Source of the DNA: Corallococcus soli
GTDB taxonomy: Bacteria; Myxococcota; Myxococcia; Myxococcales; Myxococcaceae
NCBI RefSeq assembly: GCF_014930455.1
Contig: NZ_JAAIYO010000006.1
Coordinates: 248,001 to 312,000, forward strand
Reading direction: 5' to 3'
Length of the DNA: 64,000 bases
This document shows positions 1 through 64,000 of the stretch, piece after piece. The translations under genes were made by a program, and so were the position numbers. The stretch's first letter is position 1, and every line of letters begins with the position of its first letter. The notes under the pieces were generated by a model, which ran no database searches, was not told the origin of the DNA, and worked only from the letters and a program-made list of their open reading frames with translations.

Positions 1-1245
1 CTCCGGGCCCTCGCCGGCCAGCCCCTGTGCGAAGTCCAGGAACTGGGGCGCCTGTTCGACGTGCTTGGCGACGAGCTGGAAGGACTCGACGGCGGCGGCG
101 TCCAGGGTCGCGACCGGGGTGCCGGGGGTGTCGAGCAGCGCGGCCACCGCCGGGTGCCCGAGCAGGACGTAGCGCACGACGGAGGCGCGCAGCACGAGGA
201 GGAACACGGCGTTCAGGAGGCTGGGGGCCTCCGTGAACGGGTGGCGCAGGACGTGGTTGAGCGCGTGGTTCAGGAAGTACTGGTCCACGCGCGCCCCGTG
301 CAGGGACGCCAGGGCGTCGCGCCGGGTGACGTGCAGTCGCCACGCGTCGTCCGGGGCCGAGTCCGCGCCTCCGTAGGACGCGCGCACGGCGCGCACGAGC
401 GAGAGATAGCGCTGGCTGCCGACGTGGGCCTCGCGCGAGCGGAGCACGGCGGCGCAGATGCCGGCCCACGGACCTCCGGGCAACTCCAGCGCTTCGAGCT
501 GGGCGCGCAGGGCGTGCAGCGTGTCCTCGGCGTCGTAGGTGCGCAGGACGTCCGCGAGCCGCGCGGCGGCGGAGCGCGAGGGCTCTTGGGTGGCATCGCC
601 CGAGGCGGCGGTCACCGCGTGCCCCGGGAAGTAGAAGTCACCCAGGTCCAGCGCCATGCGGCCCAGCGCATACAGGCGCGCGGAGAAGGGCACCTCCCTG
701 CGCGCGAGCAGCCGCAGCATCGCTTCGCGCACGACGTCCGCGTGGGCCGTCCAGGCGTCGTCACCGGAGGCCACCTGGCGCGCCAGTTGGGGGCGCAGGG
801 CCTGCGCTTCGGACACGGGCTCGCGCACCAGCGCGTCTTCCGCCAGCAGGCACAGGCGCGCCGTCTCCGGGCACGCGAGCGATCCGGCCATCTCCACCTG
901 CACGCCCCAGCGCGTCAGCACGCGCGGAAAGACAGAGCAGCCATCCGGCAGCACCGCTTCGCCGTACCGGCGCTGGAGCGAGCACAGCTTCGTCTCATCC
1001 AGGAAGGCGCAGTGTCCGTCCGCGCGCTTGCCCAGGAGGCCCGCCTGCTGGCCCGTGGCGCCGTCCGGGTTGGGCGTGATGAGCGCCGCGACCCTCGCCT
1101 CGTCCGGGCTCCCCGCCACTTTCTGGCGCAGCAGGCTCCAGCGGGACTCACTGATGGGCACCGTCAGCCCCGCGCAGCAGGTGTCCTCGCACGCCTCCGC
1201 GATGCAACGGAAGCGCGCCATGTAGCGGGGGGCGGAGGCGGTCAT
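1..1245 (-). CDS. FliB-like lysine N-methylase (3' end outside window)
   Basis: The frame opens at an ATG (complement of 1243-1245) and stays open for 415 codons to the left edge, so the C-terminus is missing. The N-terminus has the Cys cluster of the FliB/YkgJ class: C14, C19 and the pair C23-C24, in a context like 'CIAEACEDTCCAG'. Further in are a second Cys-containing segment (CAFLDETKLCSLQ) and the motif CPETARLCL. FliB proteins bind an Fe-S cluster and methylate lysines of flagellin in enterobacteria. Myxobacteria of this group glide and twitch and have no flagella, so the substrate here must differ. It starts 10 bp after the PilZ-Hsp70 gene on the same strand and is probably cotranscribed with it. 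Family call from Cys spacing and the CPETARL motif; substrate unknown. Confidence 0.75.
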   Translation of the reverse strand, partial: MTASAPRYMARFRCIAEACEDTCCAGLTVPISESRWSLLRQKVAGSPDEARVAALITPNPDGATGQQAGLLGKRADGHCAFLDETKLCSLQRRYGEAVLPDGCSVFPRVLTRWGVQVEMAGSLACPETARLCLLAEDALVREPVSEAQALRPQLARQVASGDDAWTAHADVVREAMLRLLARREVPFSARLYALGRMALDLGDFYFPGHAVTAASGDATQEPSRSAAARLADVLRTYDAEDTLHALRAQLEALELPGGPWAGICAAVLRSREAHVGSQRYLSLVRAVRASYGGADSAPDDAWRLHVTRRDALASLHGARVDQYFLNHALNHVLRHPFTEAPSLLNAVFLLVLRASVVRYVLLGHPAVAALLDTPGTPVATLDAAAVESFQLVAKHVEQAPQFLDFAQGLAGEGPE

Positions 1246-1255
1246 GGCCCGGAGT

Positions 1256-4200
1256 CTACTTGCGACCCAGGGCCTTCTTCACGAACCCCCAGAAGCGGCC
1301 CGCGCGGTCCTTGAGGTCGGCGCCCCGGCGCTCCTCGGCGGCGTTGACCGCCTCCTTGCTCACCTGGAGCTGCTTCTGGAGCTCCTCCGGCGAGTAGCGC
1401 GTGGCGAGCGTCGCCTTCACTTCCTTGCGCGACGAGTACTCGCGCGCCTCCACGTGCAGCACGCATTCGGAGTCCAGCTTGAGCGTGACGGCCACGCGCA
1501 CGGAGCCCTTGGGGCCGCGCGGAAGTCCCTCCACGCGCACGGTGCCCAGGTACTCGTTGGCGGAGATGTGGTTGTCCTCGCCCTGGAAGATGGACAGCTC
1601 CATCCGCTCTTCGTTGTCCTGCGACGTGCTGATGGCGAACGAGCGCTGCGAGGGCAGCGGGCTGTTGCGTTCGATGACGCGCTTGAAGGCGCCACCGGGC
1701 ATGGCCACGCCAATGGTCATGGGCAGCACGTCGATGAGCACCACGCTGCTCACCTTGTCCACGGAGCCCGAGTACAGCGCCGCGCCCAGCGCCACCGCTT
1801 CGTCCGCGTTGACGCTCGCCTGGGCGTTCTTGCCGAAGAGGCCCTTGAGCTTCTCGCGCACCAGCGGCATGCGACTCATGCCACCCACGAGGATGATGTC
1901 GTCCACGTCCGCGGCGCGCAGCTTCGAGTCCAGGAGCACGTCGCGCACCACGTCGATGGTGCGGTTGAGCAGCGGGTCGCAGATCTTCTCCAGGTCCTGC
2001 CGCGTCATCATCACGCGCAGGTCCCGGGGCTTGCCCGCGTCGTCCATCATCAACATCGGGATGTGGACCTCGAAGGTGCTGCGCTCGGACAGGCCCATCT
2101 TGGCGCGCTCGGCGGCGTCGCCCACGCGCGACAGGGCGATGCCGTCCCCGTTGAACGCGATGCCCTCCTTCTCCTGGAAGCGCTCCAGGAGGAAGTCGAC
2201 GATGAGGTTGTCGAAGTCGATGCCGCCCAGGAAGATGTCGCCGCCGGTGCCCAGCACCTCGAAGACGTTCTTCTCGATGCGCAGGATGGTCGCGTCGAAG
2301 GTGCCGCCGCCCAGGTCGTAGACGAGGACCTTCTTGTTCAACTCGCGGTTGAGGCCATACGCGAGCGCCGCGGACGTGGGCTCGTTGAGGATGCGCTCCA
2401 CCTTGAGGCCCGCCATGGTGCCGGACTTGCGGACCGCTTCACGCTGGGGCTCGGAGTAGTAGGCCGGCACCGTCACCACGGCGCGCTCCACCTTCTGGTT
2501 GAGGTGGGTTTCGGCCATCTCCTTGCACTCGCGCAGGATGATGCCCTGCACCTCTTCCAGCGACAGCACGTCGTTGCCCAGGCGCACGGCGGCGCGGCCG
2601 GCGGCGTCGGGGGTGATTTCGTAGTGGAAGCGCTCGCGCACCTGCTTCACCACGGCGCTGTCGTAGGGACGGCCCACGAGGCGCTTGGCCCCGTAGATGG
2701 TGTGAGCGGGCCGAAGGACCAGCTGGTTCTTCGCGCGATGGCTGACGAGCAGCTTGTTCTGCGCGCTCAACGAGATGACGGAGGGGATGGTGTTGTAGCC
2801 CTCGCGCGAGCGCAGCACGATGGGCCGACCGTTGGACAGGAGCGCCACGCAGGAGTTGGTGGTGCCCAGGTCGATGCCGATGACCGGCCCCGTGCCCGCC
2901 AGCGTCTGCGGCGGCGTGAGGTAGATGGGGCGCGGCTGGCCATTGGCGTCCAGGGCCGGCGGAGGCGCGGGAGCCGTCGGCGCGGCGGCGGGCGCCAGCA
3001 TCGCGGGGGCGCTCGGGGCGACGGGGGCGGGAGGCGCCTGACGCACGGAGGGCGGAAGCACCTCGGGGCGCGCCTGCGGAGGCGGGGCGACGGGGCGCGC
3101 GGGGGGACGCCCCACGGAGGAGGTGGGCTCGCGCGCCAGTTCCAGCGGGCCTTCGTCCATGGAGAAGTCGAAGTCGAACTCGGTGCTGCCACCGGAGCCC
3201 TGCGTGGGCGCTGGCGGCGTCAGCGGCTGGATGGGCGGCGCGATGGAGCGCCCCGTCGCGGACGCGGGCTCCCGCGACAGCTCCGGTGCACCCGGGCGGC
3301 CCGCGGTGGAGCCGGGCTCTCGCCCCAGTCCCGGCGCGGCGGTGCGACTGGCCGAGGACGCAGGCTCACGCGACAGCCCTGGCGCCGCACGTCCCGCGAC
3401 GGAGCCTGGTTCGCGAGACAGCTCCGGCGCACCGGGACGACCGGCGGCGGAGCCGGGCTCGCGCCCCAATCCCGGAGCAGCCGACCGCCCCGTGGTGGAC
3501 ACCGGCTCACGCGACAGACCCGGGGCGGCAGGACGCCCACCGAAGGATCCGGGCTCAAGGGGCATCTCCGGAGCCACCGGACGTCCAGCGGCGGAACCGG
3601 GCTCACGTCCCAGTCCCGGAGCACCGGGACGACCCGTCGAGGACACGGGCTCACGCCCCAGCCCCGGAGCACCGGGACGGCCCGTGGAGGACACGGGCTC
3701 GCGTCCCAGCCCCGGAGCACCAGGACGTCCCGTTGACGACACGGGTTCACGCCCCAGCCCCGGAGCACCAGGACGTCCCGTGGAGGACACGGGCTCACGC
3801 CCCAATCCCGGAGCACCTGCACGGCCCGTGGAGGACACGGGCTCGCGTCCCAATCCCGGCGCACCGGGACGTCCCGCCGAGGACCCCGGCTCACGCGACA
3901 GCCCGGGAGCCGTACGTCCGGGCGAGGACGCGGGCTCGCGCCCCAGCGGCATGGGTCGGTGACGTCCGGGCGAGGACGCGGGCTCGCGCGCCAGCTCCAG
4001 CGGGCCGTCGTCCATGGACATGTCCAGTTCGAACTCGGTGCTGCTACCGGACGTCTGGAGCGGGGCCACGGGCGGCGGCGCGGGCTTCACCGCGGGCGGC
4101 GGTGCGACGGGCGCGACGCGAGGCGGCGCGGGCTCGAAGGCATCTGACATGTCCAGCTCGAACCCACCGGCGTCACCGGAGGCCGGGGATGATCCGTCAT

Positions 4201-5053
4201 CCTCCACCGAGAAGCCCATGTCGATGGGCGCCTCATCGAGCGGCTCCCCCATCGCGATGGGTGCATCCCCCATCGGGACCTCGAACTCGAAGTCGAGTCC
4301 GGGCAGCGGCTCGTCACCGTCCGCCAGCACGCCCTGCACGGTGGGCGGAGGCGTGCCCGCGATGAGCTCATCCAGCGGGATGTCCACGTCGTTGGACGTG
4401 TCCGCCAGCGGCAGGCTGTCCTCGTCCTCGGGAGACCCCAGCGAGAACGGCTCGTCCGGGGTCCCGAAGGAGAACGGCTCATCCGCCTCGGGAGGAGGGC
4501 TCGCGGGCGCTTCGATGTCGTCGAAGAGCGAATCGAGCGCGACGCCGCCCGGAGCCTGCGGCGCGGGACGCGGCGGTGCGGCGACAGGGGGCGCGACCGG
4601 GGCGGACCGCTGCGGCGGCGCGGCGACGGGGCGCTGCGGGGCGGCGGCCACGGGCGCGACGACGGGCGCGATGGACGGCAGCGCTGACACGGGGGCCACG
4701 GGGGCCGGAGCCCCAGCGCCCGGCTTGCGCTGGAGCATCAGCTCCACGAGCGCGCGGCTCGCCGTGTCCAGTTCCAGGAACTGCAACCCCATGCCCGGAG
4801 GACCGGCGGGGTCGTTCACCTCGCGCACCCAGCGCACGGTGGCGCTGCCCTGGAGCACGCGCACGCCGTTGGCGATCTGCACCTCGAAGCGCACGGGCGT
4901 GCCCACCGGCTGCGGCGTGCGCGAACGGATGAACATGCCGCCCGGGCTGAGGTTGGTGGCGAACTCCTCGGTGAAGCTCCCCACGGACTCATGCTTGAGC
5001 TTCACCAACAGACCGACCGACTTGCGGTCCGTGGTACGCCGACCTTGATCCAT
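1256..5053 (-). CDS. PilZ-domain / Hsp70 (DnaK-like) fusion protein with repeat linker
   Basis: A 1265-residue three-part protein. Residues 1-115 form a PilZ domain of the Myxococcus TIGR02266 type: R6-TTD-R10 gives RxxxR and N34-LSPG-G39 gives NxSxxG, so c-di-GMP binding is plausible. Residues about 120-700 are an Ala/Pro/acidic linker that includes about 16 copies of a REPxSSxGRPGAPGL unit. Residues about 720 onward are an Hsp70 ATPase domain (GIDLGTTNSCVALL, DLGGGTFD, GGMSRMPLVREKL) followed by a beta substrate-binding domain. The helical lid is nearly absent: only a short basic tail ending in GRK follows. Usual DnaK is about 640 residues without an N-terminal extension. The start ATG at 5053 directly precedes the PilZ motif. 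Inferred role: a c-di-GMP-responsive chaperone; not shown by sequence alone. Confidence 0.9.
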   Translation of the reverse strand: MDQGRRTTDRKSVGLLVKLKHESVGSFTEEFATNLSPGGMFIRSRTPQPVGTPVRFEVQIANGVRVLQGSATVRWVREVNDPAGPPGMGLQFLELDTASRALVELMLQRKPGAGAPAPVAPVSALPSIAPVVAPVAAAPQRPVAAPPQRSAPVAPPVAAPPRPAPQAPGGVALDSLFDDIEAPASPPPEADEPFSFGTPDEPFSLGSPEDEDSLPLADTSNDVDIPLDELIAGTPPPTVQGVLADGDEPLPGLDFEFEVPMGDAPIAMGEPLDEAPIDMGFSVEDDGSSPASGDAGGFELDMSDAFEPAPPRVAPVAPPPAVKPAPPPVAPLQTSGSSTEFELDMSMDDGPLELAREPASSPGRHRPMPLGREPASSPGRTAPGLSREPGSSAGRPGAPGLGREPVSSTGRAGAPGLGREPVSSTGRPGAPGLGREPVSSTGRPGAPGLGREPVSSTGRPGAPGLGREPVSSTGRPGAPGLGREPGSAAGRPVAPEMPLEPGSFGGRPAAPGLSREPVSTTGRSAAPGLGREPGSAAGRPGAPELSREPGSVAGRAAPGLSREPASSASRTAAPGLGREPGSTAGRPGAPELSREPASATGRSIAPPIQPLTPPAPTQGSGGSTEFDFDFSMDEGPLELAREPTSSVGRPPARPVAPPPQARPEVLPPSVRQAPPAPVAPSAPAMLAPAAAPTAPAPPPALDANGQPRPIYLTPPQTLAGTGPVIGIDLGTTNSCVALLSNGRPIVLRSREGYNTIPSVISLSAQNKLLVSHRAKNQLVLRPAHTIYGAKRLVGRPYDSAVVKQVRERFHYEITPDAAGRAAVRLGNDVLSLEEVQGIILRECKEMAETHLNQKVERAVVTVPAYYSEPQREAVRKSGTMAGLKVERILNEPTSAALAYGLNRELNKKVLVYDLGGGTFDATILRIEKNVFEVLGTGGDIFLGGIDFDNLIVDFLLERFQEKEGIAFNGDGIALSRVGDAAERAKMGLSERSTFEVHIPMLMMDDAGKPRDLRVMMTRQDLEKICDPLLNRTIDVVRDVLLDSKLRAADVDDIILVGGMSRMPLVREKLKGLFGKNAQASVNADEAVALGAALYSGSVDKVSSVVLIDVLPMTIGVAMPGGAFKRVIERNSPLPSQRSFAISTSQDNEERMELSIFQGEDNHISANEYLGTVRVEGLPRGPKGSVRVAVTLKLDSECVLHVEAREYSSRKEVKATLATRYSPEELQKQLQVSKEAVNAAEERRGADLKDRAGRFWGFVKKALGRK
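3236..3990 (-). repeat. 48-bp (16-residue) tandem repeat array inside the PilZ-Hsp70 gene
   Basis: About 16 in-frame units of consensus REPxSSxGRPGAPGLG lie end to end. Four central units (REPVSSTGRPGAPGLG) are identical in protein and nearly so in DNA, suggesting recent expansion. The array is bracketed by two copies of a longer element (STEF..D.SMD.GPLELAREP), one at each end, as if the array grew from the end of that element. Period is a multiple of three, so copy-number change keeps frame. Confidence 0.9.
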
Positions 5054-5231
5054 GGGTCGGCACTGTCGCGGCCCGGGGCCTTTCCCTCAAGGGGCTTCTG
5101 GTTCCTCGGTCGCCCGTCCGGCATCCCCGCAGGACCCCAGGTGCGCCTGCAACTTACCTGTATGTCCCGGCTATCCTGGGACTTCGTTTCCTGAACGAGG
5201 AAGTCCGGGTCCGCCGGATGGGAGTCCTCCG
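5054..5231. promoter_or_regulatory. Divergent intergenic region with a GTCCC/GGGAC inverted repeat
   Basis: The 178-bp gap separates the divergent PilZ-Hsp70 and membrane-protein genes and must contain both promoters. An inverted repeat GTCCC (5164-5168) and GGGAC (5178-5182) flanks a short AT-containing centre. It could be an operator or a transcript hairpin. No convincing -35/-10 pair was assigned. Confidence 0.3.
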
Positions 5232-6374
5232 ATGCAAGCGGTTCCCCAGTTCGCCCCGGTTCCCCTGCAGGCGCGGTGGTTGGTGGACCGACGGCATGAC
5301 CTGCTCTCCACGGTGGGAGGGCTGGGCGCGAGCCTGGCGCTGATGGCGTTGCACGTCCTGGGGGGCGTGAGCGGGCCGCCGCTGTGGTGGGCGTGGGTGC
5401 TGCTGTTGGATGGGCCGCACCTGTTCGCGACGGTGTCGCGCACGTACCTGGACTCGCGCGAGCGGAAGACGCGGTCGCACCTGTTGTGGGGCAGCCTGGG
5501 CTGGTTCGCGGCGGGGCCGACGGTGTTCGGGCTCTCGGTGCTCGTGGGGCAGCGCTGGCCGTTCGCGGTGTTCGTGACGCTGGCGGCGCTCTGGGCGTAC
5601 TGGCACGTCGTGCGGCAGCACTACGGCATCATGGTGCTCTACCAGCGCAAGGCCGGTGAGAAGGACGCGTGGGACCGGCGGCTGGACAGCCTGACGCTGT
5701 ACGAGGGGCTGCTCGCGCCGTTCGTGGCGTTCGCGCTGACGCATCCGGGGGCGCGGCGGCGGCTGGGCCTTCCCGCCGAACCGACGTGGGAGACCGCGGT
5801 GGCGCACGCGTGCTTCGCGCTGGTGCTGACGGTGGTGGGCGTGCTCGCGACCCGGCAGGTGTGGCGCTGGCGCACGGGGCGCGGGGTGAACGGGCCGAAG
5901 CTGTTGATGCTGGGCGCGGCGCTGGGGCTGACGTCGCTGGTGTTCTGGCCATCGGTGTCGCGGCGGATGGACTTCTTGATGTTCACCGTGGCGGTGACGG
6001 CGTTCCACAACGTGCAGTACCACGGCATCGTCTGGTTCTTTCACCGCAACCGCTACCACGCGGCCGGCGTGGACCGCGCGGCGTTCGGCTGGGCGCCCCG
6101 GGTGAGCCAGCGGTTCATCCTCTACGCGCTGTGCGGGCTCGCGTTCACGGTGGCGTACCGGACGCTGGGCTGCGGCATGGGCGTGCATCCGGGCTGCGGC
6201 GCGTTCGACACGAAGGTGGCGCTGGGAGGCTCGGGGCTCACGCTGCGGGACTTCATGGAGGGGTTCATCTGGGGCTTCGCCCTGCACCACTACTTCCTGG
6301 ACCAGTACATCTGGCGCGTGCGCAGGGACGCGGGGCTGAACCAGGACCTCAAGCTGGGCACGGCGACGACCTGA
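5232..6374 (+). CDS. Histidine-rich multi-pass membrane protein, family not recognised
   Basis: A 380-residue protein with about eight to nine hydrophobic segments. The start ATG at 5232 was chosen because upstream in-frame sequence is low-complexity and lacks coding character. Conserved-looking histidine clusters sit at membrane edges: DGPHLF near residue 60, WHVVRQHYG near 125, FHNVQYHGIVWFFHRNRYH near 260 and ALHHYFLDQYIWR near the C-terminus. Such spaced His pairs resemble di-iron or haem membrane oxygenases and the Brp/Blh carotene dioxygenases, but no family motif matches fully. It has its own upstream region and is followed by an unrelated toxin-antitoxin pair. Membrane location is secure; function is unknown. 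Confidence 0.8.
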   Translation: MQAVPQFAPVPLQARWLVDRRHDLLSTVGGLGASLALMALHVLGGVSGPPLWWAWVLLLDGPHLFATVSRTYLDSRERKTRSHLLWGSLGWFAAGPTVFGLSVLVGQRWPFAVFVTLAALWAYWHVVRQHYGIMVLYQRKAGEKDAWDRRLDSLTLYEGLLAPFVAFALTHPGARRRLGLPAEPTWETAVAHACFALVLTVVGVLATRQVWRWRTGRGVNGPKLLMLGAALGLTSLVFWPSVSRRMDFLMFTVAVTAFHNVQYHGIVWFFHRNRYHAAGVDRAAFGWAPRVSQRFILYALCGLAFTVAYRTLGCGMGVHPGCGAFDTKVALGGSGLTLRDFMEGFIWGFALHHYFLDQYIWRVRRDAGLNQDLKLGTATT

Positions 6375-6407
6375 CACCCGGGCCGCATGGCGTGTCAGAG
6401 CTGTCCA

Positions 6408-6422
6408 TATTATCTGTACACC
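6408..6422 (+). promoter_or_regulatory. Candidate -10 element for the toxin-antitoxin operon
   Basis: TATTAT at 6408-6413 sits in a short AT-rich patch, unusual here, 9 bp before the ATG at 6423 and next to a TGTACA palindrome (6415-6420). No good -35 is visible. If real, the transcript would be almost leaderless, which supports the ATG at 6423 rather than the upstream ATG at 6387 as the antitoxin start. Confidence 0.3.
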
Positions 6423-6845
6423 ATGGCCAGCAAACATCGACGGCGCACTCCGCCCCGCCCCGCGAGCGCAAGGCAATCCGCCACTCACAAGCGGGCCCTT
6501 CCGCTGGCCGTCCCCGTAACGGGACTGGATGCAACGCTGCCCATCCAGCGCATTCCGCTGAGCGAGGCGCGCAGTCAGCTCAGCGCCATCGTGCAGCGAG
6601 CCGCTTCCCAGCGGCACCTGACCGCCATCACCGTGCACGATGAGCTGAAGGCGTATCTCATCGCGCCCGCGCGGCTGGAGGCCCTGCTGAAGGCGGAGCG
6701 CCAGTCGCGCCCTTCGGGAAAGCGGAAGCCGAAGCTGCGCGGCTCCCTGCGCATCGTGGGCGACCTGGAGGCGCCGGGTGAAGGCCCTGGCGAACGACTC
6801 CAGCGCTCAGCGTTGGCCTCGGCGGAGGGGTTGGACCTTGAGTGA
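6423..6845 (+). CDS. Phd/YefM-type antitoxin
   Basis: A 140-residue protein with a basic, disordered N-terminal 40 residues, then a Phd/YefM core: IPLSEARSQLSAIVQRA followed by an AVITVHDELKAYLI-like strand and APARLEALL. This fold binds operator DNA and neutralises the partner toxin with its C-terminal tail. An alternative ATG at 6387 would add 12 residues; 6423 is preferred because a -10-like TATTAT lies between the two. Its last codons overlap the start of the PIN toxin gene, the classic antitoxin-first layout with translational coupling. The N-terminal extension is longer than usual for this family. Confidence 0.8.
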   Translation: MASKHRRRTPPRPASARQSATHKRALPLAVPVTGLDATLPIQRIPLSEARSQLSAIVQRAASQRHLTAITVHDELKAYLIAPARLEALLKAERQSRPSGKRKPKLRGSLRIVGDLEAPGEGPGERLQRSALASAEGLDLE

Positions 6846-7254
6846 GGGCTACGTGCTCGACACGAACGCCCTGCTCTTCTACGCGGGGGACCAGCTCCAG
6901 AAACTTGGCCCGAAGGCGAAGCGCGCCTTCACCGCGTTCGAGCAGGGCCGCGGCTATCTGATGGTGCCCGCGCCCGTCGTCCTGGAGACGTGGCTGCTCG
7001 CGCAGGGCGGCAGGCTGCGCTTCCCCACCACCCTGGATGCATGGTGGGCGGACATCGCCCGCCCGGAGCTGGTCCACGAGCCCATGAGCGAAGCGGATGT
7101 CCGGGAGGCGGCCCGGCTCGACTGGGAGCACCGGGACCCCTTCGACCGACTCATCGTGGCCGTGGCCCGCAGACTCGGGCTGCCCCTGCTCACGCGCGAC
7201 AGCACCATCACCGACTGGGCCCAGAGCACGGGAGGCATCGAGGTCGCGTGGTGA
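6838..7254 (+). CDS. PIN-domain toxin ribonuclease (VapC-like)
   Basis: A 138-residue PIN-domain protein. Acidic metal-binding positions are visible: D in YVLDTNALL at the N-terminus, E in VVLETWLL, D in HRDPFDRLIVAVA and D in LLTRDSTITDW. VapC-type toxins cleave tRNA or rRNA. The start is probably TTG at 6838 (TTG AGT GAG), overlapping the antitoxin stop by 8 bp. The in-frame ATG at 6778 would add a basic segment wholly inside the antitoxin gene and is less likely. Pairing a PIN toxin with a Phd/YefM antitoxin is common in chromosomal modules. A long hairpin covers its stop codon. Confidence 0.85.
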   Translation: MSEGYVLDTNALLFYAGDQLQKLGPKAKRAFTAFEQGRGYLMVPAPVVLETWLLAQGGRLRFPTTLDAWWADIARPELVHEPMSEADVREAARLDWEHRDPFDRLIVAVARRLGLPLLTRDSTITDWAQSTGGIEVAW

Positions 7255-7272
7255 CGCGGTCCCGATGCCTCC
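7231..7272 (+). terminator. Two-tier hairpin across the toxin stop codon
   Basis: Outer arms GGAGGCATCG (7231-7240) and CGATGCCTCC (7263-7272) are a perfect 10-bp pair. Inside lie CGCGT (7245-7249) and ACGCG (7254-7258), with the TGA stop in the apical loop. No U-tract follows. It likely ends the toxin-antitoxin transcript and also faces the convergent lipoprotein gene. Confidence 0.6.
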
Positions 7273-7343
7273 TGTGAGTCAAACCTTCGTGAAGGGAGGG
7301 ACACCCGCGGATGCCAGGTGTCCTCCCACGCCGGCGAATCACT

Positions 7344-8735
7344 TCACGGCGTCACGAGCCGCAGGAACGCATCCTGGTTCCACGCGGCGCCCGCGCCATC
7401 ACGCTGCCAGCCCGACGCCACCAGCCCCGCGTCCGGCAGCGCGACCAGCGTCGTCGCCGCCAGCGAGCACGTCCCGCTGGAGCAGGTCTCCGGCGCCAGC
7501 GTGCTCGCGCCCAGCAGCGCCCCGTCCGCCGCGTAGCGCGTCAGCCTGTTGCCACACGCCACCGCCACAGGCCCCGTGGACTCCACCGCGGCCACCGTGC
7601 CCACCGACGCCGAACCGCACGTGGGCCGCTTCGCCCACTGCTCCTGCCCGTCCGCCGTCGCGGTGAGCACGAACGGCCCACCCTCATCCAGCGTCGTCTC
7701 GTTCCACACCAGCAGGCCCACCGCCTCACCGGCCACCGCCACCGTGCCGTCCGCGCCCACCGACACGGAGCCGACACGCCCGTTCACGCCCGGCACCTCC
7801 CGCCCCCACGCCAGCGCCCCGTCCGCGTCGAACGCGAGCACCACGAAGCCGCCCGTGCCCTCCGCGTCGAACGTGCGCCCATCCAGCGTCACCGGGCCCA
7901 CCAGCCTGCCGGCGACCACCGACGTGCCCGTGGCCGACAGCGCCACCGCCGACAGCAGCGTGCCCTCCGCCGCGCCGTCGAACGTCCGCGTCCAGCGCAC
8001 CGCGCCGTCCGCCGCGTAGCGCACCAGCTGGGGCGTGTGGGCCTCCGTCGTCCACTCCTCGCCCAGGGCCACCACGCCACCGGCCGCGTCCGCCGCCGTC
8101 GCGTACACCTTCTGGCCCACGCGGCGCTGCCACTCGGGCGCGCCGTCGTCGGAGAACTTCACCAGGAAGCCGTCCTGCGCCTCGCCCAGCCCGAAGTCCG
8201 CCGAGTACAGGAACGCGTTGCCGGACAGGAACACCGCGCCGTCCGCGCCCGTGGAGCCCGCCACGCGCAGGTCCGACAGGCGGTTGCGCTCGAACTCCTT
8301 CGCCCACGTCCGCGTCCCGTCCGCCGCGTAGCGCGACAGCGTCAGCACCAGCCGCTCGCCGTCCACCGGCTCACGGTCCTCGTCCGAGCGCGGCGTGCCC
8401 GACGTCACCCACAGCACGTCCCCGCCCCGCCCCACCGCCAACCCGGAACCCGTGTCGTCCTGCGGGCCGCCCAGGGTCTCCGACCAGGGGCTCACCGCCG
8501 GGGCCGCCGGAGCAGGGGCCTCCGCCACGGGCGCCTCCGTCGGCGCCTGCGTCCCAGGCGAGGGGGCGGCCGCTTCGGGTGCCGGCGTGGGAACGGGGCC
8601 CCGGGCTTCCCTGGGGTTGCCCACATCCTCAGCTTCTCCGACCGAGCCCTCTCCACAGGCGGTCCCACCCAGCCCCAGCAGCCCCGCGCCCAGAAGTGCC
8701 CACCCGCCCCAGATGACCCGTCGTGCTGAACGCAT
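7344..8735 (-). CDS. Beta-propeller-type lipoprotein (SBBP/delta-60-like repeats)
   Basis: A 463-residue protein starting at ATG 8735, chosen because it opens a short basic stretch and a hydrophobic signal ending in GLGGTAC, a lipobox-like site. After an Ala/Pro/Glu linker come repeats of about 50 residues with motifs such as LAVGRGGDVLWVTSG, VFLSGNAF, VAVAGEAVG and RYAADGA alternating with W-containing strands. This pattern fits SBBP-type beta-propeller repeats of secreted proteins. It is probably anchored in the outer membrane. It converges on the PIN toxin and is followed upstream by a 262-bp gap. No enzymatic motif is visible. Confidence 0.75.
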   Translation of the reverse strand: MRSARRVIWGGWALLGAGLLGLGGTACGEGSVGEAEDVGNPREARGPVPTPAPEAAAPSPGTQAPTEAPVAEAPAPAAPAVSPWSETLGGPQDDTGSGLAVGRGGDVLWVTSGTPRSDEDREPVDGERLVLTLSRYAADGTRTWAKEFERNRLSDLRVAGSTGADGAVFLSGNAFLYSADFGLGEAQDGFLVKFSDDGAPEWQRRVGQKVYATAADAAGGVVALGEEWTTEAHTPQLVRYAADGAVRWTRTFDGAAEGTLLSAVALSATGTSVVAGRLVGPVTLDGRTFDAEGTGGFVVLAFDADGALAWGREVPGVNGRVGSVSVGADGTVAVAGEAVGLLVWNETTLDEGGPFVLTATADGQEQWAKRPTCGSASVGTVAAVESTGPVAVACGNRLTRYAADGALLGASTLAPETCSSGTCSLAATTLVALPDAGLVASGWQRDGAGAAWNQDAFLRLVTP

Positions 8736-8997
8736 GCCGTGCTCCCATGCCTGCCCTGCCCGAATGCAGGCGCCTTGGGAACGTAAGCAGTGTGTCCATG
8801 AAGCGGCATTCCCCCCTCCCACGGGGGACTTGAAACCGGCCGGGGGGCGACCGGGGGGTCGGGCGTGAGGCCGGGCGGACCCGTGTGTAGGCACGCGGAA
8901 TAGGGAGGGCCTGGAACGGTTGCCACCACACGGCCGGGCCCCTGGGCGACGGAAACCGTTGGTCCGCCCCCCGCGCGCCGATTAAGAGAACCCTTCC

Positions 8998-10026
8998 ATG
9001 GAAAGCGCCGCCCCCGCCCCACTCCCCCCGTCCGACGCCACTGGCGAGGACCTGCGCGCCGTCGAGGAGCTTGCCCAGGCCCGCAACGCCATCGTCGAGC
9101 AGATTGAAAAGCGCGTCGTCGGCCAGCGAGACGTGGTGGAGCACCTGCTGATTTCGCTCTTCAGCCGCGGCCACTGCCTGTTCGTGGGCGTCCCGGGCCT
9201 CGCGAAGACGCTGCTCATCTCCACGCTGGCGGACGTGCTCAACCTGTCCTTCAACCGCATCCAGTTCACGCCGGACCTGATGCCGTCGGACATCACCGGC
9301 ACGGACATCCTGGAAGAGGACAAGACGACGGGCCGGCGCTCCTTCCGCTTCATGCACGGGCCCCTGTTCGCGAACATCATCCTCGCGGACGAGGTGAACC
9401 GCACGCCGCCCAAGACGCAGGCCGCGCTCCTCCAGGCGATGCAGGAGTACCGCATCACCGCCGGCGGCCGGACCTACCCGCTGGAGCTGCCCTTCCTCGT
9501 CTTCGCCACGCAGAACCCCATCGAGCAGGAGGGCACCTACCCCCTCCCCGAGGCGCAGCTGGACCGCTTCATGTTCCTGGTGGACGTGGGCTACCCCAGC
9601 GCCGAGGAGGAGGTGCAGATCGTCAAGAGCACCACCGCCGGCGCGCCGCCGAAGCTGGAGAAGATCCTCTCCCCGGAGCGCATCCTCGCGCTCCAGGAGC
9701 TGGTGCGCCGCGTGCCGGTGCCGGACCACGTCGTGCGCTACGCGGTGGAGCTGGTGCGCCACACGCGCCCCAAGGAAGCGGGCGCGCCGGACTTCGTGGC
9801 GAAGAACGTGTCCTGGGGCGCGGGCCCCCGCGCGAGCCAGTACCTGGTGCTCGCGGCCAAGGCGCGCGCCATCCTCAACGGCCGCTTCGTGGCCACGGTG
9901 GAGGACGTGCGCGCGCTGGCGCGTCCGGTGCTGCGCCACCGCGTGCTGCCGAACTTCACCGCGGAGAGCGAAGGCATCACGTCCGTGAAGTTGATTGATC
10001 AGCTCCTCACGGTGGTGAAGGGCTAG
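8998..10026 (+). CDS. MoxR-family AAA+ ATPase
   Basis: A 342-residue AAA+ protein. Walker A is GVPGLAKT near residue 62, Walker B ILADEVNR near 127, and sensor 1 [23 protein letters not shown] near 170. MoxR ATPases work with von Willebrand A (VWA) proteins as chaperone-like remodelers of enzymes or envelope complexes. It is the first gene of a moxR-DUF58-BatA operon, separated by 15 bp from the DUF58 gene. The start ATG at 8998 has only a weak AAGAG ahead of it. Length and motif order are typical. Confidence 0.93.
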
Positions 10027-10041
10027 TCCGGCCCACACCCC

Positions 10042-10923
10042 ATGGCGCTGCTCGACGCCCAGACGCTGTCCCGCCTCCAGGGCGTGAAGCTGCGCGCCCG
10101 CGCGGTGATGGAGGGCGTGCTGTCCGGCCTCCACAAGAGCCCGCATCAGGGCCAGAGCGTGGAGTTCGCGGAGCACAAGGAGTACGCCCCCGGCGACGAG
10201 CTGCGCCACCTGGACTGGAAGGCCTACGGCAAGTTCGACAAGTACTACGTCAAGCGCTACGAGCATGAGACGAACCTGCGCTCGGTGATGGTCGTGGATG
10301 CGTCCGCGTCCATGGGCTACCAGAGCGGCGCCCTGTCCAAGCTGGAGGTGGCGAAGACGCTGGCGGGCGCGCTCAGCTACCTGCTGGTGCGCCAGCAGGA
10401 CGCGGCGGGCCTGTCGCTGATGGTGGGCGGGGCGTTCCGGGACGTGCCCCCGCGCGCGTCGGCGGGCCACCTCAACGTGCTGCTGGACGCGCTGGAGCAC
10501 ACGGAGGCCAAGGGCCCCACGGACCTGGGCAGCGCGGCGGACCACCTGGCGGAGGTGCTGCCCCGGCGCTCGACGGTCATCGTGCTGTCGGACCTGCTGG
10601 ATGAACGGCAGGAGGCGCTCAAGCGGGTGCTCTCGCTGCGGCAGCGCAAGAACGACGTGGCGGTGTTCCACCTGGTGGACCCGGCGGAGCTGACGTTCCC
10701 GTTCGATGACCCCACGCTCTTCCTGGACATGGAGGGCGAGGGCCGCATCGAAGTGAACCCGCGCGAAATCAAGCAGAGCTACCTGGAGGAGTTCGGCGCC
10801 TTCCTCGCGGACGTGAAGGCGAAGTGCGCCGAGGCGGACGTGGACTACGAGCTGGTGCGCACGGACGAGCGGCTGGATGAAGTGCTGCTGCGCTTCCTGG
10901 GGCGCCGCGGGAGGCGCAGGTGA
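10042..10923 (+). CDS. DUF58 / VWA-like protein
   Basis: A 293-residue DUF58 protein. The family signature lies at YAPGDELRHLDWKAYGKFDKYYVKRYE (split around residues 52-78), and a VWA-type metal-site motif DxSxS is present at D86-A-S88-A-S90. It is the usual partner of a MoxR ATPase; the pair is widespread but its client is often unknown. The GTG start of the next gene overlaps its TGA stop, so the two are translationally coupled. Predicted cytoplasmic. Confidence 0.92.
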   Translation: MALLDAQTLSRLQGVKLRARAVMEGVLSGLHKSPHQGQSVEFAEHKEYAPGDELRHLDWKAYGKFDKYYVKRYEHETNLRSVMVVDASASMGYQSGALSKLEVAKTLAGALSYLLVRQQDAAGLSLMVGGAFRDVPPRASAGHLNVLLDALEHTEAKGPTDLGSAADHLAEVLPRRSTVIVLSDLLDERQEALKRVLSLRQRKNDVAVFHLVDPAELTFPFDDPTLFLDMEGEGRIEVNPREIKQSYLEEFGAFLADVKAKCAEADVDYELVRTDERLDEVLLRFLGRRGRRR

Positions 10924-13019
10924 CGTTCGGCAACCCGTGGTTCCTGCTGGGCGCGCTGGGCGCGCTCATCCCCGTGCTGGTGCACCTGTTCGACCGCAGG
11001 CGGCCCCGGGCGCATCCGTTCGGGCCCATGGCCTTCGTGCTGCGCAGCCAGAAGCGCACGGCGAGCCGGCTCAAGCTGAAGCGGCTGCTGCTCTACACGC
11101 TGCGCACGCTCATCCTGCTGGCCATCCCGCTGGCGCTGGCGCGGCCGGAGTTCAGCCGCGACGCGCAGGCGGCCACGGTGACGCGCGGGCCGGCGGCCAC
11201 GGCCATCATCCTGGACGCGTCGCTGTCCATGCGCTGGTCGGACGGCACGGCGCTGTTCGAGAAGGGCCGCGACGAGGCGCGCGACGCGCTCAAGGACCTG
11301 CTGCCGGAGGAGCCCGCGACGGTGCTGGTGTGCACGGGCGCGCCGGAGGCACCGCCGCCCCCGGGCTTCGACCGGGCCCGGCTGCGGGCGCTCGTGGACG
11401 AGGCGAAGCCCACCTACGGCACGGCGGACCTGTCGCGCTGCCTGGACCTGGCGGCGCGCGCGCTGGAGGAGAACCCGATGCCGGGCAAGCGCCTGGTGGT
11501 GGTCTCCGACATGACGGCCTCCGGCTTCCGGCTGGAAGCGCCGCCGCCCACGGTGAAGGGCCCCACGGGCGCGCTGGTGAAGCCGGAGGTGGTGCTGCGC
11601 GACGTGGCGGAGGGCCGCGACACCCTGGAAAACCACGCGCTGGTGGACCTGCGGGTGGAGCCCGCGCTCCAGGCCGGGCCGCGCTCGTACCAGTTCACGT
11701 TCACGGTGCGGAACTTCGGCGCGAAGCCGGTGAAGGACCTGGAGGCCGCGGTGCGCGTGGGCGAATCCACGCTGGCCAAGGGCTTCGTGGACGTGCCGGC
11801 GGGGGGCACCACGCAGAAGACGCTGACGGTGCGCTTCCCCCAGGGCGGCACGGTGGTGGGCGCGGTGACGCTGGCGCCGGACGCGCTGGCGGAGGACGAC
11901 CGGCGGCCTTTCGTGCTGCCGGTGCCGCGCGGGCTGAAGGCGCTGGTGGTGAACGGCTCGCCGCACGCGACGCGCTACCGGGATGAGGCCTTCTTCGTGG
12001 ACGCGGCGCTCACGTCGCCGGGCTCGCCGGTGGACGTGGCGGTGCGCGACGCGGAGGTGGGCCTGCGCGAGGACTTCAGCGCGTATGACCTGGTGCTGCT
12101 GCTCAACGCGTCCGCGCCCTCGGAGGACGAGGCGGCGAAGCTCAGGACCTTCGTGGAGAACGGCGGCGGCCTCTTCGTGAGCGTGGGCGACCACGTGAAC
12201 CCGGACACGTACAACCAGCGGCTGGGCGCGCTCCTGCCCCGGCCCCTGCGCCTGGTGCGCACGAGCGCCGAGCGCGAGGACCCCGACGCGGAGACGAAGA
12301 CGGCGAAGCTGGCGCAGGTGCAGGTGGAGCACCCGCTGTTCGCGCCCTTCACGGGCCGGGCGGAGGAGGGCCTCATCGGCGCGCGCTTCTACAAGTACAT
12401 GCTGCTGGAGGCGGACAGCCCGTCCGCGCCGGGGACCAGCCAGGTGCTGGCCACGTACGAGGACGGAGCACCGGCGGTGGCGGTGGCGCGCCGGGGCAAG
12501 GGACGCGTGGCGCTGTTCACCAGCACGGTGGACCGCGACTGGAGCGACTTCGCCATCCGGACCAGCTTCCTGCCGCTGATGCAGCGCTTCGCGGCGTACC
12601 TCACGGGCTCGCTGGAGGAGCGCGAGGAGGTGCGCGTGCGCGTGGGCGAGACGGTGACGCTGCGCCCGGAGGGCACGCAGAAGGTGACCGCGGTGCGCGC
12701 GCCGGACGGCGGCGAGGTGCCGGTGAAGGCCCAGCCGGACGGCTCGTTCGTCGCGGGTCCCACGGTGGAGCCGGGCGTGCACACGGTGCTGGGCGCGGAC
12801 GGCAAGCCCGTGGCCGCGCTGGGCTTCGCCGCGACCCTGGACCCGGCGGAGAGCGACCTGTCCCGGGTGCCGCAGGACACGCTGACTGCCTACTTCGGCG
12901 AGGACACGGTGAAGGCGTCCACCGGGGACGCGGACAAGCCCGCCGTGCCGCTGTGGACGTGGCTCATCCTGGCCGCGTGCCTGGCGTTCTTCTTCGAAGG
13001 CACACTGCTGCGCAAGTAA
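10920..13019 (+). CDS. BatA/VWA membrane protein of the MoxR operon
   Basis: A 699-residue protein starting at GTG 10920, overlapping the preceding TGA. The N-terminal BatA domain (GNPWFLLGALGALIPVLVHLFDRRRP, split over residues 4-29) has one membrane segment; a second follows near residue 65. A VWA-like domain holds ILDASLSM, then come a CARDB-like beta domain (residues about 240-330) and a glutamine-amidotransferase-like fold (VNGSPHATRYRDEAFF, NASAPSEDEAAKLRTFVENGGGLFVSVGDH region). A C-terminal membrane helix ends in RK. This is the periplasm-facing member of aerotolerance-type operons. The operon likely remodels or protects envelope proteins; its client is not evident. Confidence 0.88.
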   Translation: MTFGNPWFLLGALGALIPVLVHLFDRRRPRAHPFGPMAFVLRSQKRTASRLKLKRLLLYTLRTLILLAIPLALARPEFSRDAQAATVTRGPAATAIILDASLSMRWSDGTALFEKGRDEARDALKDLLPEEPATVLVCTGAPEAPPPPGFDRARLRALVDEAKPTYGTADLSRCLDLAARALEENPMPGKRLVVVSDMTASGFRLEAPPPTVKGPTGALVKPEVVLRDVAEGRDTLENHALVDLRVEPALQAGPRSYQFTFTVRNFGAKPVKDLEAAVRVGESTLAKGFVDVPAGGTTQKTLTVRFPQGGTVVGAVTLAPDALAEDDRRPFVLPVPRGLKALVVNGSPHATRYRDEAFFVDAALTSPGSPVDVAVRDAEVGLREDFSAYDLVLLLNASAPSEDEAAKLRTFVENGGGLFVSVGDHVNPDTYNQRLGALLPRPLRLVRTSAEREDPDAETKTAKLAQVQVEHPLFAPFTGRAEEGLIGARFYKYMLLEADSPSAPGTSQVLATYEDGAPAVAVARRGKGRVALFTSTVDRDWSDFAIRTSFLPLMQRFAAYLTGSLEEREEVRVRVGETVTLRPEGTQKVTAVRAPDGGEVPVKAQPDGSFVAGPTVEPGVHTVLGADGKPVAALGFAATLDPAESDLSRVPQDTLTAYFGEDTVKASTGDADKPAVPLWTWLILAACLAFFFEGTLLRK

Positions 13020-13224
13020 CGGGGCGTGAGCCTCCCTGGAAGGGCGGACACGCTCGCCAGGCGCGAACAGGCTTGCGGTGCGAATCCTGGCCACCGCCCG
13101 GTGTTCGTCTTCCGGATCCGGCTGCCTCGCGGTGAGCCGGCTGCTCCGCGCCCTGACAGGCAGCCGACGCTCGGGAGCGCATCCGCTGCCCCACCGGCGG
13201 CGGGCTCTGCCACACTGCGTGGCC

Positions 13225-14334
13225 GTGAGCCCTGCTTCCGCCCTCTATCGCGACTGCGCCCGCCTCTTCATGGTGGGCTTCCCTGGCACCCGCATCGACG
13301 CCGACCTCGCGGCGCTGATGGATGACGGCATCTACGGCGCCATCCTCTTCAAGCGAAACGTGGGCACCGCGAAGGAGACCGCGGCGCTGTGCCACGAGCT
13401 GAAGGTGCGTGCGGGCAGGCCCTTCATCCTCTCCGTGGACCAGGAGGGCGGCCGCGTGGCGCGACTTCGCGGCGCGCCGTTCACGTCACTGCCGCCCATG
13501 CGGGAGCTGGGACAGCGCGGCGATGAAGCGCTGGCCGAACGCGTGGGCCGGCTGCTCGCGCACGAGCTGCGCGCGGTGGGCTTCGACTGGGACTTCGCGC
13601 CGGTGCTGGACGTGGACACCAACCCGGCCAACCCGGTGATTGGGGACCGCAGCTTCAGCCGCGACCCGGCGGAGGTGGGCCGGCTGGGCGTGGCGCTCGC
13701 GCGGGGAATGGAGGCCGGCGGCGTGGCGTCGTGCGGGAAGCACTTCCCGGGACACGGCGACACGACGACGGACAGCCACCTCACCCTGCCCCGGCTGCCG
13801 CACGACCTGGAGCGACTGCGCCGCGTGGAGCTGGTGCCCTTCCAGGCCTTCGCGAAGGCGGGGCTCGCGTCGCTGATGACGGCGCACGTCCTGTTCGACG
13901 CGCTGGAGCCCGGCGTGCCGGCGACCATGAGCCACCGCGCGCTGCACGGCATCCTGCGCCAGGAGCTGGGCTTCGACGGGGTGCTCGTCAGCGACGACCT
14001 GGAGATGAAGGCCATCGCGGGGCACTACTCGGTGGAGGAGGCCGCGGTGCAGGGCACGCTCGCGGGCGTGGACCTGTTCCTCGTGTGCCACCGCGCGGAC
14101 GTGCAGCGCGGTGCCATTGAAGCGCTGGTGAAGGCGGTGGAGTCCGGCCGCGTACCGCGCGAGCGCATCACCGAGGCCCACCGACGCCTGGACGCGCTCG
14201 CTGCCCGCTTCGCGCACCCCGCCGAGGACCGGCTCGCCACGCTCGGGGATGCGGACCACCGAGCGCTCGCGGAGGGCCTCGCCAGCGCGTTCACCGGCAA
14301 GGACCCGACGGAGGTCATGCTCGCGTCGCGCTGA
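13225..14334 (+). CDS. nagZ: Beta-N-acetylhexosaminidase NagZ (glycoside hydrolase family 3)
   Basis: A 369-residue GH3 enzyme that removes N-acetylglucosamine from anhydro-muropeptides in peptidoglycan recycling. Visible motifs: LSVDQEGGRVARL near residue 72, the NagZ-specific KHFPGHGDT..DSH near residue 173 (catalytic His-Asp dyad loop) and VSDDLEMKAI near 258 carrying the nucleophilic Asp. No signal peptide is seen, as expected for cytosolic NagZ. The GTG at 13225 is preferred; GTG 13219 is an alternative two codons upstream, and upstream in-frame sequence looks non-coding. It lies 205 bp after the BatA gene, so cotranscription is uncertain. Confidence 0.92.
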   Translation: MSPASALYRDCARLFMVGFPGTRIDADLAALMDDGIYGAILFKRNVGTAKETAALCHELKVRAGRPFILSVDQEGGRVARLRGAPFTSLPPMRELGQRGDEALAERVGRLLAHELRAVGFDWDFAPVLDVDTNPANPVIGDRSFSRDPAEVGRLGVALARGMEAGGVASCGKHFPGHGDTTTDSHLTLPRLPHDLERLRRVELVPFQAFAKAGLASLMTAHVLFDALEPGVPATMSHRALHGILRQELGFDGVLVSDDLEMKAIAGHYSVEEAAVQGTLAGVDLFLVCHRADVQRGAIEALVKAVESGRVPRERITEAHRRLDALAARFAHPAEDRLATLGDADHRALAEGLASAFTGKDPTEVMLASR

Positions 14335-14404
14335 GCGCGGGCAGCCGCGTTCCCGCGCGAGCGCCCTTCCGGCACAGGCTTCGGCGCGCTCCAGCCCTGG
14401 AGCG
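14335..14404. terminator. Two hairpins between convergent genes
   Basis: First stem: GCGCGGG (14335-14341) with CCCGCGC (14352-14358). Second stem: CGCTCCAG (14387-14394) with CTGGAGCG (14397-14404). They occupy the gap between nagZ and the convergent lipoprotein gene and can serve both directions. Confidence 0.55.
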
Positions 14405-14410
14405 AGCGCG

Positions 14411-14776
14411 TCACTCCTCGGTCGGGTGCCCCCGCGAACGCCTCTGCTCATGCCCCTGGATGAACTGCTGCGTCCCGCCGGGGTCCTGGGTGTTCTCGTT
14501 GGGCGCGGTGTAGCCCGGCGCGCCAATCTTGTTGGTGTGGCCCTGGGCGCCCGCGCCATCCTCCGCGGCCGTGGTGCCCGCGTTTCCAGCGCCTCCGGTG
14601 CCGGGCTCCATCGGCGTCATCGGCGTCCCGCGTTGCTGGGTGTTGGCGATGCCCTCGTAGCGGCTCCCACCCTGGGGCATTAGCGGCCTGTCGCGATTGC
14701 AGCCCGGTCCAATGAGCGCCACCGCGGCGGCGAAGGTCCCCAGCATCGTCCAGCGGCAGAGGGTTCGGGAATGCAT
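14411..14776 (-). CDS. Small lipoprotein, unknown function
   Basis: A 121-residue protein. The ATG at 14776 is preceded by CAGGAGGAGCAGG, a strong ribosome site, and starts a signal peptide ending in LIGPGC. The mature part is Gly/Thr/Asn/Gln-rich and low in hydrophobic residues, without recognisable domains, so it is probably an unstructured outer-membrane or surface lipoprotein. It is the downstream neighbour of another short lipoprotein on the same strand (about 140 bp apart). Lipobox -3 to -1 (GPG) is imperfect, which lowers certainty on acylation. Confidence 0.65.
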   Translation of the reverse strand: MHSRTLCRWTMLGTFAAAVALIGPGCNRDRPLMPQGGSRYEGIANTQQRGTPMTPMEPGTGGAGNAGTTAAEDGAGAQGHTNKIGAPGYTAPNENTQDPGGTQQFIQGHEQRRSRGHPTEE

Positions 14777-14918
14777 GACCTGCTCCTCCTGGAGGCATGA
14801 CGGCCTCGACAAGGAAGGAGTGGCCATCCCAGCCCCCCGCCGGAAGTTGGTTGCGGGGGCGGGGCACGGGCGCCCGCCGGCACGCTGACCGGCAGGACGC
14901 CCTGGGACTTCAGGACTG

Positions 14919-15437
14919 CTAGCGCTGCAGGTAGATGGGCTGGCTGACGTAGCTGTAGGGCGCGTCGAAGCCGCGCACGCTCTCGTTCGCCGTGGAGATG
15001 TTCCAGCCGCCCAGGCCCCACGCTGCGGGCGAGTAGGTTGCCCCACCCAGCGCGCCGTAGCGGTGCGCCATCATCCCGCCCGCGTTGTCCCAGAGGGAGT
15101 TGTTCTCCTTCCCGTTCTTCGCCGGAGTGCGCGGGTCGATGCTGGAGCCAATCTTCCCGATGGACTCGTTGTAGCCCCGGTCCACCGTCAGCATGTACTG
15201 CGGCAGCTTCGCGGCCGCGTCGCCCTGGTGGGCGGCGCCAGGGGCTTCGTTCCCCTGCTGCTCGGCCACGTTGTACAGGGCCTCGCCCTGCTTGCCGCGC
15301 TGGGCGAAGGCATTGCCCCGGGGCTCATCCGGCTGCTTGCCGCCCGTCTCCGGGAGGCCGCCGCAGGCCGTGCCCAGCAGGACGCCCGTCACCAGCGCCG
15401 CCGTCCCCATCCACCGCTGAATGCCTCGCTCGCGCAT
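14919..15437 (-). CDS. Small lipoprotein, unknown function
   Basis: A 172-residue protein with a basic N-terminus (MRERGIQRW) and hydrophobic signal ending LLGTAC. The ATG at 15437 has GGAG 9 bp upstream; in-frame ATGs at 15443 and 15455 are possible. The mature part contains SRGF-like aromatic C-terminal stretches (YSYVSQPIYL) and Asn/Gly-rich segments, with no known domain. It sits between another lipoprotein gene and a peroxiredoxin, all on the minus strand. Likely cell-envelope located; function unknown. Confidence 0.65.
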   Translation of the reverse strand: MRERGIQRWMGTAALVTGVLLGTACGGLPETGGKQPDEPRGNAFAQRGKQGEALYNVAEQQGNEAPGAAHQGDAAAKLPQYMLTVDRGYNESIGKIGSSIDPRTPAKNGKENNSLWDNAGGMMAHRYGALGGATYSPAAWGLGGWNISTANESVRGFDAPYSYVSQPIYLQR

Positions 15438-15675
15438 GTTCATCGTCTCCGCCATCCCCGAGGAATGGTCATGCTGCCCGCGCCAGCCACCGGGCATCCG
15501 CCCGACGGCTCGCCTTGCAGGTCGCCCACTGCCAGGGCCCGGAGGCCACGGCGGGGCTGGGTCATGAACGGCCAGTCTCCCAGGAAGAAGGAGACCCACC
15601 ACGGGGCGGAGGAATACACGGTCCCGGCCTCCCTGTCCCGCCAGGAGTGCACCGGGAGGCCCCCGCCCTCCCCCG

Positions 15676-16344
15676 TCAGGCGCGGGCACCCTTCCGGGCC
15701 GGAGCCTTCGCCGCCGGGGCCTTCTTCGCCGCCGGTTTCTTGACAGTGGCCGGCTTCGCCACGGCGGCCGGGGCCTTCTTCGCGGCGGGGGCCTTCACCG
15801 CCGGGGCCTTCTTCGCGGCAGGCGCCGACACCGCCGGCGAGGGAGCCCTGCCCGAGGACACCTGGGAGGCCGCGCCGGCAGGTTGCTGGAGCGAGGCCAG
15901 GACCTCCGCCACGTGTCCCGCGACCTTCACCTTGGGCCATACGCGCAGCACCTTGCCGTCCGGTCCGATGAGGAAGGTCGCGCGGATGAGGCCCATGAAC
16001 TTGCGGCCATAGAGGGACTTCTCCCCCCACACCCCGTAGGCGTCCGCCACCGCGTGGTCCGGATCCGCCAGGAGCGAGAAGGGCAGGCCCTGTTTCGTGG
16101 CGAACTTCTGGTGGCTCGCGGTGCTGTCCGGCGACACGCCCAGCACCACCGCGCCGGCCTTCACCAGCGCGGAGTGTTCGTCGCGGAAGTCACACGCCTC
16201 CGTGGTGCAGCCCGGGGTCGCGTCCTTCGGGTAGAAGTAGAGGACGACGTGCCGCCCCTTGAGCTGCGAGAGGGAGACGGTGGCGCCGCTCTGGTCGGGG
16301 AGCGAGAAGCCGGGGGCCTTGTCACCTGCTTGGGGCATGGGCAT
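15676..16344 (-). CDS. bcp: Bcp/PrxQ-type peroxiredoxin with histone-H1-like tail
   Basis: A 222-residue protein. Residues 1-155 form an AhpC/TSA-fold thiol peroxidase: peroxidatic C46 in TPGCTTEAC, resolving C51 five residues later as in PrxQ/Bcp, then [19 protein letters not shown] and [10 protein letters not shown]. It reduces H2O2 and organic peroxides with thioredoxin. Residues about 165-222 are an unusual Ala/Lys/Pro tail of repeated AAKKAPA and AKAPA units, resembling histone H1 or bacterial H1-like proteins. The usual Bcp ends near residue 155. The ATG 16344 follows a GGAG. The tail may bind DNA or polyphosphate; that is inference. Confidence 0.9.
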
Positions 16345-16394
16345 GTGACGGCTCCTTACCCAGCCCCCGGCGGCTTCTCAACCCCGCGCGCGCC

Positions 16395-16880
16395 TCAGTG
16401 ATGGTCCGCGCTGCCCTCGCCCGGCGGGTGGCTGCTGGCCTCCAGTTGGACCAGGTCCGCCTGACAGCGCTGCAACACCTTGCGCAGCATCTCGCGGGTC
16501 GTGTCCGTCGACGCCTCGCCCATCTTCTTGGCGAGGCTCTCACAGGCGGCGCGCTTCGCGTCCGCCTCGCTGGCGCCAGGGCCCGTCGCGCCGGGGCGGG
16601 CCAGGGGGCGCGGCGGGAGCTTCTCGCGGGCGGCCTTCAGCGCGGCCAGCCGCTTCTCCGCTTCAGGGCGGCTCTTGGAGTCCTTGGGGACGGCCTCGAA
16701 CTGGGCGACGACCTCCGCCCAGGCCGGGTCCTGCGGGGCCACTTTCTGGTCGATCAACGCCTGATAGCGCCCCTCGGCCTTGGCGAGTTGCTCCGGACCG
16801 GGATCCTTGGAGCAACCCGACAGCACGAGCAGGCCCATCAACAGCAGCGCGGTGGAGTGTCGTGGGTTGGCAATGCGCAT
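16395..16880 (-). CDS. Lipoprotein, unknown function
   Basis: A 161-residue protein starting at ATG 16880 with GGAGGAAG about 11 bp upstream. The signal peptide ends LLVLSGC, a good lipobox. The mature part is charged and helical (SRPEAEKRLAALKAAREKL, AKKMGEASTDTTREMLRKVLQRC), with two further Cys that may pair, and ends in a His-containing tail. No family was recognised. It diverges from the Ni/Co transporter gene, with 57 bp between starts. Confidence 0.75.
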   Translation of the reverse strand: MRIANPRHSTALLLMGLLVLSGCSKDPGPEQLAKAEGRYQALIDQKVAPQDPAWAEVVAQFEAVPKDSKSRPEAEKRLAALKAAREKLPPRPLARPGATGPGASEADAKRAACESLAKKMGEASTDTTREMLRKVLQRCQADLVQLEASSHPPGEGSADHH

Positions 16881-16937
16881 GGTGTGGTGCTTCCTCCTGC
16901 TGGCCACCCGGTTAAACCACGGCTAGGGTGCGCCGTC

Positions 16938-17579
16938 GTGGCTCCCATCCTGCTCGCCTTCCTGCTCGGCCTGACCCAAGGTCTGCTCCATGCCCTGGGG
17001 CCGGACCACTGCGCCGCCATGGCCACCCTCGGTACCCTGGGCGGCGGCCGGCGCCGCGTCGCGGTGATGACCGCGCTGCGCTTCGCCCTGGGCCACGCGG
17101 CCATGCTGGGCGGCATCGCCGCCGTCTGCCTCCTGGCGGGCGTGGGCCTGTCGGAGACCTTCGAGCGGTGGGCGGAGGTGTTCGGCGGCGCCGTGCTGGT
17201 GGCGCTGGCCGTCACCGCGCTCCTCTTCCCGCAGAGCCTGGACCACGGGCACCCGCACCTGCCCGGCCATGATCGCAAGCCCCACGAGCATGTGCACACG
17301 GTGAGCACCGCCGCAGGCGCCTTCATGGCCGTCAGCGGCGTGCGCTCGCTGCTCATCGCCCTGCCCCCGCTGCTGGTGGGCGGCAGCATGAGCCTGGCCG
17401 CGTGGACGTACCTGCCGGGCTTCGCGCTGGGCATCCTCATCGGCATGGGCGCCGTGGGCCTGCTCTTCGCCGAGGGGCTGTCCCGCGCCAGCGCGCGCAT
17501 CAACCTGTGGATCCAGCGCGGGGTCGCGGTGGGCTCCGGCGCGCTGGGCCTGTTCTGGATCGGCTCCCGGCTGGTGTAG
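16938..17579 (+). CDS. NicO/RcnA-like nickel-cobalt transporter
   Basis: A 213-residue membrane protein with six predicted helices. The first helix holds H18-ALGP-D23-H24, the HX4DH metal signature of NiCoT/NicO families, and a His-rich loop (DHGHPHLPGHDRKPHEHVH region) follows helix 3. The family moves Ni2+ or Co2+ across the inner membrane, as efflux or uptake. GTG 16938 is the only plausible start before the first helix. It converges on the receiver-domain regulator, with a shared terminator. Direction of transport cannot be told. Confidence 0.85.
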   Translation: MAPILLAFLLGLTQGLLHALGPDHCAAMATLGTLGGGRRRVAVMTALRFALGHAAMLGGIAAVCLLAGVGLSETFERWAEVFGGAVLVALAVTALLFPQSLDHGHPHLPGHDRKPHEHVHTVSTAAGAFMAVSGVRSLLIALPPLLVGGSMSLAAWTYLPGFALGILIGMGAVGLLFAEGLSRASARINLWIQRGVAVGSGALGLFWIGSRLV

Positions 17580-17607
17580 CAGCGCGGGAGGCGCTTCCCG
17601 CGGCTAC
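17576..17607. terminator. Bidirectional terminator hairpin
   Basis: GTAGC (17576-17580) plus CGCGGGA (17583-17589) pair with TCCCGCG (17596-17602) plus GCTAC (17603-17607), with a 2-nt bulge. The hairpin covers the stop codons of both convergent genes. Confidence 0.65.
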
Positions 17608-18923
17608 CGCTTGTCCAGGATGCCCAGCGCCATCATCGACACCAGGAAGCCGTAGACGACGTGCTCCGGGCGGTTGGCGAACGCGAGCAGCTCCGCCACC
17701 ACGCGGTTGCCGTCGATCTTGGGCAGCAGCTCCGCCTCCCAGCGCTCCAGCTCCACCTCGTTGAGGCCATAGGCGGGGGCGACCGCGGGGATGAGCCGGT
17801 CCTCGGGCTGGAGCAGGCGGCGCAGGCGCTCCGGCTTGTAGAGCTTCTTGATGCCCCGGACGATGAGGTTGGCCGGGTGCACGTCCAGCTTGATGGACTC
17901 CGCGGAGGCCTTCTCCTTGAAGCTCATCACGTACGTGCCCTCCTCCCAGGAGAAGAGCGAGTAGATGATGGCCTTCACCTGCTGGCCCACGTAGTACAGC
18001 CGCTCCGTGTCCTTGAGCAGGGCGCGCTCCACCAGCACGTCCCCGGTGCGCCGCTGGCTCAGCGCGGCGACGGCGGACGCGTCCTGGAGCTGCTCGGGTT
18101 TGATCTTCCCCACGCGCACCAGGAACTGCCCGAAGCGGTCCGCCAGCAGGTTGGAGAGCGCGAACACCGGGGTGCCGTTCTCGAAGTAGACGACCTTCTT
18201 CACCTTGCCGCGCTGGATGCCCAGTTCGCCCGTCTCGCGCGACAGGTAGAAGGCGGTGAGCAGCGACGGCAGGTTGTCGCGCAGCTCGCCCCGGCGGCTG
18301 CCCGGCGCGCCCGCGCCCACCGGCAGCGGATCCGGCGGGCGGCCCGGCGTGGGGGCCCGCACCTGGGTGGAGGGCACCTTCTGCATGGGCGTGGCGGTGA
18401 GGTTCGCGCCCCGGATTTCGGCCGTGAGGTTGCCGCCGCCCGTGACCTTGATGCGGCCGGTCAGCTCCATGGCGTCCTGCGGGCCCTCCTCCTCCACGTC
18501 GATGTCCAGCTCCACCTCGAAGGCGTCCTGCATCGAGGCGGCGGGGGCCTTCTTCTCCGCGGGCAGCACCTTGGCCACCGCTTCGAGCAGCTTCTGGGCC
18601 TCGAAGGGTTTCTCGAAGTAGCCGGCGGCCTGGTACTTCTGGCGCGCTTCGGTGGCGTGCTTGCCGCCCTTGAAGACACCCGTGATGAAGAGCAGCGGGA
18701 GCTGGGGGTTGTCCTTCCGGAGCGTGTCCGCCAGGTGGTAGCCCATCATGTCGGGCAGAAGGATGTCCAGGACGGCACACCCGGGCGGCGAGGCGCGCGC
18801 GGCTTCGATGCCCTGCTTGCCACGGCTGGCGCCCACCACCTCATACCCGGCGTCCTCGAAGAGCTGGGTGAGGAGGGAGAGGAGCTCCAGGTTGTCGTCC
18901 ACGACGAGGATTCGAGGCGCCAT
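17604..18923 (-). CDS. Response regulator with receiver and PATAN/DUF4388-type domain
   Basis: A 439-residue protein. Residues 1-122 are a receiver domain: acidic pair D9-D10, phospho-acceptor D53 in LDILLPDMMG, conserved T in LLFITGV and K in GYFEKPF. After an acidic linker, residues about 215-439 form a PATAN/DUF4388-like region (LPSLLTAFYLSRETGELGI, VYFENGTPVFALS, then the winged-helix-like FSWEEGTYVMSF). Such proteins are common in myxobacteria and signal by protein contact rather than DNA binding. No kinase gene is adjacent, so the cognate sensor is unknown. It has no HTH output domain. Confidence 0.85.
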   Translation of the reverse strand: MAPRILVVDDNLELLSLLTQLFEDAGYEVVGASRGKQGIEAARASPPGCAVLDILLPDMMGYHLADTLRKDNPQLPLLFITGVFKGGKHATEARQKYQAAGYFEKPFEAQKLLEAVAKVLPAEKKAPAASMQDAFEVELDIDVEEEGPQDAMELTGRIKVTGGGNLTAEIRGANLTATPMQKVPSTQVRAPTPGRPPDPLPVGAGAPGSRRGELRDNLPSLLTAFYLSRETGELGIQRGKVKKVVYFENGTPVFALSNLLADRFGQFLVRVGKIKPEQLQDASAVAALSQRRTGDVLVERALLKDTERLYYVGQQVKAIIYSLFSWEEGTYVMSFKEKASAESIKLDVHPANLIVRGIKKLYKPERLRRLLQPEDRLIPAVAPAYGLNEVELERWEAELLPKIDGNRVVAELLAFANRPEHVVYGFLVSMMALGILDKR

Positions 18924-19047
18924 CGCGGGGGGACCGTAGCAGATTCGGACGCCCTGTCGGCCAGCGATTCCGGGAAGCCCGGAAGGCCGTCCCCTTCAGC
19001 GGAAAGATGCAAGCGTGCCGCCGGGGCGTTAGGGTGGCGCCCGCCTC

Positions 19048-19380
19048 ATGTCCTCCTTCTTCTCGCGCCTCCGTCCGGCGGGGTTCCTGACCCTGGCCGG
19101 CCTCCTGCTGCTGTCGCCCCTGGCGACCGTCGCCCAGACCCAGACGGATGCCGGCGAAGAAGACCCGGGCGGCGAGGAGGGCGAGGACAGCGTGGGGCGG
19201 GTGCCCACCAACTGCCGCAGCAGCAGCGACTGCGCGCCGCGCTTCAGCTGTGACGAGGGCGGCAAGTGCAAGTACACCGGGATCCGCAAGGCCCAGACCC
19301 AGGGCTGTCTGCTGGGTCCTGAAGCGGCCCTGCTGGTGCTGGGCGCGGCCGCGGTGGCCGGCTCCCGGCGCCGTCGGTAG
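19048..19380 (+). CDS. Small secreted protein with MYXO-CTERM-like sorting tail
   Basis: A 110-residue protein: N-terminal signal peptide (LAGLLLLSPLATVAQ), acidic linker, a Cys cluster (NCRSSSDCAPRFSCDEGGKC, Dickkopf-like C-x-D-C spacing) and a C-terminal tripartite tail: GC, hydrophobic helix (EAALLVLGAAAVAG) and SRRRR. The last part matches the MYXO-CTERM surface-sorting signal, in which the invariant Cys is processed by a myxosortase. It is thus likely displayed on the cell surface. It stands alone, 33 bp before the methyltransferase gene. Confidence 0.8.
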   Translation: MSSFFSRLRPAGFLTLAGLLLLSPLATVAQTQTDAGEEDPGGEEGEDSVGRVPTNCRSSSDCAPRFSCDEGGKCKYTGIRKAQTQGCLLGPEAALLVLGAAAVAGSRRRR

Positions 19381-19413
19381 GTAGCAGCCCCCTCACCCAA
19401 GGAGCGACGCGCG

Positions 19414-20454
19414 ATGCGGCTGGGCCTCAAGGCGGACAACCTCCTGGAGCGGGTGGCGGACTTCCTCAACCTGGCGCCCCAGCCCCTGGCGCACGCCTTC
19501 TTCGGGATGATGGCGTCGCGCACGCTGATGGCCGGCGCGCGCCTGGGCGTCTACGCGGCGCTGGCGGACGGCGCGGCGACCGCCGAGGCGCTGGCGGCCC
19601 GGCTCAAGACGAGCACCGAGGGCATGCGCGCGCTGCTGGAGGCGCTCATCGCCTGCGAGGTGGTGGAGCTGCAGCGAGGCCGCTTCCGGCTGGCCCCCAG
19701 GGCCCGGCGCTGGCTGGACCCGCGCTCGCCGCAGGCCATCACCGCGTTCCTGGAGTTCAACTACGCGCAGTGGGACTGGTGGGGGCAGCTGGAGAACGCG
19801 GTGAAGAGCGGGCAGTCGGTGGACATCCACCAGTTCGCTCCGGACGACCCGCGCTGGCGCGACTACATCCAGGCCATGTACCAGCTGGCGCGGCTGGCCT
19901 CGCCGGAGGTGGCGGGGGCCATCCCCCTGCCCCGGGGCGCCAAGCAGCTGCTGGACCTGGGCGGCGCGCATGGCTGGTACGCGGCGGAGCTGTGCCGGGT
20001 GCACCGGGGCCTGAAGGCCACGGTGGTGGACCTGGAGGGCAGCGTGCGCGTGGGGCGGGAGATCATCGCCCAGGCGGGGCTGTCGCACCGGGTGACGCAC
20101 CGGGAAGGCGACGTGCTGCACGCGGACCTGGGCGGGCCGTATGACGGCGTGCTGCTGTTCCAGGTGATGCACCACCTGACGCCCGCGCAGAACGTGGCGC
20201 TCCTGCGGCGCGTGCGCGGGGCCATGGCGTCCAAGGGGACGCTCGCGGTGCTGGAGTACCTGCGCGAGGAGCGCGACACGCAGGGCACGTCCGCGCCGCT
20301 CATCGGGCTGCACTACTTCCTCACGTCGGGGGCGGCGGCGTACACGCCCGCGGAGGTGGAGGGGTTCCTGGACGACGCGGGCTTCCGCGTGCAGAGCACC
20401 CGGCCCATCCGCCACCTGCCCTTGCAGACGTTGATCATCGCGCAGCCGGAGTAG
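19414..20454 (+). CDS. SAM-dependent O-methyltransferase-like protein
   Basis: A 346-residue class I methyltransferase of the plant-type O-methyltransferase layout. Residues 30-105 form a winged-helix dimerisation domain (SRTLMAGARLGVYAALADG, TSTEGMRALLEAL). The SAM motif is LLDLGGAHGWYAAEL near residue 185, followed by acidic VVDLEG, and GVLLFQVMHHL near 250. AAGGAG lies 8 bp before the ATG at 19414. Substrate is unknown; such enzymes methylate small phenols or polyketides, or act as relatives without activity. It has no obvious biosynthetic partner in the adjacent genes. Confidence 0.85.
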   Translation: MRLGLKADNLLERVADFLNLAPQPLAHAFFGMMASRTLMAGARLGVYAALADGAATAEALAARLKTSTEGMRALLEALIACEVVELQRGRFRLAPRARRWLDPRSPQAITAFLEFNYAQWDWWGQLENAVKSGQSVDIHQFAPDDPRWRDYIQAMYQLARLASPEVAGAIPLPRGAKQLLDLGGAHGWYAAELCRVHRGLKATVVDLEGSVRVGREIIAQAGLSHRVTHREGDVLHADLGGPYDGVLLFQVMHHLTPAQNVALLRRVRGAMASKGTLAVLEYLREERDTQGTSAPLIGLHYFLTSGAAAYTPAEVEGFLDDAGFRVQSTRPIRHLPLQTLIIAQPE

Positions 20455-20505
20455 CGGCCCGGCCGCTCGCTTGTCAGACGGCGCTGCTATCTCCACACTC
20501 CAGGC

Positions 20506-21084
20506 ATGGCCTATGGCGCGAAGACGCTCGAGGGTCCCGCGACCCTCGCTGACATCGAGGCCCTGCCCGAGGGCGTGGTGGGCGAGATCATCGACGGAAC
20601 GTTGTACACGCATGCGAGGCCCCGGGCCGAACATGGCTACTTCGGATTGAGGCTCTTCCGAGAGCTGGACGAGTCCTTCCAACTGGGCGGGGAACAACCC
20701 GGCGGCTGGTGGATCATGGCCGAGCCGGGCATCCGGGTGGGCGGCTCCCCGGAGTTCAGCCCGGACCTCGCGGGCTGGCGGCGCGAACGGGTTCCAGCGC
20801 TGCCCCAGGGGCAATGGACCGACGTGCCCGACTGGGCGTGTGAAATCCTCTCTCCCTCCACGCGCGGCTACGACCAGCGCATCAAACGGCCGTTCTACGC
20901 ACGCATCGGCATCCGGCACCTGTGGTTCGTGGACCTGGAGGTGCGCACGCTCACCGTGAGCGAGCTGCGGGAGGGGCGCTGGATGGAGATGGGCGTCTAC
21001 GCCGAGGAGGATGACCTCATCCGGGCGCCCCCGTTCGACGAGCGGGACCTGCGCCTGGGCTGGCTCTGGAAGTCCATCCGCTAG
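20506..21084 (+). CDS. Uma2-family (DUF820) nuclease-fold protein
   Basis: A 192-residue protein with the Uma2 pattern: VGEIIDGTLY near residue 25, FSPDLAGWR near 86, a catalytic-type CEILSPSTRGYDQRIKRPFYARIGI block near 114 and LWFVDLE near 143. This is a PD-(D/E)XK restriction-endonuclease fold (D in PDLA, E in CEIL). Biological role is unsettled across the family; many copies occur per genome in myxobacteria and cyanobacteria. It ends 3 bp before the end of the convergent TPR gene. Confidence 0.9.
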   Translation: MAYGAKTLEGPATLADIEALPEGVVGEIIDGTLYTHARPRAEHGYFGLRLFRELDESFQLGGEQPGGWWIMAEPGIRVGGSPEFSPDLAGWRRERVPALPQGQWTDVPDWACEILSPSTRGYDQRIKRPFYARIGIRHLWFVDLEVRTLTVSELREGRWMEMGVYAEEDDLIRAPPFDERDLRLGWLWKSIR

Positions 21085-21087
21085 GGT

Positions 21088-22008
21088 TCACGTCCGCCGC
21101 TTCGCCTTCTGACGGGCGGCCAGCTCGCGCTCCTCCTCGAGCTGCCGCTCAAAGACCTCCCGCTGGAACTGCGCGAAGTCCACCATGGGCCGCTGCCTCG
21201 GGTAGGGGTGGGGGCCGGCGTGTTCGAGGACGGCGTTCAGCGCGGAGAGCGCCTCCGGAACCAGCTCCTGCTTGATGAGCACCAGGGCCCGTCCCAGGAG
21301 CGCCGCGGACACCACGGACCGCATCCGGGGATCCGGATCCTCGCAGTAGCGCACGTCCACCGTGTCGAAGCATTCAAGGGCCTCTTCCCAGTGTCCCAGC
21401 CCCTGGAGGGCATGGGCCCGCTGGAGGAGCGCCCCCGACGCCATGTCGACCTTGAGGGGCTCCGGGTCCCCGTCACACGCCTCCAGCAGGGCTTCGCTCA
21501 GGCGCAGCGCTTCCTCGTGCTCCTCCAGTTGGTTGTACACGTTCGGCAGCAGCAACCGGGCCACTCCCACCGCGTTGCGCAGGCCCCCGGGCGGAGGCTC
21601 CGACGAGCCGAAGCGGCGCAGCACCTCCCCCACGCACTGGAGGGCCTGCTGGGGTCTGTCCTGCTCCATCAGGAGACTGGTCCGGTACACCATGGCCCAG
21701 GCCACGCCCTCCCACAGCGCGGGCTTGCGCGGGCTCCAGAAGCGGCGCTCCACCTCGTCGAAGTGGATGAGCGCCTCCACCGCCTTGCCCTCTTCCGAGA
21801 GCGCCGCGCCCCGGTGTCCCAGTGCTCGCGCCACCTGGAGCTGGAGCGCGGGCACCCGCGACGCCGTGTGGCGCCGGTACACCGTGTCACAGAGCGGAAT
21901 CACCTCCAGGACCTGCCCCGCGCGGATGAGCAGGCGCGCCCGGTCCATCAACGCCTTCGCCTCCTCCTCCGGTGAGACAGGGGGCGTGGCGCCGTCAGCG
22001 TCCGGCAT
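21088..22008 (-). CDS. Tetratricopeptide-repeat protein
   Basis: A 306-residue all-helical protein with repeated 34-42-residue helix pairs (LMDRARLLIRAGQVLEVIPLCDTVYRR, GKAVEALIHFDEVERRF, HEEALRLSEALLEACDG, HWEEALECFDTVDVRY, PEALSALNAVLEHAG). These are TPR-like and serve protein contacts. It has no signal peptide and ends in a basic QKAKRRT tail. ATG 22008 overlaps the end of the metallo-beta-lactamase gene by 14 bp, so it is the last gene of a coupled three-gene set. Confidence 0.8.
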   Translation of the reverse strand: MPDADGATPPVSPEEEAKALMDRARLLIRAGQVLEVIPLCDTVYRRHTASRVPALQLQVARALGHRGAALSEEGKAVEALIHFDEVERRFWSPRKPALWEGVAWAMVYRTSLLMEQDRPQQALQCVGEVLRRFGSSEPPPGGLRNAVGVARLLLPNVYNQLEEHEEALRLSEALLEACDGDPEPLKVDMASGALLQRAHALQGLGHWEEALECFDTVDVRYCEDPDPRMRSVVSAALLGRALVLIKQELVPEALSALNAVLEHAGPHPYPRQRPMVDFAQFQREVFERQLEEERELAARQKAKRRT

Positions 22009-23080
22009 CAGCCCGCCCCGCGTCCCCGGGCGCCAGCGGCGGCACGTCCCGGCCCTCGCCGAAGCCAAGCGCCCAGAAGCGCGGCCGCACCTGCTCCTTC
22101 AACAGCAGCCGCAGGAGCAGGTACTTCGCCTCGTCCTGGCCGTCGAAGGCCATGGGGAAGGTGCCGTAGTGCATCGCCACCGACGTGGCCGAGCGCAGCA
22201 CGCGGTGCGCCTCCAGCGCCTGCTCCGGGCCCATGTGCACCGGGTGGATGATGCGCGGACGGAATGCCCCGATGGGCAGCACCGACAGGCGCATGGGCCC
22301 GAAGCGCTCCGTGATGCGCTGGAAGTGCGGCCCCAGGCCGGTGTCCCCCGCGAAGAGCACCGGGCCGCCGGAGGTCTCCAGCACGTAGCCCGCCCACAGC
22401 GTCTCCTCCTGGTCTGTCAGCCCCCGGTTCGAGCGGTGCTGCGCGGGCACCGCCGTGACCTTCAGGCCCGGCGGCCCGCCCTGCGCGGACTGCCACCAGT
22501 CCAGCTCCTCGACGTGCTGGAAGCCCTCGGCCTTCAAGAGCTCCCGGTTGCCCAGGCCCACGAGGAACCGCGGGTGGTGCGCGGCCTCCAGCATGCGCAG
22601 CGTGGGCAGGTCCATGTGGTCGTAGTGGTTGTGGCTCACCACCACGACGTCGATGGGCGGCAGGTCCTCGAAGCGGATGCCGGGGGGCCGCACGCGCTGG
22701 GGGCCCACGAAGGACACGGGGCTGGCCCGGTCCGAATAGATGGGGTCCGTCAGCACGTTCACCCCGTCCGCCTGGAGCAGCACCGTGGCGTGGTTGATGA
22801 ACGTCACGCGCAGCTGGCCCGGGCCCACGCGGGTGGGGGGCTTCGGCCCGAAGGGCAGCGCCTCGTACGGGCGCCACGCGCCGCGCTCCTCCTTCAGCGC
22901 GGCCCCGATGAGCTTCAGGGCGGGCAGCTTCGGGGCGTCGCCCAGGTTGCGGAACGTCTCGCCGTCGAAGTGGTCGGTCGCCGGGCCCCGGTGCACGGTG
23001 CCGGCGAAACAGCCCGTCCACAGCGACAGGGCCAGCACGGGCCACAGCCGGGTCACTTGATGACGATGGTCCAGTCGCAT
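21995..23080 (-). CDS. NAPE-PLD/UlaG-like metallo-beta-lactamase-fold hydrolase, lipoprotein
   Basis: A 361-residue protein with an N-terminal signal ending LSLWTGC. The metal site is SHNHYDHMD (HxHxDH), with FAGDTGLGPHF and GAFRP, ending in HYGTFPMAFDG. The fold matches the NAPE-PLD/RomA group, whose members hydrolyse phosphodiester or lactone substrates. The N-terminal lipobox suggests periplasmic or outer-membrane attachment. It overlaps the preceding lipoprotein gene by 28 bp and the TPR gene by 14 bp. The substrate is not evident. Confidence 0.87.
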   Translation of the reverse strand: MRLDHRHQVTRLWPVLALSLWTGCFAGTVHRGPATDHFDGETFRNLGDAPKLPALKLIGAALKEERGAWRPYEALPFGPKPPTRVGPGQLRVTFINHATVLLQADGVNVLTDPIYSDRASPVSFVGPQRVRPPGIRFEDLPPIDVVVVSHNHYDHMDLPTLRMLEAAHHPRFLVGLGNRELLKAEGFQHVEELDWWQSAQGGPPGLKVTAVPAQHRSNRGLTDQEETLWAGYVLETSGGPVLFAGDTGLGPHFQRITERFGPMRLSVLPIGAFRPRIIHPVHMGPEQALEAHRVLRSATSVAMHYGTFPMAFDGQDEAKYLLLRLLLKEQVRPRFWALGFGEGRDVPPLAPGDAGRADAGR

Positions 23081-23637
23081 TCGAAGGGCTCTCCGTCGAG
23101 GGATGGCAACACGTAGCGCGAGGCCTGGATGCTGGCGAGCGCCTGCGCCAGCAGCTCCGGGGGCAGCGTCGCTTCGCGCACTTCACACTGTTGGGGCACG
23201 CCGCCCCGCACCAGCCGGCACGTCACGCGGACGTGGTGCTTGCGCCCCTCGCGCCAGCGCTGGAAGGCCTCCTGGAACACCGGGTCGTCCGGTGGGCCGC
23301 CGCGCACGCGCCGGGGCTCCTTCACGTGCTGGGACAGCCAGGAGCAGGCGTCCTTCACCTGTCCGTCGCAGGCCTTGCCCATCAGGGACAGCGCGCGCAG
23401 GCGCTCCGGGCCCCGCGCGTCCGTGGCCAGGAGCGTGAGGGCCTGGTCGAAGCAGTCCTTCGCCGTGCGCACCGTGCAGGCGTCGGTGGTCACCGGGGGC
23501 GTGCCCGCGGCGAAGGCCCCGACGGGCGCGGGGCGCATCAGGTCCTCCGCCACGCGCGCCGGGTCGCTCTTGCGCGGGCCGCACGCGGACGCGGCGCACA
23601 GCAGGGCCAGCAGGGGGAGGGACGGACGCCAGGACAT
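23053..23637 (-). CDS. Lipoprotein with TonB-C-like domain
   Basis: A 194-residue protein. ATG 23637 begins a signal peptide ending CAASAC. Four further Cys (residues about 55-95) suggest disulfides in the periplasm. The C-terminal 60 residues (VRVTCRLVRGGVPQQCEV ... RYVLPSLDGEPFECDWTIVIK, split) have the beta-alpha-beta look of TonB C-terminal or AgmX/PglI-type domains. It heads the three-gene overlapping set with the hydrolase and TPR protein, hinting at a shared envelope function. Exact role unknown. Confidence 0.7.
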   Translation of the reverse strand: MSWRPSLPLLALLCAASACGPRKSDPARVAEDLMRPAPVGAFAAGTPPVTTDACTVRTAKDCFDQALTLLATDARGPERLRALSLMGKACDGQVKDACSWLSQHVKEPRRVRGGPPDDPVFQEAFQRWREGRKHHVRVTCRLVRGGVPQQCEVREATLPPELLAQALASIQASRYVLPSLDGEPFECDWTIVIK

Positions 23638-23734
23638 GGCGCCATCGTAGACGGCCCGGGCCGGGGAAGGGTCGGCCCCTGGGCTGAATCTCCACGCGGG
23701 GCCGTGGAGTGAATGTGTCCGGAGGATGTCGGCT

Positions 23735-25225
23735 TCAGCGCCCGCGCAGGGCCTCCAGCCCACGGGCCAGCGTCCGTGTCCCCGCGCGGAGGGCGTCCGG
23801 GCGTACGCCGCCGAAACCGAGGACGAGGCCGGCCTCACGACTCCGCCCGAGGAAATAGTCGGACAGGGCAGCCACCTCCACGCCCCGCCGGGCCGCTTCC
23901 TCGCGGACGCGCAGGTCGGACAGGGGCGCCGCGAGCGACGCGGACACCTGCATGCCGGTGTCACAGGGCCGGGGCGTCAGGGCTCCAGCGCAGTCGGCGC
24001 GCAGCGCATCCAGCAGTGCTTCGCCGCGCTCCCGGTAGGCCACCCGCATCCGGCGCAGGTGGCGCGCGAAGTGACCTTCCGCGAGGAACACCGCCAGGGC
24101 CGCCTGCTCCAGCGATGAGGCGGGCGCGGGGGCGGAGGCACGGGCCGAGGCGAAGGCGTCCACCAGGGACGGCGGCGCGACGAAGAAGCCCAGGCGCAGG
24201 CCGGGGAACATCGACTTGCTGAAGGTGCCCACGTAGACGACGCAGCCGGTCTCATCCAGCCCCTGGAGCGCGGTGAGGGGACGGCCCCGGTGACGGAACT
24301 CACTGTCGTAGTCGTCCTCGATGATCACGGCCCGCGTGCGTGCCGCCCAGCGCAGCAGCGCCATCCGTCGCGCCAGGCTCAGCGTGGCGCCCAGCGGATA
24401 CTGGTGCGAGGGCGCCACCACCGCGACGCGGGCCCGGGGCGCCCGAGCCATGCCAGCGCCCACGTCCAGCCCTTCCGAATCCACGGGCACGGGAACCGTC
24501 CGGCCACCCGCGGCGAGCACCGCGCGACGGACACCGGGGTAGCCCGGGTCTTCCACCCAGACCGCGTCTCCCGGGTCGAGCGCGAGCCGGAGGACCTCAT
24601 CGAACGCCTGCTGCGTCCCTGCGGTCACGAAGATCTGTTCGGCCACACACCGCACCCCGCGCGACGCGGACACATGGACAGCGATGGCTTCGCGAAGGGG
24701 TGCATGGCCCAGGGGGTCACCCCCATCGAGCAGCCCGGTGCTCGCGCGCGCATGGACGCGCGTCACCGTGCGACCCCACAGCGCGGTCGGAAACAGGTCG
24801 AGCGCGGGGACGCCGGGGCGGAAGGCGCGGGGCGCCGCGCCCAACCGGGGCGCCCCCACCGGTGAAGACTTCCGGATCCGGGCCGAGGCGGCGAGCCGGG
24901 GACCTCGGGACGCACGGAGAGGGGCGCTCCGGGGCCGGTCCTCGGGGGCGATGGGCAGCTCGGGAGCGACGCGGGTGGAGGCGCCAGCGCGGGCCACGAC
25001 GTAGCCCTCGGCGGCGAGCGCATCCAGCGCCTGGAGGACCGTGCTGCGGGCCACCTCCAGCTCCGCGGCGAGCTGGCGGGATGAAGGGATCCGCCATCCC
25101 GGCGCCAGCGCTCCGGAGAGGATGCGCGCGCGGACACCCTCGAAGATCTGCTCGTGGAGCGGCGTGGACGTTCGCGGGTCCAGGCGGAGAAGCAGGGAGG
25201 TGACGGCGCCGGGAGGGGTCTTCAA
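23735..25225 (-). CDS. MocR/PdxR-family regulator (GntR HTH fused to PLP aminotransferase fold)
   Basis: A 496-residue protein. Residues 15-85 are a GntR winged helix (STPLHEQIFEGVRARILSG, LAPGWRIPSSRQLAAEL, STVLQALDALAAEGYV). Residues about 120-490 are a class I aminotransferase fold: TAGTQQAFDEVLRLAL, VEDPGYPGVRR, IEDDYDSEFR and GTFSKSMFPGLRLGF with the PLP lysine in SKS. Such regulators bind PLP or amino-acid aldimines and often control a divergent gene. The start is TTG 25225; no ATG/GTG fits the HTH. The upstream palindrome abuts this start, consistent with autoregulation. Confidence 0.9.
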   Translation of the reverse strand: MKTPPGAVTSLLLRLDPRTSTPLHEQIFEGVRARILSGALAPGWRIPSSRQLAAELEVARSTVLQALDALAAEGYVVARAGASTRVAPELPIAPEDRPRSAPLRASRGPRLAASARIRKSSPVGAPRLGAAPRAFRPGVPALDLFPTALWGRTVTRVHARASTGLLDGGDPLGHAPLREAIAVHVSASRGVRCVAEQIFVTAGTQQAFDEVLRLALDPGDAVWVEDPGYPGVRRAVLAAGGRTVPVPVDSEGLDVGAGMARAPRARVAVVAPSHQYPLGATLSLARRMALLRWAARTRAVIIEDDYDSEFRHRGRPLTALQGLDETGCVVYVGTFSKSMFPGLRLGFFVAPPSLVDAFASARASAPAPASSLEQAALAVFLAEGHFARHLRRMRVAYRERGEALLDALRADCAGALTPRPCDTGMQVSASLAAPLSDLRVREEAARRGVEVAALSDYFLGRSREAGLVLGFGGVRPDALRAGTRTLARGLEALRGR

Positions 25226-25271
25226 CTGGTAGGGCCGATTCGCTCGAAAGTGGTCTTCATGACCCTACCAG
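25226..25271. promoter_or_regulatory. Palindromic operator and 12-codon leader ORF upstream of the MocR gene
   Basis: A perfect 9-bp inverted repeat, CTGGTAGGG (25226-25234) and CCCTACCAG (25263-25271), has 28 bp between arms and abuts the TTG start of the MocR gene. A short minus-strand ORF (ATG at 25260, encoding MKTTFERIGPTS, stop TGA overlapping the TTG start) lies between the arms. MocR proteins typically bind repeated half-sites near divergent starts. Confidence 0.6.
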
Positions 25272-25446
25272 CTTGCTGACAAGGATGGCTCCCGCACCCG
25301 AACTCCGGAAGCCCCCATGTCGTCCGCTCCTACCGCCTTCTGCACGGTCTGCATCCGGCGCTGAGCAGGCCACTCGAACATCTGACGTTGGCGCCCACCC
25401 TCCGTTCCCGGTTGCGCGGATCCGCTTCCCGAAAAGGACTCCCACC

Positions 25447-25965
25447 ATGAAGCCTCTTCCCCCGCTCCCCACTGGCGACGTGCACGACTTCGACTTCTTC
25501 CTGGGCGAATGGACCTGCCACAACCGGCGCCTCAAGAAGCGACTTGCGGGCAGTGACGACTGGGACGCCTTCGCGTCGAGAGCGCGCTGTCGGACACACC
25601 TGGGCGGCGTGGCCAACGTCGAAGAGGCCGAGTTCGAGCGAGGCTTCTCCGGAATGGCGCTGCGGCTGTTCGACCTCCAGCAGCGGCGCTGGTCCATCTA
25701 CTGGGTCGACAGTCGCGGAGGCGTGCTCCTGCCCCCCGTGCACGGAGGCTTCACGGGAGATCACGGCATCTTCTACGGCGAGGACACCGACGACGGCCGT
25801 CCGGTCCAGGTCCAGTTCCGGTGGACGCGACAGGGGACGGACCGCGCGCGGTGGGAGCAGGCCTTCTCGCTCGATGGAGAGACGTGGGAGACCAACTGGG
25901 TGATGGAGTTCACCCGGGTGCCGGAACGGACGGCATCCACCGCTTCACCCGGCACCCTGCGGTAG
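25447..25965 (+). CDS. Conserved hypothetical protein (lipocalin-like, DUF1579-type pattern)
   Basis: A 172-residue soluble beta-rich protein. Motifs: FDFFLGEWTCHNRRLK near residue 14, AEFERGFSGMALRLFDLQQRRWSIYWVDSRGG near 60-95 (split) and EQAFSLDGETWETNW. FLGxW with a later WxxxW pattern is typical of lipocalin-like DUF1579 or stress-induced small-molecule-binding proteins. AAAAGGA precedes the ATG at 25447. It is divergent from the MocR regulator with the palindrome between them, so it is the likely regulatory target. Ligand unknown. Confidence 0.75.
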   Translation: MKPLPPLPTGDVHDFDFFLGEWTCHNRRLKKRLAGSDDWDAFASRARCRTHLGGVANVEEAEFERGFSGMALRLFDLQQRRWSIYWVDSRGGVLLPPVHGGFTGDHGIFYGEDTDDGRPVQVQFRWTRQGTDRARWEQAFSLDGETWETNWVMEFTRVPERTASTASPGTLR

Positions 25966-25971
25966 TGCGGG

Positions 25972-26028
25972 CCCCGTCCCGCTGAAGCGGTTCGACAGGC
26001 TGCCGGGCAGTGGAGAAGCGGGACGGGG
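25972..26028. terminator. Long-arm inverted repeat between convergent genes
   Basis: CCCCGTCCCGCT (25972-25983) pairs perfectly with AGCGGGACGGGG (26017-26028) around a 33-nt loop. It lies between the convergent DUF1579-like and endonuclease genes and probably ends both transcripts. Confidence 0.5.
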
Positions 26029-26078
26029 GCGTCGTGTGGCTCAAGTACCGCGTGCGCAACGACGCTCGCTGAGCCCCA

Positions 26079-27539
26079 TCAGCCGCGCAGCAGCGTCGCG
26101 GACTCGTAGAGGCTCTGCTGCTGGAAGATGCCGGCCGCGGACGCGTCCGTCTCCAGCTTCTCCTGCACGCCCTTGGGCAGCTGCGCGTAGAGGTCCTGGC
26201 CCAGCAGCCCCTCCAACTGGTCCACCGGCACGCGCGAGGCCTCCAGCATGGGGACGATGTCGTCCTTCTTGGACGGGCCTTCCTTCGCGTTCGGCACCAT
26301 GTACGCGAACATCGACAGGTTGCCGTTGGGCAGCTCCAGCAGCACCGTCTTGAAGTTGTGCGTGGGCACCGCCATCTTGCGGTCCTTCGCGCCCATCGTG
26401 TCGATGGACTCGGGCGGCAGCGGCTTGCCCTTGTCGTCCAGGTACAGGTTGCCCGTGACGATGTAGGCCTTGCCGCCCGTCTCCTTCACCAGCTCCGACA
26501 CGCCGCGCTCCAGCGTGCGCCACACCTGCTGGTTGTGATTGCCGTGCTGCGGGGCGATGTTGCTCATGTAGTGGCCTTCGTTCATCGCCGCCTGCGTGGG
26601 CGAATCCTCGGCCGCCTTCATGTGTCCCCGGTCGAAGCCGGTGTTGTTGTAGTCGGAGTCCGTCACGCCCCCGACGCCCACTTCCGGGTCGCGCACGAAG
26701 GTGCTCTTGAGCCGGCTGACGTCCGCGGGCGTCTCCTTCACGTCCGCCGCGGACAGCATGTAGCTGACGAACGTGGGCACGTTCTTGTCCGTGTCCAGCA
26801 GCGTGCGCGAGTACTCCTTCACCAGGTTCAGCCCAGGCGTCGCGCCCTCGCCGCCCACCGGCCGGAGCGGATCCATCTCGCCCGCGACCTCCGCCACGCG
26901 GCTCTGGAAGGTGGCCATCTGCTGGTCGGGTACCCACTGCGTGTCCGCCGCCGTGCCCGTGCCCTTGGCCTGGTTCGCCTTGGACGCGTTCACGTAGGCC
27001 GTCAGCTCTTCCGCGGACAGCTGACCGTCCGCGTTGCCGCCCAGGAGGTCCGCGCGCTTCGCCACCGACGCCTGCCAGGGGCTGTCGAACGCGTCCACCT
27101 TCACCGACTGCGCGCCCCCCGCGAGCTTCGCGTCGAGCGCCGCGCGCTGCTGCTGGATGGCCGTGGACGTGAGGAACTGCGCGTCCGTGGGCGCGGAGAG
27201 GTACGCCTCCAGCTCCGCCGCGGACACCTGGCCGTTCTCACCCCGGCCGCCCACGCCGCCCTCGTCCGCCGCCTTCAGCAGGCGGCCCTGCCAGCTCTCA
27301 TCCGTCCAGCCGAACTTCTGCTGGAGGTCGGAGATGGCCACCTCCTTGGTCGCGGAGCGCTTCCAGCTTCCCCCCGAGGGGGCCGCCACCGTGTTGGAAG
27401 GAAGGGCGCTGGCGGGAGCGGCATTGCCCGGCACGGGCGCGGCAGGCACCGCGGTGTTCGCGGGCGCGGCGGCGGTGTCGGACGCATTCGCGGGCGCAGG
27501 GCGCGGGGGAGCGGCTCGCGTCGGGATTCGCAGCGACAT
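26079..27539 (-). CDS. DNA/RNA non-specific endonuclease with EF-hand-like N-terminal region
   Basis: A 486-residue protein from ATG 27539. Residues 1-60 are Ala/Pro-rich and disordered with no signal peptide. Two EF-hand-like blocks follow (GRGENGQVSAAELEAYL; GNADGQLSAEELTAYV) with DxDG-type loops partly changed. The C-terminal half is a NucA/nuclease-S1-type beta-beta-alpha-metal nuclease: FDRGHMKAAED with catalytic H, NIAPQHGNHNQQVWRTLE with the metal-binding N, and AYIVTGNLYLD. Such enzymes cleave DNA and RNA with Mg2+ or Ca2+. Lack of a signal peptide is odd for this class and suggests non-classical export or intracellular use. Confidence 0.88.
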   Translation of the reverse strand: MSLRIPTRAAPPRPAPANASDTAAAPANTAVPAAPVPGNAAPASALPSNTVAAPSGGSWKRSATKEVAISDLQQKFGWTDESWQGRLLKAADEGGVGGRGENGQVSAAELEAYLSAPTDAQFLTSTAIQQQRAALDAKLAGGAQSVKVDAFDSPWQASVAKRADLLGGNADGQLSAEELTAYVNASKANQAKGTGTAADTQWVPDQQMATFQSRVAEVAGEMDPLRPVGGEGATPGLNLVKEYSRTLLDTDKNVPTFVSYMLSAADVKETPADVSRLKSTFVRDPEVGVGGVTDSDYNNTGFDRGHMKAAEDSPTQAAMNEGHYMSNIAPQHGNHNQQVWRTLERGVSELVKETGGKAYIVTGNLYLDDKGKPLPPESIDTMGAKDRKMAVPTHNFKTVLLELPNGNLSMFAYMVPNAKEGPSKKDDIVPMLEASRVPVDQLEGLLGQDLYAQLPKGVQEKLETDASAAGIFQQQSLYESATLLRG

Positions 27540-27685
27540 GCGGTGAACGTCCTGGGGGCCGGTGGGGGAACAGTCCGGGAGAGGGGCCCCTCCACCCATC
27601 GTCGGCGCGACGCGGCACCCGGTTGCGTCGCGCCTCCCTTTTTCTCAAGCGGCAGGGCTTTTTTCGGTCAGGATCAACCCGGCTG

Positions 27686-28246
27686 TCACTTTATGCCGGG
27701 CTTGTGGGGCGCCTGCGGGGGGTGACCGTCGGGTCGGGCGTGCTGGACGGCATGGACAATGCGGGCTTCGGCCTGGAGTTTTTCGACGACGGCGGCAGGC
27801 AGGCGGGCGCGCTCGGCGGCGACGGCGAGGGTGATCAGGAAGGCCTCGCTGACGGGCCCCTGGGTGGAGGTGTTCCGGGCGGAGGGGGTGAAGGCGTGGG
27901 CCTCCACCACGGCGCCCGACGCGGTGCGCACCCGCACCGGACGCTCCTCGTTGGCCAGGGCGAGGGCGGTCTCCAGGCGGGCCAGGACGGGCCAGGACTC
28001 GGCGTCCACGGCACGCAGCCGGCCGGTGACGTGGTGTCCGGGGGCGTCCACGAGACGCGCGACCCGGCCGCCCCAGTTGGGCACGTGGACGTCATAGACG
28101 ACGTCCACGTCCAGGGCTTCGGCGAGCTCGCCTTCGGGGAAGTCGGGCACGGGGGGCAGGCCGTGCAGGTGCCGGCTCGCCGCGGCCGGAGCCAGGTCGA
28201 GGGAGAACGCGAACCAGGGACGCGAAGCCGCGGGGCCAGGTGCCAT
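27686..28246 (-). CDS. Gamma-glutamylcyclotransferase-like protein
   Basis: A 186-residue protein starting at ATG 28246. The N-terminal WFAFSLDLAPAAASRHLHGL replaces the FAYGSN loop of AIG2/GGCT proteins. Downstream are VTGRLRAVDAESWPVLARLE (G-x-L and the acidic residue at the usual catalytic place), VRVRTASGAVVEAHAFTP and SEAFLITLAVAAERARLPAAVVEKL, in typical family order. GGCT enzymes act on gamma-glutamyl amino acids or peptides. The N-terminal motif is degenerate, so activity is uncertain. Alone on the minus strand between the endonuclease and the ATP-grasp gene. Confidence 0.7.
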   Translation of the reverse strand: MAPGPAASRPWFAFSLDLAPAAASRHLHGLPPVPDFPEGELAEALDVDVVYDVHVPNWGGRVARLVDAPGHHVTGRLRAVDAESWPVLARLETALALANEERPVRVRTASGAVVEAHAFTPSARNTSTQGPVSEAFLITLAVAAERARLPAAVVEKLQAEARIVHAVQHARPDGHPPQAPHKPGIK

Positions 28247-28377
28247 GGACCCGAGTGTCCCCGGCGTGCGGCGGGCGGACAAGGGGCGGGGGGTGCGGAT
28301 TCCCGCGGGTGGGTTCCAAGGAGGCGCGGACCTGCCAGGGAGCAGGAACCCGATGAGGCTCCCGCTCCCGGCCCTCC

Positions 28378-29145
28378 CTAGAAACGCATGGCCTCCACGG
28401 CGGCCACCATCTTGCCGACGTCGTAGGCATAGAAGCCGGCCGAATTCAGGTTGTTGATCTCCCCGACGTACAGCTCGCCCCCGTGCATGAAGACATCCAG
28501 CGCATAGGCGCGGTCCGGCCCCCAGGTGTCCGCCATGCGCTGGGCGAACGCGTGGACCTCCGGCTCCACCTCCGAGGAAGCCAACACCCGGTCGCCCAGC
28601 TTGTAGAGCGAGCCCGTGATGACCCGGCCGTCCACGACGACCATGCGGTACTCGCGTTGGATGGCCCTGGGCTCGCTGAGCGCCACCCACGTGTCCGCGG
28701 ACACCGTGGCGTACGTGTCGAGCGCGAGGACCTGCTCGCGCCACTTCGCGAACGCCTCCCACGACGTCACCATCCCGGAGAACGACTTGTCATCCAGACA
28801 GGGCCGGATGAAGAAGCGCCCCTCCCGCGCGGGCACGTCCGCGAGCCGGCAGACCGTGGCGTCCGCGTTCAACAGGTGCCGGCCCAGGTGCTTGCGCCAG
28901 AGGCGATAGTCGAACTGGTCGTTGATGAAGGCGCCCGGAGTCCAGCCCTGCGTGAGCGCATGGCGCGTCAGGCTGAACGACCCCATCACGACCACCGGCC
29001 CCGAGAGCTCCAGCGTGGGCTCGACGCCGCCTCCGAAGGGGATGACCTTGACCAGCGTGTGCGGGATGGAGCCATGCGCCAGGACATCCATCAACGTGTG
29101 GAAGCCCTGCTCGTTGAAGAGGTTGTTCTGGACGACCCAGTGCAT
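28378..29145 (-). CDS. R2K-clade ATP-grasp domain protein
   Basis: A 255-residue ATP-grasp protein of the short R2K type. Residues 1-90 form the preATP-grasp half (VVVMGSFSLTRHALTQGWTPG). Later come FFIRPCLDDKSFSGM with the nucleotide-binding Lys, AIQREYRMVVVDGRVITGSLYK (R2K signature), YALDVFMHGGELYVGEINNLNSAGFYAYD (metal-binding D, E and N). R2K enzymes are predicted peptide-bond-forming or protein-modifying ligases. It lies 65 bp after the FAD reductase on the same strand and may be the last gene of the phenolic-lipid operon; that link is only positional. Confidence 0.85.
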   Translation of the reverse strand: MHWVVQNNLFNEQGFHTLMDVLAHGSIPHTLVKVIPFGGGVEPTLELSGPVVVMGSFSLTRHALTQGWTPGAFINDQFDYRLWRKHLGRHLLNADATVCRLADVPAREGRFFIRPCLDDKSFSGMVTSWEAFAKWREQVLALDTYATVSADTWVALSEPRAIQREYRMVVVDGRVITGSLYKLGDRVLASSEVEPEVHAFAQRMADTWGPDRAYALDVFMHGGELYVGEINNLNSAGFYAYDVGKMVAAVEAMRF

Positions 29146-29209
29146 GTGCGGCTCCGTGGAAGAGGACCGTCGCGCGGACGGGTGACGCCTCGCGCGGCTG
29201 ACACCCGGG

Positions 29210-30331
29210 TCACGTCACCACGGCGGCGAGGATGCGCTCGAAGAGCCAGGGACTGTGGCCCAGCAGGCGCACCACGGGCCTGCGAAGGCGCGGGCGCCGC
29301 GCGAGCATCAACAGGCCGTGCGTCGTCCAGGAGTACTTGCGGAACACGCGCTGGAAGGTGCGCTCGTAGGGCAGCAGCGTGTCGCGGCCCGCGCCCTTCG
29401 CCAGCGCGTCCGGGAGCAGCGCGCCCAGGGACTCCGCGCAGGCGAAGGCCAGGGTGAGGCCCTCCCCTGTCACCGCGTCCACATAGCCCGCCGCGTCTCC
29501 CACCAGCGCGAAGCGGTCCGCCACCCGCGTCCGGGCCACGCGCGCCAGCGGGCCCGCGCCGCGCACCTGCGAGTCCGGCTCCACGCCCGCGAGCTTCTCC
29601 GCCAGCCTCGGGAAGTGGGCCAGCAACGCCTCGAAGCCCACGCGCTCCGCCACGGTGCCCGCCTCCCACAGGAAGGCGATGCCCACGCGCTCCGCTCCGG
29701 CGGGCGTCACGTACGCCTCGACGCCGGAGGCGAAGTGCACCTCCACGTAGGGCGTCCACGGCACGCAGCGGAAGTGCCGCCGCAGCCCGAAGCGGCGCGG
29801 GCCTTCCCGCACCACGTCCAGGCCCTCCGCGCGGCGCAGCGGCGAAGCCAGTCCGTCCGCCGCCACCAGGAACCGGGCCTGCACCGACCCCGTGGGCGTC
29901 TCCAGCAGCACCCCCTCCTCCGTGCGCTGGTGCGCCACGACCTGCGAGTACTCCCGCAGGTCCACACCCACCTCGCGCGCGCGTGTCACGAGCGCCGTGG
30001 ACAGGGCCAGCCTGCGCACCCCCAGCCCACCGGGGGCCGGCAGCAGGCCTTCCGCCATGGTGCCATCCTCCTGCACGTAGCGGATGCCGACGAAGGGCGA
30101 GCTCTCGCGCCGGTCCAGGTGCGCCAGCGCGCCCAGCCGCTCCAACGCCGCGAGCCCCGAAGGCATCAGGCCCTCACCACAGGCCTTGTCCACGGGCGTG
30201 GAGGAGCGCTCCAGCACCACCGTGTCCAACCCGCGCTGGGCCGCGGCGATGGCCACCGCGAGCCCCGCCGGACCGCCTCCGACCACGACGACGTCGTGGC
30301 GTTTCACCCGCCCCGCCCCATCACGAGTCAT
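29210..30331 (-). CDS. FAD-dependent oxidoreductase (geranylgeranyl-reductase-like), phenolic-lipid operon
   Basis: A 373-residue flavoprotein: Rossmann motif VVGGGPAGLAVAIAAAQRG with VVLER ending the second strand, ACGEGLMPSGL near residue 50, and FALVGDAAGYVDAVTGEGLTLAF near 265 for FAD ribityl binding. This is the geranylgeranyl reductase/halogenase-like group. The ATG start overlaps the fatty acyl-AMP ligase gene end by 11 bp. In Streptomyces srs operons an FAD hydroxylase acts on alkylresorcinol methyl ethers; a similar oxidation or reduction of the lipid product is inferred here. Confidence 0.85.
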   Translation of the reverse strand: MTRDGAGRVKRHDVVVVGGGPAGLAVAIAAAQRGLDTVVLERSSTPVDKACGEGLMPSGLAALERLGALAHLDRRESSPFVGIRYVQEDGTMAEGLLPAPGGLGVRRLALSTALVTRAREVGVDLREYSQVVAHQRTEEGVLLETPTGSVQARFLVAADGLASPLRRAEGLDVVREGPRRFGLRRHFRCVPWTPYVEVHFASGVEAYVTPAGAERVGIAFLWEAGTVAERVGFEALLAHFPRLAEKLAGVEPDSQVRGAGPLARVARTRVADRFALVGDAAGYVDAVTGEGLTLAFACAESLGALLPDALAKGAGRDTLLPYERTFQRVFRKYSWTTHGLLMLARRPRLRRPVVRLLGHSPWLFERILAAVVT

Positions 30332-32075
30332 GCTCGGCGCGCACCATCGCCAGCGCGCTCTTCGCCATCTCCACCGCCATCCCCACCGCGCCCATCTTCT
30401 TCGGCGCCGTCAGCTCGCCGGTCAGATAGCGCCGCAGCGCTTCACCCCGGCGCAGCTTGCCGCTGGACGTGCGAGGCAGCGTGCCCGGCTCCAGGATGCG
30501 CACCGTGTGCGGCTGCACGCCCGTCGCCGCCACCACCGCGGAGCGGATGTCCGCCTCCACCGACGCCTCATTGCCTGGCGCCGCGCGCTCCGCGAGGATC
30601 AACAGCGCTTCGTCCTGACTGTCCTCGGGCGTGAAGCCCAGCGCCACCGCGCAGCCCGTGCGCACGCCCTCCACCGCGCCCAGCGGCTCCTCGAAGGCCT
30701 GCGGCGCGTGGTTCGCGCCCCGGATGATGACCAGGTCCTTCGCGCGGCCCGTCAGGTACAGCTCCCCGTCCACGCCGAAGCCCAGGTCCCCCGTGTCCAA
30801 CCAGCCGTCGCCCGTGAGCGCGCGCTCCGTCGCCTCCGCGTCCTCGAAGTAGCCGCGCATCACCGACGGTCCCTTCGCGAACACGCGCCCCACCCTGCGC
30901 TCCGGCAGCTCCGCGCCGTCCTCGCCGCGCACCTGGACCTCGAAGCCCGCGACCGGCGCGCCCACGCTCACCAGCGTCCGCGTCCCTTCGCGCGCCAGTC
31001 CTTCGCGCGCGAGCACGTTCGGCTCCACGCCCAGCTCGCGCGGCCCTCGTCCCGCCGGAGGGAACGTCACCGCCAGGGACGCCTCGGACAAGCCATACAC
31101 CGGCCGCAGCGCCCGCGCGGAGAAGCCCCACTTCTCGAACCGCTCCGCGAACCGGCGCAGCGTGTCCGCGGACACCGGCTCCGCGCCGTTGAGCGCGTGG
31201 TGCCACCCGGACAGGTCCACGCCCTGGAGCTCCGCGTCCTTCACGCGCTTCAGACACAGCCCGTAGGCGAAGTTCGGCGCCGGGGACACGAAGCCCCGGT
31301 GCCGCGACAGCGCCCGCAGCCACAGCGCCGGCTTCACCAGGAACGTCTCCGGCGGAATCAGCACCAGGCTGCCCGGGTAATACAGCGCGGAGAGCACACA
31401 GCCGATGAGCCCCATGTCGTGGTACAGCGGCAGCCAGCTCACGCCCACCGGCGTCACGCCGGCCGCCACCGGCATCGCCGCCTCCAGCGCCGCCACCTGC
31501 GCCACGAGCGCCCCGTGCGTCAGCGCCACCGGCTTCGGCGCCACCGTGGAGCCGGACGAGAACTGGATGAGCCCCAGCGCCTCGGGCCCCACCTCCACCT
31601 CCAGGTCCTCGTCGCCGTGCATCACCGCGTCCACCGTGTGGCAGCCCAGCCGGGGCCGCGCGGCCTCCACGCTGGGGCCCAGCAGCAGCCGCACGCGCGT
31701 GTCCGTCAGCACCGCGACCACGCCCGTCACCTGGAGCATGCGCGCCGTCGCCCGGTGGTACTCGTCCAGCCGTCCCAGCCGCACCGGCGGATACAGGGGC
31801 ACCGGCACCGCGCCCGCCAGCAGCGTGCCGAAGTAGGCATCCATGAACGCGGGCGACGTGGGCAGCAAGAGCGCCACCCGCTCCCCCGGCTTCACGCCCA
31901 GCCTCGCGAGCCCCGCCGCCGCCCGCTTCGCGCGCCGGTAGACGTGGGCCCACGGCAGGGACGTCTCGCGCTCGGAGGCGTCCACGAACACAAGCCCCAG
32001 CGACGTGTGCGACGTCGCCCTCAACATCGCGTTCACCGTGGCGTGCTTCAGCGCGGGCAGGGGCGGTCCTTTCAC
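30321..32075 (-). CDS. Fatty acyl-AMP ligase (AMP-dependent synthetase)
   Basis: A 584-residue adenylating enzyme of FAAL length. Motifs: AKRAAAGLARLGVKPGERVALLLP near residue 35-58, the P-loop-like IQFSSGSTVAPKPVALTHGAL near 175, YHDMGLIG near 225 and the FAAL-type LDTGDLGFGVDGELYLTGRAKDLVIIRGAN (split, about 415-445). FAALs load fatty acyl-AMP onto acyl carrier protein rather than CoA, fitting the adjacent ACP. GTG 32075 overlaps the ACP stop by 4 bp. It likely supplies starter fatty acids to the type III PKS. Confidence 0.9.
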   Translation of the reverse strand: MKGPPLPALKHATVNAMLRATSHTSLGLVFVDASERETSLPWAHVYRRAKRAAAGLARLGVKPGERVALLLPTSPAFMDAYFGTLLAGAVPVPLYPPVRLGRLDEYHRATARMLQVTGVVAVLTDTRVRLLLGPSVEAARPRLGCHTVDAVMHGDEDLEVEVGPEALGLIQFSSGSTVAPKPVALTHGALVAQVAALEAAMPVAAGVTPVGVSWLPLYHDMGLIGCVLSALYYPGSLVLIPPETFLVKPALWLRALSRHRGFVSPAPNFAYGLCLKRVKDAELQGVDLSGWHHALNGAEPVSADTLRRFAERFEKWGFSARALRPVYGLSEASLAVTFPPAGRGPRELGVEPNVLAREGLAREGTRTLVSVGAPVAGFEVQVRGEDGAELPERRVGRVFAKGPSVMRGYFEDAEATERALTGDGWLDTGDLGFGVDGELYLTGRAKDLVIIRGANHAPQAFEEPLGAVEGVRTGCAVALGFTPEDSQDEALLILAERAAPGNEASVEADIRSAVVAATGVQPHTVRILEPGTLPRTSSGKLRRGEALRRYLTGELTAPKKMGAVGMAVEMAKSALAMVRAEHDS

Positions 32076-32347
32076 GGCTGGGCCCCCACTTCCGCGTGCG
32101 ATTCGGCGACCCGCATGGCCACCAGCCGCGACAGGTCCTCCACCGTGCGCACGCCCTGCGCGTCCTCCTCCGACAGCATCACCCGGAAGCGGTTCTCCAA
32201 CCCCACCGCCAGCACCGTCAGCCCCAGGCTGTCCAGTTGCAGGTCGCGCAACAGGTCGTGCGAGGGCTCCACCACGCCTTCGAACTCCAGCTCCTCGCGG
32301 GCGATGCGGCGGATCTCCGTCATCACCTCCGTCACGGTGTCAGCCAC
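32072..32347 (-). CDS. Acyl carrier protein
   Basis: A 91-residue acidic, helical carrier. The phosphopantetheine site is the Ser in LQLDSLGLTVL, residue about 40. Start is GTG 32347, overlapping the preceding methyltransferase gene by 8 bp; it overlaps the FAAL gene by 4 bp. In the operon it probably carries the fatty acyl group activated by the ligase to the type III PKS, an ACP-dependent priming route. A stand-alone type III PKS needs only CoA substrates, so the ACP is notable. Confidence 0.9.
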   Translation of the reverse strand: MADTVTEVMTEIRRIAREELEFEGVVEPSHDLLRDLQLDSLGLTVLAVGLENRFRVMLSEEDAQGVRTVEDLSRLVAMRVAESHAEVGAQP

Positions 32348-32912
32348 GGCGAACCTCCGGAATGAAGCGGGGACGGTGGGCGAACGCCTCGGAATACATC
32401 GCGCCGAGCGCCGCCTCCTCCGCGCGGATGCGCACGAAGAGCAGGGCCGCGTTGCCCACCGTGAAGACCACCGCCGTCACCCACGCCCCGTGGATGAGCG
32501 GCACACACAACAGCTCCAGCACCACCGCCACGTAGTTCGGATGCCGGAGGAACCGGTACGGCCCGCCCGTCACCGGCGCCAGCCCCGGAACCACGATGAT
32601 GCGTGAGTTCCACCGGTCGCCCAGCGTCCCGATGGCCCAGTACCTCAAGCCCTGCGCCACCACCGCGCCCACCAGCGCCACCACGCTCCACGTGCCCCAG
32701 AAGGGCCGGTGCAGGCCGAACACCTCCGCCACGCACGCCACCAGGAAGAGCGTGTGGAACACCACCATGAAGCGGTAGTGCCCCTGCCCCGTCTCCACCC
32801 CGCCGCGTTCGAAGGCCCGCGCCGCGTTGCGTTTGGAGAGCACCAGCTCCAGCAGCCGCTCCGCGATGAGCAGCACCATGAAGCCCGCGAACAGCATCTG
32901 GGTGCCGGTCAC
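32340..32912 (-). CDS. Isoprenylcysteine-carboxyl-methyltransferase-family membrane methyltransferase (SrsB-like)
   Basis: A 190-residue integral membrane protein with about five helices. C-terminal signature: GLAPVTGGPYRFLRHPNYVAVVLELL followed by RIRAEEAALG, the SAM-binding region of ICMT/PEMT families. GTG 32912 overlaps the PKS stop (GTGA), so coupled translation is expected; an in-frame ATG at 32897 is an alternative. In srs-type operons the homologous gene methylates alkylresorcinols to methyl ethers, and that is the inferred role here. Confidence 0.87.
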   Translation of the reverse strand: MTGTQMLFAGFMVLLIAERLLELVLSKRNAARAFERGGVETGQGHYRFMVVFHTLFLVACVAEVFGLHRPFWGTWSVVALVGAVVAQGLRYWAIGTLGDRWNSRIIVVPGLAPVTGGPYRFLRHPNYVAVVLELLCVPLIHGAWVTAVVFTVGNAALLFVRIRAEEAALGAMYSEAFAHRPRFIPEVRRG

Positions 32913-33997
32913 CAGCGCACCAGGACCATCTCCGCGCAGAAGCCCGGCCCCATCGCCATCACCACGCCCCATTCACCCGGCTTCGCGCCCGCCTCCTCCA
33001 GCGTCTCGCCCAGCACGAAGAGCACCGACGCGCTGGACAGGTTGCCCACCTGGCGCAGCGACTTCCAGGAACGCTCCAGCGCGCCCGCCTCCAGCTCCAG
33101 CGCGGACTCGAAGCCCTCCAGCACCTTGGGCCCTCCGGTGTGCGCCACCCAGTGCCGCACGTCCTTGCGGGTGAGGCCGTGCTCGGCGAGGAAGCCGTCC
33201 ACGTTGCCGCGGATGTGGTCCTTCACGAGCTGCGGCACCTTGGCGGACAGCACCACCTTGAAGCCCGTATCCACCACGTCCCAGCCCATCACCCGTTCGG
33301 TGTCCGGATAGAACACGGACCGCGAGCCCACCACGCGAGGCCCCGTCGCGCCGGGAGCCTCCGCGCCCCGCAGCACCACGCACGCCGCGCCGTCGCCGAA
33401 GAGGCCGGAGGCGATGATGTTGGGGATGGACAGGTCCTCGCGCTGCAACGTCAGCGAGCACAGCTCCGCGGCGATGAGCAGCGCGGTCTGCTTCGGGAAC
33501 GCGCGCAGGTAGTCCGACGCCCGGGCCAGTCCGGCGGCGCCCGCCACGCAGCCCAGGCCGAAGATGGGCGTGCGCTTCACGTCCTCGCGAAAGCCCATCC
33601 GGTTGACCAACCGCGCGTCCACGCTGGGGGTGGCGATGCCCGTCACCGTGACGAAGAAGACATGGTCCACGTCCTTCGGCGTCAGGCCCGCGCGTTCCAG
33701 GGCCTGACGCGCCACGTTCTCCGACAGCTCCGTGGCTACGCGGATCCACGCGTCGTTGCGCTGCTGGAAGGTCGCGAGCGCCGGGTACTCCGCCAGCGGC
33801 AGCGCCAGATGCCGGCCGCCGACCTGGACGTTGCGGTGCAGGTCCTCCAGACGCTCCAGGTTGAAGTGCTTCGTCGCCCACAGGTCGCGCAGCGCCGCGA
33901 TGAGCTGTTCCTGGCTGGCGTAGTGCGGCGGAAGCGCGCGGCCCACCGCGCTCAAGGAGGGCGAAGGCACGGTGTCGTGACGGGTCGAGCTGAGCAT
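32909..33997 (-). CDS. Type III polyketide synthase (chalcone/stilbene-synthase family, alkylresorcinol type)
   Basis: A 362-residue thiolase-fold enzyme. The catalytic Cys is in FGLGCVAGAAGLA near residue 152, His in VAHTGGPKVL near 295 and Asn in VGNLSSASVLF near 328, the complete Cys-His-Asn triad. Malonyl-CoA extension of a fatty starter gives alkylresorcinols or alkylpyrones. ATG 33997 has AGGGA about 7 bp upstream; longer in-frame extensions look non-coding. It is the first gene of a five-gene overlapping operon whose remaining members (methyltransferase, ACP, FAAL, FAD oxidoreductase) fit phenolic-lipid tailoring and starter supply. Confidence 0.93.
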   Translation of the reverse strand: MLSSTRHDTVPSPSLSAVGRALPPHYASQEQLIAALRDLWATKHFNLERLEDLHRNVQVGGRHLALPLAEYPALATFQQRNDAWIRVATELSENVARQALERAGLTPKDVDHVFFVTVTGIATPSVDARLVNRMGFREDVKRTPIFGLGCVAGAAGLARASDYLRAFPKQTALLIAAELCSLTLQREDLSIPNIIASGLFGDGAACVVLRGAEAPGATGPRVVGSRSVFYPDTERVMGWDVVDTGFKVVLSAKVPQLVKDHIRGNVDGFLAEHGLTRKDVRHWVAHTGGPKVLEGFESALELEAGALERSWKSLRQVGNLSSASVLFVLGETLEEAGAKPGEWGVVMAMGPGFCAEMVLVRW

Positions 33998-34400
33998 GTA
34001 GTCCCTGGAGGGTCCCACCCTGGAAGTCGAGTTCCCACGCTTAACCGGCGGACGGCCCAGATGCGATGGCCTACCGTCGGGGTGCATACGCCTGAACGTC
34101 CCAAGGCGTTTCCACTGTTGCGCACGCGACGCGCTGCGGTCTCTCCCTGGCCTCGGTACGCTGCCCCCTTCCGTCCACAGGCACCTGTTCCCCCCTCCAA
34201 CCGGCCCTCCGTCCACGAATGCGTTCGGAGCCGAGGGGGTCATCAGCACCTCCTCCTCCTGACGTCCTTCGCAGCCTCGGTGTTGAGTTCCTTGGAGTGA
34301 CCGCTGGGCATACAGCCTGGCCCTTTGTCGCCCACCAATCCAAGACCTGGCTTCGTGCTAACTTCATGAGGGATTGGCTCACCATCAAACCAAACTCCCC
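33998..34400. other. 403-bp intergenic region, divergent
   Basis: It separates the phenolic-lipid operon from T6SS-like module A and should hold both promoters. Its base composition is slightly lower in GC toward 34260-34400. No repeat, hairpin with long arms, RNA gene or convincing sigma-factor motif was seen. Short ORFs here show no coding character. Confidence 0.5.
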
Positions 34401-35774
34401 ATGGAACGCACCGAATCAGCGAGCCGCCGTCATCAGGCCCGTTCTCTTCTAGAACAACCCGATAGGATTCCGCGTTGGGATGTCCTGGAGGTGCATCTGG
34501 ACGATGCGGCCTTTCTGTCCACGCAGTGGGACCGGGCCCTGGAATGCTCGAACCGAAACCTCCAGCGCGTGAAGGAAAGCGTCGAGCAACGCCTGCATTC
34601 CCATCTGGATGCACTCGTGGTCGCTGGCTCCAAGGTAGCGGAACGCATGCTGCGGCCCGCCCGCTCGCACGAGGACCCTGAGTACATCCGAGCCGCGTGC
34701 ATGGCACTCCTGCGGTCAGGCACACCCAGGGGGTTGGACTCCGTGCTCCAGACCTTCCTTGAAGGCGAACCGGACATGCGCAAGGAAGCACAGCGCGCAC
34801 TGGAACTGGAAGGCGGCGAAGGGCTTCCACGTTGCCTTCATCTCCTCCTCTCGCACGCGGAGCCACGCATACTGGCTGCCGTGCTTGAGGTGCTCCGCTT
34901 CCGTCGGATCCCCCTGGAAGCATCATGGAAGGAGTCATTGGCACGCGTGGAGGCACCCGACCTTCAGTCCGCGCTCCTACGTGGAGCGTGTTTCGCCCCG
35001 CAACAGGAGGTCCGGCCCGCCGAGCTTCGAACAGCCCTCCAAGCCCTGGATCCAGCGATTCGCGAGGCGGCCCTGGTGCTGGGCCTCGTGCGTGGCCAAC
35101 GCATCGCGTGGCAAGCCTGCCAGCAACAGCTGGACGCCAGAGATGGGGCCGGAAGCATGGCGCGGCTTCTGCTCGCAATCGGAGGAAAGGACAAGGACAT
35201 CGAACGGCTGAAAAGCCTGCTCCAGGTGCCCGAACTCAGAGCCGATGTGCTCTGGGCACTCGGCTTCAGTGGGCGACCGGCCGCAGCCGAAGCCTGTCTG
35301 CCCTGGATGCATGACAAGGCCTTCGCCAACATCGCGGCGGAGGCGTTCTGCTCGATCGTTGGCCTGAAGCTGGAGGGTCCCCTGGCGAAAGAACAGGATC
35401 CAGAGGACGAGGAACCTGGGCCACTCGAGGAAGACCTTGACGGCGAGCCGCGCCCTGGAGGCGCAGCTGCACTCATCGCACCCGCTCCCGAAGCCGTCAC
35501 GTCATGGTGGGCCAGGGCTCGACGAGGATTCGATCCAACCGAGCGGTATCGCAATGGCACGCCCACGAGCGCACAGGACCTGAGCACGGTGCTCCTGGGC
35601 GCCCCCATGCGCCGTCGGCCACCCCTGGCACTTGAGCTGTTGATTCGAAGCCAGGGCCGCATCGGGGTGGAAGTCCGGGCATGGGCTCGCTTACAATGGG
35701 AGCAATTGCATGCTGCGAAGGGTGAGTCGGGACGTCTGAAGGCCCAGCCATTCGCCACGGCAATGAACGGATGA
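34401..35774 (+). CDS. TIGR02270-family HEAT-like protein of T6SS-like module A
   Basis: A 457-residue, mostly helical protein starting at ATG 34401 (an upstream in-frame start at 34374 adds nine residues). It shows the TIGR02270 order: a WDVLEVHLDDAAFLSTQWDRAL opening, repeated helix pairs (EYIRAACMALLRSG, ADVLWALGFSGRPAAAEACLPWM) and an RRPPLALELLIRSQG C-terminal block with a late WARLQWEQL. Family members occur in several copies in Myxococcus beside DUF4150/DUF2169 and effector genes of type VI secretion. Likely an adaptor or chaperone for the following cargo; inference from neighbours. Confidence 0.85.
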   Translation: MERTESASRRHQARSLLEQPDRIPRWDVLEVHLDDAAFLSTQWDRALECSNRNLQRVKESVEQRLHSHLDALVVAGSKVAERMLRPARSHEDPEYIRAACMALLRSGTPRGLDSVLQTFLEGEPDMRKEAQRALELEGGEGLPRCLHLLLSHAEPRILAAVLEVLRFRRIPLEASWKESLARVEAPDLQSALLRGACFAPQQEVRPAELRTALQALDPAIREAALVLGLVRGQRIAWQACQQQLDARDGAGSMARLLLAIGGKDKDIERLKSLLQVPELRADVLWALGFSGRPAAAEACLPWMHDKAFANIAAEAFCSIVGLKLEGPLAKEQDPEDEEPGPLEEDLDGEPRPGGAAALIAPAPEAVTSWWARARRGFDPTERYRNGTPTSAQDLSTVLLGAPMRRRPPLALELLIRSQGRIGVEVRAWARLQWEQLHAAKGESGRLKAQPFATAMNG

Positions 35775-35822
35775 ACCCCGTCACGCGTCACTGAAGCCTG
35801 GTCTGGACTCCAAGGGAGCGGC

Positions 35823-36287
35823 ATGGGAACGACAGTCGGCGTGAACAAGATGTCGATCGTCCACAAGGACTCCAACGGCGTGACGATGGCCATGCCGGAC
35901 GTCTGCAAGACGCCCAGCCCAGCAGGCCCCGTCCCCATCCCCTACCCCAACATCGCGCGCTCGGCGGACACGGCGAAGGGGAGCGAGACGGTGCTGGTCG
36001 AGGGCAAGCCCGTGTGCGTCAAGGACTCGAACTTCAGCACCAGCACCGGCGACGAGGCCGGGACAGCGGGAGGCGGCGTCGCCTCCAACAAGACGAAGGG
36101 CAAGGCGGAGTTCGTCAACTACTCCTTCGATGTGAAATTCGAAGGGAAGAACGTGGCCAGGGCCATGGACCTGATGACCCACAACGACAAGAACACGCCA
36201 CCCTTCCCCCTCATCCAGCCTCCGGTCATCGCCCTGGGAAAAGGACCGGACGACTCGAAGTGTCTCTGCTGCAAGAAGACCCTCTAG
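35823..36287 (+). CDS. PAAR-like DUF4150 protein, module A
   Basis: A 154-residue DUF4150 (PAAR-like) protein, expected to sharpen the T6SS spike tip and carry cargo. Conserved parts: MPDVCKTPSPAGPVPIPYPN near residue 24, FSTSTGDEAGTAGGG near 70 and TKGKAEFVNYSFDVKFEGKNVARAMD near 90-115 (split). The C-terminus ends in a Cys cluster, CLCC, in KCLCCKKTL. AAGGGAG precedes ATG 35823. About three quarters of residues match the module B copy at 52951-53415, so the two arose by duplication. Confidence 0.92.
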   Translation: MGTTVGVNKMSIVHKDSNGVTMAMPDVCKTPSPAGPVPIPYPNIARSADTAKGSETVLVEGKPVCVKDSNFSTSTGDEAGTAGGGVASNKTKGKAEFVNYSFDVKFEGKNVARAMDLMTHNDKNTPPFPLIQPPVIALGKGPDDSKCLCCKKTL

Positions 36288-36305
36288 TCTGCTGGAGCGC
36301 GTACG

Positions 36306-37397
36306 GTGAGGCTCGTCGTGACAGGGATTGGCATGGTGACCGCACTGGGATACGGCGCGACGGGAAGTTGCGCGGCCATCCGGGCGGGCCTGTCACGTCC
36401 ACAGGCCCTGGATGGACTGGTCGTGGAGGATGGCGAGGGGGGCTCGCAGCCCGTCACCGGCTTTCCTGTATCGGGCTATGCGGAGGGGTTCTTCCTGGTG
36501 GGCGCGTGGCTCAGACTGGCGGCGGGCAGCCTGGATGATTTGCGTCATGGGATGGAGTGGCCTTCGCCCTCCGACGTGTCCTTCTGGGGAAGGACCGGAC
36601 TCTTGGCCCTGACGCCCTTCATCGACGAGGCCCGGTTCGGCTGGTCCCTGGGCCAACGCCCTCATGCCCTCGTGGAGGACTTCGTCCAGCCGTTGCTCAC
36701 GCTCCAACACCTTCCCGTATCGATTGAGCGCAGTCGCCCACTGGCCCTTGGGCACTGCGGGTTGGTGGCGGCCCTCTAGCAAGCCCGTCACCTGCTGGAG
36801 GAACGAAGGCTGGAGCGGGTCATCATCGTCGCGGCGGACTCCTATGCCGATGTCCCAAGTCTGGAGTGGATTGACGGGCAGGGGCGACTCAAGCAGCCCC
36901 GGATGCCGGTGGGCCTGATGCCCGGGCAGGCAGGAGCGTGCCTCCTGATCGAGGGAGAAGGAGCGGCCAGGGCGCGCGGAGCGCCCCTGGGCATCTGCGT
37001 CCAGGGAGCGTCCTTCGCCGCCGGGCCGGGTGAGCGGCGAATGCCACATGTGCTGGGCCGTGAGCTGGCCGCGTCAATCCTCCTCGTGCTTCGTGACGCG
37101 CGGGTGCCCCTGCCGTATCAGGGATGTCTGGTCCTGGACCTGAATGGCGAGGAGTGGAAGTCAGCCGCCTGGGCCCATGCCCAGTTGCACCTGACGGAGC
37201 ACGTCGACTTCGAGAACTGCCGGGTTCGGGTTCCTGCTGAATCGCTGGGTGAAACCGGAGCGTCGAGCGCGGTCGTGGGGGCCGGAGTGGCCATCTCCGA
37301 GCTGCGCTCCTCCCACGACGAGAGCGCTATCGTTTGCTCTCTTTCCGACCACGGCGACTCCGGGGTCATCCTGCTCCAGCGAACTCTTGAGCGGTAG
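36306..37397 (+). pseudogene. Ketosynthase-fold protein, module A, interrupted by one in-frame TAG
   Basis: A single frame of 363 codons from GTG 36306 is open except for TAG at 36777-36779 (codon 158). Reading through gives a beta-ketoacyl-synthase-like protein: MRLVVTGIGMVTALG opening, VIIVAADSYAD, QAGACLLIEGEG and a final SLGETGASSAVVGAGVAI block. These align in order with the intact module B paralogue at 53420-54649. The usual nucleophilic Cys and catalytic His residues are not in place. As read it yields a 157-residue fragment; the rest could restart only at internal codons such as ATG 36903. TAG ends other genes here, so it is a true stop. Confidence 0.8.
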
Positions 37398-37414
37398 CTC
37401 ACAAGGAGGTTGTC

Positions 37415-38161
37415 ATGGCGTTCACTGCCGCGAAGGACCACATCCTCTCGACATACCCGATGCAGGCGGTGCTTTGCCGCTCCAAGGAGTATCGAAAGAA
37501 CGGCATCAACTGTATCCGCGGAGACCCAGGCAAACTCGCCCGCGTCTACAACAACAACAGCAAGATCAAGAAGTACTTGATTGAGAACGCCATCGGGACC
37601 CGGACTCCAGGCGCAACCGCGGGTGACGACTCGCACGCCGCCGGCTATCACTTCAATCATTTCACCGAAAAAGCAGGCACGCCCTATCCAAACGCGGGCC
37701 ATCACATCCTGCCTTGCGAGCTGTTCACCGTCAAAAGCGAGGGGAGCAAACAGGGGGGCGTGTTCGAGGAAGAGGAGTTCAAGATCCTCCGTCGGGTGAA
37801 GTACGACATCAACAACGGAGAGAACCTTATCTTCCTACCCGCCATCAATAACAGCCATTGTGGCGTCCACCAACTACCTTGCCACGTTGGCAGCCACCCC
37901 GGCTACACCGCGGAAGTGTCATTCGACGTCGAGCAGATCAACCTGCTCCTCAAGGAGAGCCTCAATGAACCCTGCGAGGACTGGAAGCCACCCGAGAGCA
38001 TTCCGGCCGAGATCAAGAAATACGAGAAGAAATACTGGAATTGGATTGTAACGTTCGGCGAAACCACGAAGGGTTCGCACATCAACACGTTCCGCAAGGA
38101 GCTGGTCGCCGAGCTGACAAAAAAGACGAAGTCCCGGCCCAGACTGGGCAAGACAACCTGA
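37415..38161 (+). CDS. AHH-type nuclease toxin, module A
   Basis: A 248-residue protein with the AHH/HNH-like pattern: AGHHILPCELF near residue 90, NNGENLIFLP near 130 and LPCHVGSHPGY near 150, giving paired His and late H-x-G-x-H metal/catalytic positions. It is predicted to be a secreted nuclease effector. AAGGAGGT, 6 bp before ATG 37415, is the best ribosome site in the window. Base composition is clearly lower in GC than in flanking genes, suggesting acquisition. Two candidate immunity genes follow. Confidence 0.8.
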   Translation: MAFTAAKDHILSTYPMQAVLCRSKEYRKNGINCIRGDPGKLARVYNNNSKIKKYLIENAIGTRTPGATAGDDSHAAGYHFNHFTEKAGTPYPNAGHHILPCELFTVKSEGSKQGGVFEEEEFKILRRVKYDINNGENLIFLPAINNSHCGVHQLPCHVGSHPGYTAEVSFDVEQINLLLKESLNEPCEDWKPPESIPAEIKKYEKKYWNWIVTFGETTKGSHINTFRKELVAELTKKTKSRPRLGKTT

Positions 38162-38181
38162 CACACCTCAGGCCCAACCTC

Positions 38182-38781
38182 ATGAGCTTTCGACCCTGGC
38201 TTTCGGACGACGAGAATGACGCGTATGCATGGATCACCTATGCGCCCAGCGCGTTGAGGAAAGAGCCCAAGGAGTACGAACTGCACAAGGGCATTACAGT
38301 GCAGCACTGGTATCCAGTGAATGTGACCTTCCCGCTGGCGGAGGACCGAGGTCTTGAACTCACGGACTCCATCCCCAACACCCTCGGCCTCATCATCGTG
38401 TCGGAGCGACTGAAACGGTTCCTGGAGGCGAACGCAGGAGCCCACATGGAGTTCCTCCCTGCCCGTCTTCTCGATCAAAAGGACCGGCTCGTTCCGGAGC
38501 CCTACTTCATCCTGAACCTGCTGGAAGTCGTGGAGTGCGTCGATCTTGAGAAGTCGCAGTACGAACGCTCAGCGATAATTCCCTCATTCATTGCCTGGTT
38601 CTCGCTCCTGGTCGTGGATCCGGCACGGATTCCCCCGGAAGCGAAGCTCTTCCGGCTCAAGGAGAAGCCCAACCTCATCCTGATTCGAGAGGACCTCGCC
38701 CAGGTGCTCGTCAATGAGGACTACACGGGCATGATGTTCCTGGACTTGGAGGAGTACGGCAGGGAATGGGGACGGACCTGA
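38182..38781 (+). CDS. Imm11/DUF1629-like immunity protein, module A
   Basis: A 199-residue protein starting at ATG 38182, 21 bp after the nuclease gene. It has the pattern LTDSIPNTLGLIIVSERLKRFLE, VVECVDLEKS, RIPPEAKLFRLKEKP and LIREDLAQVLV, shared in order with the module B protein at 55449-56036. This resembles the Imm11/DUF1629 (MXAN_0049-type) family of predicted immunity proteins. No signal peptide. Probably neutralises the upstream AHH nuclease in the cytoplasm. Confidence 0.7.
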   Translation: MSFRPWLSDDENDAYAWITYAPSALRKEPKEYELHKGITVQHWYPVNVTFPLAEDRGLELTDSIPNTLGLIIVSERLKRFLEANAGAHMEFLPARLLDQKDRLVPEPYFILNLLEVVECVDLEKSQYERSAIIPSFIAWFSLLVVDPARIPPEAKLFRLKEKPNLILIREDLAQVLVNEDYTGMMFLDLEEYGREWGRT

Positions 38782-38800
38782 GCGTGAGAGACCCGGGAGC

Positions 38801-39550
38801 ATGATCCATCACGAAACCAACGCGCTCGAAGCCATCCGGGTCCTGACGCTTGAGGTCGAAAGCGGGCCGCTCCCCGTAGAGGAGCGCGAGCGCATCCTCT
38901 TCCACCTGTCGCGGCATTGCCGCATCGCCGCGCTCAGCGCGCTGCTGGCCCGGGCGGATGTCGTGTCCTTCCGCGAGCGCCTCCGGATGTCTGGAACGTG
39001 GCGACTGAACCTCCTGAGTGACCGCGCCACACAGGAGAGGCCCTTCAACCGGTTCACGGGGGCTGCCCAGATCGCTCCACTCTGTGATGCCCTCGCTGCC
39101 GGTGCGGACACGGTCGCTCAAGACATCGCGCGCATGTCCGCGTCCGGGTGGCTGACACGCAAGGAGTTCGAGGACGATTTCTACTATGGGCGGCTGCTGG
39201 GCGGGTTCGCCCTTCGAGAGCCTGGGTGGGAAACCGCAGCGGATGGCCTGCTGTCCGGTCTCGTCCGCGTCATCGGGGATGAGGGCGCGCCTCGGGTCCG
39301 CGTGTGCCGGGCCCTGTTGACCCACGAGTCCGGCGCATTTCTCGACGCCCTGTTGGAACTCCTGGAGCAGCATGGCGCCTGGTTCCGAGCCAGGGCGGGT
39401 ACCCTGCAATCCCGCGAACCCGCATTCGGGTTGGAACGTTCCGTTTGCGTGGAGGGGCTGGCATTGCTGCACCTCGCCCTGCTCCACGGCTTGTCGATCG
39501 ACCCGGAAGCGGAATACCCATTGATGCCTGACATTGTCCGAGTGGGCTGA
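38801..39550 (+). CDS. Imm49-like immunity protein, module A
   Basis: A 249-residue helical protein, ATG 38801 with GGGAGC upstream, 19 bp after the Imm11-like gene. The C-terminus GLALLHLALLHGL ... EAEYPLMPDIVRVG matches the module B protein (GLALLRLAELLGM ... LAEYPLIPRFAR). This helical repeat pattern ending in EYPxxP fits Imm49-type immunity proteins. Each module thus has two immunity candidates behind one toxin; whether both bind the nuclease is unknown. Confidence 0.65.
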   Translation: MIHHETNALEAIRVLTLEVESGPLPVEERERILFHLSRHCRIAALSALLARADVVSFRERLRMSGTWRLNLLSDRATQERPFNRFTGAAQIAPLCDALAAGADTVAQDIARMSASGWLTRKEFEDDFYYGRLLGGFALREPGWETAADGLLSGLVRVIGDEGAPRVRVCRALLTHESGAFLDALLELLEQHGAWFRARAGTLQSREPAFGLERSVCVEGLALLHLALLHGLSIDPEAEYPLMPDIVRVG

Positions 39551-39985
39551 GCCCTCCGGGCGGTATTGCTCCTGACGCGGTTGAACATGGTGGCATCCAG
39601 GGCCCTGTCCATGTGCCGTGACTGGTTCGCCCTCGACCTGAAGGCGCACTCCTACGAAGTGCGCGCCTCCTCACCAGACCCGTCCCTATCGGAGACGACA
39701 TGGGCCGGATTCGCCGTGTCACTGGCGCGCCCGGATGAGGATGCCCAGAGGGCCACTCCCGTGATGAACGTCTGCCTGCCCTGCCCGGCGCCGCATCGAC
39801 GGGCTCATCCCCTTTGCCCCTGAGCTTCCCGTGGACGCCAGACTTTTGGACCCGCGTCCCAGGCAATAACGGTCATGGGCCTCGTACCCGAGGACGTGAC
39901 GGCTCGCGCTCAGGGACAGGCGCCCCCGTGAGACGCGAGACGCACGTTGGGTTCCCGCTGTGACTCCAACGTTCCAGGGCGTGCC
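39551..39985. other. 435-bp intergenic region after module A
   Basis: No convincing gene. A plus-strand ORF at 39566-39823 (85 codons) shows no family pattern and could be a remnant. A small inverted repeat CCTCG/CGAGG lies near 39879-39892 and may be a terminator. The region probably marks the downstream edge of the effector module. Confidence 0.4.
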
Positions 39986-41524
39986 ATGACGGTCCGAAAC
40001 CCGAAGCGTACCCGCTCCTCCCGTCGTAGCACTCCAGCCCTGCTGTCCCTTGGACTGCTGGGTCTCTCCGGGCCCGCGTGGGCCGCGACTCCCGCCACCT
40101 TCGCGGCCCCCGTGGAATCCTCCACGGGCCCGGGCCCGCGCTACGTGGCAGCCGCCGACTTCAACAAGGACGGCGTCCCTGACGTCGCCATCGCGAACAT
40201 CCCAAACCGCACCCTCGCCATCCAGCTCGGCTCCACGACGGGGATGCTCGCCACCCCGCGGACGGTGGCCCTGCCCACCAGTCTCACCCCGCCCGTCTCC
40301 GTCGCCGGTGTCTCGGACTTCAACGGGGATGGCAATCCGGACGTCGCCGTCGTGGGCAACAACGTCGTCGCCGCGTTCTACGGCGACGGCGCGGGCGGCT
40401 TCCTGTCCACGCCGCCCGGCCTGGCCCAACTCCCGAGCGAGCCGGCGGCCTTTCGCGGACTCGCCGTCGCCAACCTCGTCGAGAACACGGCGTCCCCGGA
40501 GCTGCTGACCTTTTCCCCCACGAACCAGTTCGTCTTCATCGTCACCGCTCCCGGCGCTCCCTTTCCTACCGAACGTCCGGTGCTCCTGTCTCCCAACACC
40601 CTGGACATCGCCGTGGCGGACGTCACCGGAGACGGCCACGTCGACATCGTCGGCGTGAATGCCGCCGGCGTCATGGCCATCCAGGCCGGTGATGGCACCG
40701 GGAAGTTTCCCTCGCTCGTGAACTCCACCGCGCCCAACTTCGCCGCACGACTCGCGTTGGGGGACGCCACCGGCGACGGCCTCAGGGACCTCATCGTGGC
40801 GGGCAACCAGTACGTGTCCGTCACGCCCAGCATGGGCGACAACACCTACGGCTCGTTCATCCGGTCCAACACCACCGTCAACGCCAGGGATATCGCCCTC
40901 GCGGACTTCAACCTGGACGGCCTGCTCGACGTGGCCGTGGCCTCTGTTACCGGACCGGACGTCACCGTGCTCATCAACCAGGGCGATGGCACCTTCGCCC
41001 AGCCCACCGTCCTCTCCACCAACAGCCCGGCCTCCGACATCGACGTCGCGGACTGGAACGGGGATGGCAGGCCGGACATCGTCGTGACCCGGGAGCAGGC
41101 CAACACCGCCGTCGTGTTCCTCAACACGACCGGGGTCGTCGCGGACGTCGCCGTGCGCCTCGTGGCCCGGCCCGTCTTCGACCTCTTCAATCCGTACATC
41201 CGCTATGACGTGTCCGTGACGAACAACGGCCCCGAGCCGCTCGACATGGCCACCGTCACCGCGTCGCTGCCCGCCCCGCTGACCGCCTCGTCCGGCCAGT
41301 GCACGCCGGGCGCGAGGAGCGCCATCTGCGGCTTCAGCGCCATCGCTCCGGGGGCCACGCAGAGCCGGTCCTTCACCGTCCGCCTGATCCTGTTCACCTT
41401 CGGTCTGCCCTACACTGTCACGGCCCGCCGCACGGCCAGCACCCCGACGGACCTCAACCCGGCCAATGACCGGACCTCGCGAAGCTGCATCGTCCTCGGC
41501 CCGCTCCTGACCTCCTGCAACTGA
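39986..41524 (+). CDS. Secreted FG-GAP/VCBS-repeat protein with DUF11-like C-terminus
   Basis: A 512-residue protein from ATG 39986: signal peptide (basic KRTRSSRR stretch, then LLSLGLLGLSGPAWAA). About seven VCBS/FG-GAP repeats follow, each with a calcium-type loop such as DFNKDGVPDVAIAN, DFNGDGNPDVAVVG, DVTGDGHVDIVGV, DFNLDGLLDVAVA and DWNGDGRPDIVVT. They form an integrin-alpha-like beta-propeller. The last 130 residues (DVSVTNNGPEPLDMATVTASLP) look like a DUF11 repeat of surface proteins. It is exported and possibly adhesive. Single gene, followed by a GST gene. Confidence 0.88.
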   Translation: MTVRNPKRTRSSRRSTPALLSLGLLGLSGPAWAATPATFAAPVESSTGPGPRYVAAADFNKDGVPDVAIANIPNRTLAIQLGSTTGMLATPRTVALPTSLTPPVSVAGVSDFNGDGNPDVAVVGNNVVAAFYGDGAGGFLSTPPGLAQLPSEPAAFRGLAVANLVENTASPELLTFSPTNQFVFIVTAPGAPFPTERPVLLSPNTLDIAVADVTGDGHVDIVGVNAAGVMAIQAGDGTGKFPSLVNSTAPNFAARLALGDATGDGLRDLIVAGNQYVSVTPSMGDNTYGSFIRSNTTVNARDIALADFNLDGLLDVAVASVTGPDVTVLINQGDGTFAQPTVLSTNSPASDIDVADWNGDGRPDIVVTREQANTAVVFLNTTGVVADVAVRLVARPVFDLFNPYIRYDVSVTNNGPEPLDMATVTASLPAPLTASSGQCTPGARSAICGFSAIAPGATQSRSFTVRLILFTFGLPYTVTARRTASTPTDLNPANDRTSRSCIVLGPLLTSCN

Positions 41525-41697
41525 GGCCGGGACTGAACCCAGGCGGGGCGGGACCTCCGGGCCCGACGCCGGGTGTCCGCAGCGAGGCCGAACGCGGAGC
41601 TGCGCCCGGAACCCGGCAGGTCGAAGCGTTCGTGCAGCACACCGACATGAGGGCTTCGGTCAGCGCGAGGGCGCGCCTGGGAGTAGAACACCCGCCC

Positions 41698-42351
41698 ATG
41701 ATCAAGCTCCACCAGTTCAACCCTTCTGGGAATTGCTACAAGGTCCGCCTGCTGCTGCATCAGCTCGCGATTCCGTTTGAAACGCGGGAGGTGGATCTCT
41801 CCGCGGGAGAGACGCGCACGCCGGAGTTCAAGGCGATGAACCCCATTGCCCGGACCCCCACCGTGGAGCTGGAGCCAGGTGTCTTCCTCGCCGAGTCCAA
41901 CGCCATCCTCTGGTATTTCGGCGAGGGCACGCCCTTCATCCCCACCGACCGGCTGGAGCGGGCGCGAATGCTCCAGTGGATGTTCTTCGAACAGTACAGT
42001 CACGAGCCCTACATCGCCGTGGCTCGTGCGTGGCTCGCCTACTTCGGTGTCCCTCCCGGCAAGGAGAAGGAGCTGGAGGAGCGCATCCAGAAAGGCTACG
42101 CCGCGCTCGACGTCATGGAGGGCGAGCTGAGCAAGCGGCCCTTCTTCGCGGGCGAGCACTACAGCCTCGCGGACATCGCGCTGTATGCGTACACGCACGT
42201 AGCGGAAGAGGGCCGCTTCGACCTGGGCCGCCATCCCGCCATCCGCGCCTGGTTCGAGCGGGTGCAGGCCCAGCCCCGCCACCTGCGCATCACCGACGTC
42301 ATCAACGCGCCGTCGGCTTCGCGCTCCTCCCAAGTGAAGCCGGGGCTGTAG
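41698..42351 (+). CDS. Glutathione S-transferase
   Basis: A 217-residue GST. The N-terminal thioredoxin-like domain holds NPSGNCYKVRLLLHQLAIP, NPIARTPTVEL and the glutathione-contacting ESNAILWYFG; the helical C-terminal domain holds FFAGEHYSLADIALYAYTHVAEEGRFDL, with the family Asp in LADIAL. The ATG at 41698 fits the fold start; earlier in-frame Met codons are in non-coding-like sequence. The gene is immediately followed, without gap, by the GTG start of the TIM-barrel protein. Confidence 0.93.
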   Translation: MIKLHQFNPSGNCYKVRLLLHQLAIPFETREVDLSAGETRTPEFKAMNPIARTPTVELEPGVFLAESNAILWYFGEGTPFIPTDRLERARMLQWMFFEQYSHEPYIAVARAWLAYFGVPPGKEKELEERIQKGYAALDVMEGELSKRPFFAGEHYSLADIALYAYTHVAEEGRFDLGRHPAIRAWFERVQAQPRHLRITDVINAPSASRSSQVKPGL

Positions 42352-43311
42352 GTGGGCAGGTACGCGAGGAAGCGCGGAAGAGAATCCCCAGGTGCTCTGC
42401 AAGAAAGCCCCAGCGGTGCTGGGGGCCCGTGGCCGAAATGGTTCGCGCCCGTGCTGCTCATGGCCGCCGTGGGATGCAGCGAGCCACGGCATTCTGCTCC
42501 ACCCGACGCTCCGCTCGGCGCGTTCAACTTCACGCTGGAGTCGCGGCCGGTCGCCGCGCAGGTGCAATTGCTCGACTCGCTCGGCTACGCCGGAGTGACG
42601 CTGTTCTGGCCGGGCCGTGAAGCCTTCGACACCTACGCCACCCAGCCTGCGGTGCTGGCGGGACGGGTCCGCCTTCCCGCCGTCCTCTTCGTCCTGCCCT
42701 TCGACACGGACTGGGACCGTGAGGCGCTGGACGGGATGCTGGCGGCGCTCTCCCCACGGAGGACGGCGCTCTGGCTCATCCTGAGCGGTCCTCCGGACGC
42801 GAAGGCGGCCATGGTCGCCTCGGTCCGCGACGTGGTGGACCTGGCCACCGCGCGCGGAGTGGACGTCGTCCTGTACCCACATGACGGCGAGGCCATCGAG
42901 AACGTCGAGGAGTCGCTTGCCCTGCTCGCCGCGGTCGCCCGTCCCCGGTTGAAGACCTCGCTCCATCTGTGTCACGAGCTCCGGGCGGGGAACCGGGACC
43001 GGCTGGAGGAGGTCATCGCGGCCGCCGCGCCCCAGCTCGCGCTCGTGAGCATCCACGGCGCGGCACGCGAGTTTGATCCGCACGCTCCCGGCTGGTCCGA
43101 AGTCATCCAGCCGCTCGACCAGGGCGACCTCGACGTGGGGACCCGGTACCTGCGCCCCTTGCGCCGCGCCGGTTACGAGGGCCCCATGCTGCTCCACACC
43201 TTCGGCATCGAAGCGCCACCGGAGGAGCACTTCCGCCGCTCGATGCTGAAGTGGCGTGAGCTGTCGCGCTCGGTGGAGGACACCCTCCTGGAAGCCCCCA
43301 CGAAGGGCTGA
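42352..43311 (+). CDS. Sugar-phosphate-isomerase/epimerase-like TIM-barrel lipoprotein
   Basis: A 319-residue protein. An Arg-rich start leads to a hydrophobic stretch ending LLMAAVGC, a lipobox. The rest resembles xylose-isomerase-type TIM barrels: FTLESRPVAAQVQLLDSLGYAGVTLFW, DVVLYPHDGEAIENVEESLALL, TSLHLCHELRAGN and LVSIHGAAREFDPH. Metal-site residues E/H/H are at expected strand ends. GTG 42352 directly follows the GST stop; the true start could be slightly downstream because 25 residues before the signal helix is long. Substrate unknown. Confidence 0.75.
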   Translation: MGRYARKRGRESPGALQESPSGAGGPWPKWFAPVLLMAAVGCSEPRHSAPPDAPLGAFNFTLESRPVAAQVQLLDSLGYAGVTLFWPGREAFDTYATQPAVLAGRVRLPAVLFVLPFDTDWDREALDGMLAALSPRRTALWLILSGPPDAKAAMVASVRDVVDLATARGVDVVLYPHDGEAIENVEESLALLAAVARPRLKTSLHLCHELRAGNRDRLEEVIAAAAPQLALVSIHGAAREFDPHAPGWSEVIQPLDQGDLDVGTRYLRPLRRAGYEGPMLLHTFGIEAPPEEHFRRSMLKWRELSRSVEDTLLEAPTKG

Positions 43312-43377
43312 CGCGACCAGGGCCAGCACGGCCCGGGCTCGCACTCCTGCGGCTTCTCGCCCATGGGCTTCGAGCCG

Positions 43378-44280
43378 CTACGGGACCCAGCCAGGCAACG
43401 CGGCCGCCTGCTTCACCCACTTCGCCATCTGCGCCGCGTCGAGCGGGTCGCCTTCGCGGATGTCCAAGTATCGCGTGCCCTCGCTCTTGCTCGGACCGGG
43501 AGGGAGCGGTCGCAGCGACGTGCCGCGGAAGAAGCTCACCTTCAGGTAGTGCGTGAAGGCGTGGATCCCCAGGAACCAGCCCTGGCCTTCAACGCCATAC
43601 AACGGCGAGTTCCACTTCACGGCCTTCTGCACGCCGGGCACGCTCCGCACGATGAGCGCGTCGAGCCAGCTCCCGACGTCGCGCTTCCAGCCCGGCAACG
43701 CGGCGATGTACGCCTGCACCGGGGCGTCGCCGTCGCCCTTCGCGATCTGCGGATTGCCGCCTGAGAGGAGCTTCACCGGCCTGGCCTTGTTCGCAACGGG
43801 TCTGGCCTTCGCCGCTGGAGCATTCTGGGCCACCGCGGCCTTCACGAGCGCCTTGAACGCGCGCGCGTCGACCTTCTCCCCTTCGCGGATGTCGATGGCC
43901 CTCCGCGTGTTGCCTTCCAGGCTGGAATTGAAGAGGCCCGAGGGGTCTGGGACCCTGGCCCCCTTGGCGAACGTGAGCTTCACGACCGCCTTATAGGATT
44001 CTCCGGTGCAGACAATCCCGTGGTGGGACCAGACCGGAGTGCCCATCCACTTCCACTCCTCGGTCATCTCGGGATCGGCTTCCAGGATCAACGCCCGCAT
44101 GCGGGCCAGGGTCTCCCCTCGCCATCCCCCCAGGTCGAGGATGCGCTGGTCGATGAGCCGGGAAGCAGGCTCCATCGGCTTGTCCTTGCTCGCACCGGGC
44201 CTGGCCTTCGTGCCTGCCTTCGCAGGCGATTTGGTGGCCACCTTGCGTGGCTTGCTTGCGTGCGACGTACCCTTCGTCAT
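43378..44280 (-). CDS. Double DUF1801 (YdhG-like) protein
   Basis: A 300-residue protein from ATG 44280, with a Lys/Ala-rich N-terminus (KPRKVATKSPAKAGTKARPG). Two DUF1801-like domains follow: first WKWMGTPVWSHHGIVCTGESYKAVVKLTF with a RAIDIREG end, then VQKAVKWNSPLYGVEGQGWFLGIHAF with a RYLDIREG end. DUF1801 proteins are small iron-chaperone-like (frataxin-like fold) proteins normally about 130 residues, so this is a tandem duplication. Role unknown. It is the last minus-strand gene behind the ArsR-SRPBCC operon. Confidence 0.82.
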   Translation of the reverse strand: MTKGTSHASKPRKVATKSPAKAGTKARPGASKDKPMEPASRLIDQRILDLGGWRGETLARMRALILEADPEMTEEWKWMGTPVWSHHGIVCTGESYKAVVKLTFAKGARVPDPSGLFNSSLEGNTRRAIDIREGEKVDARAFKALVKAAVAQNAPAAKARPVANKARPVKLLSGGNPQIAKGDGDAPVQAYIAALPGWKRDVGSWLDALIVRSVPGVQKAVKWNSPLYGVEGQGWFLGIHAFTHYLKVSFFRGTSLRPLPPGPSKSEGTRYLDIREGDPLDAAQMAKWVKQAAALPGWVP

Positions 44281-44314
44281 GCGGCCTCCAGAGCTGGACA
44301 TCCTGCGCCACCAC

Positions 44315-44584
44315 TCAGTCGGTGCGTCGCCCGCCGCGCCACTTGTGGGCATAGGGCAGCACGAACAAATACAGACCGGAGAACAGGAGCATGGCGAGCG
44401 GGATCAGCGCCAGGAATCCCACCCAGACGACAGTCGAACCCTTTGCCATTGCGACGACGTTGGCGATGACGGCCACCGTGAAGGCAATGGACAGCCAGCG
44501 ATGGAACAACCGGATCCAATGGTTCCAGGTCCTTGGGGCCTGTGCTGTGGACGCGTCCGAAGCGGTGGGGATGCGCGTGGTCAT
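44315..44584 (-). CDS. Small two-helix membrane protein
   Basis: An 89-residue protein with two membrane segments (LSIAFTVAVIANVVAM; WVGFLALIPLAMLLFSGLYLFVLPYA, split) and a basic end (KWRGGRRTD). ATG 44584 overlaps the preceding SRPBCC stop (ATGA), so it belongs to the ArsR operon. No known family was recognised; small inner-membrane proteins commonly follow ArsR-AHSA1 genes. Function unknown. Confidence 0.75.
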   Translation of the reverse strand: MTTRIPTASDASTAQAPRTWNHWIRLFHRWLSIAFTVAVIANVVAMAKGSTVVWVGFLALIPLAMLLFSGLYLFVLPYAHKWRGGRRTD

Positions 44585-45027
44585 GGGATCCTCGCGAGCA
44601 GGTCGACGAGCTTCCCGCCCATCATGTTCCAGCCGTAGCGCGCGCCGCCGAAGTTCTGCTTCTGGTCCGGCTTGAAGCCCGACTGCACGAGGGACAGGCG
44701 CGTGCCCGACGCCGTGGGCGTGAGCGTGAAGGTCACGACGGTGTCCAGGACCATGTCGCCGACCACCCACGTGTAGCTGAGCTTCTGCTGAGGTTCGCTC
44801 TCAAGGATCCGGCAGTTCACGGTGCCGTCCCAGCCGGGATACGGCTGCGTCTTGAACGCGAACGCAGCCCCCGGTTCGAGCTTGAACCCGACGACGGGCA
44901 GGAGCCACTCGGTGAGCAGCTCGGGGTCGGTGAGCGCGCGCCACACCTTCTTCGGCGAATGATGCAAATCGAATTCAAATGAAATGGCTTCGGTTTGCGA
45001 TGGGGCGGTCTTGTCGAGAGGCTTCAT
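44581..45027 (-). CDS. SRPBCC/AHSA1-family protein
   Basis: A 148-residue START-like fold protein: HSPKKVWRALTDPELLTEWLLPVVGFKLEPGAAF near residues 22-55 (split), WVVGDMVLDTVVTFTLTP and GARYGWNMMGGKLVDLL. AHSA1-type proteins bind hydrophobic ligands or aid client proteins; the pairing with ArsR is common in actinobacteria and myxobacteria. It overlaps the ArsR gene by 4 bp and the membrane-protein gene by 4 bp. Ligand unknown. Confidence 0.9.
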   Translation of the reverse strand: MKPLDKTAPSQTEAISFEFDLHHSPKKVWRALTDPELLTEWLLPVVGFKLEPGAAFAFKTQPYPGWDGTVNCRILESEPQQKLSYTWVVGDMVLDTVVTFTLTPTASGTRLSLVQSGFKPDQKQNFGGARYGWNMMGGKLVDLLARIP

Positions 45028-45353
45028 TCGTCCATTTTCTCCAGCAGTTCCTCAAGGCGATCAACGTGCTCCGTCCAGAAGGCGCGGTAGTGCGCGATCC
45101 AGTCGATGAGCGGCTTCATCCCGCGCGGCTCCACCCGGTAGTAGACACAGCGCCCTTCACGCCGGCCGTTCACCAGGCCGGCGTCTTTCAATGCGGCGAG
45201 GTGCTGCGAGACCGCCGGCTGGGAGATGTCGAAGCGCGCCGTGAGGTCCTTCACCGCCGCTTCGCCACGCGTGAGCGACTCGAAGATTGCCCGGCGGCTG
45301 GGGTCCGCCAGCGCCTGGAAGATCTTGTCTTCGGCCGCGACCGCTCTCTGCAT
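45024..45353 (-). CDS. ArsR-family transcriptional regulator
   Basis: A 109-residue winged helix: ADPSRRAIFESLTRGEAAVKDLTARF, then recognition region ISQPAVSQHLAALKDAGLV, then GRREGRCVYYRVEPRGMKPL. No Cys metal site is evident, so ligand may be non-metal. ATG 45353 is the chosen start; TTG 45362 would overlap the palindromic operator. It heads the ArsR, SRPBCC, membrane protein operon and likely represses it. Confidence 0.9.
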   Translation of the reverse strand: MQRAVAAEDKIFQALADPSRRAIFESLTRGEAAVKDLTARFDISQPAVSQHLAALKDAGLVNGRREGRCVYYRVEPRGMKPLIDWIAHYRAFWTEHVDRLEELLEKMDE

Positions 45354-45361
45354 GCACGACA

Positions 45362-45379
45362 AATAAGCCTCCGCTTATT
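45362..45379. promoter_or_regulatory. ArsR operator palindrome
   Basis: AATAAGC (45362-45368) and GCTTATT (45373-45379) form a perfect 7-bp inverted repeat with a 4-bp centre, AT-rich against the GC-rich background, 9 bp upstream of the ArsR start codon and 41 bp before the divergent acyl-CoA-dehydrogenase-like gene. The size matches ArsR operators. Confidence 0.65.
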
Positions 45380-45419
45380 GGTTGTCAAGCGCGCGGCGAA
45401 GTCCGTCTAAGCTCCCTGC

Positions 45420-46583
45420 ATGACGGACCTCACGCCCTCCATGCACCCGCTGCTCGCCACCGCGCAGGCGCTGTTCCCCCGCTTGTCCGCGCGCTCCAAC
45501 GAAATCGAGAGCGCCCGCCGGCTGCCACCAGACCTGTCCGCGGAGCTGGCCCGGGAAGGCTTCTTCCGGATGATGATTCCGCGGTCGCTGGGCGGCCTGG
45601 AGCTGCACCCGGCCCTGTTCTTCCAGATCATCGAAACGCTGGCGAAGGCGGACGGCGCCACGGGCTGGTGCGTGATGATTGGCGCCTCCACCGCGCTGGC
45701 GTCCGCGTGGCTGCCCGAACCCTCGGCCCAGGCCGTGTACGGCGCGCCGGACGCCATCACTGGCGGCATGGCGGCGCCCATCGGCCGCGCCGAGCGTGTC
45801 GAGGGCGGCTACCGCGTCACCGGGCGCTGGTCCTGGGTGAGTGGCGGGCAGCACTGCCAATGGCTGGTGGGAGGCGCGGTGGTGACGGAGGAGGGCAAGC
45901 CCCGCATGGTGGCCGAGGGCATCCCCGAGACGCGCCTGTGCTTCTTCCCGGCCCAGAGCGTGGTGCTGCACGACACCTGGTTCGCGTCCGGCCTGTGCGG
46001 CACGGGCAGCCTGGACATGGAGGTGAAGGACCTCTTCGTGCCGGAGGCGTATGCCGTCTCGTTCCTGGGCCCGCGGCGCATCACCGCGCCCCTCTATGGC
46101 TTCCCCTTCGGGCTCCTGGGAATGGGCATCCCGGCGGTGGCGCTGGGCATCGCCCGCCGCGCCATCGACGAGTTCATCGCGCTGTCGAACCAGAAGACGC
46201 TGGTGCTGGAGCGCCGCCAGCTGGCCGCGCGCCCCGCGGCGCAGGAAGCCGTCTCCGTCGCCGAGGCCACCGTCCGCTCCGCACGCGCCTTCGTCCTGGA
46301 GGCCCTCAATGCCCTCTACGACGAGTCCACGCGGGGCACCGTCTCCCTGCGCTCCCGCGCCGAGCTGCGATTGGCGATGACCCACGCGACCCGCTGCGCC
46401 GCGCGCGCCGTGGATGGCCTGTACGAGGCCGCGGGCGGCAGCGCTGTCTTCCGCACAAGCCCCCTCCAGCGATGCTTCCGGGACGTCCACGTCGCCACCC
46501 AACACGCCATGGTGGCGCCCCCCACCCTGGAGCTCATCGGTGGCCTGCTGCTGGGGCTCGACCTGCCGGCCCCCACGCTGTAG
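45420..46583 (+). CDS. Acyl-CoA-dehydrogenase-family flavoprotein
   Basis: A 387-residue protein. N-terminal helices (LPPDLSAELAREGFFRMMIPRSLGG), then ADGATGWCVMIGAS near residue 80, YRVTGRWSWVSGG near 137 and a helical C-terminal domain. This is the flavin-dependent acyl-CoA dehydrogenase/monooxygenase (HsaA-like) group; two-component members hydroxylate phenols or indoles using reduced flavin. The catalytic Glu of true dehydrogenases is not obvious. It diverges from the ArsR operon, with the palindrome in the 66-bp gap, so it may be ArsR-controlled. Confidence 0.85.
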   Translation: MTDLTPSMHPLLATAQALFPRLSARSNEIESARRLPPDLSAELAREGFFRMMIPRSLGGLELHPALFFQIIETLAKADGATGWCVMIGASTALASAWLPEPSAQAVYGAPDAITGGMAAPIGRAERVEGGYRVTGRWSWVSGGQHCQWLVGGAVVTEEGKPRMVAEGIPETRLCFFPAQSVVLHDTWFASGLCGTGSLDMEVKDLFVPEAYAVSFLGPRRITAPLYGFPFGLLGMGIPAVALGIARRAIDEFIALSNQKTLVLERRQLAARPAAQEAVSVAEATVRSARAFVLEALNALYDESTRGTVSLRSRAELRLAMTHATRCAARAVDGLYEAAGGSAVFRTSPLQRCFRDVHVATQHAMVAPPTLELIGGLLLGLDLPAPTL

Positions 46584-46864
46584 CGACCCGCACGACACAC
46601 GGCCTCACCCGGCCGCACTTCGAGGACGCGGCCTTCGTCGCCATGCCGCGCGGCTCGCGGATCAACCGCGGTTCGCCGCTGCCCGCCCCTGACAGCGCCG
46701 TCCTGCCGCTGGAGCCCGGCGAAGGCCGGCCGCTGCACGGGGTGCGCACCAGCGCGCGGAGGGTCGGGTGGTGGGGTGGCCGGAGACGCACGGCGCGCCC
46801 TGCCTCCCCGGTGACATCCCACGGGGGCGGAGCCCACCTTGCGGGACAGGGAGGAGTACCAGTC

Positions 46865-47728
46865 ATGGCTCAGGGATATTCCATCAACATCGGTCTGAAC
46901 GCGGTGGACCCCCACCACTACGCGGGCTGGGACGGCCAGCTCATTGCGTGCGAGGCGGACGCGGAGGACATGGTCAGCATCGCGAAGACGCAGGGCTTCG
47001 GTCGGGTGACCCCGCTCCTCACGAAGGAGGCCACGCGCTCGCGCGTGCTGGGAGAGATGGACGAGGCGGTGAAGGTGCTCCAGGCCGGGGACCTGTTGCT
47101 GCTCACCTACTCGGGGCACGGCGGCCAGCTCCCGGACGCCACCGGGGATGAGTCCGATGGACTGGACGAGACGTGGTGCCTCTACGACGGAGAGATCATC
47201 GACGATGAGCTCTACGTCGCGATGTCGAAGCTGAAGCCGGGGGTGCGCGTCTTCATGCTCTCCGACAGCTGCCACAGCGGCTCGGTGAGCAAGGTGGCCT
47301 ACGCGGCCCTGCGCTCCAGCGGCAGCCTGCAGCTGCTCGCGGACACGGTGCAGAGCAGCGAGCCCTCCGAGCGGCGGTTCAAGGAGATGCCCCTGGGCAT
47401 CGAGCACCGAACCTATCGCGACAACAAGGCGATGTACGACGACATCATGAAGCGGCTGCCCAAGGATGACCCGCGCCTTACGCTCAAGGCCACCGTGCTG
47501 CTCATCTCCGGCTGCCAGGACAACCAGCTCTCCAGCGACGGCGCCTTCAACGGCCTCTTCACGTCCAACCTGCTGCGGGTGTGGAACGGCGGGAAGTTCC
47601 GCAACGGCTACCAGACGTTCCACCGCCGCATCCTGCGCACCATGCCGCCCATCCAGTCGCCCGCGTACTCCATCATCGGAGTGCCCAGTCGCGAGTTCGA
47701 GCGGCAGGTTCCCTTCCACTTGAGCTGA
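46865..47728 (+). CDS. Caspase-family (peptidase C14) protein
   Basis: A 287-residue caspase-like protease, ATG 46865 with GGGAGGAG upstream. The catalytic His is H85 in TYSGHGGQLP and Cys is C136 in LSDSCHSGSVS. The fold also shows YSINIGLNAVD near the N-terminus and VLLISGCQDNQLSSDGAFNGLF later. Metacaspase-like bacterial enzymes cut after Arg/Lys or Asp in signalling, stress or defence. No regulatory domain is fused, and no partner gene is apparent. The 281-bp gap upstream shows no gene. Confidence 0.92.
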   Translation: MAQGYSINIGLNAVDPHHYAGWDGQLIACEADAEDMVSIAKTQGFGRVTPLLTKEATRSRVLGEMDEAVKVLQAGDLLLLTYSGHGGQLPDATGDESDGLDETWCLYDGEIIDDELYVAMSKLKPGVRVFMLSDSCHSGSVSKVAYAALRSSGSLQLLADTVQSSEPSERRFKEMPLGIEHRTYRDNKAMYDDIMKRLPKDDPRLTLKATVLLISGCQDNQLSSDGAFNGLFTSNLLRVWNGGKFRNGYQTFHRRILRTMPPIQSPAYSIIGVPSREFERQVPFHLS

Positions 47729-47748
47729 CGCACGCGGCCCGGAAGGCC

Positions 47749-48111
47749 TCAGCGCATGCAGACCGCTTCGACGTTGTTGCCGTCCGGGTCCAGCAGGAAC
47801 GCGGCGTAGTACGTCGGGCTGTAGTCGGCGCGCACGCCAGGACGGCCGTGGTCGCGGCCACCCGCCCCGAGCCCGCCTTCATGGAAGCCGTCGACGGCGG
47901 CCCGCTCGGAAGCCCTCAGCGCCACGTGCGCCCCGGGGCCGACGGCATCCGTGGAGTGATAGAGCCACAGGGCCGGCTCGCCCGGCGGGCCGAAGCCCGC
48001 GCTCGACGCGTCACGGGTGCACAGCACGTGTCCCAGCGAGGCGAGCGCCTTCTCGTAGAAGCGCACGCTCGCGTCCAGGTCCTTCACCTTCAATCCAATG
48101 TGGTCGTACAC
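47749..48111 (-). CDS. VOC-family (glyoxalase-like) protein
   Basis: A 120-residue protein of vicinal-oxygen-chelate fold: YDHIGLKVKDLDASVRFYEKAL at the start with the metal His, and YAAFLLDPDGNNVEAV at the end with the metal Glu. Typical single-domain dioxygenase or lactoylglutathione-lyase-like. It is immediately downstream of the AraC gene on the minus strand with 24 bp between them. Substrate unknown. Confidence 0.92.
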   Translation of the reverse strand: MYDHIGLKVKDLDASVRFYEKALASLGHVLCTRDASSAGFGPPGEPALWLYHSTDAVGPGAHVALRASERAAVDGFHEGGLGAGGRDHGRPGVRADYSPTYYAAFLLDPDGNNVEAVCMR

Positions 48112-48135
48112 GCTGCTCTCCTTGGGTGATGACCG

Positions 48136-48987
48136 TCATCCTAGGGAGGGCACCCCGCGCCCGACTTGGAGGAACTTGCGCCCCTTGCGCGCGGCCTGAC
48201 GGAAGCCGCCAGGAGGGATGCCCGCGGCGCGGTGGAACGTGCGCACGAAGTTGGAGAGGTCACCGAAGCCGACGTCGAAGGCGATGTCCGTGATGGAGCG
48301 GTTGTCCCCGGCCAGCAGCCGTGCCGCGTGGCGCAGCCGCGAGCGGACCAGGTACTGGTGCGGCGTCACGCCCAGGACCTTCGAGAAGAGCCGCAGGAAA
48401 TGGAACGGGCTGAGCCCGAACTCCCGGGCCACGCGTTCGAGCACGACGGGTTCGTGCGAGTGCGCGTCCAACCACAGCGCCGCCTCCACCGCGCAACGGC
48501 GATGCCGGGGCCCGGCACTAAGCGGCTTGCGCTTCCTTCCGGAAGCCAGGTCCACGAAGCGGGCCGCCAGCAGGACCCCCAGCTCATCCAGTCCAAGGTC
48601 GCGCCTGCCTTCCGCTGTCGCCTGCGCGAGTTCGGCGAACACCATCAATTCGGGCAGCGGCGGCATGGCGCCGGTCCGCCAGACCTCCCTCCGCCCGCCG
48701 AGGGCATCCACCAACGTCTCCGAGAGTCGGAAGGACAGACACTCGTCACCGCCCACCACGTGCTCGTGCGTGCACCGGTATTCGTCACCGGGGTGGCCAA
48801 TCAGCAACGAGCCCGCCACCAGCTCGAACGCGTTTCCTCGCGTCTGGTAGCCGAAGCTCCCCTTGCGGACATAGGCGATGGAGAAGCCCGTGTGCAGCTC
48901 CGTGAACGGCGTGTCGCCGGGCCCCGCGTGGCACCGGTAGTCGAACACCGAGAGCGAATCACACCGCATGACCGTCGTGGCCGCCAT
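48136..48987 (-). CDS. AraC-family transcriptional regulator
   Basis: A 283-residue regulator. Residues 20-110 are a cupin-like sensor ([19 protein letters not shown]). The C-terminal double HTH is at residues about 165-265: [33 protein letters not shown] then [34 protein letters not shown] (split). The start ATG 48987 is followed by an alternative Met at codon 7. The VOC gene lies 24 bp downstream and is likely in its operon. Confidence 0.92.
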
Positions 48988-49185
48988 CGTTCGTTCCCTC
49001 CGACCGTCGCCGCATCCAGGAGGGCATCCACCCCGGGCCGTCGTGACGCGGCGCGAGCGTAGTCACGCCCGGCCCCACGCACTTGGAGAATCTTGCCCTG
49101 GTGAATCACGGCGCCCGCGTGAAGGGCCCTTCGCAATCGATGTCGGCTTCCAGCGCGTCGGAGGTCCGTTCCATGCGCTGGCAGG

Positions 49186-49644
49186 TCAGCCGCGCTCGTC
49201 CGTCCGCTCCAGCAGCGCGTCCAGCCCCTTCAGCAGCCCAGACCACCCCTTGGCCGTGCGGTCCTTGTACTCCGCCCACGCCGGCATCATTTCCGCGGTG
49301 AGGGTGAGCTCACAGCCCGTCTCCTGGGGAACGATCTCCACCGTCACCCGGTCGCTGTCCGTCGAGTACTGGGGCACGGTCAGCAGGAACACCAGCCGGC
49401 GCGGGCGGTCGATCTCCAGGTACTCGCCCATGTGCTCCACCTCTGCCCCATCGCGCAGGTCCGAGAAGCAGAACCGGCCGCCCACGCGCGCATCCACCTC
49501 CGAGCGGACCAGCGGCGTGTCCTCATTCGTGACGAAGAACCAATGGCGGGCCTTCTGGGGGTCGAGCCAGGCGTCGAAGACCCGCTCGGCGGAGGCCTTG
49601 AATCGGTGGGTGACGGTCAGCTTCACCGGGTGCGAGTCGCTCAT
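49186..49644 (-). CDS. SRPBCC/AHSA1-family protein
   Basis: A 152-residue START-like protein: FKASAERVFDAWLDPQKARHWFF near the N-terminus, GGRFCFSDLRDG and a C-terminal VEIVPQETGCELTLTAEM with ARWSGLLKGLDALLER-type helix. Coupled to the ArsR gene by a 4-bp overlap, the same arrangement as the pair at 44581-45353 but only distantly similar. Ligand unknown. Confidence 0.9.
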   Translation of the reverse strand: MSDSHPVKLTVTHRFKASAERVFDAWLDPQKARHWFFVTNEDTPLVRSEVDARVGGRFCFSDLRDGAEVEHMGEYLEIDRPRRLVFLLTVPQYSTDSDRVTVEIVPQETGCELTLTAEMMPAWAEYKDRTAKGWSGLLKGLDALLERTDERG

Positions 49645-50021
49645 CGGGTGCGTCCTTTCGGGTCGGAAGACGTGGAGGGCTTCACGCGGTCCTCCTCCTG
49701 GAGGAGGTCGTCGAGCGCCTGGAGGCGGGACGTCCAGGTCGCGCGCTGCGCCTCCATCCAGCGCGCGGCTTCATCCATGGGCTTCGGGGTGAAGGACAGG
49801 AGGTGTTCGCGACCCTCGCGGCGGCGGCGCACCAGGTTCGCGCGCTCCAGCACGCGGATGTGCTTGGACACCGCGTTGAGCGACATGTCGAAGGGCCGCG
49901 CCAGTTCCGTCACGCGCAGCTCCCCCGCGGACAGACGCTGGAGGATGGCCCGCCGCGTCGGGTCGGCCAGCGCCAGCAGCGTCTGGTCCAGGTGGTTCGG
50001 AATCGCCAGGGTGCGCATCAT
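49641..50021 (-). CDS. ArsR-family transcriptional regulator
   Basis: A 126-residue winged-helix regulator: ALADPTRRAILQRLSAGELRVTELARPF, recognition helix MSLNAVSKHIRVLERANLV, wing RRRREGREHLLSFT, and a C-terminal helix with many Arg/Trp. No Cys metal-binding motif. ATG 50021 overlaps a candidate operator upstream. Likely autorepressor of its SRPBCC partner. Confidence 0.9.
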   Translation of the reverse strand: MMRTLAIPNHLDQTLLALADPTRRAILQRLSAGELRVTELARPFDMSLNAVSKHIRVLERANLVRRRREGREHLLSFTPKPMDEAARWMEAQRATWTSRLQALDDLLQEEDRVKPSTSSDPKGRTR

Positions 50022-50037
50022 TCAACCTCTGGGTTTA
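50022..50037. promoter_or_regulatory. Candidate ArsR operator
   Basis: TCAACC (50022-50027) and GGTTTA (50032-50037) form an imperfect inverted repeat (5 of 6 pairs) directly next to the ArsR start. Weaker than the operator of the other ArsR pair. Confidence 0.35.
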
Positions 50038-50229
50038 GTATCAACGCGAGTCCGCAGCCTGTCAAGGCGAAGAAGCCGGAGGGCGGAGCTGATCGAGCAG
50101 GTCACGGGATGTCTGAAACGACGCCCTCCAGCCTATTCTGGAGTCAGGTAGCTGGGGCCGCACCCGCTGCCAGGCGAGGCTGTCTGGTGGGGGAAGGGCG
50201 CCGTCATCTCCGCGAAGAGGATCTGGACC

Positions 50230-51534
50230 GTGAACGCATCAAGACTGAGGCCGTGCGCATTCCTGGTGGTTTCCCTCTGGCTGGCCTGCACCGGACAGCT
50301 GGGCCAGGACGTACCCGTGGAAGGCCCCCCTGCCACTCCTGATTCGGGCGTGCGTCCTCCCGGTGACGACGGCGGAGTGAAACCAGACGCCGGGCCTCAT
50401 GACGATGACGCGGGCGTCCCGGATGCCGGCAGCCTGGATGCTGGCAGCCTGGATGCTGGCAGCCTGGATGCTGGCAGCCTGGATGCTGGCAGCCTGGATG
50501 CTGGCAGTCCGGACGCGGGGGCGTCCCCCATCACGAGCGCCCGGGTCTTCTTCTCCGGACACAGCCTGCTCGACAACCCCATGCCCGACCATTTCGATGA
50601 CATCGCGACGAGTCAAGGCAAGGACTTCAACTGGAACCAGCAGAATGTGATTGGCTCACCCCTCCGGGTGAGGACCTGGGGCAATGGCGGATGGGAAGGC
50701 TACCGCTCGGGCAAGAACCGCGTGGGCAGCAACATGAACGTGGTCCAGGAGCTGTTGTCGCCCCAGACGCTGGGCCAGGGAGAGCGATACGACACCCTCC
50801 TCATCACCGAGCGGCATGACCTCCTGGGCACCATCGAATGGGAGAACACCGTCGGCTACCTGCGGCACTTCCATGACCGTTTGATTGCTGGAAATCCACA
50901 AGCCGTTACGTATTATTATCATACGTGGCTGGACATCGACAAAGCCAACCCGGCCCGGTGGATTGCCTATGAGAAGAACGCTCGGGTTGCCTGGGAGTGT
51001 GTGTCCTCCAAGGTGAACCTCACGTTGCAGGCCGATGGACGGGCGGATCGCGTGCTGGCACTCCCGGGGAGCACGGCGCTGGTCCATCTGGTGGAGCGTG
51101 TCATCGCGAACGAGGTGCCCGGCATCAGCGGTTCGACCTCGCAGAAGCTCAACGTGCTCTTCAGCGACAACGTCCACCTCACGTCCCTGGGGGCGTACTA
51201 CATGGCCGCGGTCCACCATGCGGCCGTGTTCCGGGAGTCGCCCGAAGGGGCCCTGGTGCCTCCTGGGGAGAACGCGGCGACCGTCCAGGCCCTGCAGCGC
51301 ATCGCGTGGGACTTCGTGAGCGCCTATGTCGCGCAGCCCGGCGCGGGCGAGCGGACGATGGCGGACTGCCGCACGCGAATCCCCCGGGATGTCTGCCCTG
51401 GCTTCTGGGAAATCCTGGGGAGCTCCCAGAACGTCGAGGGCTGCCAGCGCTACTTCAGCAACCCGGCTCCGGGCCCGGGTGGAAACCCCTTTGTCTGGCC
51501 TGATCCGAACTGGCAGCCCCTGCCCCCTCCGTAG
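50230..51534 (+). CDS. SGNH-hydrolase-like lipoprotein
   Basis: A 434-residue protein from GTG 50230 with a signal peptide ending VVSLWLAC. The mature N-terminus is a low-complexity Asp/Pro/Ala/Gly linker with repeated LDAGS. The catalytic part begins VFFSGHSLLDNPMP (SGHSL replaces GDSL), continues with TLLITERHDLLG and ends with the His block VLFSDNVHLTSLGAYYMAAVHHA. This fits the SGNH/GDSL hydrolase fold used on ester or carbohydrate substrates. Surface-exposed lipoprotein is likely. Substrate unknown. Confidence 0.78.
   Translation: MNASRLRPCAFLVVSLWLACTGQLGQDVPVEGPPATPDSGVRPPGDDGGVKPDAGPHDDDAGVPDAGSLDAGSLDAGSLDAGSLDAGSLDAGSPDAGASPITSARVFFSGHSLLDNPMPDHFDDIATSQGKDFNWNQQNVIGSPLRVRTWGNGGWEGYRSGKNRVGSNMNVVQELLSPQTLGQGERYDTLLITERHDLLGTIEWENTVGYLRHFHDRLIAGNPQAVTYYYHTWLDIDKANPARWIAYEKNARVAWECVSSKVNLTLQADGRADRVLALPGSTALVHLVERVIANEVPGISGSTSQKLNVLFSDNVHLTSLGAYYMAAVHHAAVFRESPEGALVPPGENAATVQALQRIAWDFVSAYVAQPGAGERTMADCRTRIPRDVCPGFWEILGSSQNVEGCQRYFSNPAPGPGGNPFVWPDPNWQPLPPP
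50421..50510 (+). repeat. 15-bp tandem repeat (LDAGS) in the SGNH lipoprotein
   Basis: Six units of GGATGCTGGCAGCCT lie in tandem, the first with one mismatch, the middle four identical, the last with two mismatches at its end. The unit equals five codons (LDAGS), so slippage changes linker length in frame. Confidence 0.9.
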
Positions 51535-51568
51535 CCATGGCGTGGGGCGCCAGGGCTTGAGACAGGCC

Positions 51569-51586
51569 CGGACCCGACAAGGTCCG
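51569..51586. terminator. Hairpin between convergent lipoprotein genes
   Basis: CGGACC (51569-51574) and GGTCCG (51581-51586) flank a CGACAA loop in the gap between two convergent genes. Confidence 0.45.
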
Positions 51587-51607
51587 AGCCCGTCCTGGGC
51601 CAGAAGC

Positions 51608-52675
51608 TCAGAAGTTGGCCTGGAAGCAGAGGAAGTTGCCGGTCGTGAAGTAGAAGCCACCTGAGATGGTGGTGCTCGCCGGTTGGGCGCAGAAGCTGAC
51701 GATGATCTCCACACGTTTCTGGTCCGCGCCCAACACGGTGTAGTTGTTCCCTGGAAAGATGAAATCAAGGCCATTCCTGGCCGCCCCATCGACCCGCACC
51801 CCGAAGAAGCCAGACAGGGCCGACCGGGACGCCGGAAAGCCCCAGCTGGAGTACGCGGAGAGGGCGACATCCACGCGCTTGGGAGTCGCCGCTCCGCAGA
51901 CGGCAACGTCCGTCGATGTGCTCACCTGCCGGGCGCCATGGAGGATGGGGCCGGTGGTGCCCAGCAGCTCCTTGTTCGGGAAGTTCGTGTAGTTGGCGCA
52001 GCTGGGCTCCCAGAGCGGAGTGCACACGTTCGAACTGCAGAAGTGGGTGCCGTAGTCGCAGTTCGACTGTCCCTCTCCCGAGCAGGGCGCACCGGTGCCT
52101 CCCCACGCCTGGCAATGCCCCGTCGCGGTATCGCAGCGCTGCCCCACACCGCACGCCTCATCCGCCGTGCACTTCGGCGTGCACACGGCATCCGCGACCG
52201 AGCACACCCGCTCGAAGGTGCTCAGCCCCTCGTTGCACAACACATCCGTGGAGCACTTGCAGACCCGCCGGGAATCGGTGGGGCTCAGCTCGCCGCAGCT
52301 CTTCGCCGAGTCCGGACAGTCCGCGCCGCTCACGCAGGTCTGGACGCAGACCTTCGCCGTGGGGTGACAGAGTTCTGTGGCAAGGCAGTCCGCGGAGGTC
52401 GTGCACAGCAGGTCCGGCTCTTCCGGGGGCATGCACTGTCCGGTCGCGTTGTCGCACTGCTGCCCGGGGCTACAGTCCACATCCCGTGTGCACATGCCCG
52501 CATCGAGGCCTCCATCGACGATGACATCGATACCCGCATCAAGGCCTGCATCGACACCTGCATCGACACCTGCATCGGCGATGACATCGCCGCCGTCATC
52601 GGCATCATCGTCCACATCGCGGGAGGGACAGCCCACCAGCACCACCGCCATCACGACGATCACCCCAAGCCGCAT
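51608..52675 (-). CDS. Cys-cluster lipoprotein
   Basis: A 355-residue protein from ATG 52675. The signal ends AVVLVGC, a good lipobox. An acidic repeat (VDAGVDAGLDAGID) precedes several Cys-rich modules with DCxxGxxCxxxxGxC spacing (DVDCSPGQQCDNATGQC, SADCLATELCHPTAKVC, ADEACGVGQRCDTATGHC), each probably a small disulfide-knotted Dickkopf-like unit. The C-terminal 130 residues lack obvious motifs. Such modules are frequent in myxobacterial surface lipoproteins. Function unknown. Confidence 0.75.
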   Translation of the reverse strand: MRLGVIVVMAVVLVGCPSRDVDDDADDGGDVIADAGVDAGVDAGLDAGIDVIVDGGLDAGMCTRDVDCSPGQQCDNATGQCMPPEEPDLLCTTSADCLATELCHPTAKVCVQTCVSGADCPDSAKSCGELSPTDSRRVCKCSTDVLCNEGLSTFERVCSVADAVCTPKCTADEACGVGQRCDTATGHCQAWGGTGAPCSGEGQSNCDYGTHFCSSNVCTPLWEPSCANYTNFPNKELLGTTGPILHGARQVSTSTDVAVCGAATPKRVDVALSAYSSWGFPASRSALSGFFGVRVDGAARNGLDFIFPGNNYTVLGADQKRVEIIVSFCAQPASTTISGGFYFTTGNFLCFQANF

Positions 52676-52950
52676 GCAGCCTTCCCCCTGAAGAGCGCAT
52701 ATGGCTCTTGAGCCTGATGGCTACACCATCCGCCCTGCGCAGGTGAAGTCCTGCGAACGGATGATGGAGCCACCTCCATCACTGCCATTCAGGGAGGCGC
52801 CAGTCCATGATCCCACCCAAGCCTCCGTTGGCCCTCACATACCACCACATTGAGTCGAACCAGACCCTTCCCATTCGAGCTGCCAACCATCTTCCCGACG
52901 GGCCCTCTTCAAGCCACACTCCCAGTCCGAGCACAGCCCGGGGGTTTGTC

Positions 52951-53415
52951 ATGGCGAATTCAGTGGGTGCCAACAAGATGTCCGTCGTCACGAAGGACAG
53001 CAAGGGAGTCACCATCGCCTTCCCGGACGTCTGCAAGACGCCCAGCCCCGGGGGCCCCATCCCCCTTCCCTATCCCAACGTCGCTCGCTCCGCGGACACT
53101 GCCAAAGGCAGCAAGAAGGTTTCCGTCGAGGGAAACCCTGTCTGTCTGCAGGACTCCAACTTCAGCACCAGCACGGGTGACGAGGCAGGTACGGCGGGCG
53201 GTGGCGTAGCGTCCAGCAAGACCAAAGGAAAGGCGGAGTTCGTCAACTACTCCTTCAACGTGAAGTTTGAAGGAAAGGGCGTCGCGCGCGCCCTGGACCC
53301 GATGCTTCACAACGATAAGAACACGCCGCCGGCCCCGCTGCTGCAGGGGCCCGTCATCGCAAAAGAAGGGGCACCCGCGCCCCATGTCTGCGGCATCTGC
53401 ATGAAAGAGTATTGA
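52951..53415 (+). CDS. PAAR-like DUF4150 protein, module B
   Basis: A 154-residue DUF4150 protein, start ATG 52951. It carries FPDVCKTPSPGGPIPLPYPN, FSTSTGDEAGTAGGG and a matching KFEGKGVARALDPM block, and ends in HVCGICMKEY. The C-terminal Cys pair (CGIC) differs from the CLCC of module A. About three quarters of residues match the module A copy, including long identical DNA runs around the KTPSP motif. Likely a T6SS spike-tip protein that carries cargo. Confidence 0.92.
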   Translation: MANSVGANKMSVVTKDSKGVTIAFPDVCKTPSPGGPIPLPYPNVARSADTAKGSKKVSVEGNPVCLQDSNFSTSTGDEAGTAGGGVASSKTKGKAEFVNYSFNVKFEGKGVARALDPMLHNDKNTPPAPLLQGPVIAKEGAPAPHVCGICMKEY

Positions 53416-53419
53416 GCGC

Positions 53420-54649
53420 GTGCTCCAGCTTCCACAGGCCGCGCGGGAGCCAGCCCTCTCGCCTGACGACCTGGTCATCACCGCCATGGGGATGGTGTCC
53501 TCCCTGGGGCCCGGGGTCGTGCAGGGTTGCGCGGCGGCTCGCGGCGGCCTCACCCGTTGGGCGGAGCTTGACGTCGACGCCATGGACGACGACGAGCTGC
53601 GCTCCGTCCCGCTCCGGGGACATGCCATCCAGGGCCTCACCGATGGGTTCGCGGGCATGGCGCGTTTCCTGCGCCTGGGAGACGCGGCGCTCCTGGACAT
53701 GCTCGCGTATGGGGCGTTCGCCCCTGACTTCCTCTCCGGCGCCCACTTCCTCCTGCACCTGCCGGATGACACCTACGACGAAGCCCACTTCGAGCGCATG
53801 GAGCAGCCCTTCTACAGCGCCGGAGAAAGAGACAAAGCGCGGCGGCTGCGGAGCGAAGAGCGTGCTGCCTTTCGGGGCAAACTGGCGCGGCGACTGCTCC
53901 CCGAACTCCTTGCCCTTCACGGCATTCGCACCTCCACCGCGGCGCATCACTGCTCGTTCGGTGGGCCCGCTGGCTTCGCGACCTGCCTCCTGGAGGCCGA
54001 GCGTCTCCTGCGCTCGCGCGCCACGAAGTGCTGTGTGCTCGGTGGCATCGACAGTCTCGTCGCCGGAGACACCCTGAGAACACTTCAAGAACTCGGGCTG
54101 TTGCAGCATGGGCACAACCCGGATGGGTTCTTCCCCGGAGAGAGCGCGGCCTTTCTCTGCATCGAGCGATTCGAGACAGCTCGCGCTCGTGGCGCCAGGG
54201 TCGAGGCATGGGTAGGTGCCGCCGCCCATGCGCGAGAAGAAGCATCCCGATTCTCCGGAAGGCCCCCTACGGGCGCTGGGCTCTTTCAAGCCATCCATGC
54301 GGCCTACAGGCGACTGGGCGCCCCTGCCCCCACTGTCAACCTGGCCATTGGCAACCTGAATGGGAGCAGCCATCGCGCCAACGACTTCGCCAACACGCTC
54401 GTGCGGCTGGGCCAGGCGGGCCTCCCCAGGGACTTCAGGCAATGGTCCACGGCCACGAGCTTCGGCGAACTGGGGGCCGCGACGGGTGCCGTGGCCACCT
54501 GTCTGGGGGTCCGCGCCTTCGTGAGAGGCTATGCCAACGCCCCTCATGCCCTCGTCTGGCTCGAATCAGACGGAGGCGGCCGGGGTGCGTTCTTCCTGGG
54601 CGACGTGCCTTCACGAGGAGACAGCAGTAGAAGGAAAGGCCATACGTGA
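53420..54649 (+). CDS. Ketosynthase-fold pseudoenzyme, module B
   Basis: A 409-residue thiolase-fold protein from GTG 53420, 4 bp after the DUF4150 gene. Ketosynthase landmarks are present: LVITAMGMVSSLGPG, the active-site helix region around HHCSFGGPAGFATCLLEAERLL, PGESAAFLCIERFETARARGA, VNLAIGNLNGSSHRANDFANTL and SFGELGAATGAVATCLGV. The usual Cys-His-His set is missing: the nucleophile-loop position appears to be Pro or Gly, the HGTxTxxND His is replaced in the NLNGSSHRANDF block, and the GH of the third motif is GE. Thus probably no condensing activity. Its place between spike and toxin suggests an adaptor role. Confidence 0.8.
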   Translation: MLQLPQAAREPALSPDDLVITAMGMVSSLGPGVVQGCAAARGGLTRWAELDVDAMDDDELRSVPLRGHAIQGLTDGFAGMARFLRLGDAALLDMLAYGAFAPDFLSGAHFLLHLPDDTYDEAHFERMEQPFYSAGERDKARRLRSEERAAFRGKLARRLLPELLALHGIRTSTAAHHCSFGGPAGFATCLLEAERLLRSRATKCCVLGGIDSLVAGDTLRTLQELGLLQHGHNPDGFFPGESAAFLCIERFETARARGARVEAWVGAAAHAREEASRFSGRPPTGAGLFQAIHAAYRRLGAPAPTVNLAIGNLNGSSHRANDFANTLVRLGQAGLPRDFRQWSTATSFGELGAATGAVATCLGVRAFVRGYANAPHALVWLESDGGGRGAFFLGDVPSRGDSSRRKGHT

Positions 54650-55395
54650 GCGTCGATGATCATCTGGAAGCGACTCGAAGCCACGAACTCCACGTCGAAG
54701 GGGAGGCAAACGGGTGTCTTTTGCGCTGCTTCAAATACGGCAAGGATGACCCCAAGGGGACGAAAGGCCACTCCCACCGCGTCAACGGACGCATCTATCA
54801 GGAGCAGGCCGAGAACAGCCGCTACAACCTGGACTTCACGACGGGGGAGAACAGACAGCTTCTGGAACGCATCTTCGGTGAAAGAGGACCGGAGTGCGTG
54901 GGAGGAGATCCACGCCTCCGCGCGGAGGCCTGGCACATGGGCGACGGAGCCAACTTCTGTCACGCCAGGGCGCCCTGGCCCAATGTCGGGCATCATGTCG
55001 TGCCCATCAACACCATCGGGAAGGTCTTCGCGGAACCGAGTGAGCTCAACCTCCTCTTGCAGGCGAAGTACAACGTCAACCGGGGCGTCAACATCGTCCT
55101 GTTGCCCTATTCCCACGCGTTCGGACAGGCCATGCGCCTGCCGGTCCACCGTGGCGGGCACCCCAGCTATGACGCACAGATCGAAACGAAGCTCAGAAGC
55201 ATCCACCAGAAGATCAAGAAGGCAAAAGACCCCCAGCGGGCCGAGCATCCGGAGTTGCCAAAAGAGAACGTGCCCGGTATCACGGCGGACATTGAGAACT
55301 TCGCCAAGCAATTGCGCAGGTTCCTGCTCGACGGTTCCAGCAAATTCAGACATGGCCCCAGCGTCAACGACTTCCGCTTTCCTTCATTCCGCTGA
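54646..55395 (+). CDS. AHH-type nuclease toxin, module B
   Basis: A 249-residue protein from GTG 54646 (overlaps the preceding stop by 4 bp; AAGGAAAGG upstream). AHH pattern: PNVGHHVVPINTIGKVF near residue 111, VNRGVNIVLLP near 145 and LPVHRGGHPSYDAQI near 165. These align with the module A nuclease at the His and H-x-G-x-H positions, though overall similarity is low. A Trp/Asn-rich N-terminal region and a helical Lys-rich C-terminus differ from A. Predicted secreted nuclease effector. Confidence 0.8.
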   Translation: MSVDDHLEATRSHELHVEGEANGCLLRCFKYGKDDPKGTKGHSHRVNGRIYQEQAENSRYNLDFTTGENRQLLERIFGERGPECVGGDPRLRAEAWHMGDGANFCHARAPWPNVGHHVVPINTIGKVFAEPSELNLLLQAKYNVNRGVNIVLLPYSHAFGQAMRLPVHRGGHPSYDAQIETKLRSIHQKIKKAKDPQRAEHPELPKENVPGITADIENFAKQLRRFLLDGSSKFRHGPSVNDFRFPSFR

Positions 55396-55448
55396 GGCAC
55401 AGGGCGCTTCGGCCCGCCCCCCACCCAATGCCTCCTACGGGTCGCACC

Positions 55449-56036
55449 ATGCACGAATACTACGTCCTCTCCACTCCAGGTGACGAAAGCCTCTGCATCC
55501 TCGACAAGGAGTCTGGCGAGCTGTGCGAGATGGGTTGGATGTTCGTCGAGGGAATCCGTGCACGGGAGCGATACGGGCCCAGCGCGAGCCTCGCGATGAC
55601 GGATGACTACCCCGGCGTCAAGCTGACCGACAATCTCATCAATACTTTTGGTTACTGGGTGATTTCCGAGGCATTGAAAGCCCTGCTCGAAAAAGAGGCG
55701 CATACGGACATCGAGTACCTGCCCGTCCCCATCATCAATCACAAAGGCCGCCGCACGGAGGGGGAGTTCTTCATCGCCAACCCCTTCGCCATCGTGGACT
55801 GCGTCGACCTGGGCAACTCGAATGTGGATGAATCCCAGATGGCCCCGGGTCTTTTTGGGGGCATCTACCGGCTTGCGCTCGATGGAACGCGCATCCCACC
55901 CGAGGCGCGGCTCTTCCGCTTGAAGCAGATGCCCAAGGTCATCATCGTCCGGGAGGATCTCCGCGCTGCACTGGACGCCCAGGGCCTCACGGGGCTGAGC
56001 TACATCGCCATGGGCGAAGATTGCATGCTGGTCTGA
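55449..56036 (+). CDS. Imm11/DUF1629-like immunity protein, module B
   Basis: A 195-residue protein from ATG 55449 (an in-frame ATG at 55428 would add seven residues). LTDNLINTFGYWVISEALKALLE, IVDCVDLGNS, RIPPEARLFRLKQMP and IVREDLRAAL run in the same order as the module A homologue. Likely the cytoplasmic antidote to the module B nuclease. Confidence 0.7.
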   Translation: MHEYYVLSTPGDESLCILDKESGELCEMGWMFVEGIRARERYGPSASLAMTDDYPGVKLTDNLINTFGYWVISEALKALLEKEAHTDIEYLPVPIINHKGRRTEGEFFIANPFAIVDCVDLGNSNVDESQMAPGLFGGIYRLALDGTRIPPEARLFRLKQMPKVIIVREDLRAALDAQGLTGLSYIAMGEDCMLV

Positions 56037-56062
56037 GTCCAGCGAAGCCCGGAGGAATCCCC

Positions 56063-56890
56063 ATGAGTCTGGCCCGCTCGACGTGGATGGAAGCCCTGCG
56101 CGACAACAGCGCCTTTTGCCTGCGGGAGGCGCTCGGCGCCATTGAGCACCAGGCCCCCTCGGAAGTGACCGGGCATGCCTATTTCGATGCTGCGTGGCGA
56201 TACCGGAGGATGGCGGTCTGTGAGCTGTTGCTGGAGGGACGGCAGGATCGATTCGCAGGCTTCCTGTACAAGTCCGCGCTGCTCCAGCAGCACCTCCAGC
56301 ACCTCGCCTCGACGCGCCAGGGCATCCAGGTCGCACACCTCAGTTGCAGCCTGAGCGAAGTGCCTGTGAACGCGCTGGTGGTGGGCTGTCTTGAGCATGC
56401 CGAAGCCACTGCCCGGGGAATGCTGGACCGGCACGTCCCAGATGTGGAGTACGAGGACGACTTCCTCTTATTCCGCATCATGGGCGCGCTGCTGCTCAAG
56501 GCCCGGGGAGCGCAAGACGTTGACCTCCCGCGACTCCTGAAGCGATGGAGCACGGTGCTACAAAGCGAGGAAGGACCCTATCTCGATGTCTGCCGTGCAC
56601 TGTCCAGCCAGGATGAGCCTGGTTTTTCCCAAGCCTTTGAATCACTGGTGGAGGGCCGCGTGCGACAGTGCGAGCGCGTTCGCAGGGAGCGGGGAGCAGA
56701 GGGTGAGCCGTATCTGTCAGAGGCCTTCGTCTTCATGAAGGGGCTGGCCCTGCTGCGGCTGGCGGAACTTCTGGGAATGCGAACGCTGGCGGAATATCCG
56801 CTCATCCCCCGCTTCGCCCGACTGCCCGTGGCCGGGCCGCTCCTGCCTTCCATGTCCTGGCGGATTCCGGAGCAGGGAATGCCCGCGTAG
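56063..56890 (+). CDS. Imm49-like immunity protein, module B
   Basis: A 275-residue helical protein from ATG 56063 with GGAGGA 6 bp upstream. Helix pairs include AWRYRRMAVCELLLEGRQD and QVAHLSCSLSEVPVNALVVG, and the C-terminus GLALLRLAELLGM ... LAEYPLIPRFAR matches the module A protein. It is the fifth gene of the conserved order and ends 25 bp before the DUF2169 frame. Confidence 0.65.
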   Translation: MSLARSTWMEALRDNSAFCLREALGAIEHQAPSEVTGHAYFDAAWRYRRMAVCELLLEGRQDRFAGFLYKSALLQQHLQHLASTRQGIQVAHLSCSLSEVPVNALVVGCLEHAEATARGMLDRHVPDVEYEDDFLLFRIMGALLLKARGAQDVDLPRLLKRWSTVLQSEEGPYLDVCRALSSQDEPGFSQAFESLVEGRVRQCERVRRERGAEGEPYLSEAFVFMKGLALLRLAELLGMRTLAEYPLIPRFARLPVAGPLLPSMSWRIPEQGMPA

Positions 56891-56915
56891 CCACCAGCAG
56901 GAGGAAGGCGACGCC

Positions 56916-57938
56916 ATGGGACACGCAGCCCTCGAAAACCTGACGCCCTTCACCTTCGAAACGCTCTACGTGACGGACGAAGCGCTCCGACCCCTGCTTG
57001 TGACGGTGGTGAAGGCGACCTACGAGCTGCACGGCTCGGGATTGAGGCTGGCCGAGGAGCAGGCGCCGTTGCATCACGGCGGCATCCTCCAGGGAAGCTA
57101 GGAGGACTCCAGCTACCGATATGAGCCGGAAGTCGCCTTCTTCAAGCCAGCGACAGACGTGGTGCTGGTCGGCCATGCTCAGGCGCCTTCCACGGACACC
57201 CGCGAGCTGAAGGTGGCGCTCCAGGTCGGCCCCCTGCGGAAGGTGGTCCAGGTGTTTGGAGAGCGCGTCTGGTTCAAGAGCCTGGGCCAGGCATCCATGA
57301 CCCGACCACAGCCATTCGAGCGCATGCCCTTGTGCTACGAACGCGCCTTTGGTGGGTGGGACCGCAGCCATCCGGAAGCTTCCCGGCACGCCTTTGAGGC
57401 TCGGAACCCCGTAGGCGTTGGCTTCCGTGCCCATCCCAGGCATTTCGAGGAGGGACTCCGGCTGCCCAATCTCGAAGCCCCGAAGACGCTCCTGCGCAGC
57501 TTCGGGCAGGTCGTGGCACCGGCGGGGTTCGGCTTCGTCTCACCTCACTGGCATCCCCGCGCAAGATTGGCGGGCACCTATGACGAAGCATGGGCGACGG
57601 CGCGGGCCCCGCTGCTGCCCCGCGACTTCGACCGGCGGTTCTTCAATGCAGCCTCGCCTGGGCTGGTGGCGAATGGCTACCTGAGGGGTGATGAGGCTGT
57701 CTCCCTGGAGAATGCCTCGCCCGCGGGCCGGCTGGGCTTCCGACTTCCGGCGCCTCTTGAGCTCAAGGTGCGGGTGGTCAGGGCGGCGGACCAGGACGTC
57801 TGGTTGGAGCCGAGGTTCGACACACTCATCATCGACACCGACGCAGGCCGCGTCTTCCTGCTCTGGCGTGCGCAGCTTCCGCTCCAAGAGGGGCCGCACG
57901 AGGTCCGCTCGCTGCATCTGCGATCCGAACGCCCGTAG
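56916..57938 (+). pseudogene. DUF2169 family gene with one in-frame TAG
   Basis: One frame of 340 codons from ATG 56916 is open except for TAG at 57099-57101 (codon 62), between LQGS and EDSSYRYEPEV. Read through, it gives a DUF2169 protein: LENLTPFTFETLYVTDEALRPLLVTVVKATYEL, YEPEVAFFKPATDVVLVGHA, MPLCYERAFGG and PRDFDRRFFNAASPG. DUF2169 proteins accompany DUF4150 proteins in T6SS cargo loci, probably as loading adaptors. As read, only a 61-residue fragment is made. Module A lacks this gene, so the window has no intact copy. Confidence 0.85.
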
Positions 57939-58134
57939 GAGCAGGCGCGTGTGGATTCGGCAACGGACGTGGCCTCATCCAGGGGCGTGCGCCCTCCCCC
58001 TTCTGTCCTGTCCAGAATCCCTGCTCGCTCTTTCGACCAGCATCCGAATCACAGTCGAATCCCTAGCATGCCCCCATGCCCGTCACGGCCCCCGGGGGGC
58101 GGGCCCCGGGGCGGTGGCGGGTCAAGGGAACGAA

Positions 58135-59343
58135 ATGAGAATCGTATGCGTGGGCGGTGGCCCGGCGGGGCTGTACTTCTCCATCCTGGCGAAGCTGACC
58201 AACCGTCAGCACGACATCACCGTCATTGAACGCAACCCGGCCGGGGTGACCTATGGCTGGGGCGTCGTGTTCTGGAACGACCTCCTCGACGACCTCCACC
58301 GCAATGACCCCGTGAGCGCGCGGCAGATTGAAGAGGCCGCGGCCCGCTGGGACACGCAGGAAGTGCACCTGCGGGGCCAGCTTGCGACCCGCGTTGGCGC
58401 GGACGGGTTCAGCATGGGACGCGACCGTCTGCTGGACATCCTCACCCGGCGGGCCCGGGAGCTCGGGGTGGACATCCGCTACCAGTGCGACGTCCAGGAC
58501 CTGTCCGCGTTCGCTGACGCGGAGCTGATCGTCGCCTGCGATGGCGTCAACAGTCGGCTGCGCCAACAGCACGCCTCGCACTTCCAGCCCCGGGTGGAGG
58601 AGGGAAAGAACAAGTACATCTGGCTGGGCACCAACAAGGTGTTCGACGCCTTCACGTTCGCCTTCGCGCAGACCCCCGCCGGCTGGCTCTGGTTCCATGC
58701 CTACCGCTTCAACAACGAAACCAGCACCTGCATCGTCGAGTGCCAGCAGGAGACCTGGGAGGCGTTGGGCTTCGGCACGATGGGACCGGAGGAGACCCTC
58801 CGAAAGCTGGAGGACATCTTCCAGCGCCACCTGAAGGGCCACTCGCTGTTCCATCAGCTTCGCGGAATGGGCAAGGCGCCGTGGCTGCACTTCAAGCGCA
58901 TCACCAACGAGCGCTGGTACCACGACAAGGTCGCGCTCATGGGCGACGCCGCCCACACCACCCACTTCTCCATCGGCTCCGGTACGAAGCTGGCCATCCA
59001 GGATGCCATCGCCCTTGCCCGGCGGCTGCGCGAGCACAACCACCTCCCCGACGCGCTCCAGGCGTATGACGAAGAGCGGCGCTCCGCCCTGGTCGCGATC
59101 CAGCTCGCGGCGCGCAGCAGCTCCGAGTGGTTCGAGAGCGTGCCCGACCACATCGACCAGAGCACCCTGCAGTTCGCCCATGCCCTGTTGAACCGTCGCG
59201 GAAGCTCGGTCTGGAGCTACCTGCTCCTGCTGGCCAGCCAGCAGCCCGCCTTGAGGGGTGTGCTGCGCGGAATCCACGCCTCCAGGCGGTGGGTGCGTTC
59301 GCAGCAACACGGAAGAAGGGGCGACCAGGCCCGCTCGGCCTGA
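58135..59343 (+). CDS. FAD monooxygenase like the N-terminal half of salicylyl-CoA 5-hydroxylase
   Basis: A 402-residue class A flavoprotein monooxygenase from ATG 58135, preceded by AAGGGAA. Motifs: MRIVCVGGGPAGLYFSIL (Rossmann), YGWGVVFWNDLLDDLHRND near residue 37, VACDGVNSRLR near 134 (DG motif) and HDKVALMGDAAHTTHFSIGSGTKLAIQDAIAL (GD motif, split) near 262. These resemble the monooxygenase half of bifunctional salicylyl-CoA or anthraniloyl-CoA 5-hydroxylases, about 780 residues with an OYE-like C-terminal half. Here the second half is absent. The GC-rich upstream sequence (about 58080-58115) can fold into hairpins. Confidence 0.85.
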   Translation: MRIVCVGGGPAGLYFSILAKLTNRQHDITVIERNPAGVTYGWGVVFWNDLLDDLHRNDPVSARQIEEAAARWDTQEVHLRGQLATRVGADGFSMGRDRLLDILTRRARELGVDIRYQCDVQDLSAFADAELIVACDGVNSRLRQQHASHFQPRVEEGKNKYIWLGTNKVFDAFTFAFAQTPAGWLWFHAYRFNNETSTCIVECQQETWEALGFGTMGPEETLRKLEDIFQRHLKGHSLFHQLRGMGKAPWLHFKRITNERWYHDKVALMGDAAHTTHFSIGSGTKLAIQDAIALARRLREHNHLPDALQAYDEERRSALVAIQLAARSSSEWFESVPDHIDQSTLQFAHALLNRRGSSVWSYLLLLASQQPALRGVLRGIHASRRWVRSQQHGRRGDQARSA

Positions 59344-59376
59344 CCGCCCCTTCCGTGCTCTCAGGAACAGCAACCC

Positions 59377-59398
59377 TGAGCCAGGAGACCCTGGCTCA
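59377..59398. terminator. Bidirectional terminator hairpin
   Basis: TGAGCCAGG (59377-59385) and CCTGGCTCA (59390-59398) form a perfect 9-bp stem with an AGAC loop. The right arm includes the stop codon of the convergent repeat lipoprotein gene. Confidence 0.65.
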
Positions 59399-62300
59399 CA
59401 TGTAGATGCAGTCCCCTTCGATGCATTCGAACTTGTAGTTGGGGCACCTCAATCCGCAGCCGCCACAGTTGTCGAAGTCATCCATGACGTTGATGCACGT
59501 CCCACCGCACAGGGCGTAGCCCGGGTCGCAGGAGGTAGGGACACAAACGCCCCCCTCGTTCGTCTGGCCGTTGCAGTTGTTGTCCACGCCGTCGCAGATC
59601 TCCGCGTGCCCGGGATTCATGGACGCGTTGGAGTCGTTGCAGTCGCTGGCGTTGGCGACGTAGCCGCCAGGCTGGACGCAGCCGTACCCCACCACGCCCC
59701 CATTGCCATAGCCGTCGTTGTCGGCATCGCGATACCAGATGCCCACCCCTTCGTCGGACTGGCCATTGCAGTTGTTGTCCTGGTAGTCGCAGATCTCCGG
59801 CGCGCCGGGCCGGGTGGCCGCGTTGGAGTCGTTGCAGTCGCTGCTGTTGGAGACGTAACCCGAGGGACGCGAGCAGGCCTGGGTTGACTGGCTGGAGGAG
59901 CCGTAGCCGTCGCCATCCGCGTCGCGGTACCAGATGGAGCCTATGTTCTCATCCGGCAGGTAGTTGCAGTTGTTGTCCACGCCATCGCAGACCTCCGTGG
60001 CGCCCGGCCTGATGTTCGGGTTGGAGTCGTTGCAGTCACCAGCGACGGAGGCATAACTCGTGGGCCGCGTGCAGGCCTGAATCGACAGGCCGGAGACGCC
60101 ATAGCCGTCGCCGTCGCTGTCGAAGTACCAGGTCGGCTTCACCCCTTCGTCCACCGTGCCGCTGCAGTTGTTGTCCACGCCGTCGCAGTACTCCGTCGCA
60201 CCCGGCCGGACGCTCGAGTTGGAGTCGTTGCAGTCGCTGGCGTTGGAGACGTAGCCCGAGGGCCTCGAACACGCGTCCGTCCAGTTGTTGGGGTTGCCGT
60301 AGCCATCCCCGTCCGCGTCGCGGTACCAGGTCGACCCGCTGTCATCCTCGTCCCACGAACCATTGCAGTTGTTATCGATGCCGTCGCAGGAGTCATAGGC
60401 GCCCGGGTGGATGCCCGAGTTGGAGTCGTTGCAGTCGCCCGCGTTGGCGGCGTAGCCCGTCGGTCGCGAGCACGCCTGGGTCGATTGGCTGGAGACGCCA
60501 TAGTTGTCACCGTCGGCGTCGCGGTACCAGGTGGGCTTCACACCTTCGTCCACCGTGCCGCTGCAGTTGTTGTCGACGCCGTCACACACCTCCGTGGCAC
60601 CCGGCCGGATGCCTGAGTTGGAGTCATTGCAGTCGCTGGCGCTGGAGACGTAGCCCGAGGGCTGCGAGCACGCCTGCGTCGACTGGCTGGACGTACCGTA
60701 GCCATCCCCGTCCGCGTCGCGGTACCAGGTGGGCTTCACGCCTTCGTCCACCGCACCGCTGCAGTTGTTGTCCACGCCGTCGCACACCTCCGTAGCGCCC
60801 GGCCGGATGCCCGCGTTGGAGTCGTTGCAGTCGCCCGCGTTGGAGACGTAGCCGGAGGGCTGGCCGCAGGCCGCGGCGGAGAGGCTCGGATTGCCGTAGC
60901 CATCCCCATCCGCATCCCGGTACCAGAGGGCTCCCACGCCTTCATCGGGCTGGCCGTTGCAGTTGTTGTCCAGACCATCGCAGACCTCGGACGCGCCCGG
61001 AGAGACGTTGGCCCGGGTGTCATCGCAGTCCGTGGCGTTGGCCACGTAGCCCGCAGGCTGGGTCCCCGCCTGGACGGAATCGCTCGCCTTGCCGTAGCCA
61101 TCCCCGTCCGCGTCGCGGTACCAGGACGCGCACGCGCCTTCGTCCACCTGTCCGTCACAGTCGTTGTCCAGGGTGTCGCAGGTCTCGGTCTGACCGGGCC
61201 GCACGTTGGCCCGGGTGTCGTCGCAGTCGGTGGAGTTCGCGACGTAGCCCGCAGGCTGGGTCCCCGCCTGGACGGAATCGGTCGCCTTGCCGTAGCCATC
61301 CCCGTCCGCGTCGCGGTACCAGAACGCGCACACGCCTTCATCCGTCTGCCCGTCGCAGTCGTTGTCCAGGGTGTCGCAGGTCTCGGCCTGACCGGGCCGC
61401 ACGTTGGCCCGGGTGTCGTCGCAGTCGGTGGCGTCCGCGACGTAGCCCTGCGGCTGCGCGAAGGACCTCTTGGCATCGCTCACGTTTCCGAAGCCGTCGC
61501 CGTCCGCGTCGCGGTACCAGAACGCGCACACGCCTTCATCCACCTGACCGTCGCAGTTGTTGTCCAGGCCGTCGCAGACCTCCGTGGCGCCGGGCTTGAA
61601 CGCCGCGTTCGTGTCGTCGCAGTCCAGGGCGGTGGAGACGAAGCCCTCGGGGAGCGCGCACGCGTTCAGGAAGTCGGCGGGACTGCCGTGACCGTCCCCG
61701 TCCTGGTCCCGATAGAAGAGCCGCAGGGGCAGGCCCGGCTGGACGTACTTGACCAGGGAAGGCGACAGGCTGCCCGTGCCCAGCTGCCCCTGACTGTTGT
61801 CACCCCAGGACCAGACGATGGGACAGCCCTGGTACTCCCACCGCTCGAAGTGGGCCGACAGGCCGTGCCGCGCACCGCCCGCGACGAGCGCCACGGAGTC
61901 CACCCGGACGTGGGTTCCCCAGTAGCTGTCCCAGCGCAGCGCGTAGCCGGGCGTGGGCCGGAGCAGCTGCGTGCCGTCTCCCAGCTGCCCGGACTCGTTG
62001 GCGCCCCAGCCCACCAGGTCCCCGAAGGGGTAGCCCTGGACGAACAGGCTGAAGTGGTCTCCCGCCGCGATGTAACCGCCGGCGGCGGTATTCGGGACGG
62101 CGCCCGCGGGGCTGGGGAGGAACTGCTCCAGCAGCGGCGGCTCGCTGACGATGAAGTCCCGCCCGCCCTGCCCCGAACCGTTCAGGCCCCAGCTCACCGC
62201 ATGCCGGGGAACCTCATTGTCATAGAGGACGGAGTGGAACTCACCCGCCGCGATGGCCGCCGTCACCCAGGTGCGGATCAACGTCGGCGTCAGGACCGGG

Positions 62301-63097
62301 GCGGAGCTCGCGCCCGTTCCGACCTGGGCGAAGTCGTTGCGTCCCCAGCCCCACACCCGACCCGTGCGCCCCAACGCCAGGACGTGGTGTCCACCCGCCG
62401 CGACCGAGACGATCTTCGTGACCTCCGCGGGGTCGGTCAGGTCCGCCGGGGCCTGCGGAAGATACGGATCCCCCGGCGCCAGCGCGGGAATCACCACCTG
62501 GACCGGCGTGGGGTGGGCATTGGAATCAGGCCCCGCCAGCGGCTGCCCCAGCTCTCCGTCCGTGTTCTGACCCCAGGCCCACACGGAGCCATTCGCATCC
62601 ACCGCGAGCGACAGGTCCGCGCGCGCGGAGATCGCGATGATGTTGCTCAGCACGGGAACCTGCGTCGGCACCAGGACCTGCGTGTTCGGGTTCGGTCCGC
62701 CCGCCTGTCCCCGGTTGTTGCGACCCCATGCCCAGACATGGCCCGTCTCGTCGAGCGCCAGGGAGTGCCCGCTTCCCGCCGCCACGGCGGTCATCCGCCT
62801 GGGCAGCGTGATGGGCAGCGGCGTCGCCTGGGGCGTCGCGCCCATGACACCCCGCCCCAACTGCCCATCCGTGTTCTGCCCCCAGCTCCAGACCACGCCA
62901 TCGCTTCGGACAGCCAGCGAGTGGTACGCACCCGCGGCCACCCCCTGGACCTCCAGGCCCGCCACCACCCGGTCCTGCTGGACCTTCATCGCAAGCGGGG
63001 CCTCTGGCTCCGCTTCCAGCAGGGACTCACCACAACCCGAGCCCAGGGCAAGCAATGCCGTCACGCACCACCCGAGCGGTGCGCGGCCCCACTTCAC
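59396..63097 (-). CDS. RCC1 beta-propeller plus MopE-type repeat lipoprotein
   Basis: A 1233-residue protein, probable start GTG 63097, with a signal ending LLALGSGC (lipobox). Residues about 45-450 hold seven RCC1 repeats (WSWGQNTDGQLGRG, WAWGRNNRGQAGG, WGWGRNDFAQVGTG, WSWGDNSQGQLGTG and others), enough for a seven-bladed propeller. Residues about 455-1180 hold 11 tandem MopE/DxDxDG-type units of about 66 residues, each with WYRDADGDGYG, two Cys and CDGxDNNCxG..DEG; these bind metal (Ca2+ or Cu) by analogy. A short Cys-rich C-terminus follows. Very large outer-membrane lipoprotein, probably adhesive or metal-binding. It has no operon partners. Confidence 0.9.
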   Translation of the reverse strand: MKWGRAPLGWCVTALLALGSGCGESLLEAEPEAPLAMKVQQDRVVAGLEVQGVAAGAYHSLAVRSDGVVWSWGQNTDGQLGRGVMGATPQATPLPITLPRRMTAVAAGSGHSLALDETGHVWAWGRNNRGQAGGPNPNTQVLVPTQVPVLSNIIAISARADLSLAVDANGSVWAWGQNTDGELGQPLAGPDSNAHPTPVQVVIPALAPGDPYLPQAPADLTDPAEVTKIVSVAAGGHHVLALGRTGRVWGWGRNDFAQVGTGASSAPVLTPTLIRTWVTAAIAAGEFHSVLYDNEVPRHAVSWGLNGSGQGGRDFIVSEPPLLEQFLPSPAGAVPNTAAGGYIAAGDHFSLFVQGYPFGDLVGWGANESGQLGDGTQLLRPTPGYALRWDSYWGTHVRVDSVALVAGGARHGLSAHFERWEYQGCPIVWSWGDNSQGQLGTGSLSPSLVKYVQPGLPLRLFYRDQDGDGHGSPADFLNACALPEGFVSTALDCDDTNAAFKPGATEVCDGLDNNCDGQVDEGVCAFWYRDADGDGFGNVSDAKRSFAQPQGYVADATDCDDTRANVRPGQAETCDTLDNDCDGQTDEGVCAFWYRDADGDGYGKATDSVQAGTQPAGYVANSTDCDDTRANVRPGQTETCDTLDNDCDGQVDEGACASWYRDADGDGYGKASDSVQAGTQPAGYVANATDCDDTRANVSPGASEVCDGLDNNCNGQPDEGVGALWYRDADGDGYGNPSLSAAACGQPSGYVSNAGDCNDSNAGIRPGATEVCDGVDNNCSGAVDEGVKPTWYRDADGDGYGTSSQSTQACSQPSGYVSSASDCNDSNSGIRPGATEVCDGVDNNCSGTVDEGVKPTWYRDADGDNYGVSSQSTQACSRPTGYAANAGDCNDSNSGIHPGAYDSCDGIDNNCNGSWDEDDSGSTWYRDADGDGYGNPNNWTDACSRPSGYVSNASDCNDSNSSVRPGATEYCDGVDNNCSGTVDEGVKPTWYFDSDGDGYGVSGLSIQACTRPTSYASVAGDCNDSNPNIRPGATEVCDGVDNNCNYLPDENIGSIWYRDADGDGYGSSSQSTQACSRPSGYVSNSSDCNDSNAATRPGAPEICDYQDNNCNGQSDEGVGIWYRDADNDGYGNGGVVGYGCVQPGGYVANASDCNDSNASMNPGHAEICDGVDNNCNGQTNEGGVCVPTSCDPGYALCGGTCINVMDDFDNCGGCGLRCPNYKFECIEGDCIYM
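59550..61725 (-). repeat. 198-bp tandem repeat, 11 MopE-type units
   Basis: Eleven units of about 66 codons lie head to tail. Units 2-4 and units 5, 6 and 8 form two more similar subgroups, suggesting stepwise duplication. DNA similarity is high across the Asp-rich loop and the CDGxDNNC block and can drive recombination. Confidence 0.85.
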
Positions 63098-63592
63098 AGT
63101 CTGTCTTCTCAATGGAAAGGCTCCTGATACACCCCGGCCTTCCCCCTGTACCGGGGCGTCATGTCTGGAGAGAGATTCTTTCCGGCGCAGGGACGCGAAG
63201 GCGGCTCGACCCCCTTGCCGCACGGCGCGCTCCCGCCATGGCGGGCCTTGCACTGGAAAGAATGGAGGGACTTCCTGCCCATGTGGTCCCGGTCTTCAGG
63301 GCAAGAAGATTGTCTTCAATCTCCAATGAATTCCAATCAAATGCAATACCCCGACATGGCCTTTCAAAGGGTGTCACGGGAGGCCCCGGGAGGTCGGACA
63401 TGACAGCGGGGAATAGTGAAAGCACAAAAGTGATACAGGCTTTCCTGAGTACACTGAGTGTTCTCGTTACAAAGCCCTCCGTCCGGAGGAGCCAGCCCGT
63501 GGCGGGCCGGATGGCGCCAGGGCGAGCTGGCGTCGGGCCCTGCTCCGCGCCAGCGGTGGGCTCACCGTACGGGTGTCCGCAGGAGGAGCCCC
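63098..63592. other. 495-bp intergenic region before the PhnB-like gene
   Basis: Contains the promoter for the minus-strand repeat lipoprotein and that for the plus-strand VOC gene. A locally AT-rich patch lies at about 63300-63470. A short CTCCG/CGGAG inverted repeat is near 63479-63490. No gene, RNA or long repeat was identified. Confidence 0.4.
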
Positions 63593-64000
63593 ATGACCGA
63601 AGCACCCAAGATCGTCACGACGCTGTGGTTCAACTTCAACGCCGAGGAGGCGGTGGGCTTCTACACGTCACTCTTCAAGGACTCCAAGGTCCTGGCCGTC
63701 ACGCGCTACACGGAGGCGGGGCCGGGCCCGGTGGGGGCCGTGCTGACGTGTGAGTTCCAGCTCGCGGGTCAGCGCTTCATCGCCCTCAACGGGGGACCGG
63801 AGTTCCCGTTCACGGAGGCCATCTCCCTGACCGTGAACTGCGAGACGCAGGGGGAGGTTGATGACCTGTGGAACAAGCTCACGGCGAACGGGGGCAGGCC
63901 GGTGCAGTGCGGCTGGCTCCAGGACCGGTTCGGGCTGTCCTGGCAGATCGTCCCGACGGTGCTCCCGGAGCTGCTGAAGACCCTGCCACCGGAGAAGGCG
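63593..64000 (+). CDS. PhnB-like VOC-family protein (3' end outside window)
   Basis: ATG 63593 with AGGAGGAG upstream starts an open frame of 136 codons to the right edge. It matches PhnB/3-demethylubiquinone-methyltransferase-type VOC proteins: ITTLWFNFNAEEAVGFYTSLF-like opening (IVTTLWFNFNAEEAVGFYTS), VGAVLTCEFQLAGQRFIALNGG and CGWLQDRFGLSWQIVP at the end. The family binds small ligands or metals; role unknown. Only the last few residues may be missing. Confidence 0.88.
   Translation, partial: MTEAPKIVTTLWFNFNAEEAVGFYTSLFKDSKVLAVTRYTEAGPGPVGAVLTCEFQLAGQRFIALNGGPEFPFTEAISLTVNCETQGEVDDLWNKLTANGGRPVQCGWLQDRFGLSWQIVPTVLPELLKTLPPEKA

Follow-up and report, generated by a model that had tools for sequence, protein, structure and literature searches.

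Five genes on the minus strand, at positions 29210-33997 of the 64,000-nucleotide stretch of DNA analysed here (the window), probably represent, in Corallococcus, the orthologue of the ftp operon described from Myxococcus xanthus and, judged from sequence similarity, would make alkylresorcylic acid-derived phenolic lipids or quinones; we put the probability of this reading at roughly 0.8. Both the operon and its chemistry are already known from M. xanthus and are ordinary for myxobacteria, so that the locus, which shows a published myxobacterial pathway retained in Corallococcus together with a dedicated pair for fatty-acid priming, is of little importance by itself.

Gene content and arrangement

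The genes follow one another in this order (Pfam matches in brackets):

32909..33997, minus strand: type III polyketide synthase (PKS), FtpA-like (Chal_sti_synt_N, 4.5e-22; Chal_sti_synt_C, 5.1e-23)
32340..32912, minus strand: ICMT-type methyltransferase (ICMT, 7.9e-27)
32072..32347, minus strand: acyl carrier protein (ACP) with a DSL phosphopantetheine site, LQLDSLGL (PP-binding, 1.9e-8)
30321..32075, minus strand: fatty acyl-AMP ligase, FAAL (AMP-binding, 2e-58)
29210..30331, minus strand: FAD-dependent oxidoreductase/monooxygenase with GxGxxG near the N-terminus (FAD_binding_3, 7.7e-22)

Start codons were inferred by taking the nearest one, which is GTG for the methyltransferase (whose open frame extends to 32972), the ACP and the FAAL. 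On this basis, the PKS stop at 32909 and the methyltransferase GTG at 32912 overlap by 4 bp, the methyltransferase stop at 32340 and the ACP GTG at 32347 by 8 bp, the ACP stop at 32072 and the FAAL GTG at 32075 by 4 bp, and the FAAL stop at 30321 and the ATG of the FAD enzyme at 30331 by 11 bp, confirming in coordinates, Pfam families and overlaps the five genes overlapping by 4-11 bp that an earlier note had described. The arrangement is not a matter of chance, because the same order recurs in M. xanthus and many relatives. None of the five proteins reaches the cut-off of an NCBIfam model; the best models are DpgA for the PKS (198 bits, cut-off 425) and a geranylgeranyl reductase family for the FAD enzyme (127 bits, cut-off 158.8). 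A scan for promoters and terminators returned no promoter-like site (0.1 expected) and two terminator-like ones (1.7 expected).

Just downstream of the operon, at 28378-29145, lies an R2K-clade ATP-grasp gene, which is matched in some Corallococcus loci and unmatched in others, with no match in L035, L037, L038 and L041, where the AIG2-like gene does match; the AIG2-like match in the window is itself below the Pfam cut-off. The R2K ATP-grasp, AIG2-like and endonuclease genes downstream were rejected as operon members, because all three are matched only among L033-L042, that is, nine loci titled Corallococcus and one Myxococcaceae MAG within their branch, of which L036 ends too early.

Relation to the M. 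xanthus ftp operon and the predicted pathway

In M. xanthus AM003 (locus L095), all five genes recur with order and orientation unchanged and with similar spacing, except between FAAL and FAD enzyme, whose frames overlap by 11 bp in Corallococcus and are separated by about 70 bp in L095. Identity between the two loci amounts to 82% for the PKS, 81% for the methyltransferase, 81% over 75 aa for the ACP, 78% for the FAAL and 72% for the FAD enzyme, and a PF00195 search of the AM003 genome found no match other than its PKS. The make-up of the published ftp operon is taken from citing papers together with L095, and orthology with FtpA is judged through the AM003 PKS. The title of Hayashi et al. 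2011 and papers citing it connect FtpA and a fatty acyl-AMP ligase of M. xanthus with alkylresorcylic acid; in passages of later papers, FtpA is described as taking malonyl- and methylmalonyl-CoA and yielding methylated phenolic lipids (PMC5916927), M. xanthus as oxidising the FtpA product to alkylquinones (PMC10896814), and a cluster with stilbene synthase, methyltransferase, AMP-dependent synthetase and monooxygenase as aligning with the alkylresorcylic acid cluster of M. xanthus (PMC5006271). As this M. xanthus work on FtpA and its ligase had already been published, a reading of the locus as a new system was dropped, and the mechanism envisaged in the earlier note, phenolic-lipid synthesis primed by a FAAL and an ACP of the operon itself, is largely right but known.

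By analogy with these relatives, the products of the operon are very probably phenolic lipids or quinones with long chains. The FAAL would convert a long-chain fatty acid to its acyl-AMP and load it onto the operon ACP, from which the type III PKS would accept the acyl group and extend it with malonyl- and perhaps methylmalonyl-CoA to an alkylresorcylic acid. The ICMT-type enzyme would then methylate this acid, probably with decarboxylation like SrsB, a decarboxylating methyltransferase by the title of its paper, and the FAD enzyme would hydroxylate the ring to give an alkyl-hydroquinone or -quinone. Each of these chemical steps is carried over from published work on relatives, onto a locus whose gene content, gene order, similarity to M. 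xanthus and active-site residues are established directly.

When the ligase is matched to solved structures, FAALs and FadD/PKS/NRPS loading proteins fill the top 18 places (284 to 157 bits), and the first CoA ligase, a 4-coumarate ligase, follows at 116 bits; its best NCBIfam model is the fatty acyl-AMP ligase PRK09192 (445 bits, cut-off 600). By sequence comparison, the operon ligase thus resembles FAALs more than acyl-CoA ligases. FAAL hallmarks given in a passage of PMC8460268 are a FAAL-specific insertion and helix and a blocked CoA pocket, and the same source describes an M. xanthus FAAL-ACP pair, without naming it there, that tethers a fatty acid to the ACP in vitro.

Product class

In the PKS, Cys150, His286 and Asn319 stand where this family has its Cys-His-Asn triad, and Trp239 lies within the motif MGWDV. 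In 75 of the 80 relatives' PKSs the MGWD motif is found as well, the remaining five falling outside the search pattern. CylI, presumably an alkylresorcinol-former and the second-best distinct protein among the PDB matches of the operon PKS, has Leu at the position of Trp239 in the match alignment. The cylindrocyclophane pathway, as we understand it, likewise unites a FAAL (CylA), an ACP (CylB) and a type III PKS (CylI), but, unlike the Corallococcus operon, places type I PKS modules between FAAL/ACP and CylI. In the alignment of another PDB match, with positions counted by hand, Trp239 stands opposite Trp230 of PKS11, a position that PMC5916927 ties, in the passage concerned, to resorcinol formation and at which FtpA retains the Trp. 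Since PKS11 has this Trp, yet the title of its structure paper names alkylpyrones, and since CylI has Leu, Trp239 is no decisive marker of a resorcinol product.

The papers themselves disagree on whether the myxobacterial product is a resorcinol or a pyrone. It is conceivable, if unlikely, that the main product in vivo is an alkylpyrone which the methyltransferase and the FAD enzyme decorate, with resorcinols as minor products. PMC12766979 classes the conserved myxobacterial type III PKS cluster, 20-63% similar to the alkylpyrone cluster BGC0001831, as alkylpyrone and calls alkylpyrones M. xanthus products, and in PMC9231227 a type III PKS cluster of strain MCy9487 is described as giving alkylpyrones when expressed in M. 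xanthus. A PKS-ACP-FAAL set with no match to the methyltransferase or the FAD enzyme, as in L055 and L056, would suit an alkylpyrone product too. Against it stand the link of the M. xanthus enzyme to alkylresorcylic acid in the title of Hayashi et al. 2011 and in citing papers, and the methyltransferase and FAD enzyme, which adjoin ACP and FAAL at 31 of the 55 scored loci. A further point against it concerns the pentapeptide-repeat gene by which the MCy9487 cluster was chosen: crude scans without positive control found none in the window or in 31 loci with a looser pattern, and none in the window or the 80 loci with a strict one.

The resorcylic acid-derived reading can be extended to a polyketide quinone that would provide respiration with an alternative electron carrier, a role reported for mycobacteria and Streptomyces. 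The PKS-methyltransferase-FAD order common to actinobacterial loci fits this idea, as do the polyketide quinones that PMC9927152, in the passage concerned, derives from a three-gene operon; for myxobacteria, however, a respiratory role is an argument from analogy only, and we regard the extension as possible but doubtful.

Distribution and history of the operon

Peptide patterns from the operon query found 107 relatives, the best 80 of which were used, a set that leans to near relatives because the query's own patterns chose it. Partner genes were scored by tblastn with the operon proteins (E <= 1e-4) within 6 kb downstream, limits by which diverged partners may be missed. When 25 of the 80 loci, in which the sequence downstream falls short of 5 kb, are left aside, methyltransferase, ACP, FAAL and FAD enzyme are all present in 31 of the remaining 55, methyltransferase and FAD enzyme alone in nine, none of the four partners in six, and methyltransferase, FAAL and FAD enzyme with no ACP match in four; ACP and FAAL occur in two, methyltransferase, ACP and FAAL in one, the methyltransferase only in one and the FAD enzyme only in one. 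Where no ACP was matched, L107 and L110 have an ACP-like frame in the expected place, and a motif scan found no ACP in L076 and L086. The full set is frequent in myxobacteria and also occurs in loci titled Acidobacteria. The part of the earlier interpretation that does not stand is thus its rarity, since the full set, held to be less common, is complete in most scored near relatives and an alkylresorcinol cluster is listed as core in Corallococcus: PMC6306037 places such a cluster among those shared by at least 23 of the 24 genomes in a Corallococcus study. We infer that this core cluster is the operon described here, because the source genome has a single strong type III PKS match.

That match, the operon PKS, came from a PF00195 search, in which a second match in the source genome (C2, 26.5 bits) was not accepted as a type III PKS; weak matches were discounted because 5 of 14 control genomes, E. 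coli included, match too. Among the best 80 of 107 relatives, the nearest named one by PKS is Corallococcus terminator CA054A (98-99%), which places the window in Corallococcus. At E <= 1e-30, the PKS is matched in 16 of the 16 same-genus genomes listed and in 130 of 195 Myxococcota genomes, where the weaker matches (about 28-42% identity) are taken as putative other type III PKSs.

In line with the parallel to srsABC drawn in the earlier note, the PKS, methyltransferase and FAD enzyme follow the same order in the Streptomyces loci L106, L108 and L111, from which we judge Streptomyces srsABC and mycobacterial pkqABC; these loci differ from the Corallococcus operon in that no ACP or FAAL is matched by tblastn within 6 kb downstream, as also in the Kineosporia loci. 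The hidABC-type operons of cyanobacteria and planctomycetes share methyltransferase, oxidoreductase and type III PKS and are set apart by their description in a passage of PMC10896814, where the PKS comes last and no FAAL or ACP is described.

In a tree of 81 PKSs (80 relatives and the Corallococcus operon), those of Myxococcus, Pyxidicoccus, Citreicoccus, Hyalangium and Corallococcus fall into one 24-row branch (98/92). FAAL is present in 55 rows, the Corallococcus operon included, and absent from 17, the other nine being unscored because less than 5 kb follows their PKS; across the 72 labelled rows, at least five changes of FAAL presence are needed. Of the nine rows titled actinobacteria, eight show no FAAL match (seven are scored as without FAAL, L103 as unknown) and form one clade (100/100); MAG L084, the only other one, carries the full set and is placed elsewhere, among acidobacterial rows. 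The eight nest in a 14-row branch (98/92) with the FAAL-bearing L076 and L086, though the joining forks are weak. Because they nest in a tree with FAAL-bearing operons in several deep branches, one may tentatively ask whether the ACP-FAAL pair is the older state and the three-gene srs/pkq-like form derived from it by loss; as the root is a midpoint set for drawing, the tree does not tell FAAL gain from loss.

Several loci depart from the common layout. In L055 (Hyalangium versicolor; 10001-11200 onward) and L056 (a Myxococcaceae MAG), ACP and FAAL come immediately after the PKS, and tblastn matches neither a methyltransferase nor an FAD enzyme within 6 kb downstream, which makes these loci a natural shorter version of the operon. 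In L044 and L045 the FAD gene starts farther from the FAAL than is usual among the relatives, by several hundred bases, and the gap may accommodate a small additional gene or a spacer. L048, whose record bears the title Comamonas sp. KCTC 72670, has an ftp-like operon that groups with Myxococcus, and this title is probably a mislabel. Finally, seven genomes (G061, G062, G064, G090, G091, G092 and G093) carry a second type III PKS on the opposite strand, about 6-17 kb from the ftpA-like gene and 30-32% identical to the operon PKS; if the gene duplication in Archangium mentioned in PMC12766979 refers to this pair, the second gene is no recent copy.
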